Assembly: GCA_947632405.1 (NCBI GenBank)
Contig: CANRPE010000012.1
Coordinates: 1 to 37,931 of the forward strand
DNA: 37,931 nucleotides
Reading direction: 5' to 3'
DNA from: an uncultured Bacilli bacterium
GTDB lineage: Bacteria > Bacillota_I > Bacilli_A > RF39 > UBA660
Positions 1 to 37,931 of this stretch are shown here, piece after piece. Under the pieces are notes generated by a model. It searched no databases and was not told the DNA's origin. It saw only the letters and a list, made by a program, of their open reading frames with translations. The first letter of the stretch is position 1. Each line of letters opens with the position of its first letter. The position numbers and the translations under genes are program-made.

Positions 1-743
1 AAACAGATTGTTATAAAAAAGGAAAAACATGTAAACAAGGAACAGTTATAAAATATTATGTCAATAATCATGAATTTCATTATTTCTATGTATTACATGA
101 TAATGGAACAACCATAACAATGCAACAAAGAGAAAATACAATAAGGAATATAGCATGGCATGCAGAAGAACAAGATAATAGTAAAGGACCAACCACTGTT
201 TTACCAGCCTTAGAACAAGCAACTTCAACGTGGGTAAATGTAAATGTACTAGAGTATACACCAGGACAGACGACATTATATGAAAATGCCAATACAGGCT
301 GTACATATACAGCAAGTACAGATTCCGACTATAAAATAAGATGCGAAAAAAATACCTATACAAGTTCAATTCTAGGAACAAGAAAAGCAAGGGCCAGAAT
401 GATAACAGTGCTTGAAGCAGGAAGTACAGGTTGCTTAGTATACAAAGATGGAGCTACTGATAAAAGAGTAATACCACCAGGGATAAATTCATGGAATAAT
501 GGTTCTTGTCCAGACTGGATGCATAACTACTTATATCAATCGAAAAATTATGGAGGAAGTTATAATAATGATACAGTAAATGAAAATGAAGTATACGATC
601 ATCATTATTGGACTATGTCTGCTGACTCTAGTAGAACTACTCGTGCGTGGGATGTGTCCTGTGCTGGTTACTTGACCAACGACAGAAACACTACTGATAC
701 TAATGAAGGTGCGCGTGCTGTTGTCGAAATAACTAAACCCTAA
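1..743 (+). CDS. C-terminal part of a secreted/surface protein (5' end outside window)
   Basis: The frame is open from base 3, so the gene enters the window from the left; the ATG at 120 is internal, because the upstream codons read as similar sequence. The visible part is a Tyr/Asn/Thr-rich globular region with scattered Cys residues, ending in ARAVVEITKP. I associate this layout, with a near C-terminal DSS..W motif and a final (V/A)VxITK strand, with prepilin-like or fimbrial-type surface proteins common in uncultured gut Firmicutes. That is recollection of a pattern, not a database match. No transmembrane helix or sorting signal is present in the visible part. A hairpin terminator follows at once, so this is the last gene of its transcript. 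Function unknown. Confidence 0.6.
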   Translation, partial: TDCYKKGKTCKQGTVIKYYVNNHEFHYFYVLHDNGTTITMQQRENTIRNIAWHAEEQDNSKGPTTVLPALEQATSTWVNVNVLEYTPGQTTLYENANTGCTYTASTDSDYKIRCEKNTYTSSILGTRKARARMITVLEAGSTGCLVYKDGATDKRVIPPGINSWNNGSCPDWMHNYLYQSKNYGGSYNNDTVNENEVYDHHYWTMSADSSRTTRAWDVSCAGYLTNDRNTTDTNEGARAVVEITKP

Positions 744-768
744 ATTACACTTTGGTGTAATTTTATTA
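742..768 (+). terminator. Rho-independent terminator after the surface protein
   Basis: Nine-base stem AAATTACAC (742-750) pairs with GTGTAATTT (755-763) around a four-base loop, followed by a T-rich stretch. It overlaps the stop codon. Confidence 0.75.
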
Positions 769-785
769 TTCTGTATTATTTTGAA

Positions 786-815
786 TTGCTGTAAAAACTT
801 ACCTTATGTTATAAT
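786..815 (+). promoter_or_regulatory. Sigma-A-type promoter for the GNAT/nucleoside phosphorylase pair
   Basis: TTGCTG (786-791), 18-base spacer, perfect TATAAT (810-815), 22 bases before the GTG start. Confidence 0.6.
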
Positions 816-836
816 TAAATTAAGGTAGGTGATTTT

Positions 837-1244
837 GTGAATTATGAGATAAGAGAATATAAGAATTCTGACTTAGTTTCACTAAATTATTTGTTACGTG
901 AGGTTTATCAATTAGAAAAAGTAGGAACTTCTTATCCTAATAATATAGAATTAGTTGCAGTATCTAATAATATTGTAGTTGGTTATACAGTATTGAAATT
1001 ATTGTATGATTCAGTAAAAGGACGAAATTATAGTTATATTAATTATGTATGTGTTTTAGAAAAATATAGAAATATGGGAATTGGAACAAAATTACTAGAA
1101 AAAGCTTTAGAAATATGCAAACAAAAGAATATATCATATGTAGAGTTAACTTCTAGACCATCTAGGATAGTTGCTCATTCTATTTATAAAAAACTAGGAT
1201 TTGAAATTCGTAATACTAATGTATTTAGAAAGGAAATTATATGA
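837..1244 (+). CDS. GNAT family N-acetyltransferase
   Basis: The 135-residue protein has the GNAT fold signature: an Arg/Gly-rich acetyl-CoA loop, (Y)RNMGIGTKLLEKAL at about residues 77-91, after a hydrophobic beta strand (YINYVCV). The C-terminal pattern HSIYKKLGFE is typical of the family. The start is GTG at 837, preceded by AGGTAGGTGAT. The substrate cannot be read from sequence. It overlaps the nucleoside phosphorylase gene by four bases (ATGA), so the two are translationally coupled. In Bacillus the GNAT gene ribT lies near scpA, but nothing here ties this gene to riboflavin, so no symbol is given. Confidence 0.85.
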   Translation: MNYEIREYKNSDLVSLNYLLREVYQLEKVGTSYPNNIELVAVSNNIVVGYTVLKLLYDSVKGRNYSYINYVCVLEKYRNMGIGTKLLEKALEICKQKNISYVELTSRPSRIVAHSIYKKLGFEIRNTNVFRKEII

Positions 1245-2470
1245 TAGTTGATATTATTAATAAAAAAAGATTAGGAAAAATATTATCTAAAGAAGAATTA
1301 AAATTTTTTTTTGAAGGCTATTTAAATGGAAAAGTAACAGATTATCAAATGTCATCTTTATTAATGGCTATATGTATTAATAATATGACTGATAAAGAGA
1401 TTTTTGATTTAACAGATATTTTTATTAAGAGTGGTGAAGTTTTAGATTTTTCTGATATAGAAGGAATTAAAGTAGATAAACATTCAACAGGTGGAGTGGG
1501 TGATAAAACAACTATGATTATAGCGCCTATTGTTTCTAGTCTTGGTGTTCCTGTTGTTAAAATGAGTGGTAGAGGATTAGGATTTACAGGTGGAACGATT
1601 GATAAGTTAGAATCTATTCCAGGATTTCGAACAGATTTAAATTTGGATGAAATAAAAAAACAAGTAAAAGAAATTGGAATGGTTGTTACATCACAAACTG
1701 CAAATTTAGCTCCTATGGATAAAAAAATTTATGCTTTAAGGGATGTAACAGGAACTGTTGAATCAATACCTTTAATTGCAACTAGTATAATGAGTAAAAA
1801 GATTGCAAGTGGTGCAGATAAAATTTTAATTGATATTAAAGTAGGAACAGGTGCTCTTTTAAAAACAGAGAAAGAAGCTGAAAAATTAAAAAAGATAATG
1901 ATTCAAATTGGTAATTTTTATAATAAAGAAGTTAGATGCTTAATTACAAATATGGATAATCCTCTAGGAACGTCAATTGGTAATTCATTAGAAGTATTAG
2001 AAGCAAGAGATATATTATTAGGAAAAGAAAAAAATAGTTTGACAGATTTATGTATTGAACTTTCTAGTAATATGGTTAGTATGGCAAAGAATATTTCTAT
2101 TACTGAAGCAGTACAACAAGTAAAAAAAGCACTTTCATCAAAAATAGCTTATCAAAAATTTTTAGAATTTATAAAATGTCAAGGTGGCGATATTGAAAAA
2201 ATTCAAATTAGTCCTAAAGTAGTAAAGATATATTCAAAAAAACAAGGTATTATTAAAAAAATTGATGCTTTAAAATTTGGAAAGTTGTCTGTTTTATTAG
2301 GTGCTGGAAGGAAAAATAAAGAGGATAAAATTAATCCGACAGTTGGTATAAAATTAGAAAAATTAGTAAATGATAAAGTTAATATAGGTGATTGTCTATG
2401 TAAAATTTATCTAGATAATGAAATTAATTTAGATGAAGTTGATCAATACTTTAAGATTGAAGAAGAATGA
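1241..2470 (+). CDS. pdp: Pyrimidine-nucleoside (thymidine) phosphorylase
   Basis: This enzyme cleaves pyrimidine (deoxy)nucleosides with phosphate to the base and (deoxy)ribose-1-phosphate in cytosolic nucleoside salvage. At 409 residues it is slightly shorter than the usual 430 or so. The family signature is clear: KVDKHSTGGVGDK (phosphate loop) followed by KMSGRGLGFTGGTIDKLE near residues 105-130. LIATSIMSKKIASGADK and DIKVGTG follow as expected for the active-site cleft. The C-terminal alpha/beta domain is present with a GAGRKNKED segment. The start ATG overlaps the GNAT stop. In Bacillus, nucleoside-salvage genes (drm, pupG) lie just before dacF-spoIIA, and a dacF-like gene follows here about 4.4 kb on, which may be a trace of that order. 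Confidence 0.95.
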   Translation: MIVDIINKKRLGKILSKEELKFFFEGYLNGKVTDYQMSSLLMAICINNMTDKEIFDLTDIFIKSGEVLDFSDIEGIKVDKHSTGGVGDKTTMIIAPIVSSLGVPVVKMSGRGLGFTGGTIDKLESIPGFRTDLNLDEIKKQVKEIGMVVTSQTANLAPMDKKIYALRDVTGTVESIPLIATSIMSKKIASGADKILIDIKVGTGALLKTEKEAEKLKKIMIQIGNFYNKEVRCLITNMDNPLGTSIGNSLEVLEARDILLGKEKNSLTDLCIELSSNMVSMAKNISITEAVQQVKKALSSKIAYQKFLEFIKCQGGDIEKIQISPKVVKIYSKKQGIIKKIDALKFGKLSVLLGAGRKNKEDKINPTVGIKLEKLVNDKVNIGDCLCKIYLDNEINLDEVDQYFKIEEE

Positions 2471-2495
2471 GTAAGTGTAAAGTAAGAAAAAAAAT

Positions 2496-2524
2496 AGTGC
2501 AAAAGAAGAAAACTATGCTATAAT
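2496..2524 (+). promoter_or_regulatory. Probable promoter of the adhesin-sortase operon
   Basis: Perfect -10 TATAAT at 2519-2524 with only a weak -35 (AGTGCA, 2496-2501), about 32 bases before the chosen start. Confidence 0.45.
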
Positions 2525-2556
2525 GAATATAGAATAATAGGAAGGTGAATGTTTAT

Positions 2557-3705
2557 ATGAAAAAGAAAAATGTAATTTTAGGTAGTATTTTAGCATTATG
2601 TTTATATTTTGGAGTATATACAACAGTAAAAGCAGAATCTTATGTTGTAGATCAAGCTCCTGATAGTTTTGAAACAAAGGCAGCGGGTAGAGATCCAAAA
2701 TCTGCTACTGAATTGAATAGTCCTGATAATGATGCAGTATTAGCAAACATTGATATAGCAAAAGCAGGAAATAATATTATTGATTATCATACAAAAGATT
2801 TAAAGAAAACATTTTGTATTGATAGAACAGTTGCATATCCACGTACAGGAGGTATTGTTTATACAAAAAGTGAAAAATTAGATTATCATTTAGCTTATAT
2901 TGTTGCAAATTCTGATTATGTATATAATAAATCAATGAGTTCTGGAAATGTATCAGAAGAAAATAAGAAATATGAGCAATCATGGTTTACTCAAGTTGCT
3001 ATATGGAAGTATTTAGATTCTCAAGATTCAAAAGGTGAGAATAAATTTAATAGTATTAAATTAGGCAACAAGCAAATTTTTGAAGAAGGTGGAGTTGAAG
3101 ATTACTATGTATATAGTAATAGAGCTACAGAATTATGGAATTTAGCTGATGAATTAGTGAATTTAGCAAAACAACAAAATGATCCAGAAAATATTAATGC
3201 TTTAGAAGTTAAATATGATAATGGTGCTAAAGTAGATAGTGAAAATAAATTAATTATAACAAATATAATAGATGTTAGTTTAAATGGTATAACAAATTAT
3301 AATTTAAATATTTCAAATGCTCCAAGTGGAACTAAAGTATATTATGCTGATGGAAATGAAGTTCCAATTAGTGATAGTAGTCTTATTCCTATGAAAGATT
3401 CAAAATTTTACTTAACAATTCCTATGGAAAATGTAGAAAATTATTCATATGATTTTGATATTTCTATATCTAGTGATTTAACTTATTATGAAGCTTATAA
3501 ATATGTAAATGGAGTTAATCAACCTTTAATGTTAGTTACATCTGCTAAGAAACCATTCGAAGGTTCATTTAATATATCAGGTAGTCATGTAGAAGATACA
3601 GCTAGTAATATTTCTAATTTTATTTATTTTGTAGGATTCCTAATTCTATTAGTAGGAGTAGGAGTGATTTATACTAATGTCAAACCAAAAAAAGAACAAA
3701 TTTAA
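2557..3705 (+). CDS. Thioester-domain (TED) surface adhesin
   Basis: Start chosen at ATG 2557, nine bases after GGAAGGTG; a GTG at 2545 lies inside that Shine-Dalgarno. An N-terminal signal peptide ends near TVKA (residue 26). The domain that follows has both hallmarks of Gram-positive thioester adhesins: Cys87 in TFCIDR and Gln146 in FTQVAIWKY, the pair that forms an internal Cys-Gln thioester able to bond covalently to host surface amines. After a beta-rich middle region (about 220-330), the C-terminus has VEDTASN (345-351), one transmembrane helix (about 355-376) and a Lys-rich tail. This is the layout of a sortase substrate without LPxTG. The sortase gene overlaps its 3' end, which supports a dedicated pair. 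The TED call is from motifs; the sorting motif is inferred. Confidence 0.75.
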   Translation: MKKKNVILGSILALCLYFGVYTTVKAESYVVDQAPDSFETKAAGRDPKSATELNSPDNDAVLANIDIAKAGNNIIDYHTKDLKKTFCIDRTVAYPRTGGIVYTKSEKLDYHLAYIVANSDYVYNKSMSSGNVSEENKKYEQSWFTQVAIWKYLDSQDSKGENKFNSIKLGNKQIFEEGGVEDYYVYSNRATELWNLADELVNLAKQQNDPENINALEVKYDNGAKVDSENKLIITNIIDVSLNGITNYNLNISNAPSGTKVYYADGNEVPISDSSLIPMKDSKFYLTIPMENVENYSYDFDISISSDLTYYEAYKYVNGVNQPLMLVTSAKKPFEGSFNISGSHVEDTASNISNFIYFVGFLILLVGVGVIYTNVKPKKEQI

Positions 3706-4369
3706 TAAAAAGTTTAATAATATAAAGTTAAAAAAGAGTCATATATGTTTATTTGGCTCTTTACTTGTAATGTTAGGATTATTTATATTATCATATAATC
3801 ATATTATGCAGTTAAAACTTAATTTATTTTCTGATATGCAGTTATCATTTGATCAAGAAAATAATATTGAAGAAATAATTGATGGTGTTCCTAGTGCTTT
3901 ACACCTTTCTAAAAGTGAACAACCTACTGATAAAGTTGAAGAAAATAATGAAAGTGAGAATCAAATTAATTATAGTAAATATTTAGGTGTTTTGGAAATT
4001 CCTAGAATTAGTTTAAAACGAGGATTTTATGGTTTAGATTCAAAATATAATAATATTAATTATAATGTAACTGTAGTAGGTGGCTCTAACATGCCTGATG
4101 TTAATAATGGAAATTTAATTTTAATGGCTCATTCAGGAGATGCCTATATTTCTTATTTTGCATATTTATATTTATTAAAAATCGGAAACTATGCATATGT
4201 TACATATCAAGGTACTACTTATAAATATCAACTTGTTAATATTTATAATATCCCAAAAAATGGTACAGCAGTTATAAATCGTAATAAAGATAAAACAACA
4301 TTAACGTTAATTACATGTACTAAAAATAGTGATACAGAACAAACTGTTTATATTTTAGAAAGAGTTTAA
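3677..4369 (+). CDS. Sortase (class uncertain), partner of the thioester adhesin
   Basis: The membrane transpeptidase would attach the upstream adhesin to the cell wall. The N-terminus is basic with one membrane anchor (about residues 22-42), then a linker and a sortase beta-barrel beginning YLGVLEIPRI. Catalytic residues are in place: His152 (LMAHSG), Cys214 (LITCTK) and Arg229 (LERV, two residues before the stop). The start ATG 3677 lies inside the adhesin gene and follows AGGAGTGA; the overlap is 29 bases. The protein lacks the longer insertions of class B and does not match class A closely, so I leave the class open. The membrane-protein gene follows after 16 bases, so the three form one operon. 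Confidence 0.9.
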   Translation: MSNQKKNKFNKKFNNIKLKKSHICLFGSLLVMLGLFILSYNHIMQLKLNLFSDMQLSFDQENNIEEIIDGVPSALHLSKSEQPTDKVEENNESENQINYSKYLGVLEIPRISLKRGFYGLDSKYNNINYNVTVVGGSNMPDVNNGNLILMAHSGDAYISYFAYLYLLKIGNYAYVTYQGTTYKYQLVNIYNIPKNGTAVINRNKDKTTLTLITCTKNSDTEQTVYILERV

Positions 4370-4385
4370 AAGGAGGTAACCATAT

Positions 4386-4970
4386 ATGGAAATGACTATC
4401 ATTGATAAAATAGGTATGATACTAAAATATATATTTTCATCTTTTATGGGAATTGAATTATTATTATTAAGCCTCCTTTTATTTTTATTTACAATTTTAA
4501 ATATAAAAAAGAATAATAAATTAGTAAAAATAATATCTATAATTTTATGTCTTGCTTTCTTAATTGGTTTAATTATTGCTTATCATAATTATGCTTTATA
4601 TTGCATTGATAGTTTTATTAAGTTTTTATTAAGTTATTTATATTTTCCTTCTATGGTTATGTATTTTTTTATTATGATAGTTGCTACAATCGCTATAATT
4701 ATTACAATTCTTTCAAAAAAAATGCCAAAATATCAAAAAGTAATTAATTCTATTGTTCTTTCAATTATGTACTTATGTTTTATGTGTGTTGCTGCTATTG
4801 CAATTACTGAACATTTAGATTTGTCTGTTGCAAGTAATTTATATACTAATGACACTTTACTTTCATTTATTCAAGTTAGTAATCTATTATTCTTTCTTTG
4901 GTTAGAATATATAGTCTTATATTATTTTTATCGCTTTTTAGAATATAAATTAGATAAAAAGTCATCTTAA
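4386..4970 (+). CDS. Polytopic membrane protein of unknown function
   Basis: The 194-residue protein has about five hydrophobic segments (roughly 14-37, 47-67, 77-108, 120-142 and 160-182) and no motif I recognise. It follows the sortase after 16 bases with a full AAGGAGGTAAC ribosome binding site, so it is probably the third gene of the adhesin operon. A role in envelope or adhesin display is only a guess from position. A basic C-terminus (YKLDKKSS) suggests a cytoplasmic tail. Confidence 0.75.
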   Translation: MEMTIIDKIGMILKYIFSSFMGIELLLLSLLLFLFTILNIKKNNKLVKIISIILCLAFLIGLIIAYHNYALYCIDSFIKFLLSYLYFPSMVMYFFIMIVATIAIIITILSKKMPKYQKVINSIVLSIMYLCFMCVAAIAITEHLDLSVASNLYTNDTLLSFIQVSNLLFFLWLEYIVLYYFYRFLEYKLDKKSS

Positions 4971-4987
4971 TAGTAGGTGATTTTTTT

Positions 4988-5926
4988 ATGCAAATAAGAC
5001 TTGGATATGCTTGTTTATCAGAAACATTAGCTAAGACAACATCTAGTAGTTATACTTATACTAATTATTTAAAAACACAAGATATGAATAAATTAAATAA
5101 AATTATTAATTCAAATTTAGAAAATTTAAAAGAGGTTTTAATTTATAATATTAGTAATAATATTCATTTTTATAGATTATCTTCTAAATTGATTCCGTTA
5201 GCTACTAAAAAAGAGGTTGAATTTGATTATATAAAAAAGTATGATAAATTATATCAAGATTTAGCTGAAATAATAAATAGATATAAACTTAGAGTAGATT
5301 TTCATCCAGATCAATTTTGTATTTTAAATAGTATTCATAAGGAAGTAGTAGATAATTCTATTGAAATCTTAAAATATCATTTTAAAATATTAGATGCTTT
5401 AAAAGTAAAAAGAAAAATATTAATTCTGCACATTGGTAGTAATGTTTTTGGAAAAGAAAAGTCATTGGCTAGATTTATTAAAAATTTTTATTCATTACCA
5501 AAATATTTACAAAATGTTATCGCAATTGAAAATGATGATAAAATTTTTACAATAGAAGATTGTATTTATTTACATAAAATTTTAGGTATTCCGATAGTTT
5601 TAGATTATCATCATTTTTTATGTAATCATGCAGATGATAAAATTCAAAATTATTTAGAAACTATTTTTGCTAGTTGGAAAAATGACAATCCAAAGATCCA
5701 TTTTTCATCACCAAAAAGTTCAATAAAAAAAGAAATAAGATCTCATCATGATTATATTAATGTAGATTCTTTTATTTCATTTTTATCTATTCTTAAAAAT
5801 TATTCTTATAATATTGATATTATGATTGAAGCCAAAAAGAAAGATGAAGCTTTATTTCGATTAACAAGATTATTAAAATATAAGACAAATTATAAATTTA
5901 TAGATGATACTACTTTTATAATTTAG
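4988..5926 (+). CDS. uvsE: UV DNA damage endonuclease UvsE
   Basis: A TIM-barrel metal-dependent nuclease that nicks DNA 5' to UV photoproducts and starts alternative excision repair. The protein opens with MQIRLGYACLSETL, the UvsE/UVDE start, and continues with YRLSSKLIP, RVDFHPDQFCILNS, LILHIGS, IAIENDD, PIVLDYHHFLCNH and HFSSPKSS. These supply the His, Glu and Asp metal ligands expected in order. Length 312 matches the bacterial family. UvsE homologues occur in Bacillus spore formers, which fits the sporulation genes downstream. The 3' end overlaps the convergent M15 peptidase gene by 11 bases, so there is no room for a terminator between them. Confidence 0.95.
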   Translation: MQIRLGYACLSETLAKTTSSSYTYTNYLKTQDMNKLNKIINSNLENLKEVLIYNISNNIHFYRLSSKLIPLATKKEVEFDYIKKYDKLYQDLAEIINRYKLRVDFHPDQFCILNSIHKEVVDNSIEILKYHFKILDALKVKRKILILHIGSNVFGKEKSLARFIKNFYSLPKYLQNVIAIENDDKIFTIEDCIYLHKILGIPIVLDYHHFLCNHADDKIQNYLETIFASWKNDNPKIHFSSPKSSIKKEIRSHHDYINVDSFISFLSILKNYSYNIDIMIEAKKKDEALFRLTRLLKYKTNYKFIDDTTFII

Positions 5927-6782
5927 GTTCAATAAATCTTACATAATATTCATCAAATGTAATATTATTTTTTTGAATATAAGAGGCAATTTCTTCTCCT
6001 ACGTAACGATAGTGCCAAGATTCATATTGATAACCTGTGATATTTTCTTTTCCTTTTGGAAATCTTAAAATAAATCCATATTTATAGGCATTATCTTTCA
6101 TCCAATTAAAAGAATTACTTTCTTCAAAACTAGTATATGGTATTTTTCCATCATAAATATCAACACATAAACCTGTTTGATGCTCAGAAAAGCCAGCTCT
6201 AGCAGAATAAGTATCTGCTGCTTCTACACCATCTGCTGCTGCATAACGATTGTATAAATTTACTTGATAATCATAACTTCGATAACTAGACATTGCAATA
6301 ATAGGAAAGCCATCTTTCTTTGCTTGACTAGCCATTTCTACAAATTTTTTATTAGCTGTTGCTACTAATTTCATGCCACTACGAGAGTACTCTATAGGAA
6401 TTGATTCTAAATTTTCTGGAATATAATTACTTCCTAAATATAGATATTTATTTACTAAAATGTAATCCTTATTTAAAGCAGGAGTTTCTTTAGTCTGTGT
6501 ATAAAAACTATAATCTAAATTTAAATTAACATAAGTAATAACTTCTTCTAAAGATAAATCTTTATTTTTTTCTTGATATTTTTGATATCTTTCTTTATCT
6601 TCTTCTTTACAATAATCTATTTTTTTACATTCAATTAAAAAAGGATCTTTATTTGATTTATTAGTTTTTTGATTAGATTTAACTTCTTTATTTTCTTTTG
6701 GAATAAAGATAAAAATAGAAAATATTCCTATTATAATAATTAATAGTCCTAAAATAATTTTTATATTTTTTTTGAGTTTCAT
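5916..6782 (-). CDS. M15 family D-alanyl-D-alanine carboxypeptidase (VanY/LdcB type)
   Basis: An extracytoplasmic zinc peptidase that trims the D-Ala or L,D end of peptidoglycan stem peptides. An N-terminal membrane anchor (about residues 8-26) is followed by a Lys-rich linker and the M15B domain. Its motifs are MSSYRSYDYQ, SARAGFSEHQTGLCVDIYDG (zinc His and Asp), WMKDNAYKYGFILRFP and ESWHYRYVG (second zinc His). Length 288. The start ATG at 6782 is preceded by GGGTGATATAG. It is transcribed divergently from the dacF-like gene, with only 123 bases between them, so the two cell-wall peptidases share a promoter region. Whether it is a DD- or LD-enzyme cannot be read. Confidence 0.92.
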   Translation of the reverse strand: MKLKKNIKIILGLLIIIIGIFSIFIFIPKENKEVKSNQKTNKSNKDPFLIECKKIDYCKEEDKERYQKYQEKNKDLSLEEVITYVNLNLDYSFYTQTKETPALNKDYILVNKYLYLGSNYIPENLESIPIEYSRSGMKLVATANKKFVEMASQAKKDGFPIIAMSSYRSYDYQVNLYNRYAAADGVEAADTYSARAGFSEHQTGLCVDIYDGKIPYTSFEESNSFNWMKDNAYKYGFILRFPKGKENITGYQYESWHYRYVGEEIASYIQKNNITFDEYYVRFIEPKL

Positions 6783-6905
6783 CTATATCACCCAATACTA
6801 TAATAGCATGTTTTTTAATATTTATTCATTTAAATTTAATGATATTTTAAATATTTTTACGTATATTTCTCTTTTCTAAAACATAATAAAAAATAGGAGG
6901 AACAT

Positions 6906-8060
6906 ATGAAAAAAATATTAATTTTACTATTATTAGTAATTACACTTATGCCATATTCAGTTTTTGCAGAGGAAAATAAGGAATTAATAGCTAATGCTAC
7001 TAGTGGTTTATTAATGGAACAATCAACTGGTAAAATTATTTATGAGAAAGAAAAAGATAAAAAAGTAGCAGTAGCTTCTATGACAAAGATGGTTGCGCAA
7101 ATAATTATATTAGAAAAAATAGAGGAAGGTAAAATAAATTGGGAAGATATTGTTACTGTCAGTAAAAATGCAGCATCCATGGGTGGATCTCAAATTTATT
7201 TAACAGAATCTGAAAAAATGAGTGTAAAGGATTTATTCAAAGGTATTTCTATGGCAAGTGCTAATGATGCAACAGTTGCAATGGCTGAATATATTGCTGG
7301 AACGGAAGCTAACTTTGTAAAATTAATGAATGAAAAAATAAAAGAATTAGGTCTAAAAAATACGGTTTTTAAGAATAGTACAGGTTTAGATGAAAAGGGT
7401 CATTTTTCAACTGCTAATGATATGGCAGTGATTGCTAGAAATTTATTAAATCATGAAAAAATTTTAGATTTTTCATCAGTTTATGAAGATTATTTAAGAC
7501 AAGATACAGAAAATAAATTTTGGCTTGTCAATACTAATAAATTAGTTAGATTTTATGAAGGAGCAGATGGTTTAAAAACAGGTCATACTGATGCTGCAAA
7601 ATATTGTTTAGCTGCAACAGCTAAAAAAGATGGTATGAGATTAATAGCAATTGTTTTGGGTGAAGAAAATAGTAAAGTTAGAAATAGTGAAGCAATGGCA
7701 TTACTTGATTATGGATTCAATACTAAAAAAATGACGATTGTTAAAGAAAAAGGAAAGACAGTAAAAGAAATTGCGTTTGATAAAGGGGATAAGAAAAAAA
7801 TAGCTATTGCACCAAAATACGATGTGGGAGTTTTAGAAGATAAAACTAGTAATGGAAAAGAATATACATATGATATTAAATTAGATAAAATCCAATTACC
7901 AATAAATCAAGGTGATGTTCTTGGTAAAATTACAGTAAGAGATAAAAATACAGCAATTGCTACAGTAGATTTAGTTTCAAAGACAAATGTACGTAAATTA
8001 AATTACTTTGAAGTGTATCTTCAAACTTTAAAAAATAGTTTTTTAGGAATTGTTAACTAA
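6906..8060 (+). CDS. dacF: D-alanyl-D-alanine carboxypeptidase, S11 family (DacF/PBP5-like)
   Basis: A low-molecular-weight penicillin-binding protein that removes the terminal D-Ala of peptidoglycan. A signal peptide ends at VFA (residue 21). The serine-peptidase motifs are S58-M-T-K61, S118-A-N120 and K224-T-G226. The C-terminal beta domain ends in an amphipathic helix that would anchor it to the outer face of the membrane. Length 384 suits DacF/DacA. In Bacillus, dacF directly precedes spoIIA; here three genes lie between it and the SpoIIAA-like gene, so the symbol rests on partial synteny plus family. The RBS is AGGAGG. A strong hairpin terminator follows. Confidence 0.9.
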   Translation: MKKILILLLLVITLMPYSVFAEENKELIANATSGLLMEQSTGKIIYEKEKDKKVAVASMTKMVAQIIILEKIEEGKINWEDIVTVSKNAASMGGSQIYLTESEKMSVKDLFKGISMASANDATVAMAEYIAGTEANFVKLMNEKIKELGLKNTVFKNSTGLDEKGHFSTANDMAVIARNLLNHEKILDFSSVYEDYLRQDTENKFWLVNTNKLVRFYEGADGLKTGHTDAAKYCLAATAKKDGMRLIAIVLGEENSKVRNSEAMALLDYGFNTKKMTIVKEKGKTVKEIAFDKGDKKKIAIAPKYDVGVLEDKTSNGKEYTYDIKLDKIQLPINQGDVLGKITVRDKNTAIATVDLVSKTNVRKLNYFEVYLQTLKNSFLGIVN

Positions 8061-8080
8061 ACAGTACAAAGTGCTGTTTT
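8059..8080 (+). terminator. Rho-independent terminator after dacF
   Basis: AAACAGTAC (8059-8067) pairs with GTGCTGTTT (8071-8079) with one G-T pair and a three-base loop, then T residues. Confidence 0.75.
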
Positions 8081-8096
8081 CTTAGTTTTAGATACG

Positions 8097-8125
8097 TTGC
8101 AAATAATTAAATTTTTCACTATAAT
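8097..8125 (+). promoter_or_regulatory. Sigma-A-type promoter of the FAD protein gene
   Basis: TTGCAA (8097-8102), 17-base spacer, TATAAT (8120-8125). Confidence 0.75.
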
Positions 8126-8143
8126 ATTAATAGAGGTGGAATT

Positions 8144-9532
8144 ATGTACGATGTAGTAATTGTAGGAGCAGGGCCTGCAGGACTTTTTACAGCATATGAA
8201 TTAATTACTAAAAATAAGAATTTAAAAATCGCTTTGTTAGATAAAGGAAAATTTGCACAAAATCGTGTTTGTCCAATGAATGTTGGAAAAAATAAATGTC
8301 TTAATTGTAAACCTTGTGCTATTCTTTCTGGATATGGAGGAGCAGGAACATTTTCAGATGGAAAATTAAATTATATTCCAAAGATAGGTAAATCAGATTT
8401 ATTTCAATATATGAATAGAACAGAAGCTTATCAATTAATTGATGATACAGAAAAAATTTTTAATCAATTTGGAATGGATTCTAAAGTATATCCAACAAAT
8501 ATGGAAGAAGCAGAAGCTATTTCAAAGAAAATAGCAAAAACAGGTGCTAATTTATTAATTATAAAACAAAAACATTTAGGTAGTGATATGTTACCTAAGT
8601 ATATTGAAAATTTTACAGATTATTTAAAAAACCAAAACGTAGAAGTTTTTGAAAATTGTGATGTTTATGATATTGTTAATGAAAAAGATAAGTATAAAAT
8701 ATTATATAATAATATAAATACTAATAATTCGATGGTTGCTAAAAAAGTAGTAGTAGCTCCAGGTAGAACAGGTGCTAAATGGATTCAAGAATTAGCAGAT
8801 AAGTATGAAATTCCATATGTATCTAAAAGTATTGAAATTGGGGTTAGAGTAGAAGTAAGAAAAGAAATATTAGAACCAATGACAGATATTATTTATGATC
8901 CAACTATTTTTATTAAAACAGATACATATAATGATGAAATTAGAACATTTTGTACTAATCCTGGTGGATTTGTTGCTAAAGAAAATTACTACGGTTATAT
9001 TTGTGTAAATGGACATGCTTTGAAACATGAAAAATCAAATAATTCAAATTTTGCATTTATTTCTAAAGTTCATTTAACAGAACCTGTTACTAATACTCGT
9101 GAATATGGAGAATCAATTGCTAAAATAGCTAATACTTTAGGTGGTGGTAAACCAATTATTCAAAGTCTTAGAGATTTAAGAATGGGAAGACGTTCTACGT
9201 GGAGTCGAATTAATAAAAGTTTTATTGAACCTACTTTAAAAGATTGTGTTGCAGGTGATCTTGCGTTAGTAATTCCTCATCGTATTATCAAAAATATTTT
9301 AGAAGGGCTAGAAAAGTTAGATAAAATTATGCCTGGTGTAAATAATGATGAAACACTACTATATGGACCAGAAATTAAATTTTTTAGTAATGAAATAGAA
9401 ACAGATAACAATATGAAATTAAAGAATCAAGATATCTACTTTATTGGTGATGGAGCAGGTAAAGCAGGTAATATTGTTGTTGCAGCTGCTACTGGTTTAA
9501 TCGCTGCAAGGGATATTTTAAAAAATGTTTAA
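8144..9532 (+). CDS. NAD(P)/FAD-dependent oxidoreductase (COG2509-like)
   Basis: The N-terminus is a Rossmann dinucleotide fold, VVIVGAGPAGLFTAYEL (residues 4-20). After it comes a Cys-rich segment (CPMN..KNKCLNCKPCAILSGYGGAGTFSDGKLN) that is characteristic of the COG2509 family of uncharacterised FAD proteins. The C-terminus carries the second FAD motif, YFIGDGAGKAGNIVVAAATG. At 462 residues it is complete. The Cys cluster (about residues 43-58) could bind an iron-sulfur centre or act in redox, but that is not established. RBS GAGGTGG. It has its own promoter and lies 37 bases upstream of the lipid kinase gene; no terminator separates them. The substrate is unknown. Confidence 0.88.
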   Translation: MYDVVIVGAGPAGLFTAYELITKNKNLKIALLDKGKFAQNRVCPMNVGKNKCLNCKPCAILSGYGGAGTFSDGKLNYIPKIGKSDLFQYMNRTEAYQLIDDTEKIFNQFGMDSKVYPTNMEEAEAISKKIAKTGANLLIIKQKHLGSDMLPKYIENFTDYLKNQNVEVFENCDVYDIVNEKDKYKILYNNINTNNSMVAKKVVVAPGRTGAKWIQELADKYEIPYVSKSIEIGVRVEVRKEILEPMTDIIYDPTIFIKTDTYNDEIRTFCTNPGGFVAKENYYGYICVNGHALKHEKSNNSNFAFISKVHLTEPVTNTREYGESIAKIANTLGGGKPIIQSLRDLRMGRRSTWSRINKSFIEPTLKDCVAGDLALVIPHRIIKNILEGLEKLDKIMPGVNNDETLLYGPEIKFFSNEIETDNNMKLKNQDIYFIGDGAGKAGNIVVAAATGLIAARDILKNV

Positions 9533-9569
9533 AATTATGATATAATACTAGTGATATTGGGGTGATTAG

Positions 9570-10502
9570 ATGAAGAAGTGTGTTGTAATTTATAATCCTG
9601 CTAGTGGCAAAGATAAAAAGAATACTTCTGTACAACCATTTTATGATATATTAAGAAAATATGATTATGATACAGAAATAATTTATACAAGTAAAAAAAA
9701 TGATGCTACTTCTATTGTAAAGAAATTAGATGCTGTTGATTTAGTTATTAGTGCTGGCGGTGATGGAACATTAAATGAAGTAGTTACAGGAAATTTAGAA
9801 AGAAAAAAAAGACTTACTATTGCAAATTTACCAATGGGAACTACTAATGATGTCGGAAATATGTATGGCTTTACAGGTGATTATGTTAAAAATTTAGAAT
9901 TACTTTTAAAAGGAGTAAAGAAAAAAATCGATGTTTGTTTAATTAATGATACACCATTTGTTTATGTTGCATGTTTAGGTGATTATATTGATATGGCTTA
10001 TAATACACCAAGAGAATTGAAAAAAAGATATGGAAAAATTGCTTATATTTTATATGGATTAAGACAATTAAAAAATAAAATTAATTCTTATGATATAAGA
10101 TATACAGTTAATGGAAAAACATACGAAGGAAATTATTCGTTTTTCTTTATTACTAATGCTAGTCGGATTGCAGGTGTAAATGATGTTTATTATGATATAA
10201 AATTAGATGATGATATGTTTGAAGTAGCTTTTTGTAAAGTAAGAAACAAAGCTGAAATGATGAAATTTTTTATTTTATTAAATAATATGGATGCTAAGGA
10301 TGTTCCAGGAATTACTTATTACCAAACTAATTATTTAGAAATAGAATTTATGAAAAAACCAAAAGTTTCGTGGTGTATTGATGGAGAAGAATATCCAATT
10401 ACTACTAATAAGTTTGTTTTTAAAATAGATCGAAAAACAACTATGATGTTACCAAAAGAAAATATTATCAAATTATTTCAAAAACAAGATGAAGGTGAGT
10501 AA
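9570..10502 (+). CDS. Diacylglycerol/lipid kinase family protein (DagK/YegS-like)
   Basis: An ATP-dependent kinase of the DAGK catalytic family that phosphorylates a lipid such as diacylglycerol at the membrane. Seen: the N-terminal YNPASGKDK motif (residues 8-16), the nucleotide-binding GGDGTLNE (63-70), LPMGTTNDVGNMYG (about 90-103) and a C-terminal beta domain ending in the conserved WCIDGEEYP. Length 310 is normal. A TATAAT lies at 9541-9546 and the RBS is GGGGTGAT, so it may have its own promoter besides read-through. The next gene starts three bases after its stop. Confidence 0.92.
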   Translation: MKKCVVIYNPASGKDKKNTSVQPFYDILRKYDYDTEIIYTSKKNDATSIVKKLDAVDLVISAGGDGTLNEVVTGNLERKKRLTIANLPMGTTNDVGNMYGFTGDYVKNLELLLKGVKKKIDVCLINDTPFVYVACLGDYIDMAYNTPRELKKRYGKIAYILYGLRQLKNKINSYDIRYTVNGKTYEGNYSFFFITNASRIAGVNDVYYDIKLDDDMFEVAFCKVRNKAEMMKFFILLNNMDAKDVPGITYYQTNYLEIEFMKKPKVSWCIDGEEYPITTNKFVFKIDRKTTMMLPKENIIKLFQKQDEGE

Positions 10503-10505
10503 AAA

Positions 10506-11276
10506 TTGAAAAAGAAAAAGGAAAAGAAAAAAAGAACATTTAATATTACAGTGTATATTATATTAAGATTTTTAGTTATTATATGTATGGTAGGCCAAGT
10601 AATTAGAGGTAATTGGCATAATGTTTTTATGTGTATTCTTACACTATTATTATTTACAATTCCAACTATAGTAGATAAAGCTTTAAAAATTAAATTACCT
10701 TCTACTTTAGAAATAATTACCTACTTGTTTATTTTTGCAGCTGAAATATTAGGAGAGATTCAAAACTTTTATGGAATTTTTCATCATTGGGATACTATTT
10801 TACATACTTTAAATGGTTTTCTAATGGGAGCTATTGGTTTTTCATTAGTTGATATTTTAAATAGAAGAAAAGTATTTGATATGAATTTATCTCCATTTTT
10901 TGTTTCTTTATTTGCTTTTTGTTTTTCAATGATGATTGGAATTTTATGGGAGTTTGGTGAATTTTCATTAGATAAGTATTTAGGCAAAGATTGTCAGAAA
11001 GATAAAATAATTCATACAATTGTGTCAGCTAAAATAGGAAATAATGGAGAAAAAGCAGTACTAAAAGAAATAAAAAAAGTTAAAATTTATAGTGATAGTA
11101 ACCAAGTTACAATAATAGATGGCTATTTAGATATAGGTTTAGTTGATACGATGAAAGATTTATTTGTTAATTTTATTGGGGCATTGATATTTTCATCATT
11201 AGGATATTTTTATATTAAAAATAGAGAAGGCTATAAGTTTTTAGAATTATTTTTTCCAAAATTAAAAGATAATTAA
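10506..11276 (+). CDS. YjdF-like (DUF2238) multi-pass membrane protein
   Basis: The start is TTG at 10506, just after GGTGAGTAAAAA and three bases past the kinase stop. The 256-residue protein has a very basic N-terminus, then about five membrane helices. The motif HHWDTILHTLNGFLMGAIGF followed by GILWEFGEFSLD matches what I know of the YjdF/DUF2238 family: Trp-Asp plus His in one helix and Trp-Glu-Phe in the next. A hydrophilic insert at about 160-205 separates the last helix. Function unknown. Coupling to the lipid kinase suggests an envelope-lipid role, by position only. A strong terminator follows. Confidence 0.7.
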   Translation: MKKKKEKKKRTFNITVYIILRFLVIICMVGQVIRGNWHNVFMCILTLLLFTIPTIVDKALKIKLPSTLEIITYLFIFAAEILGEIQNFYGIFHHWDTILHTLNGFLMGAIGFSLVDILNRRKVFDMNLSPFFVSLFAFCFSMMIGILWEFGEFSLDKYLGKDCQKDKIIHTIVSAKIGNNGEKAVLKEIKKVKIYSDSNQVTIIDGYLDIGLVDTMKDLFVNFIGALIFSSLGYFYIKNREGYKFLELFFPKLKDN

Positions 11277-11298
11277 TTAATTTTTACTATAATAAATT

Positions 11299-11324
11299 AG
11301 AAATAAGCAATTATTTCTTTTTTT
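11299..11324 (+). terminator. Terminator after the YjdF-like gene
   Basis: AGAAATAA (11299-11306) pairs with TTATTTCT (11311-11318) around GCAA, followed by seven T. Its T tract runs into the first Spo0A-box-like site. Confidence 0.8.
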
Positions 11325-11356
11325 GTCGAAGAAAAAAATTAGAAAGTTTTGTCGAA
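11322..11356 (+). promoter_or_regulatory. Two Spo0A-box-like sites upstream of the SpoIIAA/SigF-like genes
   Basis: TTTGTCGAA occurs twice in the same orientation, at 11322-11330 and 11348-11356, 26 bases apart start to start. This equals the published Spo0A box (TTTGTCGAA / TGNCGAA). In Bacillus the spoIIA operon is directly activated by phosphorylated Spo0A, so position and sequence agree. The sites lie 55-89 bases upstream of the STAS start. Confidence 0.75.
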
Positions 11357-11383
11357 TTACAACATAAGAAAAGTAATTTATAT

Positions 11384-11389
11384 TATACT
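11384..11389 (+). promoter_or_regulatory. -10 element for the STAS/sigma transcript
   Basis: TATACT at 11384-11389, 22 bases before the start codon. No good sigma-A -35 exists at the right spacing, and I see no clear sigma-H pattern. Both facts fit a promoter that needs an activator at the upstream boxes. Confidence 0.45.
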
Positions 11390-11410
11390 TGCGATAACTG
11401 AGGTGATAAT

Positions 11411-11749
11411 ATGTTAAAGATAGAAGAAGGAGTAGAAAGAGGAATTCTTTTTATCGCATTAGAAGGAAAATTAAATTCTAAAACATTTACTACCTTGGTA
11501 AATGAGATAAATTATCTCCTTTATCATCAAGGAATATCTAATTTTGTTTTTGATTTCACTTATATTTCTAAAGTAGAAGATAATATATTTTCTAAGATAC
11601 AAAGTAAGTTGGTTGAAATATTTTTAAATTGTGGAAAGGTGGTTATGTGTGGTATGTCTGATATCAATAAAAAGAAAATAGGTTATACAAAGGATCGATT
11701 ATTTTATGTTAACTATAAGATGGAAGCATTTGATTATTTAAGGATGTAG
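11411..11749 (+). CDS. STAS-domain protein, SpoIIAA-like, without the usual phospho-serine
   Basis: The 112-residue protein has the length and strand-helix order of a SpoIIAA anti-anti-sigma factor: GILFIALEGKLNSKTF, then SNFVFDFTYISKV, then GKVVMCGM. In Bacillus SpoIIAA the segment after the third strand is FMDSSGLG and its second Ser is phosphorylated by SpoIIAB. Here the aligned segment reads KVEDNIFS, so both Ser and the Gly are gone, with Asp-Asn at the Ser-Ser position. The gene lies directly before the sigma gene, with Spo0A-like boxes upstream, which keeps the SpoIIAA identification likely by context. It is probably a diverged SpoIIAA; classical phosphorylation at this site is not possible. 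RBS GAGGTGATAAT. Confidence 0.7.
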   Translation: MLKIEEGVERGILFIALEGKLNSKTFTTLVNEINYLLYHQGISNFVFDFTYISKVEDNIFSKIQSKLVEIFLNCGKVVMCGMSDINKKKIGYTKDRLFYVNYKMEAFDYLRM

Positions 11750-11754
11750 ATACT

Positions 11755-12396
11755 ATTTTAGATGAAATTATTCAAAATGAAAATCTAGTATATAGTATTA
11801 TTAATAAATATAAGACTTACTGTGATAAAGAAGATTTATATCAAGTAGGTATGATAGGTTTAATCGATGCTTCTAAGCATTTTGATCCTAATGTAGGAGT
11901 AAAATTTTCAACTTATGCATATACTTATGTTTTGGGAGAAGTTACTAAATATATACGAGAAAATAAAAATTTAAGACTTAGTAGAGATATGATTCGACTC
12001 AAGACAAATATAGAAAAGACAAGAGATTTACTAAGACAAAAATTATATAGAGAACCAACTAATTTAGAAATATCACTTATATTAGAAATAGATGAATCTA
12101 AAATTGATGAAATAGAAAATATTAGTGCTCAAGTAAAAAGCCTAGATTATTCTAATGATGAAGAAAAAGATAATTTATATAATTCTATTAAAGTAGTAGA
12201 AAAAAAGATGAGTCCTAGTATATTAGATTTAGAAGAAGAAATATCAAAACTTTCTCAAGAAGAAAAACAAATTATCTATTTTAGATATTACTATGATATG
12301 ACCCAATCAGAAATTTCAGAAAAATTGGGAATGAGTCAAGTTCAGATATCAAGAAAAGAATCAAAAATCTTAAAAAAATTAAAAACTAAATTATAG
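11755..12396 (+). CDS. sigF: SigF-like RNA polymerase sigma factor (sigma-70 family, sporulation type)
   Basis: Regions 2 to 4 are present. Region 2 reads LVYSIINKY..DLYQVGMIGLIDASKHFDP, then VKFSTYAYTYVLGEVTKYIREN. Region 3 has SRDMIRLKTNI. Region 4 has IIYFRYYYDMTQSEISEKLGMSQVQISRKE, the helix-turn-helix. The gene follows the STAS gene directly, as sigF follows spoIIAB in Bacillus. The first ATG in frame (11851) would delete region 2.1, yet the upstream frame, open from 11734, clearly encodes it and contains no ATG, GTG or TTG. I mark the start at ATT 11755, ten bases after AAGGA, as the least bad choice. A -1 frameshift from the STAS frame is the alternative. SigF is favoured over SigG by position only. 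Confidence 0.75.
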   Translation: MLDEIIQNENLVYSIINKYKTYCDKEDLYQVGMIGLIDASKHFDPNVGVKFSTYAYTYVLGEVTKYIRENKNLRLSRDMIRLKTNIEKTRDLLRQKLYREPTNLEISLILEIDESKIDEIENISAQVKSLDYSNDEEKDNLYNSIKVVEKKMSPSILDLEEEISKLSQEEKQIIYFRYYYDMTQSEISEKLGMSQVQISRKESKILKKLKTKL

Positions 12397-12420
12397 CATC
12401 TACTTTGGTAGATGTTTTTT
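12397..12420 (+). terminator. Terminator after the sigma gene
   Basis: CATCTAC (12397-12403) pairs with GTAGATG (12408-12414) around TTTG, followed by six T. Confidence 0.85.
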
Positions 12421-12890
12421 GTTTATAAGGAAAGTGCGTTTATGTAAAAAACAAAAAACATAATCAATTAAGATTATACCAACACAAATAAACCTAAGAA
12501 TTATCAGAGATTTAATAGGGAAAGAGGAACCACTAAAATAGGAACATTTCATTCCAAAAGATTTTTTAACTTTAATAAATTTTAAGAATCCAAGATGTTC
12601 ATTAATAACAAAACTTGGAGTAGGATCCAGTTTGTGACATTTTTTACATTAGTAAACATAAATTTTTTGTCTTTATCGAAATAATTTTGTCCATCTTTTA
12701 GAATTTGTTCAATTTTAATTAAATCAATATATGACTTAAATTTAGAAGGAGGAACATAAACATAGAAATCAATTTTAATGAAAAGTTTAGTATTATTTGA
12801 CCACCATCAAGAAGAATCATATGAATTGTTAAAGCAACTTTTTTTCTACTAACAAACTTGACTAAGTAGGCGCTATATGGTACTATTTTT
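12421..12890 (-). pseudogene. Decayed minus-strand gene of unknown family
   Basis: Read on the minus strand, this stretch gives protein-like sequence that moves through all three frames. The order is YSAYLVKFVSRKKVALTIH (about 12880-12800), then IDFYVYVPPSKFKSYIDL...QNYFDKDKKFMFTN (about 12780-12650), then KCHKLDPTPSFVINEHLGF...SYFSGSSFP (about 12645-12510). At least two single-base indels would be needed to rejoin it; one lies in an A-run near 12645. No start or uninterrupted frame exists. I do not recognise the family. The promoter of the next plus-strand gene now sits inside its former 5' end, so the gene is dead and partly reused. Confidence 0.5.
12858..12886 (+). promoter_or_regulatory. 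Promoter of the NPQTS surface-protein gene
   Basis: TTGACT (12858-12863), 17-base spacer, TACTAT (12881-12886); the start codon is 22 bases further on. Confidence 0.7.
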
Positions 12891-12908
12891 TTAGAAAGGA
12901 GAATAGAA

Positions 12909-13943
12909 ATGAGGAAAAAATTAAGCTTATTAATATTACTAGTAGCAGCAATTATGATTCCAACTTGTGTAAGTGCTGCAACAACCTCACAATATATTAC
13001 ATTAGGGGAGGCAACAAGTGAAGGTGAGTTTGGTTCTGTATCATTTACTGCCAAAGCTGATGTAGCTGCAAATGATATTAAAGTTCAACCAGTTTTGTGT
13101 AAAGATGATTATAAGTGTAAAAATGGTACATACCAAAATATAGAAAATGAAGAACAATATCCACTTGGTTTAGAAACAATTAAAGATGGTTTAGTAGTTG
13201 GACAAACATATTCAATTGGTTATTCTGCTGAACATATAGATGTGTTTAATGCAATTACAATTACTATTGGTAATGAACGTATATTAATTGGACTTCCTTT
13301 TGGTGATGAATCTGCTACTATGACAGTTTTCAAAATTAGTGAAAATGATGAAGATGCAAGTGCTGATGAGCTAGAAAGTACAACTGTTGAAAAACAAAAA
13401 GTTGCTGATCAAACATTACTAGATATGATAAAAGAAAGTCAATCACCATATCAAGTTAATGCTACTGATAATTCTTACACTTGGATATTTGATGGTTCTA
13501 AAATGGACTCTACTGATTTTAATGTTAATTTAACATTAGCTGTAGGTGTTAGTCAAAATCAAAAGAAGATTGAAAATTTAATACCTGTAGGAAAAGATAA
13601 TCCATTATATTTACATTTTGATCATCATGGAAATCTACCAAAAGGAACTAGTGTAAGAGTTAGAGTATCAGATAAATATAAAAATGGTGAAAATCTAACT
13701 TTATATTACTATAATGAAGATACTGGAAAACTTGAAGAAGTAGCTAAATCATTAGTAGTGAAAGATGGGTACGTAACATTTGCATTAGAACATTGTAGTG
13801 ATTATGTTTTAGCAAGTAATGATAACTCAAATAATCCTCAAACATCTTCTATAAATACTACTATATATACAATCATTTCACTAGTTTCATTAATAGGTGG
13901 AATTATATGTGTAATAATTATTCGTAAAAAGAAAATAGCTTAA
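12909..13943 (+). CDS. Surface protein with NPQTS class B sortase signal
   Basis: A signal peptide (residues 1-24, ending CVSAA) opens a 344-residue secreted protein. The body is a beta-rich acidic region with two cysteines close together (VLCKDDYKCKNG, near residue 60). The C-terminus has the sorting signal N309-P-Q-T-S313, then a membrane helix (about 320-338) and IRKKKIA. NPQT(N/S) is the known recognition motif of class B sortases, and a class B sortase is encoded 24 bases downstream. I see no NEAT haem-binding domain, so an iron role like that of IsdC is not supported. Near the C-terminus a segment GTSVRVRVSDKYKNGENLTLYYYNEDTGKLEE looks like a small beta-sandwich repeat. Ligand unknown. 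Confidence 0.8.
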   Translation: MRKKLSLLILLVAAIMIPTCVSAATTSQYITLGEATSEGEFGSVSFTAKADVAANDIKVQPVLCKDDYKCKNGTYQNIENEEQYPLGLETIKDGLVVGQTYSIGYSAEHIDVFNAITITIGNERILIGLPFGDESATMTVFKISENDEDASADELESTTVEKQKVADQTLLDMIKESQSPYQVNATDNSYTWIFDGSKMDSTDFNVNLTLAVGVSQNQKKIENLIPVGKDNPLYLHFDHHGNLPKGTSVRVRVSDKYKNGENLTLYYYNEDTGKLEEVAKSLVVKDGYVTFALEHCSDYVLASNDNSNNPQTSSINTTIYTIISLVSLIGGIICVIIIRKKKIA

Positions 13944-13960
13944 TGCTATTTCTTTTATTT
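13933..13960 (+). terminator. Weak hairpin between surface protein and sortase B
   Basis: AAATAGC (13933-13939) pairs with GCTATTT (13945-13951), then CTTTTATTT. It may act as a partial terminator that keeps sortase lower than substrate. Confidence 0.5.
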
Positions 13961-13967
13961 AAGGTAT

Positions 13968-14717
13968 ATGAAAAGATTAAGATTAAAGAAAGCTAATTTA
14001 TTTTTACTTTGTTTCATTATCATATTCATTTATTCAACCACTAAATTAATTTTTCATTATAAAGATTTGTATACGAATAAAAAAAATCATGATAATCTAA
14101 TAAAAAAAGTAATAAAGAAATCTAAAAGCAATGATAGTGAAGTAGTAGAAGAAGAAAATATAGATTTTAATGAATTGTTATCTATAAATCCTGATACAAA
14201 AGGATGGATTAGATATAATCAAAAAAAAATAAATTATCCAATTGTTCAAACAACTGACAATAAATACTATTTAACACATACATTTGAAAAGAAATACAAT
14301 ACTGCAGGAGCAATATTTATGGATTATAGAAACGATTATCTTAATGATCAGAATGTTATACTATATGGTCATGCAATGGATGATGGGACAATGTTTGGTT
14401 CATTAGAAGATATGGATAACAATAATTTTTTTGAAAATGATGCAAATAATTATATAGAAATACTAACAATTGATAATAAATTAATAAAATATCAGATATT
14501 TAGTTATTATATTATAAAAAAAGAAGATTACTATATAACAACTTCATTTAATAATGAAGCTTTATATCAAGAATTTATAAATATAATAATGAGAAGAAGC
14601 AAAAGAAACTTTAATGTAGAAGTTAATGTAGGAGATAAAATTCTTACACTATCGACATGTTATGGTATAGGTAATACTAAAAACAGGAGAGTCATACATG
14701 CTAAAATGATAAATTGA
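13968..14717 (+). CDS. srtB: Class B sortase
   Basis: A membrane transpeptidase that cleaves NPQT(N/S)-type signals and links the protein to peptidoglycan. One N-terminal membrane helix (about residues 11-30), a charged linker, then the class B core begins NPDTKGWIRYNQKKINYPIVQTTDNKYYL. Catalytic residues are His135 (YGHAMDDGTMFG), Cys231 (LSTCYG) and Arg241 (NRRVIHAK), with the ten-residue Cys-Arg spacing of the class. Length 249 is normal. The start ATG 13968 has only a modest AAGG RBS. Its substrate is almost certainly the upstream NPQTS protein. Confidence 0.93.
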   Translation: MKRLRLKKANLFLLCFIIIFIYSTTKLIFHYKDLYTNKKNHDNLIKKVIKKSKSNDSEVVEEENIDFNELLSINPDTKGWIRYNQKKINYPIVQTTDNKYYLTHTFEKKYNTAGAIFMDYRNDYLNDQNVILYGHAMDDGTMFGSLEDMDNNNFFENDANNYIEILTIDNKLIKYQIFSYYIIKKEDYYITTSFNNEALYQEFINIIMRRSKRNFNVEVNVGDKILTLSTCYGIGNTKNRRVIHAKMIN

Positions 14718-14776
14718 AAATAAAAAATCCTTATATATTTAAAGTAATGGTATGTCAAAGGAAAAATAAATAACTA

Positions 14777-14807
14777 TTGACTTTAACTTTTAAAATGGTA
14801 ATATAAT
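14777..14807 (+). promoter_or_regulatory. Promoter of a short transcript before spoVAC
   Basis: TTGACT (14777-14782) with TAATAT at 14799 (16-base spacer) or TATAAT at 14802 (19-base spacer). Confidence 0.6.
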
Positions 14808-14833
14808 TGAAAATTAGTTTTAGGATGATAGAC

Positions 14834-14911
14834 ATGGAAAATAATTATAAGTATCTATCTTTTGCTAATTTTGTTGATTTCAAATTAATAAACATTATAG
14901 TAAGTGTCTAA
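14834..14911 (+). CDS. Possible 25-residue peptide (or untranslated small RNA)
   Basis: A 26-codon frame starts at ATG 14834 after AGGATGATAGAC and ends inside the next terminator. It begins MENNYKYLSFANF and ends LINIIVSV. The RBS is weak, and the whole unit from promoter to terminator is about 130 bases. A small regulatory RNA fits as well as a peptide. Confidence 0.35.
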   Translation: MENNYKYLSFANFVDFKLINIIVSV

Positions 14912-14943
14912 AAATTATTGTGCTTTTTAGACACTTTTTTTTT
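14902..14943 (+). terminator. Strong rho-independent terminator
   Basis: A 13-base perfect stem: AAGTGTCTAAAAA (14902-14914) with TTTTTAGACACTT (14924-14936), then a long T tract. Confidence 0.92.
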
Positions 14944-14987
14944 GTATAAAGTAAAAAATAAGTTTCATATTAATAATGGTGATAATT

Positions 14988-15431
14988 ATGTTAAATAAAA
15001 AGTATGAAAAGATAGTTAAAAATAATGAGGCTAAAGAAACAAGGACAAGGAATGCATTTATTGCCTTTATAGTTGGAGGTTTAGTTGGTTTAATTGGAGA
15101 GGGAATTATTGAATTACTTTGTTATTATTTTAAGATTTCTCGAAGTGATGCATCTACATATATGATAGTTATTTTAATCTTTATAGCATCGTTATCTACA
15201 GCACTGGGTTTTTTTGATAAATTAGTTACAAAATTTAAATGTGGACTTTTAATTCCTATTACAGGTTTTGCTCACTCAATGACAAGTGCTACACTTGATT
15301 ATAAAAAAGAAGGACCTATTAGTGGTTTTGGCTCTAATATGTTTAAATTAGCAGGATCCGTTATTCTCTATGGAGTTGTTTCAGCTTGGATTTTTGGTTT
15401 AATTCGCTATTTATTAGGAGGGGTTTTATGA
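14988..15431 (+). CDS. spoVAC: Stage V sporulation protein AC
   Basis: An inner spore-membrane protein of the SpoVA channel that takes up dipicolinic acid during sporulation and releases it on germination. Start chosen at ATG 14988, after GGTGATAATT; an upstream ATG (14976) overlaps this RBS. The N-terminus YEKIVKNNEAKE is followed by four membrane segments. The motif LITPI/LLIPITGFAHSMTSATLDYKKEGPISGFGSNMFKLAGSVILYG is characteristic of SpoVAC/SpoVAE (here at about 92-135). Length 147. It overlaps spoVAD by four bases. SpoVAA and SpoVAB are not found nearby. Confidence 0.95.
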   Translation: MLNKKYEKIVKNNEAKETRTRNAFIAFIVGGLVGLIGEGIIELLCYYFKISRSDASTYMIVILIFIASLSTALGFFDKLVTKFKCGLLIPITGFAHSMTSATLDYKKEGPISGFGSNMFKLAGSVILYGVVSAWIFGLIRYLLGGVL

Positions 15432-16420
15432 CATTTACTTATAAAAATGTATATATTAAAGATACGGCAACAGTTTCTGGTCCATATGAAAAAGATGGCC
15501 CTTTAGGACAGTATTTTGATAAGAGTTATGATGATTTATATTTTGGAACTACTTCATGGGAATTAGCAGAACAAAAATTAGTAGAAGAAAGTATAAATAT
15601 ATTATTAAAAAAATTAAAATCAAAAAAAGAAAATATTGATTTAGTTATTGGAGGAGATTTGTCTAATCAAATTACTGCAACAACATTTGGTTCTAAAGAT
15701 ATAAATTCAGCATTTCTTGGAGTATATGATGCATGTGCTACTAGTGCAGAAGAATTAATAATAGCAAGTAACATGATAGATAATAAAAACATAAATAATG
15801 CACTATGTGTTACGTCATCACATAATATGGTTAGTGAAAAACAATTTAGAAATCCTACAGAATATGGAGCTCCTAAGCCACATGGAGCAACATTTACAGC
15901 AACAGGAGCAGCTTCAATACTTTTAACTAGCGAAAAAACAAATGTTAAAATTGAATCATCTACGATCGGAAAATTAATTGACTATAATCAATCTGATCCT
16001 AATAACATGGGAGCAGCAATGTCTGGAGCGGCAGCTTATACTATTAATAAACATTTAAAAGATTTAGGTAGAAAGCCAGAATATTATGATTTAATTTTAA
16101 CAGGAGATTTAGGAAAATATGGTAAAAATATTTTAATGGAATTTTTAAATGAAGAATACAAAATAGATATTTCAAAAAATTATAATGATTGTGGAGTAAT
16201 GTTATATGATTTAGAAAAACAAGAAGAATGTTTAGCAGGAGGTAGTGGTCCAGTCTGTAGTTGCTTAGTAAATTATTCATTAATTTATCAAAAGCTAAAG
16301 AAAAAAGAAATAAAAAGGGTATTACTTGTTCCAACAGGTGCAATGTATTCCCCAACAACATTATTTCAAGGACAAAATATTTTAAGCATTGCACATGCAA
16401 TTAGTTTGGAGGTGGTATAA
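15428..16420 (+). CDS. spoVAD: Stage V sporulation protein AD
   Basis: The DPA-binding, thiolase-fold component of the SpoVA complex, bound to the outer face of the inner spore membrane. Start chosen at ATG 15428, right after AGGAGGGG and overlapping the spoVAC stop; this gives 330 residues (Bacillus 338). It has the family's VGGDLSNQIT, the CATSAEEL thiolase-like Cys site, HNMVSEKQFRNPTEYG, GAAMSGAAA and DCGVMLYD, and ends PTGAMYSPTTLFQGQNILSIAHAISL. It is translationally coupled on both sides. Confidence 0.96.
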   Translation: MTFTYKNVYIKDTATVSGPYEKDGPLGQYFDKSYDDLYFGTTSWELAEQKLVEESINILLKKLKSKKENIDLVIGGDLSNQITATTFGSKDINSAFLGVYDACATSAEELIIASNMIDNKNINNALCVTSSHNMVSEKQFRNPTEYGAPKPHGATFTATGAASILLTSEKTNVKIESSTIGKLIDYNQSDPNNMGAAMSGAAAYTINKHLKDLGRKPEYYDLILTGDLGKYGKNILMEFLNEEYKIDISKNYNDCGVMLYDLEKQEECLAGGSGPVCSCLVNYSLIYQKLKKKEIKRVLLVPTGAMYSPTTLFQGQNILSIAHAISLEVV

Positions 16421-16770
16421 TGTTACTTTTGAATTCATTCTTATTTTGCGGTTTAATTTGCTTAATTTCTCAAATAATTCTAGATAATACTAAACTAACG
16501 CCAGGTCATATTACAAGTATATTAGTAGTTATTGGGGCTTTTTTAGATTCATTTAGTTTATATGATAAAATTATTGTAAAAGTAGGAGGCGGAGCTATGG
16601 TTCCAATTACTAGTTTTGGACACTCTTTAGTTCATGGAGCTTTAGCAGAAGCAAATCATTTAGGAATTATGGGAATTGTAGCAGGAATGTTTGATTTAAC
16701 TGCTGCAGGAATAACTTCAGCAATTATTTTTTCTTTCTTTTTTGCCCTTATATTTAAACCTAAAAATTAA
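16420..16770 (+). CDS. spoVAE: Stage V sporulation protein AE (SpoVAEb type)
   Basis: A four-helix membrane protein of the SpoVA DPA channel, paralogous to SpoVAC. The ATG shares its A with the spoVAD stop (TAATG). The family motif VGGGAMVPITSFGHSLVHGALAEA lies at about residues 50-73. Length 116 matches the family. It ends the spoVA operon at a bidirectional terminator. Confidence 0.95.
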   Translation: MLLLNSFLFCGLICLISQIILDNTKLTPGHITSILVVIGAFLDSFSLYDKIIVKVGGGAMVPITSFGHSLVHGALAEANHLGIMGIVAGMFDLTAAGITSAIIFSFFFALIFKPKN

Positions 16771-16773
16771 AAA

Positions 16774-16807
16774 AAATACCTTGTTGATTTTATTCAATAA
16801 GGTATTT
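16774..16807. terminator. Bidirectional terminator between spoVAE and the RNHCP gene
   Basis: AAATACCTTGTTG (16774-16786) pairs with CAATAAGGTATTT (16795-16807), with A runs on the left and T runs on the right, so it serves both convergent genes. Confidence 0.85.
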
Positions 16808-17108
16808 ATTTTCTAACAGAAAGAGTAATAATAAAATTAATATTATCATCTTTAGCAACTATATTTTTATGCTGTTTTTTACATTTAGTACATTCATATA
16901 TAATTTTATATGTATCTTTAAATTTTTCTATACCTATAGGTTTTAATAAACCTAAACATTTATTTTTTCGATCTCCTGGATTAATATCAACATGTTTAGA
17001 ATAAAGACAGTTAGGACAATGATCACGACAAGAATAGCCTAATCTATCGACATGAAATCCACAATTTTCACAAATAAAAGTTTCGTCTAATTCATGAAAA
17101 ACTTTCAT
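16806..17108 (-). CDS. RNHCP domain zinc-binding protein
   Basis: The 100-residue protein matches the RNHCP family pattern: FICENCGFHV at the N-terminus, then RDHCPNCLYSKHVDINPGDR with Asp in place of Asn in the name-giving motif, and a second CxxC (YECTKCKKQH). Four Cys pairs or Cys/His sets suggest two zinc knuckles. The family has no established function. The start at 17108 is preceded by TTGGTGATAAT, the same RBS style as other genes here. It is convergent with spoVAE and divergent from the WXG100 gene. Confidence 0.88.
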   Translation of the reverse strand: MKVFHELDETFICENCGFHVDRLGYSCRDHCPNCLYSKHVDINPGDRKNKCLGLLKPIGIEKFKDTYKIIYECTKCKKQHKNIVAKDDNINFIITLSVRK

Positions 17109-17282
17109 ATTATCACCAACAATATTATATCAAATCTAGCGTGAGTTGACATAGTTTTTTGTAAAGTTTTTCTAAATTTATTGCAACTCCTAAATTTTGA
17201 AGGTATGATGAAAATATAAGAATGTATAAAAATAGGAAGATGGGATATATTCTTAATTAATTATTTAAGGGAGGTGAGATGG

Positions 17283-17555
17283 ATGACAGCAGATACACAA
17301 GTAATGAGAAATGCAGCAGCAGATGTTGCAAACGAAGAAAAAAAATATTCAACATCTGTACAAGAAATTGATAATTTAATTACAAATACCTTAGCAAGTT
17401 GTTGGGGTGATGAAGCATATGACGAATTAAATAAAGAATATACTAGTAAAAGTCGCCCAGATCTAGAAGAATTAGGGCAATTATTAAGAGAATTTTCTAG
17501 TAGTTTAAATCAAGCAGCAGATGATTTAGATAGAGCAATTAATTCATTAAGATAA
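17283..17555 (+). CDS. WXG100-family (ESX/type VII) small helical protein, variant motif
   Basis: Start chosen at ATG 17283, after GGGAGGTGAG; a GTG at 17274 lies in that RBS. The 90-residue protein is two long helices around a turn at W41-G-D43. WXG100 substrates form helical hairpins exported by type VII (ESX) systems. The turn here is W-G-D-E-A, with Gly one place early, so it is a variant of the WxG motif. The C-terminus (LNQAADDLDRAINSLR) fits the family's helix but lacks an obvious YxxxD/E export signal. It pairs with the next gene after 17 bases and probably forms a heterodimer with it. Confidence 0.8.
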   Translation: MTADTQVMRNAAADVANEEKKYSTSVQEIDNLITNTLASCWGDEAYDELNKEYTSKSRPDLEELGQLLREFSSSLNQAADDLDRAINSLR

Positions 17556-17572
17556 AAAAAGGAGGAAAGATT

Positions 17573-17857
17573 ATGGCAGTAAGACATTTTGACTATGAAG
17601 CAGCAAAGTCAACTATGACAAGAGTTCAAGAAGAAGCAAATAAAGTAAAAACATATTTAACAAAATGTGATTCTATTATAGAAGAAAATGTAGGTGTAGA
17701 AAATAGATGGTCAGGACAAAGAGCTACTGATTTTAAGCAAAAATGGGAAAAAGCAGCAGCTGAATTTGAATCATTTGTCCAATTAATCAATCAATATGCA
17801 AATAAAATTGATGAAAGCTACAGAGTTCATCAACAATTTGATCAAACACAAAATTAA
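17573..17857 (+). CDS. WXG100-family (ESX/type VII) small helical protein
   Basis: The 94-residue protein has the classical turn W46-S-G48 in VENRWSGQRATDFKQKWEKA, between two helices. Near the C-terminus YANKIDESY could supply a YxxxD/E-type secretion signal. RBS AAAGGAGG. It probably dimerises with the preceding protein. The hairpin array at 17861-17936 follows its stop directly. Confidence 0.88.
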   Translation: MAVRHFDYEAAKSTMTRVQEEANKVKTYLTKCDSIIEENVGVENRWSGQRATDFKQKWEKAAAEFESFVQLINQYANKIDESYRVHQQFDQTQN

Positions 17858-17860
17858 TAA

Positions 17861-17936
17861 AAATATACTATATTTAATTAATAAGTATAGTATATTTCAA
17901 ATAGAAGAAAAACTTCTTTTATTTGAAATATACTAT
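17861..17936 (+). terminator. Two mutually exclusive hairpins after the WXG100 pair
   Basis: Segment 1 AAATATACTATA (17861-17872) is fully complementary to segment 2 (17886-17897). Segment 2 extended (17887-17902) is fully complementary over 16 bases to segment 3 (17921-17936), with an inner AGAAG/CTTCT stem. Only one can form at a time. There is no clean T tract, so this could be a processing site, a weak terminator or an attenuator that lowers expression of the downstream genes. Confidence 0.7.
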
Positions 17937-17982
17937 TTAAAAGGATTAGTTAACTGTATTATTTAAAGGAGAAAATGTAATT

Positions 17983-18657
17983 ATGGATGAAAAAATTAAT
18001 AAAAAATTATCATTTTTAGGAAATACTCAACTGGCATTATTAGCTAATAGTACTAAAGAACCTATGGAAAGATATAATACTATTTCTAATCTTTATTTAT
18101 CAAATGACTTTTTAGAAAATGCAGGAGTAGGGTCTTTATCTTTAGTATTATTAAAATTATCTTCATCTGCTGCAACGTCTACAACAGCAGGAGCTTCAGC
18201 TGGAATTGTAGCAGGTGTTGGAGAAGGAGCTGCTATCGCAGGTGGAGGAGCAGTATTACCAATTCTTTTACCTATAATTGCTGCAGCTATTGGTGGTTTT
18301 TATTTATCTAAATCTGTTGGTAATTTAGTATTTGATAATATTGTTTCTGTAGAAAAATTTAAAAAAGAAGCAGAAATATTAGGCAAGAATGTTACAACTT
18401 TAAAAGCTTATTGTTCATCAATGAGTCGTGAATTAGCTAATGCTATTAGTAATATTAATAGTGCAACAAATTCTATTAATAAGGCTATCAAGAAAATTCA
18501 AAATGTCGAATATTCAACTAAGAATTATTCTCCTAAAGAAAAGCATCTTAATAATTTAACTGCAAGAAAAAAAGAATTAGAAGCTATAGCTGCAAATATG
18601 GGAGCTGTAAATGAAATATTGGCAGTCTTAAATAAAAATCTTTCATTAATTAATTAA
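17983..18657 (+). CDS. Unknown protein of the WXG100 cluster with a Gly/Ala-rich hydrophobic segment
   Basis: The 224-residue protein has a polar N-terminus, then a long Ala/Gly-rich hydrophobic region (about residues 45-112, including two likely membrane passes, GAAIAGGGAVLPILLPIIAA). A helical, Asn/Lys-rich C-terminal half follows (SNINSATNSINKAIKK). No catalytic motif is seen. RBS AAGGAG. It lies 126 bases after the WXG100 pair and 13 bases before the next gene. The Gly-rich core with helical ends resembles proteins found with type VII loci, but I do not recognise a family. Confidence 0.7.
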   Translation: MDEKINKKLSFLGNTQLALLANSTKEPMERYNTISNLYLSNDFLENAGVGSLSLVLLKLSSSAATSTTAGASAGIVAGVGEGAAIAGGGAVLPILLPIIAAAIGGFYLSKSVGNLVFDNIVSVEKFKKEAEILGKNVTTLKAYCSSMSRELANAISNINSATNSINKAIKKIQNVEYSTKNYSPKEKHLNNLTARKKELEAIAANMGAVNEILAVLNKNLSLIN

Positions 18658-18670
18658 AAGAGGTGACAAA

Positions 18671-20083
18671 ATGGGACTAAAAGCAAAAGAAGGCGCTAAA
18701 GATTTAAAAGAAGCAACTAATTTAGTAGATGAAGCTTCTAAATTAGTCGAGAATGCTAAAGCAAATATTAATAAAATTAGTGTGGCACCAATGACAGGGG
18801 CTGGAATGAGTGCAGCAGGAATTATGAAAAATATTAAAGCAAATTTAGTTGAAATAATACAATTAGAAAATAATTCTTTGAATGAAATAGGCAATGATTT
18901 AGGAATGGCTTCAAAAGTATTAAAACAATGGAGTCAAGATGATAACGATGTTAGTAAGAAAAAAGTAAAAAATAGTAGTAAGAGTAAAAGTAGCAGTACA
19001 AGTAATTTTACGGGTTTTGCATCTACTAGTAGTTTATCAACAAAGCAAACGAAGAAAAAAAAGAAAACTAAAACAAAAACTAAAAGCCTTGTTAGTACAT
19101 TAGTTCCTCTTGTTGTTGATACAAATTCTACAGTTTCTCCAGCAGGACCATCATTAGTTGTAAATTCTGATTTGTTAAATCCTACAGTTAATGTTAGAAC
19201 AGAAACTTTATTAAAATTAGAACAAAATCTAAAAGATGGAGATATAGCAGCAGCAACTTCTTCTTATTCTTTTTTAAAATCTTTAGGAATGGAAAAAGAG
19301 GCTACTGACCTTTTAGCAAAATATGGCTATCAAGTAACAGAAGAAAATAATCAAGTAATAATTTCTAAGATAACTTCTACTGACAAAACTGATAATAGTG
19401 ATGATTCAAGTGATAATGAGGTAGTAGCAACACCAGTAGAAGATAATAAGCAAACAAACCAAGATGAACAAAGCAGTAATGAAAAAATAGAAGAAACTAA
19501 AGTTAATAATAATAATAATCAAAATTATACAAATCTAAATAATTCTAATTTAGATAATAATAATAATAATAACGATGAAACAGTTATAGATAATACAGTA
19601 AATGAAGTTTCAGATTCTAATTCAGAGTTAGCTGATACTCAAGAAACAACTGATTTAGATATTGAGCAACCTAGTAAAAATGAAACAAAATCTTCTTCTA
19701 ATTCTAATGTTATAAATATTACAGAAGATAGTACTAATGATAAAAAATCTAATGGTATGGGCGTTGCTATTCCTATAGGTCTTGGTGCTATAGCAACAGG
19801 AGCAGCAGCAGTAGCTGGTGTTAGATATGTTAAAAATAGACATAATAATAGTGAAGAATATGAAGAAGAATCTGATGATGAAAATAATGATTTGAATGAA
19901 GATTATGAATATGAAGATTCTGCTCAATACGATGAAAGTAATTATAATGATGATTATTTAGGCCCAGAGGGAAGTAACTATGAAGATATAGATTCAGATC
20001 AATTAGAAGAAACTTATATTGATTCTGATGATTTAGATAATGAAGAAGATTCTGTATTGAAAGAATTAGATTCTAATGAATAA
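18671..20083 (+). CDS. Large low-complexity membrane protein of the WXG100 cluster, acidic tail
   Basis: The 470-residue protein has three parts. The N-terminal helical domain (about 1-90) resembles a WXG-like hairpin without a Trp turn. A Ser/Lys then Asn/Asp-rich linker with a small folded island (RTETLLKLEQNLKDGDIAAATSSY..., about 175-230) follows. Near residue 365-385 is one transmembrane segment (GVAIPIGLGAIATGAAAVAG), followed by a strongly acidic Glu/Asp/Tyr tail to the end. RBS AGAGGTGAC. It is probably a structural or tethering component made with its neighbours. No family recognised. Confidence 0.7.
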   Translation: MGLKAKEGAKDLKEATNLVDEASKLVENAKANINKISVAPMTGAGMSAAGIMKNIKANLVEIIQLENNSLNEIGNDLGMASKVLKQWSQDDNDVSKKKVKNSSKSKSSSTSNFTGFASTSSLSTKQTKKKKKTKTKTKSLVSTLVPLVVDTNSTVSPAGPSLVVNSDLLNPTVNVRTETLLKLEQNLKDGDIAAATSSYSFLKSLGMEKEATDLLAKYGYQVTEENNQVIISKITSTDKTDNSDDSSDNEVVATPVEDNKQTNQDEQSSNEKIEETKVNNNNNQNYTNLNNSNLDNNNNNNDETVIDNTVNEVSDSNSELADTQETTDLDIEQPSKNETKSSSNSNVINITEDSTNDKKSNGMGVAIPIGLGAIATGAAAVAGVRYVKNRHNNSEEYEEESDDENNDLNEDYEYEDSAQYDESNYNDDYLGPEGSNYEDIDSDQLEETYIDSDDLDNEEDSVLKELDSNE

Positions 20084-20107
20084 AAGAATAGAAGGAGGAT
20101 ATAAAAG

Positions 20108-20491
20108 ATGGAAATGAGAGAAAAATTTTTACCAATTGGTTCTGTTGTATTACTAAGAGGAGGAACAAAAAAAGTTATGGTTACAGGTTTTTGTTCTATT
20201 GCAGATGATGATAACTCAAAAGTATATGACTATACAGGATGTATTTATCCGGAAGGATATTTAAATTCAAATCAAATTTGTTTATTTGATCATGAACAAA
20301 TAGAACAAATCTGTTATTTAGGATACGAGGATGAAGAAGAAAAAGAATTTAAAGTATCTTTATTGGATATTGTTAATAAATATAAAAGTGGATTAGTATC
20401 ATTAGACGATGAGAAAATTGAATCAGAAATTGATGATAATGATGAGTCAAATAATGAAGAAGAAAGTAACTTAGATTTAGAATACTTATGA
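20108..20491 (+). CDS. DUF4176 domain protein
   Basis: The 127-residue protein begins LPIGSVVLLRGGTKKVMVTGF, then YDYTGCIYPEGYLN and FDHEQIEQICYLGYEDEEE. This is the DUF4176 pattern I know from type VII secretion loci of Firmicutes. The C-terminus is an acidic disordered tail. RBS AGAAGGAGG. It supports reading the four upstream genes as a type VII-like cluster. Function not established. Its stop lies inside the terminator hairpin. Confidence 0.8.
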   Translation: MEMREKFLPIGSVVLLRGGTKKVMVTGFCSIADDDNSKVYDYTGCIYPEGYLNSNQICLFDHEQIEQICYLGYEDEEEKEFKVSLLDIVNKYKSGLVSLDDEKIESEIDDNDESNNEEESNLDLEYL

Positions 20492-20508
20492 TTCTAAATC
20501 TTTTTTTC
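20473..20508 (+). terminator. Terminator of the WXG100/DUF4176 cluster
   Basis: AGATTTAGAAT (20473-20483) pairs perfectly with ATTCTAAATCT (20491-20501), followed by seven T. The left arm is inside the DUF4176 coding end. Confidence 0.88.
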
Positions 20509-20558
20509 TTTTAGAGCTTATTAATTCGTGATATAATTATCAATAGAGGAGGTAACAT

Positions 20559-21287
20559 ATGAATTTAGATTTAAAAATTAATGAATTTGAAGGACCTCTT
20601 GACTTGTTACTTCATCTTATTAAAGAAAATAAAATGGATATTTTTAATATTCAAATAGAAGAAATTACAAATCAATATTTAGAATATATTCATAAACAAG
20701 AACAGATGAATCTAGAAATTGATAGTGAATATTTAGTATTAGCATCAGAATTAATAGAGATAAAATCAAAGCTTTTACTTCCAAAAGAAAAATTAGACAC
20801 AGAGGAAGAAGAAATAGATCCTCGAGAAGAATTAATAAATCGTTTACTTGAATATGAAACATATAAAGAAATAACAAAAACTTTAAAAGAAAAAGAACAA
20901 ATTAGAATGGAAATATATACAAAAGCTCCTAGCGATATTACTAATTATGTAGAAGATATGTCAAATGTTAATATGGATGTTAATTTAGATGATTTAATTG
21001 ATGCTTTTCAAAAATTTTTAGAAAGACAACAAAAATTAAAACCTCTAGCTACTAAAATAACTTCAAGTGAAATTACTGTTTCATCTAGAAAAAGTGATAT
21101 TAGAAGAATCTTAAATAAACAAAAAAAAATATCTTTCTTTAAATTATTTCCAATTTATTCAAAAGAATATGTAGTCGCAACTTTTTTGGCAATTCTTGAA
21201 ATGGCAAAAAATAAAGAATTAATAATTACTCAAAATGATACTTTTGATGATATTATTTGTGAAATGACAATTGGAAAAAATAATTAA
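20559..21287 (+). CDS. scpA: Segregation and condensation protein A
   Basis: The kleisin subunit of the bacterial SMC condensin, needed for chromosome compaction and segregation. The N-terminus FEGPLDLLLHLIKENKMDIFNIQIEEITNQYLEYI is the family signature, and the C-terminal winged helix is present (VVATFLAILEMAKNKELIITQNDTFDDI). Length 242 is normal. RBS GAGGAGG. scpB follows after 66 bases. Confidence 0.96.
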   Translation: MNLDLKINEFEGPLDLLLHLIKENKMDIFNIQIEEITNQYLEYIHKQEQMNLEIDSEYLVLASELIEIKSKLLLPKEKLDTEEEEIDPREELINRLLEYETYKEITKTLKEKEQIRMEIYTKAPSDITNYVEDMSNVNMDVNLDDLIDAFQKFLERQQKLKPLATKITSSEITVSSRKSDIRRILNKQKKISFFKLFPIYSKEYVVATFLAILEMAKNKELIITQNDTFDDIICEMTIGKNN

Positions 21288-21353
21288 AGTTTTTAAATTA
21301 ATTTTATACTTTTTAGTGAATTTAAAGATTAAAAGAAAGGATGTTAGATAGTT

Positions 21354-21950
21354 ATGAAAAATTTAGCAGTATTAGAAGGACTTTTATTTGTAATGGGTGA
21401 AGAAGGTTTAACTCTAGATCAAATCAAAGATGTTTTAGATATAACAGAAGAAGAATCAAAACTATTATTAAAAAGTTTAAGAGAACAATATGAAGATGAG
21501 GGTAGAGGTTTAAGAATAGATTTTTTAGGTAATCGTTTTAAATTAACAACAAAGTTTGAACATAAGGATTATTATCAAAAATTGATTGAAAATCCTAATA
21601 CAAATACACTTAGTCAAGCTGCTTTAGAAACTTTAGCTATAATTGCATATAATGAACCTATAACTAGAATAAAAGTAGATGAGTTAAGAGGAGTTTCTAG
21701 TGGTCAATTAATTAGAAAATTAGTTGCAAAGGGATTTATTAAGGAAGTAGGTCGAAGTGATATGCCTGGTAAACCTATTATTTATGAAACTACTAGTGAA
21801 TTTTTAGATTACTTTGGGCTTCCTAATATAGAAGCTTTACCAGATATGTCACAATTTATTCATGATAGAGAAGAAATTGAAACTGATGAAGAAAAGGATT
21901 TATATCAATCAAAATATAGAGAGTTAAAAGATGTATCAATTGATGCTTGA
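21354..21950 (+). CDS. scpB: Segregation and condensation protein B
   Basis: The SMC-ScpAB complex subunit that binds ScpA as a dimer of paired winged helices. Seen: LEGLLFVMGEEGLTLDQIKDVL, then NRFKLTTK, LSQAALETLAIIAYNEPITRIKVDELRGVSS and a C-terminal FLDYFGLPNIEALPD. Length 198 is normal. RBS AAAGGATG. tRNA-Leu follows. Confidence 0.97.
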   Translation: MKNLAVLEGLLFVMGEEGLTLDQIKDVLDITEEESKLLLKSLREQYEDEGRGLRIDFLGNRFKLTTKFEHKDYYQKLIENPNTNTLSQAALETLAIIAYNEPITRIKVDELRGVSSGQLIRKLVAKGFIKEVGRSDMPGKPIIYETTSEFLDYFGLPNIEALPDMSQFIHDREEIETDEEKDLYQSKYRELKDVSIDA

Positions 21951-21982
21951 TACTTTCTTTATTTATGTTATAATTTATATAT

Positions 21983-22069
21983 GCCTGTGTGGTGGAATTG
22001 GTAGACGCGTTGGACTCAAAATCCAATGGTAGCAATACCGTGTCGGTTCAAGTCCGACTACAGGCACCA
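21983..22069 (+). tRNA. tRNA-Leu (anticodon CAA)
   Basis: The acceptor GCCTGTG (21983-21989) pairs with TACAGGC (22059-22065), and CCA is encoded at 22067-22069. The anticodon stem TTGGA/TCCAA encloses CTCAAAA, giving anticodon CAA for codon UUG. A long variable arm is present, as in class II tRNAs. T loop GGTTCAAGTCC. Confidence 0.97.
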
Positions 22070-22119
22070 GTAAGCAATCTGTCCGAACTTTTAAAGTTTA
22101 GATTTAAATATATAAGTAT

Positions 22120-22150
22120 CAATTTCTAAAGAAGTTGGTACTTTTTTAGT
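22120..22150 (+). terminator. Terminator after tRNA-Leu
   Basis: A stem built from AAGTATCAA and TTGGTACTT, with an inner TCT/AGA, followed by six T. Confidence 0.7.
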
Positions 22151-22176
22151 GTTTAAGGAAGAAAGGACAGGTTTAA

Positions 22177-22452
22177 ATGGTAAATATTACAAAGGAAAAA
22201 TTAGAAATTGATAGTGAATTAAAGAAAAGAATAGAATTTATATGTAGTTTTTGTAATACTACTCCAACTATTATTAATGGTAATATTAGAAAAATTAATA
22301 AGACAAATTTAAACTACATTGAACCCCATAGAATAATTATTAAAGGTATTACATTTCTTGTATTTAATTATTCCAATGAAATATTTATAGAAAATTTATC
22401 TAAAAGCATTAAATTGTCAGATTTAGAGACCTATATAAAACAAATAAACTAA
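22177..22452 (+). CDS. Hypothetical 91-residue protein
   Basis: A small soluble protein beginning MVNITKEKLEIDSELKKRIE, with a CSFCNTT segment near residue 25 and alternating beta/alpha character after it. RBS GAAAGGACAGG, nine or so bases before ATG. It lies between tRNA-Leu and the promoter of the recombinase, so it may be chromosomal or the first gene of the mobile element. No family recognised. Confidence 0.55.
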   Translation: MVNITKEKLEIDSELKKRIEFICSFCNTTPTIINGNIRKINKTNLNYIEPHRIIIKGITFLVFNYSNEIFIENLSKSIKLSDLETYIKQIN

Positions 22453-22518
22453 ATATATATAAATGTACTAACTTCTTCTAAAATTGCCTTTAAATAGGTA
22501 AAAACTGGGAATTATGTC

Positions 22519-22546
22519 TTGACTTTACATTAAAAGAATCTATAAT
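22519..22546 (+). promoter_or_regulatory. Strong promoter of the recombinase leader
   Basis: TTGACT (22519-22524), 16-base spacer, TATAAT (22541-22546). Confidence 0.8.
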
Positions 22547-22569
22547 AGGAAAGCAATAAAGGAAGTTTT

Positions 22570-22587
22570 ATGTTTTTGTGGGGTTAA
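22570..22587 (+). CDS. Five-codon leader peptide (MFLWG)
   Basis: AAAGGAAG is followed after about five bases by ATG TTT TTG TGG GGT TAA. It begins about 17 bases after the expected transcription start and precedes the attenuator hairpin. Its placement is typical of leader peptides that sense ribosome stalling. Confidence 0.45.
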   Translation: MFLWG

Positions 22588-22621
22588 TATAAAACAAATA
22601 ATTTATCATACTGGAATTTTA

Positions 22622-24581
<1,960 letters not shown>

Positions 24582-24622
24582 TTGCTTGTCTTGATTCTTG
24601 ACTAACAAAAGTTAAAATTATA

Positions 24623-24808
24623 ATGGAAAAATATCAAAACAAAAATTTATTTTTTGCTTTTGATGTTATCTATAAAAAAAGATTTTTTGTTAACTTTTTT
24701 GAGGAAAAAGTTATAACAAACGACCACGTTTCTGTTTGCTTTAGCAAATTAAAGTGGGAAAAGTTTGTTAAACAAAATTATGAAAACTTTTACTTGCGAA
24801 GTTTGTAA
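24623..24808 (+). CDS. Doubtful 61-residue ORF
   Basis: An open frame beginning MEKYQNKNLFFAFD, rich in Phe and Lys, in the gap between recombinase and relaxase genes. No ribosome binding site precedes it and no family is recognised. It may be chance in AT-rich DNA. Confidence 0.2.
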   Translation: MEKYQNKNLFFAFDVIYKKRFFVNFFEEKVITNDHVSVCFSKLKWEKFVKQNYENFYLRSL

Positions 24809-24928
24809 AAGTTATGAATAATTTTCAAAGATAAAATAAAAAGCAGTGCTTATTATTTTATCAGAAGTCTTATGTAGTTTTATTTCATTACGAATTTTTG
24901 AAATATTACGAAATAAGACAGGTGGATT

Positions 24929-25070
24929 CTAAGGTTGCCTAAACCTTAGCCCCCATATTTTGATATAAACAACGTGAAATGTCAAAATATATAGGGGGTT
25001 AGAAATTTTGACAGAGCAAAATTAACCTACTATAAATAGTAGGACTCTTGTCTATAAGGGGGTTAAGAAT
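24929..25070 (+). other. Candidate oriT with three inverted repeats upstream of the MobV gene
   Basis: IR1: CTAAGGTT (24929-24936) with AACCTTAG (24942-24949). IR2: CCCCCATATTTTGATAT (24950-24966) with an imperfect partner at 24979-24998 ending GGGGG. IR3: CCTACTAT (25026-25033) with ATAGTAGG (25036-25043). In addition, TATAGGGGGTTAGAAATTT (from 24990) recurs imperfectly as TATAAGGGGGTTAAGAATTT (from 25053), the second copy containing the relaxase RBS. MobV relaxases act at hairpin-rich origins just upstream of their own gene, as in pMV158. No nick site can be fixed from sequence. Confidence 0.5.
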
Positions 25071-25072
25071 TT

Positions 25073-26416
25073 ATGGGAGAATTATCTTATTCATTACATT
25101 TAAGTAATGATAAAAATAAAACAAAACGAGCAAGACAATTTGCTAGAAGCAATGGCAATAATGCTACTGCTTTTAACAATAATGCAATACAAAATCATCA
25201 GCAATTATCAAAAGTTGATAAGCATAATTTACGAAAATATGATAATGAAAAAGAATTAATTTGTACGATCAAAGGTACTTCTTCTATTGTAGAAGATACC
25301 AAAAATTTATATTTAGAATTATTTGAGAATGCAAGAATTAAATACAATGAAAAGCAAACGAGAAACGATAGAAAAATAGAAAATTATTTTAATCATATCT
25401 CTAACGATAATAAAAGAGATCTTGCTTGTGAAATAATTATTGAACTTGGAGATATGGATTTCTGGTCTGAACAAGATGATAAATTTAGGCATAAAATGAT
25501 TCAAGTTTATAAAGAGCAAATATTAGATTTAGAAAATGTTGTTCCTAATTTTAAAATAGCGAATGCGACCATTCATTTTGACGAATCTTCTCCCCATCTA
25601 CATATTGTTGGAGTACCTTTTAAAGATGGCTCTAAAAATGGTATGGAGCGTCAAGTTGGAAAAAGTGATGTCTTTACAACAGATAGTTTAAGAAATATTC
25701 AAGATAAAATGCGAGAGTATTGTATCAATTCATTCAATCGAATTTATCATTTAAACTATACTCTTAAAGCAAAAGAAGAAGGTCGTAATCAAGATATAAA
25801 TGTTAAAAATATGACTAATTATAGACAACTAAAGAAGGAACAAGAAAAAAATAAAAAAAGACTTAATGAATTAAATGATAAAGCAAATAATTTACAAAAT
25901 AAGTCTAACCAAATTACTGAAATTATAGATAATTTAAAACCTAGTAAATTAAATAAAAATAATTTCACTATTTCAAATAAGGAAGTAGAAGAAATTAAAG
26001 ATTATATTAAACAAACAACTGATACAACTTCTAATTTAAAATCTACTAACGACTTAACTACTATACTTGAAAAATATGAAGAAGATTTAAAAAATCATTC
26101 TAATGAAGTTAAAAATTTACAAAAGAAAGTTAAAATTAGAGATGAGAAAATAGAAAATTTACAATATAATTTAGATAATGCAAACGATGAAATTGATGAG
26201 CTAGAAGATAAAGTATCTAAACTTGAAGAAGCATTAAATTATTTCAAAGAGTTATGGCAAAAATTTATAGAGTTCTTACAAGATAAATTTTTTTCTACCA
26301 ACAAGTATGATAATTTCATAAATGATTTATATGATGAAGATATACTAGATGACAATGACATTGAGATTATTCAAAATCATAAAAATAGAGATAAAAGTGA
26401 TGATTTTGAACGATAA
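25073..26416 (+). CDS. mobV: MobV-family relaxase (Mob/Pre)
   Basis: It nicks oriT and leads the strand into the recipient in plasmid or element mobilization. The N-terminal half holds the MobV metal-binding motif H168-F-D-E with P-H175-L-H177 (NATIHFDESSPHLHIVGVP). The second half (about 255-420) is a long coiled coil, usual for the family. Length 447 is normal. RBS AAGGGGGTTAAG. The expected N-terminal His/Arg motif is weak, since the N-terminus opens with YSLHLSNDKNKTK. No coupling protein or type IV secretion genes are in the window, so the element would be mobilizable rather than self-transmissible. Confidence 0.9.
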   Translation: MGELSYSLHLSNDKNKTKRARQFARSNGNNATAFNNNAIQNHQQLSKVDKHNLRKYDNEKELICTIKGTSSIVEDTKNLYLELFENARIKYNEKQTRNDRKIENYFNHISNDNKRDLACEIIIELGDMDFWSEQDDKFRHKMIQVYKEQILDLENVVPNFKIANATIHFDESSPHLHIVGVPFKDGSKNGMERQVGKSDVFTTDSLRNIQDKMREYCINSFNRIYHLNYTLKAKEEGRNQDINVKNMTNYRQLKKEQEKNKKRLNELNDKANNLQNKSNQITEIIDNLKPSKLNKNNFTISNKEVEEIKDYIKQTTDTTSNLKSTNDLTTILEKYEEDLKNHSNEVKNLQKKVKIRDEKIENLQYNLDNANDEIDELEDKVSKLEEALNYFKELWQKFIEFLQDKFFSTNKYDNFINDLYDEDILDDNDIEIIQNHKNRDKSDDFER

Positions 26417-26476
26417 TTGATAAAAATTTAAAAAAGTATGATAAAATAATAAGTAATTACAAGGGAGGTTTACTTT

Positions 26477-27865
26477 ATGAATATAAAAGAGGAATTAATA
26501 AAATTAAGAGAAAAAATAAAAGGATCATTTACGAATGAATCTGTTAAAGAATTAGGAACTATGGCAAAAAAAGAAGATCCACTAGGTTATGGGGCATTGG
26601 GCACTGCTATAGGCCGTTTAATAGAAAGTAAAAATGAGATAGAAGATGAAAATAAATCTTTAAGGGAACAATTAGAAAAAATGTCTGAAAAAGACAGAAT
26701 GAAACATTGGGCATCCAACTTTAGACATTTTAATGAGCAAACAGCATCACCACATGCTAAAACTATTTCAGATCACTTTAAAAATTCTAAAATGGTAATA
26801 TTAGATGATAAGGTGGATGAATTTATTGATTGGTATACTGAAAATATGGTTAAAGGTCATTATACTAATATTGGTGAATATCATTTTCCAATAGAAATGA
26901 GAAATTTTATTGAAAAGATGGCAGTTTGGTATGAATTAAGGTATCCAGATTATGAAATAAATAGAATAATGCCTGGCTCATCACAAGAACAAATTGATAT
27001 AAATGAAGTTATGTTTGCAAATAATCAATATACAAATGATATATTAGATGAAGATACAGAGATTAAAGATTTAGACTGGGATGAATTTTACAATACTAAA
27101 GCATTTATTAATTCACTTCCATGGAGTGAAAGATATGTATTTTCAAAACCTAAATATCAAGATATTGTTTATTGGAATCGTGGATATGGTAGTGCACATT
27201 TACACTTGACTCGCAATGGATTTGTTGAAATGTCTGAATGTATGGATTGTGTAATACCTGGAATATCTAATGAAGATTTAGAAGGCAAAAATATAAAAGA
27301 AATAGTTAATATGTTAAAAGAAAGAGGCGTAAAATTTCCAGAAAATAATGAATTTGAAAAAGCAATTAAAGATTATGATAATTGGGTTTATAAAAAAGAA
27401 GAAATGTTGAATTGTGTAATGTATAGAATTATTGAACGTGGTGGAAATAGAATTGGACCTCGTAGGGCTTTCTTATTTGCAAAAGAATTTGGTAGAAATA
27501 TTGATATACCAATGGCATATGGTGTTGATAGATCTGATCCGGGGCTTAGATTATTTATGAATGAATATATTAAGGCAGGTGGATCTAAAAATTTGGTTTG
27601 CTATATTGGATATGGTTCAAGAGCAAATAAATATGAAAAACTTCCAACAATAACAATGCAAGAATTAATAATGACACAAAATAATAATGCTGCTACTTTT
27701 TATACGCCAGAAGAAGACGAACTTCATCAAAGATTAGTTAATGTTTTATCTAATCGAATAAATCAAGATGATTTATCAGAAGAACAAGAAAAAGTAAAAA
27801 AAGAGGAAGTAAGACAATTAAGATTACAAAGAAAATTAGAAAAAAGTAAACAAACTAGTAAATAA
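26477..27865 (+). CDS. Unrecognised 462-residue soluble protein of the mobile element
   Basis: No membrane helix or signal peptide. The N-terminus is helical with a short coiled coil (about 50-75), then an acidic region. The best-structured part, likely the catalytic or binding core, runs from about 325 to 400 and contains RIGPRRAFLFAKEFG, IPMAYGVDRSDPGLRLFMNEYI and NLVCYIGYGSR. A second conserved-looking patch is YWNRGYGSAHLHLTRNGFVEMSECMDCV (about 231-258). The C-terminus is a charged coiled coil (EEQEKVKKEEVRQ). RBS AAGGGAGG. It is the only cargo-sized gene of the element besides recombinase and relaxase; no family recognised. Confidence 0.75.
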   Translation: MNIKEELIKLREKIKGSFTNESVKELGTMAKKEDPLGYGALGTAIGRLIESKNEIEDENKSLREQLEKMSEKDRMKHWASNFRHFNEQTASPHAKTISDHFKNSKMVILDDKVDEFIDWYTENMVKGHYTNIGEYHFPIEMRNFIEKMAVWYELRYPDYEINRIMPGSSQEQIDINEVMFANNQYTNDILDEDTEIKDLDWDEFYNTKAFINSLPWSERYVFSKPKYQDIVYWNRGYGSAHLHLTRNGFVEMSECMDCVIPGISNEDLEGKNIKEIVNMLKERGVKFPENNEFEKAIKDYDNWVYKKEEMLNCVMYRIIERGGNRIGPRRAFLFAKEFGRNIDIPMAYGVDRSDPGLRLFMNEYIKAGGSKNLVCYIGYGSRANKYEKLPTITMQELIMTQNNNAATFYTPEEDELHQRLVNVLSNRINQDDLSEEQEKVKKEEVRQLRLQRKLEKSKQTSK

Positions 27866-28015
27866 GTATTTGATTATTTAACAGATTAGTTTATAATTAT
27901 ATTAAGAAATTGATACAAATATTGTATTGATTACCTACTTTAGCGAAAAAAGTTTGAAATAACTTTCTTACTCGCACCAGATGGATAGTTACTCGGAAAA
28001 CTCGAGTAAAAATAG
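27866..28015. other. Non-coding stretch after the 462-residue protein gene
   Basis: I see no gene here. The only structure is ACTCG/CGAGT pairing (about 27991-28007). The right end of the mobile element may lie here or beyond, but no direct repeat with the left side was found. Confidence 0.4.
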
Positions 28016-28044
28016 AAAACGTACTTGATAAAAGTGCGTTTTTA
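28016..28044 (+). terminator. Rho-independent terminator, probably of the mobile-element transcript
   Basis: AAACGTACTT (28017-28026) pairs with AAGTGCGTTT (28032-28041) with one G-T pair, then T residues. Confidence 0.75.
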
Positions 28045-28131
28045 TGTTACTATGTATTTGTCAAGGAAACTTGCATAAAATAAAAAAGGAATACCTAATT
28101 TTGATGAGTTAGGTACTATTCCAAAATTTTA

Positions 28132-28166
28132 GGTTAGTACCGACTTATACAGTTGGTACTATTTTT
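28132..28166 (+). terminator. Plus-strand terminator overlapping the peptide gene 3' end
   Basis: AGTACCGACT (28136-28145) pairs with AGTTGGTACT (28151-28160), followed by ATTTTTATT. It would end a plus-strand transcript overlapping the peptide mRNA. A weak plus-strand promoter candidate is TTGTCA (28058-28063) with TAAAAA at 28081. On the minus strand the GGAATA...TATTCC hairpin (28122-28088) followed by T residues ends the peptide mRNA. Confidence 0.55.
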
Positions 28167-28237
28167 ATTAATATGATTAAAATCACAATAATAAGGAGTA
28201 TTATGATAGTACAAAGATACTTCTCTTGTTTTCTCAT
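28145..28237 (-). CDS. 30-residue hydrophobic peptide, type I toxin-like
   Basis: On the minus strand, a perfect AAGGAGGTGA lies four bases before ATG at 28237. The peptide starts MRKQEKYLC, continues as one Ile/Leu/Val-rich membrane helix and ends LIKIVPTV before TAA at 28145. A charged N-terminus and a single helix are typical of type I toxin-antitoxin peptides and of other small membrane proteins. It has its own promoter (TTGTAT-17-TATAAT) and ends in hairpins that also work on the plus strand. The toxin role is inference. Length, RBS strength and promoter make it a real gene. Confidence 0.65.
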   Translation of the reverse strand: MRKQEKYLCTIIILLIIVILIILIKIVPTV

Positions 28238-28307
28238 AACTTCACCTCCTTCCACTTTAAAAAGTAAAGGAGAATAGTACCTAAGCTAACTAAGTATTCC
28301 TAATAAA

Positions 28308-28336
28308 ATTATACCAAACATTTGTTTTTAATACAA
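28308..28336 (-). promoter_or_regulatory. Promoter of the small hydrophobic peptide gene
   Basis: Read on the minus strand: TTGTAT (28336-28331), exactly 17 bases, TATAAT (28313-28308). The expected start near 28301 puts block A of the inverted repeat at the very 5' end of the RNA. Confidence 0.75.
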
Positions 28337-28337
28337 T

Positions 28338-28708
28338 GAATTTTATAAAAATTTATGACACTTCAAAAAACACACTTACATATTGACTATCAATATGCGT
28401 ATATAAAATAATTGCAATAATATTATAGATCTCTATTATCTCTTAGTTGAAATAAATCATTCAACAAAATGAAAAAAATTTATCACTAACATAACTTAAT
28501 TTAACTTACTAAACTTTTTGTGTTATAACTAATATTAGTTAATAATTTATTACTAACTATTTTTTTTCTAAAAGTTGTCAACTTCTTCCGTTAGGACATC
28601 AGATTGATAGGAAACTCGGAATTTTTAAATTATTTGATTATTTTGAGTTTTAATATTCAATAATTTTTTATCAAAAAAAGATAATATGTAAAATAATGTA
28701 AAAATATC
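28338..28708. other. Gene-free AT-rich stretch
   Basis: No open frame with a ribosome binding site, and no strong terminator or repeat. It contains several T/A runs and a TTGACT near 28384 without a good -10. It separates the peptide unit from the coiled-coil protein gene and may hold the element junction. Confidence 0.4.
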
Positions 28709-28737
28709 TTTACTTTTTGTCAAAAAAGATGTATAAT
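28709..28737 (+). promoter_or_regulatory. Promoter of the coiled-coil surface protein gene
   Basis: TTTACT (28709-28714), 17-base spacer, TATAAT (28732-28737). Confidence 0.65.
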
Positions 28738-28799
28738 ATGCACAGCAACAGGTTAAAGACATTATTATAGTAACATATAGTAATTAAGGAGGATCAATT

Positions 28800-29858
28800 A
28801 TGAATAAATTTGTAATTAAAACAATAATAGGTTTTCTATCGCTTGGCATGGTAACTAGTGCAGGTATTTTAACAAAAAATTATACTAAACTTGATAACCA
28901 ATTAACTAATATTGCTAAAACTACTCAAAAGAGTTCTTATTTAAAAGATGTAAATCAAGAAGTTAAACAAGCAGAAGAAGAATTAAAAGAAGCTAAAGTG
29001 GTTAAAGAAAAAGCTGAACAAGAAGTAAAAAATGCTGAAGAAATAATTAATAAAGCGTCTAAAGAAAAGCAAGAAGCTATACTTGAACTAAAAAAAGCAA
29101 AAACACCTGAAGAAAGAAAAATAGCACAAGAAAAAATAGATGCAGCAACAACAAAAATAGAGCAAACTGAGAAAAAAAAGAAATCAGCCGAAAAGAAAGT
29201 AGAAATAGCAAGTAAAACAGTAGAACAAAAAGAAGAAAATAAACAAAGTGTTGAAGAAAAAGCTGCTGTGGTAAAAGAAAATGAAAATAAACAAAATCAA
29301 ATGGTTTCTAATAAAAAATCTGAATCTACTAAATCTAATTCAAATGTAACAAGTAATAAAACACAATCTACTACAAAAAATAATACAACAACAAAACAAA
29401 AAGAAGAATCAGATGAGCAAGGATCTAAGTATGATCTTAGTGATTATCCAGATATTTTAAATAAAATAAACGAAGAAACTAAAAGACAAGAAGAAGAAAT
29501 AAGAAAAGAAGCTGAAAAGAAAACAGTTGAGTTCCATTTCTATAGTACAAGTAAAAGTTTACCAATCCGTTGTACAGAAAGTTACTGTGGTGATAGTGGA
29601 CATATTTGGTTTGTTGAAGTAGAATGCGATTTAAACAAATGTGAAGGATTTACTGATTCTAGAACAGGTACTCAAGTTTCTACTCTACTAATAGGAAGAC
29701 GAGCTGATATTACTAGTTACACAGTCACTGCACCAGCTCCTAAATATGGTTATAAATTTACAGGTTGGGAATTAATATCTTCAAGAAAGGCTGTTTCAAA
29801 TGAGTTAGGTTCAGGGGTTCTTTCAGGCAAGTATATAGCAACATATGAAAAAATTTAA
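28800..29858 (+). CDS. Secreted or membrane-anchored coiled-coil protein with Cys-rich repeat-like C-terminus
   Basis: An N-terminal hydrophobic segment (about residues 5-24) acts as signal or anchor. Residues about 45-160 form a Lys/Glu/Ala coiled coil (repeated EVKQAEEELKEAK-like heptads). A Ser/Thr/Asn linker follows (about 170-205). The C-terminal domain (about 240-352) has four Cys (RCTESYCGD...VECDLNKCEG) and ends KYGYKFTGWELISS...GKYIATYEKI, which resembles the InlB/Listeria-Bacteroides B-repeat fold of surface proteins. RBS AAGGAGGATC. It is likely a cell-surface stalk with a binding tip. The ligand is unknown. Confidence 0.75.
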   Translation: MNKFVIKTIIGFLSLGMVTSAGILTKNYTKLDNQLTNIAKTTQKSSYLKDVNQEVKQAEEELKEAKVVKEKAEQEVKNAEEIINKASKEKQEAILELKKAKTPEERKIAQEKIDAATTKIEQTEKKKKSAEKKVEIASKTVEQKEENKQSVEEKAAVVKENENKQNQMVSNKKSESTKSNSNVTSNKTQSTTKNNTTTKQKEESDEQGSKYDLSDYPDILNKINEETKRQEEEIRKEAEKKTVEFHFYSTSKSLPIRCTESYCGDSGHIWFVEVECDLNKCEGFTDSRTGTQVSTLLIGRRADITSYTVTAPAPKYGYKFTGWELISSRKAVSNELGSGVLSGKYIATYEKI

Positions 29859-29861
29859 TAA

Positions 29862-29974
29862 TTGAATAGTTTGCAAAATGAAAAAATAGACAATCATCAA
29901 AAATAAAAAGTAGTACAATTACAAGATGAATTAATAGAATATCAAAATAATAAAGCTAAAGGTAAAAATTTATA
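29862..29974 (+). pseudogene. In-frame coding remnant after the coiled-coil gene
   Basis: In the frame of the preceding gene, the bases after its stop read LNSLQNEKIDNHQK, stop, KVVQLQDELIEYQNNKAKGKNL, stop. Both pieces are coiled-coil-like. It looks like a relic of a longer or duplicated reading frame, not a living gene. Confidence 0.35.
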
Positions 29975-30149
29975 AAAAGATTATATAAATTAAAATATTT
30001 TATTATCTCATTGAAAAGTATCGATAATTATTGATGTTTTTCTATCATTTGTTAGAATGTTTTTAGTGAGTAATATTTATATATCATTTTATATTGGACA
30101 AAAGTTGTAGATGACTACGTCATTAGCATCTTTGGATTTAAGAATATAG

Positions 30150-30181
30150 GTTCATAATATTTGATATTATGGACTTTTTTC
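30150..30181 (+). terminator. Rho-independent terminator
   Basis: GTTCATAATAT (30150-30160) pairs with ATATTATGGAC (30164-30174) with one T-G pair around TTG, followed by six T. Confidence 0.8.
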
Positions 30182-30248
30182 ATTGTTTGTAGGTGGAATT
30201 ATGAAAACAATTATAGAACAATTAATTTTTTTTGAAAAAAGTTTAAAT

Positions 30249-30270
30249 CTTTAATGTTTCTTTAATGTTT
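30249..30270 (+). promoter_or_regulatory. Tandem 11-bp repeat, copy 1 of a probable operator
   Basis: CTTTAATGTTT twice in a row (30249-30259, 30260-30270), preceded by a T-run, GAAAAA and TTTAAAT, just as at 34183-34217. Direct repeats at 11-base spacing are the usual form of OmpR-family binding sites. Confidence 0.55.
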
Positions 30271-30544
30271 AGTTATTATTATTTTTTTATGATGACTATG
30301 AAAAGAATTTTTTTGATTATAATAGTTTAAAGATATTATTAATAATTTTGATGATTACTATTTTTAATCATTACAGAAATGTTTTTCTAGTAAAAATAAA
30401 AAAAGAAAAGAAATTTTAAAAGATATAGATTGGATTAAGCAAAAATGAATAAGTAGGTATATAGAGTATTGAAATATGATTTTAATAATTTCTGGTTTAA
30501 ATCGTAAAAATATTATATAATATAAGAAAATTGGAGGTAGTAAA

Positions 30545-31222
30545 ATGAGAATTTTAGTTGTAGAAGATGAAGAAGCAATAGCTGATATTATTGCTACAAA
30601 ACTTCGTCGTGAAAAATATGAAGTTGATACAAGTTTTGATGGCGAAGATGGACTTTATAATGCTCTGACAAATATTTATGATTTAATTATTCTTGATATT
30701 ATGCTACCTAAAATGAATGGAATAGAGATATTAAAAGAACTAAAAGAAAATAATATAAATGCTAAAGTAATCATTCTTACTGCTAAATCTGAATTAGATG
30801 ACAAATTAAAAGGCTTTGATACAGGAGCAAATGATTATGTAACTAAGCCTTTTCATATTGAAGAACTAATTGCTAGAGTAAATGTTCAATTAAGATCAAA
30901 AGGGAATAATAATGTGAAAGACATACTAGAATATAGTGATTTATCATTAAATATTAGAACTTCTACTCTAACTTGTCTAGAAACAAGTGAGGCAATCAAC
31001 ATTCCCTATAGAGAATTTTTACTGCTTGAATATTTTATGAATAATCGTGAACAGATCATATCAAAAGAACAAATTTATGATAAAGTTTGGGGGATAGACA
31101 ATGATTATGAATCTAATAATTTAGAAGCATATTTATCATTTTTAAGAAAGAAATTAAAAGTCATTGGCTCAAAAGTAAATATCAAGGCAGTTCGTAATCT
31201 AGGTTATAAAATGGAGGGATAA
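30545..31222 (+). CDS. OmpR/PhoB-family response regulator
   Basis: A transcription factor activated by phosphorylation. The receiver domain (1-115) has acidic E7-D8-E9 residues, phospho-acceptor D51 (LIILDIMLPKMNG), the T/K switch (ILTAKSE, YVTKPFHIEEL). The C-terminal winged helix (about 128-225) includes NIPYREFLLLEYFM and NLEAYLSFLRKKL...VRNLGYKME. Length 225 is normal. RBS TTGGAGGTAG. The partner kinase starts six bases downstream. Its probable sites are the CTTTAATGTTT repeats found around the locus. Confidence 0.96.
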   Translation: MRILVVEDEEAIADIIATKLRREKYEVDTSFDGEDGLYNALTNIYDLIILDIMLPKMNGIEILKELKENNINAKVIILTAKSELDDKLKGFDTGANDYVTKPFHIEELIARVNVQLRSKGNNNVKDILEYSDLSLNIRTSTLTCLETSEAINIPYREFLLLEYFMNNREQIISKEQIYDKVWGIDNDYESNNLEAYLSFLRKKLKVIGSKVNIKAVRNLGYKMEG

Positions 31223-31228
31223 GGAGAT

Positions 31229-32455
31229 ATGGAAAATTTAAGGAAAAAAACATTTTTTACAATTTTTATTATCATCTCTTTATTTGCTATTTTTTTCGCC
31301 ACTTTCTTTAATGTTCAAACTTATCATAAAGAATATACTGGTATATTAAATAATTTAACTAGAATGAAAAATTTGACTTTAGGAAAACCTAATTTTCCTA
31401 ATAAAGAACCCAATAGTGATGATAGACTTCGTAATCGAAAAGTTATGGATTATGAAGTATATACATTTATTTTAGATGAAAATAATAATATAGTTGATAA
31501 AATAAGTCATAGTGATAATAGTATTAGTAAAAACATAATGATTCAAGCACAAAATATTATTGAAAAAAATAATATCAGTAATATAAAGATAGGATTTTTA
31601 TATTTAAGAAATTATGCTTATAATTTTGAACAAGGAAAATATTTAACTATTATCGATATGGCTAATACTAAAAATATATTACTTACAAATTTAATCTATT
31701 CTTTTCTATTAATTATAATAGGAGAAATATTTATTTATATAATTTCTAAAAAAATTACAGAATGGATTACAAAACCAGTAGTGATGAGTTTTAATAGGGA
31801 AAAAGAATTCGTTGCGAATGCATCTCATGAGTTAAAAACACCACTAGCTGTTATGATAGCAAGTATTGATTGTTTAGATGTAAATAAGAAAAATGAAAAA
31901 TGGATAAACAATTTAAAAAGTGAATCTGACAGAATGAATAATTTGATAACAAAGTTACTTGATTTATCTAAATCTGAATATTTAAAATCTGAAAATTTTA
32001 GTAAAAATAATCTTTCTATGATTGTAGAAAAAAGGACCTTAACATTTGAAAGTTTAGCCTATGAAAAAAATATAACAATTGAAACAAATATAATGGAAAA
32101 AATAGATTTTTCTTGTCATAAAGAAAGTATTGATGAGCTTGTTTCTATTTTGGTAGATAATGCTATTAGTCATGGTAGAGAAAATAGTAAAATTAAGGTT
32201 GAGTTATCTAGTAATAAAAATGAAATAAATTTAAAGGTAATGAATAAGGGTGATCCTATTCCTGATACAGAATGTGAAAAAATATTTGAAAGATTTTATC
32301 GAAATGATAAAAGCCATAACCGAAAAAGTGGAAGATATGGATTAGGTTTATCGATTGCTAAAAATATTGTATTAGCTCATAATGGTACTATTAAAGCTTA
32401 TTCAAAAGATGAATATACTACATTTGAGGTTAAATTTAAAAAAAATGAACATTAA
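31229..32455 (+). CDS. Sensor histidine kinase
   Basis: The membrane sensor of the two-component system. Two membrane helices (about residues 8-28 and 150-172) flank an extracytoplasmic sensor region of roughly 120 residues with no recognised domain. Then come the DHp helix with phospho-acceptor His200 (FVANASHELKTPLAVM) and the ATPase domain with N box (DNAISHG), G1 (NKGDPIPD), F box (FERFYR) and G2 (GRYGLGLSIAKNIV). Length 408. RBS AAGGAG. Its stop is inside a terminator hairpin. The gene context (HtrA, ABC exporter) suggests it senses envelope stress or a peptide. Confidence 0.95.
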   Translation: MENLRKKTFFTIFIIISLFAIFFATFFNVQTYHKEYTGILNNLTRMKNLTLGKPNFPNKEPNSDDRLRNRKVMDYEVYTFILDENNNIVDKISHSDNSISKNIMIQAQNIIEKNNISNIKIGFLYLRNYAYNFEQGKYLTIIDMANTKNILLTNLIYSFLLIIIGEIFIYIISKKITEWITKPVVMSFNREKEFVANASHELKTPLAVMIASIDCLDVNKKNEKWINNLKSESDRMNNLITKLLDLSKSEYLKSENFSKNNLSMIVEKRTLTFESLAYEKNITIETNIMEKIDFSCHKESIDELVSILVDNAISHGRENSKIKVELSSNKNEINLKVMNKGDPIPDTECEKIFERFYRNDKSHNRKSGRYGLGLSIAKNIVLAHNGTIKAYSKDEYTTFEVKFKKNEH

Positions 32456-32476
32456 CAAAAAAGTTAATGTTTTTTT
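32448..32476 (+). terminator. Terminator of the two-component operon
   Basis: AACATTAAC (32448-32456) pairs with GTTAATGTT (32463-32471) around six A, then T. Its right arm is also the first repeat of the next operator. Confidence 0.8.
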
Positions 32477-32503
32477 AATGTTTCTTTAATATTTGTATAT
32501 TAT
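32463..32503 (+). promoter_or_regulatory. Operator repeats and promoter before the thioredoxin-like/htrA genes
   Basis: Three 11-base units: GTTAATGTTTT (32463), TTTAATGTTTC (32474) and TTTAATATTTG (32485), followed by TATTAT at 32498-32503. The repeats occupy the -35 position, as in promoters activated by OmpR-type regulators. Confidence 0.6.
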
Positions 32504-32591
32504 GCTTATTTTATAAGGAAGGTGATATATGATTAAAAAGTAATTCGTATAATTAGGGTAATTTTCTATTTAATAGAAGGGAGATGCATAA

Positions 32592-32831
32592 ATGGAAATC
32601 AAAATTATTGGAAAAAATTCTAGTAATAGAATGAAATTATTAAAAAATGTTGAAAAAGTATTAGAAACAAAAGAAAATGTTTGTAATCTTCAAATTTTAG
32701 AAGATGATAAATATAAACAAATTTATCATGTAGCAAATACTCCTGCTCTTTTAATAAATGGGAAAGTAATTAGCCAAGGTAAAATCTTAACTGAAAGAGA
32801 AATAAAAAGATTTATTCTTGTTAATAACTAA
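32592..32831 (+). CDS. Small thioredoxin-fold protein without the CxxC motif
   Basis: The 79-residue protein has the layout of the small thioredoxin/redox-active disulfide protein family: MEIKIIGKNSSNRMKLLKNVEKVL, then cis-Pro NTPALLINGKVISQGKILTEREIKRF. In active members, GxGCxxCxxL follows the first strand. Here the aligned residues are GKNSSNRMKL, so both active-site Cys are replaced; the only Cys left is C37 of NVCNLQ. It cannot do thiol-disulfide exchange at the usual site. RBS AAGGGAG. It precedes htrA by 26 bases, likely in one operon. Confidence 0.75.
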   Translation: MEIKIIGKNSSNRMKLLKNVEKVLETKENVCNLQILEDDKYKQIYHVANTPALLINGKVISQGKILTEREIKRFILVNN

Positions 32832-32857
32832 ATAGATTTAAAATGAGGTGATAATAA

Positions 32858-34126
32858 ATGTCTAAAGATTTAGAAGAAAAAGAAGAAACAAAAAATAAAG
32901 AAACATCATTAAGAGAAAACGTAATTTTAGAGGATAATAAAAAAGACAAGAAAAATAAATCGAAAAGTAATCAAAAATTTTTAATTCTTATATGTATATT
33001 TATTTTAATTATTATTTTCTTAGTTGGTTTCTTTTTTAAGATATTTTATCCAAAACTAAACTCTTATTTAGAAAACAAAACAAAAGATAATATTGAATTA
33101 AAATATACTGAAACCACTAATACAAAAAATGATGGTATATATATTACTGATGTTTCTGATATTGTTGAAAATGTAATGCCATCTATTGTTGCAATTACAA
33201 GTAAAACTTTAATTTCATCTGGAAGATTTGGACCAAACTTTTTTGGAGAAGAACAATATTCAGAAGGTGCAGGTTCAGGAATTATTATTAGTAAATCAGA
33301 TGAAGAACTTATGATTTTAACAAATAATCATGTTGTAGAAGATGCTAATGAATTATCTGTTCAATTTATAAATGAAAAAAGTTTTGATGCTAAAATTGTT
33401 GGTACATCTGAAAGAAAAGATATAGCAGTTATAGCTGTATCATTAAATGACATTGATAGTGAAACATTAGAAGCAATAAAAATAGCCAAAATGGGTGATT
33501 CAACTAAACTAAAAGTTGGAAATGGAATTATTGCTATTGGTAATGCTTTAGGTTATGGACAGTCAGTTACTACAGGAGTAGTAAGTGCTTTAGATAGAGA
33601 AGTTTCAATAGATAATTATACAAATAAAATGATTCAATTAGATGCTGCTATTAATGGTGGAAATAGTGGAGGAGCTTTATTAAATAGTAATGGTGAAGTA
33701 GTTGGAATAAATTCTGCCAAATATTCATCAAATGCAATGGATTCTTCTGCTAGTATAGAAGGAATGGGATTTGCTATTCCAATATCAGATGTTAGTAATC
33801 TTATAACTACACTTATGAATGGAGAAAATGACGAAAGTGTAACATTAGGTGTAGAAGGATACATAATAAGTAATAATAATAGTAGCTATTATAATATGCC
33901 ATCTGGGTTTTATATTTCTAAAATTACATCTGGAAGTAGTGCTGATAAATCAGAATTAGAAATAGGCAATATTATCACTAAAATAGAGGGTAATGAAGTT
34001 GCTAATCTAAGTGACATACAAGATGTTTTAAATAAATTAAATAAAGGAGATAAGGTAAACTTAACGATCAGTTATATAAATGGTCGTGAATATAAAGAAA
34101 AAGATATTAAAGTTACTTTATCTTAA
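32858..34126 (+). CDS. htrA: HtrA/DegP-family serine protease
   Basis: A surface quality-control protease that degrades misfolded exported proteins. Acidic/Lys-rich cytoplasmic N-terminus, one membrane helix (about residues 43-66), then the trypsin-like domain with the triad His158 (TNNHVVEDA), Asp188 (RKDIAVIAV) and Ser270 (NGGNSGGALLN). A C-terminal PDZ domain (about 335-420: GFYISKITSGSSADKSELEIGNIITKIEG) follows. Length 422 fits Gram-positive HtrA. RBS GAGGTGATAATAA. Lying between repeats at 32463 and 34196, it is likely part of the two-component regulon, as HtrA is with CssRS in Bacillus. Confidence 0.95.
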   Translation: MSKDLEEKEETKNKETSLRENVILEDNKKDKKNKSKSNQKFLILICIFILIIIFLVGFFFKIFYPKLNSYLENKTKDNIELKYTETTNTKNDGIYITDVSDIVENVMPSIVAITSKTLISSGRFGPNFFGEEQYSEGAGSGIIISKSDEELMILTNNHVVEDANELSVQFINEKSFDAKIVGTSERKDIAVIAVSLNDIDSETLEAIKIAKMGDSTKLKVGNGIIAIGNALGYGQSVTTGVVSALDREVSIDNYTNKMIQLDAAINGGNSGGALLNSNGEVVGINSAKYSSNAMDSSASIEGMGFAIPISDVSNLITTLMNGENDESVTLGVEGYIISNNNSSYYNMPSGFYISKITSGSSADKSELEIGNIITKIEGNEVANLSDIQDVLNKLNKGDKVNLTISYINGREYKEKDIKVTLS

Positions 34127-34150
34127 CAATACTCCTTAACTTTATATAAA

Positions 34151-34182
34151 GAAAATGGATACCTCGCCATTTTCTTTTTTTT
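34151..34182 (+). terminator. Terminator after htrA
   Basis: GAAAATGG (34151-34158) pairs with CCATTTTC (34167-34174), followed by eight T. Confidence 0.85.
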
Positions 34183-34195
34183 GAAAAATTTAAAT

Positions 34196-34229
34196 CTTTA
34201 ATGTTTCTTTAATATTTACATAATAAAAT
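34196..34229 (+). promoter_or_regulatory. Operator repeats and promoter of the ABC transporter
   Basis: CTTTAATGTTT (34196-34206) and CTTTAATATTT (34207-34217), then TAAAAT at 34224-34229. The preceding TTGAAAAATTTAAAT also matches the copy before 30249. Confidence 0.6.
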
Positions 34230-34254
34230 AGTATTGTTTAAAGGAGGAATAAGT

Positions 34255-35700
34255 ATGTTTATACTAAAAAATGCATGGATTTCAATTAAAAGAAATAAAG
34301 GAAGGAATATTTTAATAGGAATTATTATTTTAATTATTGCTTGTGCTTGTACAATAACACTAGCAATTAAAAATACAGCATCAGATTTAATAAATTCCTA
34401 TAAAAGTGCTTATGAAAAAGAAGTAACTATTGGCTTTGATAGGGAAAATATGATGAAAGATTTTGATCCATCCCAGAAAGAAGAAAGAGAAAGTGCAAGG
34501 GAAAAATTTGATAATATTGCAAGTTATACAATTAGTGATGTTTTAAAATTTGCAGATAGTGATTATATTGAAAGTTATTATTATACCTATGGTGTTGGAT
34601 TAAATGGAAATAATATAGAAAAAGCTGAAATTGAATCAAATAGTAATATGTCAAATGGATTTGGTCATGGAAAAGAAAATAATATGTCTGATACTGATTT
34701 CACTTTAACAGGTTATAGTTCAGAAGATGCAATGAGTGAATTTATTAGTGGTGCTTATACTATGAGTGAAATTGTTGATAATGCTTGGGATATTGCATTT
34801 AATGGTAATTATGTATTTATCAATGAAGAACTTGCAAGTTATAATAATTTGAAATTAAATGACAAAATAAAACTAGAAGATGAAGATGGAAATGTTTATG
34901 AGTTTGAAATTATTGGTATTTTTAAAGAAAATGACGAAGATAATCAAGAGTCAATGTCTATGTTTTCTAATTCTGTAAATACAATAGTAACTAATAGTGA
35001 TGCAGTTGTTAATCTTACAAATGGAAATGAAAATTTAAAAGCTTCAATCCATCCTACTTTTATTATAGATTCGTATGATAATGTAGAGAAACTTCAAGAT
35101 GAATTTTATGAGAAAGGATTAGATGAAAACTTCATATTACAAACGAATGAAGAACTTGCTGAAAGTGGAGTTTCAAGTGTAAAAAACATTTCATCATTTT
35201 CAACTACTTTCTTAGTTATTACACTTATTATTGGTGGAATTGTCTTATTTGTAATCAATATGATTAATATTCGTGAAAGAAAATATGAAATTGGTGTTTT
35301 AAGAACAATTGGTATTAGTAAATTTAAATTAACAATGCAATTTGTATCAGAACTTGTTATTGTTTCAGTAGTTGCTCTTACATTGGGTGCTGGAATTGGA
35401 GCAGTAAGTTCTAAAGGAGTTAGTAATTCATTACTTGCAAATGAGATAAGTAGTAGTAATGAAAAAACAGAAGAAATAAATAAAAACTTTGGTGGAATGA
35501 ATCATGGTGAAAGAGGAGGTATGCATGGCAAGGGTATGCCTGTTGTTCAAGCTTATGATTCTATTGATGCAGTAGTAGATATTAAAGTTTTATTAGAATT
35601 ACTTAGTATTGGTTTATCACTAGTATTAGTAAGTTCTATTGCTTCAATGGTTAGTATTCAAAGATTTTCACCACTTACAATATTGAAAGAGAGGTCTTAA
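34255..35700 (+). CDS. ABC transporter permease, FtsX/MacB type
   Basis: Start chosen at ATG 34255 after AAGGAGGAAT; a TTG at 34234 would precede this RBS. The 481-residue protein has helix 1 at about 18-38, a large extracytoplasmic MacB-like domain (about 40-315), then three helices of the FtsX core: TTFLVITLIIGGIVLFVINM, a second at VVALTLGAGIGAVSSKG and a last at LLSIGLSLVLVSSIASMVS. The RERKYEIGVLRTIGISKFKL coupling segment is typical. A Gly/Met/His-rich loop (NFGGMNHGERGGMHGKGM, about 408-430) lies between the last helices and could bind metal. Members export or sense peptides and antimicrobials; the substrate here is not known. Confidence 0.92.
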   Translation: MFILKNAWISIKRNKGRNILIGIIILIIACACTITLAIKNTASDLINSYKSAYEKEVTIGFDRENMMKDFDPSQKEERESAREKFDNIASYTISDVLKFADSDYIESYYYTYGVGLNGNNIEKAEIESNSNMSNGFGHGKENNMSDTDFTLTGYSSEDAMSEFISGAYTMSEIVDNAWDIAFNGNYVFINEELASYNNLKLNDKIKLEDEDGNVYEFEIIGIFKENDEDNQESMSMFSNSVNTIVTNSDAVVNLTNGNENLKASIHPTFIIDSYDNVEKLQDEFYEKGLDENFILQTNEELAESGVSSVKNISSFSTTFLVITLIIGGIVLFVINMINIRERKYEIGVLRTIGISKFKLTMQFVSELVIVSVVALTLGAGIGAVSSKGVSNSLLANEISSSNEKTEEINKNFGGMNHGERGGMHGKGMPVVQAYDSIDAVVDIKVLLELLSIGLSLVLVSSIASMVSIQRFSPLTILKERS

Positions 35701-35702
35701 TA

Positions 35703-36437
35703 ATGGCAAATAAGAAAAAAAATGATTATGTTTCAAAAGATAAAGAAGTAAAAGAAAAAAATACTTCTCCAAAAGATATTATTTTAAGTATTAAAAATGC
35801 AAATTACAGGTATAGTGATGCTGAAGAAGATGACTATGCTTTAAAAAATGTTAGTTTTGATTTTGAAAGTGGAAAGATATATGCCATAAAAGGTCGAAGT
35901 GGAACAGGGAAAACAACACTTTTATCACTTATAAGTGGACTTGAAAAATGTACTGAAGGTGAAATTATATTTGATGGGAAAAGTTTAAAAAGTATGAATT
36001 TAGATAAGTATCGTAATAATGATATAGGTATTGTCTTTCAAAGCTATAATTTACTACCTTTTATGACTGCATGTGAAAATATAATTCTTTCTATGGATGC
36101 AAATGGATTAAAAATAAAAAATAAAAAAGAAAAAGCAATTGAACTTATGGAAAAAGTAGGATTAAAAGCAAGTTATGCTAATCGTAAAGTGTTAAGATTA
36201 TCAGGTGGAGAACAACAAAGAGTTGCTATTGCAAGAAGTTTATCCTACAATCCTAAAATGATAATTGCGGATGAACCAACGGGAAATCTTGATAAACAAA
36301 CAGAAACTGAAATTTTAGATATATTTAAAAAATTAGCTCATGAGGAAAATAAGTGTGTTATTATAGTAACTCATTCACAAAATGTCTGTGATACTGTTGA
36401 TAAAATATATAATTTAAAAAAAGTTCAAGAAAAGTAA
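35703..36437 (+). CDS. ABC transporter ATP-binding protein, MacB/LolD type
   Basis: It powers the upstream permease. A charged N-terminal extension (about 25 residues) precedes the nucleotide-binding domain. Walker A G64-RSGTGKT71, Q-loop IVFQSYNLLP, signature LSGGEQQRVAIARSL, Walker B MIIADEPTGNLD and H-loop IVTHSQN are all present. Length 244. It starts two bases after the permease stop; no strong RBS is visible beyond AGAGG, so coupling is likely. A gene-free stretch of 233 bases follows. Confidence 0.95.
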   Translation: MANKKKNDYVSKDKEVKEKNTSPKDIILSIKNANYRYSDAEEDDYALKNVSFDFESGKIYAIKGRSGTGKTTLLSLISGLEKCTEGEIIFDGKSLKSMNLDKYRNNDIGIVFQSYNLLPFMTACENIILSMDANGLKIKNKKEKAIELMEKVGLKASYANRKVLRLSGGEQQRVAIARSLSYNPKMIIADEPTGNLDKQTETEILDIFKKLAHEENKCVIIVTHSQNVCDTVDKIYNLKKVQEK

Positions 36438-36670
36438 ATTAACAGAAGTTAAAATTTTTAATAATTATATTGAACTTATCAGTTTGAAAGATTATAATTA
36501 GTATATCAAATGTTCTGAATCAAGCTGTAGGGTTTAAGATTTGTTTTGTAATAGCACTAGAAAATATGAAATAAATTTGAAAAAAACGTCTGTATTATAG
36601 TGTATGCAGTGTAGTTATATTAATATATACACTTGATTTATTATATATATTTAAATATTTAAGGAAGTGT
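36438..36670. other. Intergenic stretch before the acyltransferase
   Basis: AT-rich, without an open frame or clear terminator. A near-palindromic element around 36605-36635 (GTGTAGTTATATTAATATATACACTT) is visible. AAGGAAGTGT at its end is the ribosome binding site for the ATG at 36671. Confidence 0.4.
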
Positions 36671-36718
36671 ATGAAAGATGATAAATTCTCAAATTGGGGG
36701 GCTATAATAAAAAAATAA
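36671..36718 (+). other. Short frame with slippery A7 run leading into the acyltransferase
   Basis: AAGGAAG precedes ATG 36671. This frame reads MKDDKFSNWGAIIKK and stops at TAA 36716. The last sense codons form A-AAA-AAA directly before the stop. A shift of -1 there continues exactly in the acyltransferase frame (ITYKQFRNKNE). A G6 run (36696-36701) lies just upstream. Confidence 0.5.
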
Positions 36719-37851
36719 CTTATAAACAGTTTAGAAATAAAAATGAAATAGCTCGTAATTCATCTATAGAGTTACTCAAAATTATAGCGATAATATTTGT
36801 TGTATTATCACATTCTATTCCAGCTGATGCTATATATAGTAGTGCTATAAATATAAATTATGGACTAAATTTTCAAATATTTGTTCTTCAAAATATAGTT
36901 AATTTAGGTCAAATTGCAAATTGTATTTTTTTGGTTTGTTCAGCTTGGTTTTTAGTTGATAGTAAAAAGGCTAAAGGAGAAAAAGTTGCAACATTATTTG
37001 GAGATGTATTTTTTGAAGGTATAGTTACTATGATTATTGCTTATATTGTAGGGTATAGGTTTTCTATAAAATATACTATTAAACAACTTATTCCAGTTAT
37101 ATATGATGATGCTATTTGGTTTGTATCTTGCTATATTTTGTTATACATAGTCCATCCATTTTTGAATATAATTATAGATAAATTGGATAATAGAAAATTA
37201 TGTTCCTTGGCTGCATGTTTATTTGTAATGTATTGTTGTATATTCTTTGTTTTAAACAATGCAGGATTTTATTATTCTAATATAATAGGGTTTATTACTA
37301 TTTATTTTATTACAGCATATGTGAAAAGAAGTGGCTTATATAAAAAGTTTATGAATAAAAAGTCATCTATAATATTAATTATTTTATGTTTGTTATTTCA
37401 AATAGCAATAAACTTATTATCCAGTTACATAACTGCAAAGACAGGAAAAATGCTATATTACAGATGGAATGCATTTATTAATCCGTTATTTATTCTAATA
37501 GCACTAGGAAGTATAGGCATTACTTTAAATAAAAATTATAATAATAAGATTATCAATTATTTTTCAAGCTTATCATTATTAATTTTTATTTATCATTGTA
37601 ATGCAACAATGAGAAATAAAATGCGCTTTGATTTCTTTCAATATATTTTAAAAAATTATTCATATACTAATTTAATTAGTTGGTGTTTTGTATTTTTCAT
37701 AATAATATTAAGTTATGCAGTTATAGCTTCAATAATTTATAAAGGTGTATTTAAAAAATATATGGATAAAATATCAATTGAAATATATAGGAAAATTAAT
37801 ATTATTTGGAATAAGATTATTAACATTATAAATAGTAAAGCTACATCTTAA
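36694..37851 (+). CDS. Acyltransferase 3 family membrane protein
   Basis: A polytopic enzyme that transfers acetyl or other acyl groups to surface glycans or peptidoglycan. About ten membrane helices. The N-terminal motif RNSSIELLKIIAIIFVVLSHSIP carries the family His (SHS) at the end of helix 1. WFLVDSKKAKG and DDAIWFVSCYILLYIVHPFLN follow as in the family. Length about 385. The only start in this frame before the conserved region is TTG at 36694, which has no RBS. A good RBS and ATG lie at 36671 in the frame one base off, so the true protein may begin there and shift frame on A7. No glycan genes are in view. Confidence 0.85.
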   Translation: MGGYNKKITYKQFRNKNEIARNSSIELLKIIAIIFVVLSHSIPADAIYSSAININYGLNFQIFVLQNIVNLGQIANCIFLVCSAWFLVDSKKAKGEKVATLFGDVFFEGIVTMIIAYIVGYRFSIKYTIKQLIPVIYDDAIWFVSCYILLYIVHPFLNIIIDKLDNRKLCSLAACLFVMYCCIFFVLNNAGFYYSNIIGFITIYFITAYVKRSGLYKKFMNKKSSIILIILCLLFQIAINLLSSYITAKTGKMLYYRWNAFINPLFILIALGSIGITLNKNYNNKIINYFSSLSLLIFIYHCNATMRNKMRFDFFQYILKNYSYTNLISWCFVFFIIILSYAVIASIIYKGVFKKYMDKISIEIYRKINIIWNKIINIINSKATS

Positions 37852-37898
37852 TACATGTTAATCATTAGTTAAAATTATACCGATTTATAATATAGATA

Positions 37899-37923
37899 AC
37901 AAACAAAGGTGAACTTTGTTTGT
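37899..37923 (+). terminator. Hairpin after the acyltransferase gene
   Basis: ACAAACAAAG-type 10-base stem (37899-37908) with CTTTGTTTGT (37914-37923) around GTGAA. No T tract is seen before the window ends, so the terminator call is tentative. Confidence 0.5.
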
Positions 37924-37931
37924 AAGAGTAT

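Follow-up and report, generated by a model that had tools for sequence, protein, structure and literature searches.

A spoIIA-like operon of an RF39 gut bacterium that has probably lost the SpoIIAB partner switch, with upstream Spo0A boxes and candidate non-canonical sigma-F start codons

The textbook illustration of how two cells with identical DNA come to different fates is the SpoIIAA-SpoIIAB-SpoIIE partner switch that activates sigma-F. We analysed a stretch of 37,931 nucleotides (the window), which is contig 12 of a genome of 1.35 Mb (54 contigs, completeness 96.5%), and the explanation that we favour, as probable rather than certain, is that its STAS and sigma genes form a spoIIA operon, in a gut bacterium of RF39 (class Bacilli), from which this partner switch has been lost, with sigma-F now being governed mainly by the amount and timing of its synthesis. 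Judged from gene content and alignments, the SpoIIAB kinase, the SpoIIE phosphatase and the phosphorylated serine of SpoIIAA have all been lost, while sigma-F is retained together with the remainder of the sporulation cascade. The original prediction had described adjacent STAS and sigma genes with no anti-sigma kinase gene between them, and had proposed from the joint loss of kinase and target serine that sigma-F control takes another route, such as direct STAS-sigma binding or control at translation; the Spo0A boxes upstream of STAS and a sigma gene without ATG, GTG or TTG start had not formed part of it.

The gene order along the window is dacF, STAS, sigma-F, spoVA and scpAB (Table 1), a conserved neighbourhood, and dacF-spoIIA-spoVA-scpAB are the known surroundings of the spoIIA operon in B. 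subtilis: because these surroundings are shared, the STAS and sigma genes are the positional equivalents of spoIIAA and sigF. The best NCBIfam equivalog for the window sigma factor is spore_sigF, at 152.7 bits and hence under the TIGR02885 cut-off of 321.45, and in a tree of sigma-F and SigG the SigG sequences of the family fall inside one SigG clade, with the sigma-F sequences as a separate group. By orthology, that is by synteny and by separation from SigG, the window protein is thus sigma-F. The locus of Candidatus Faecimonas gallistercoris CHK189-3136, a bacterium assigned to the GTDB order RF39 by its authors (PMC8035907), falls in the same sigma-F group as the window, which we accordingly regard as RF39 too. 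For comparison we used a sample of 145 genomes of the window's family, 113 of which reach 90% completeness with no more than 5% contamination, and a second set of 80 loci from a scan of named genomes; the genomes surveyed are MAGs and are fragmented. Two further features of the neighbourhood were observed: between sigF and spoVAC the window encodes a sortase and a putative surface protein that ends in a membrane segment (12909-14717), and in many family members (L013, L017, L020, L025 and L032) the product of the gene preceding STAS measures ~350 aa, has YRY..YY stretches and likewise carries a membrane segment at its C-terminus.

Table 1. Features of the putative spoIIA operon and its surroundings in the window.
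Feature	Position	Strand	Basis
DacF-like D-Ala-D-Ala carboxypeptidase (synteny marker)	6906..8060	+	Peptidase_S11 7e-77
Spo0A box 1 (TGTCGAA)	11324..11330	+	exact match
Spo0A box 2 (TGTCGAA), 61 nt ahead of STAS start, conserved position	11350..11356	+	exact match
-10-like element (TATTAT), approximate	11381..11386	+	coincides with TA-rich block
Shine-Dalgarno of STAS (gaggtga)	11400..11406	+	direct reading
SpoIIAA-type STAS protein, 112 aa	11411..11749	+	SpoIIAA best PDB match of family profile; AlphaFold fold; dN/dS
Asp57 codon at position of phosphorylated Ser58 of SpoIIAA	11579..11581	+	alignment to SpoIIAA
Shine-Dalgarno-like AAGGAT for sigma, within STAS 3' end	11740..11745	+	direct reading
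Sigma-F-type sigma factor, inferred non-canonical ATT start	11755..12396 (open frame from 11734)	+	no ATG/GTG/TTG before 11851
spoVAC, spoVAD, spoVAE-type genes (synteny marker)	14976..16770	+	PF03862, PF07451
scpA-scpB (synteny marker)	20559..21950	+	PF02616, PF04079

Exact TGTCGAA occurs four times in the 38 kb of the window when both strands are counted, and two of these Spo0A boxes lie upstream of STAS. Across the family, 77 of the 85 loci exhibit a box upstream of STAS, nearly always 55-66 nt from the start, while the expectation from shuffled sequences is 0.78 boxes in total over all family loci; control of the STAS-sigma operon by Spo0A therefore appears well supported by boxes that hold a fixed place. 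Alignment of the upstream regions of 74 loci additionally revealed a TA-rich -10-like block downstream of the Spo0A box. Where STAS has been lost, the box precedes the sigma gene instead.

The STAS protein is a relative of SpoIIAA and not a member of an unrelated family. In a search of the family STAS profile against the PDB, SpoIIAA (1auz) came first over its full length (E 2e-20, 111 residues), and the AlphaFold model of the window protein (pLDDT 93) has SpoIIAA chains as its top structural matches (Z ~15.5, rmsd 2.3-2.4 A over 110 residues), other STAS domains ranking little lower; the objection that the protein might belong elsewhere thus did not hold. The window protein itself scores 19.2 bits against TIGR02886, under the cut-off of 114.75, with 23 of 26 STAS relatives matching this model (best E 4e-16) and 45 of 48 family STAS proteins matching the Pfam STAS model. 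STAS was found in 111 of the 145 family genomes, in a few through weak or short matches alone, and 34 gave no STAS match of any kind. In all 85 pairs examined across the family the STAS and sigma genes are neighbours on one strand, and in nearly every pair they abut or overlap, so that the adjacency is not due to chance, although one genome (G009) has a further gene between the two. A second short STAS-like ORF (~80-130 aa) distant from sigma-F was also seen in several family genomes (G009:C43:43295-43498, G024:C6:22238-22471, G155:C46:7818-8009 and others).

The segment KVEDNIFS named in the original prediction is present at residues 54-61 (11570-11593), and alignment to SpoIIAA places Asp57 in the Ser58 column: the window protein has no phosphorylatable serine within a DSSG motif. 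Among the 85 family STAS proteins this column holds Ser in three and Thr in three, with the flanking residues mostly retained (Asp in 71, Gly in 62). The clade of the window shows divergence of the surrounding loop as well. DSSG was found in none of the 59 proteins of a second STAS set and is intact in 11 of 11 outgroup SpoIIAAs. We infer that the aspartate of the window protein may resemble a permanent phosphate.

The chief rival account of what the STAS protein does in such an operon is that STAS is itself the anti-sigma factor and binds sigma-F directly, SpoIIAB having been lost and phosphorylation being no longer needed. This would fit the loss of the phospho-site throughout the family, the adjoining or overlapping genes in the pairs examined, their place in a single operon under Spo0A boxes and the purifying selection on STAS in most of the family. 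In the known switch, however, SpoIIAA contacts SpoIIAB and not the sigma factor, the structures 1th8 and 1til being complexes of AA with AB; a natural STAS-sigma fusion did not turn up, and the presence of STAS requires ~7 changes on the sigma tree. Several of the genomes without STAS keep sigma-F, Spo0A and SpoIIR, which speaks against the same idea. Since STAS was lost repeatedly while sigma-F was kept, it is not indispensable and is unlikely to be the sole control; we regard a direct anti-sigma role as rather unlikely. With regard to individual genomes, six retain sigma-F with no STAS match genome-wide (G016, G021, G023, G031, G046 and G048; loci L127-L132), and in the three of these that were checked for both (G016, G021 and G023) Spo0A and SpoIIR are retained. 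Less probable again is that STAS is a remnant with no part in sigma-F control, kept just for translational coupling or by inertia: the multiple losses, the diverged phospho-site (with its surrounding loop in the window's clade) and the stop-start overlap typical of coupling would agree with this, but STAS evolves with a dN/dS of ~0.1-0.3 and its conserved blocks span many genera, so the protein itself is maintained by selection.

The claim that no kinase gene fits between STAS and sigma was borne out: the open frame of sigma begins 13 nt ahead of the STAS stop, leaving no room for spoIIAB, and a gene of the right size was absent between STAS and sigma-F in all 85 family loci. The genome-wide search that the original prediction called for gave the same picture. 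In the window's genome the sole GHKL matches of the SpoIIAB model fall in ORFs as long as histidine kinases (352-627 aa), with none above cut-off, and the HATPase_c_2 model likewise had no match above cut-off; in the family, 0 of 145 genomes exceeded the SpoIIAB cut-off (135 bits), the highest score among the matches listed being 49 bits. Short-frame candidates for a stand-alone SpoIIAB (G155, G022, G035, G107 and G038) turned out to be histidine kinases, whole or in fragments. It could be argued that SpoIIAB is present but was missed, as the genomes are fragmented MAGs and GHKL domains can diverge past recognition. Against this, the same search that found SpoIIAB in none of the 113 high-quality family genomes was positive in 28 genomes of a class-wide sample of 120 (~157-186 bits), all outside the window's family, and the target serine and the phosphatase are gone along with the gene; we consider a missed SpoIIAB very improbable.

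The loss extends to the phosphatase, beyond the joint loss of kinase and serine first proposed, which proved to be both genome-wide and family-wide. The SpoIIE/PP2C model found nothing in the window's genome nor in 141 of the 145 family genomes; the PP2C matches in G137 and G160 lie within proteins of 625-632 aa, and that in G165 on a contig resembling contamination. Fin (PF10955) was considered as a substitute anti-sigma-F and rejected: none of 60 genomes gave a match above cut-off, nor did the window's own, with B. subtilis positive as control. These anti-sigma searches comprise the SpoIIAB/GHKL, HATPase_c_2 and Fin models, and an anti-sigma factor unrelated to SpoIIAB lies beyond their reach. 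Of the cascade, Spo0A, SigG, SigE and a SigK-like factor are present; SpoIIR was found in every congener and not in the window's own assembly. The SigK-like match of the window's genome (G000:C45:8560-8955) is short, covering 142 aa and profile positions 6-135 where relatives have ~235 aa, and could reflect an interrupted gene, a contig edge or a split.

The sigma gene of the window departs from the B. subtilis pattern in its start codon as well. Its stop-to-stop frame (11734-12396) contains no ATG, GTG or TTG before 11851, and the start chosen by the ORF caller, ATG 11851, falls inside region 2, with the conserved protein beginning upstream; the STAS and sigma genes are therefore closer than they look. 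This internal start was rejected, as the 32 codons preceding it (11755-11850) are conserved and hold part of region 2: their dN/dS of ~0.2 indicates purifying selection and makes it very probable that they are translated. Translation probably starts at ATT 11755, five bases past the STAS stop: the codon at this site is ATT, ATA or ATC in the window, L006 and L007, and it lies behind AAGGA and 4-5 nt past the STAS stop, while sister species read ATGGATG at the site 11740-11745, the first ATG being their sigma start. Among the 85 family loci, 81 show an ATG in the expected start zone, and a canonical sigma start is missing in three cases only, the window species and the two relatives closest to it.

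Amongst the 80 loci from named genomes, two more RF39 clades were found without a canonical sigma start, both also without STAS: L161, L182 and L199 carry the strong Shine-Dalgarno AAGGAGG followed after 8 nt by GTA (the one TTG, in L182, precedes the Shine-Dalgarno). The other clade, L208 and L212, has an equally placed strong AGGAGG, followed after 10 nt by ATA. A scan with the window sigma as the lone query sequence gave no matches. On the sigma tree the start-codon loss requires four changes, and an assembly error was rejected as its cause, given its occurrence in two further clades besides three species of the window's own. The control, nine gene families other than sigma at these loci, yielded four flagged cases in ~400 genes, and closer reading showed an ATG or GTG in three of the four, as compared to 7 of 77 whole sigma genes. 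In 5 of 85 STAS genes (L008, L009 and L018 are examples of such genes) the aligned start codon is likewise ATT or ATA, so that non-canonical starts are a habit of the operon as a whole rather than of sigma alone. A programmed ribosomal frameshift fusing STAS to sigma, for which the 13-nt overlap of the two frames at TTTAAGGATGTAG in the window might speak, was rejected as the least probable of all alternatives: the shift required would be -1 in the window and +1 in L006 and L007, the same codon is ATT, ATA or ATC in the three sister species, and a normal start is also missing from loci without STAS.

Three related RF39 genomes have a sigF that is broken within region 2 into two ORFs (L202:3800-4700, L203:3800-4700 and L184:150-980), with junctions that differ between them (stop-start overlap or short gap) and a conserved downstream half; the window's own sigF is unsplit. 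From the arrangement of these ORFs, a two-chain sigma factor is possible. B. subtilis SigO-RsoA is a split sigma factor with regions 2 and 4 on separate proteins, and thus likewise spreads sigma regions over two proteins, whereas in L184, L202 and L203 it is region 2 itself that the split interrupts.

Returning to control by synthesis as the favoured explanation, the activity switch would be gone and sigma-F would be set by its synthesis: Spo0A~P would turn on transcription of the operon, and coupling to STAS would hold translation of sigma-F low, aided in some clades by a near-cognate start, which for the window and its close relatives would lie just past the STAS stop (AUU in the window). 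In this scheme STAS would be an accessory partner that cannot be phosphorylated, and it might bind directly to sigma-F or to some other protein. Of the other routes first suggested, control at translation gains indirect support from non-canonical sigma starts in three clades, whereas the repeated loss of STAS argues against STAS as the only control. Translational weakening is not a family-wide replacement of the switch, because 81 of the 85 sigma-F genes have ATG, and control by synthesis leaves the forespore-only, compartment-specific activity of sigma-F unaccounted for. A bolder version, which we advance tentatively and would not expect to hold in full, is that in RF39 the partner switch may have been replaced by Spo0A-driven transcription and throttled translation, with near-cognate sigF starts (AUU, AUA, AUC and GUA) evolving repeatedly and with the split sigF of one clade giving two chains that must assemble.

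In comparison with the B. subtilis spoIIA operon (dacF-spoIIAA-spoIIAB-sigF-spoVA), the window shares the neighbourhood, the STAS fold and the upstream Spo0A boxes but lacks spoIIAB, SpoIIE and the phospho-serine; its sigma-F has a shorter N-terminus and, in its clade, no AUG start. The absence of spoIIAB and spoIIE in RF39 is already known in outline, since both have been reported among the genes reduced or absent in this group, with differently regulated spores predicted (PMC10868615); the passages of that study on RF39 are silent on the SpoIIAA serine, operon structure, Spo0A boxes and start codons. In the literature searched we found no description of the serine loss, the fixed Spo0A-box architecture, the recurrent loss of the sigma-F start codon or the split sigF. 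Precedents do exist for low-level translation of this kind: in S. aureus, AUU and AUA starts give ~10% of the expression from AUG in poor medium, and infC, cvfC1 and ccpN exhibit AUU/AUA behind a Shine-Dalgarno that keeps expression low, although these are not sigma factors and initiation was mapped there whilst it is inferred for the window sigma (PMC13009471). Similarly, translation of B. subtilis sigG, a forespore sigma factor, is damped by a weak start codon, as proposed here for sigma-F, but with a GUG start plus a leader hairpin and with anti-sigma control retained (PMC5942855).

These findings bear on the prediction of sporulation: SpoMAG found spoIIAB in all 63 genomes called spore formers and scored RF39 MAGs at 0% (PMC12536801), and predictors tuned to genes like spoIIAB may miscall RF39. 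For the biology of the group, RF39 sigma-F raises a testable question, namely what makes its activity compartment-specific. That common gut bacteria keep Spo0A and sigma-F, E and G but lack all three features of the switch suggests that the switch is dispensable.
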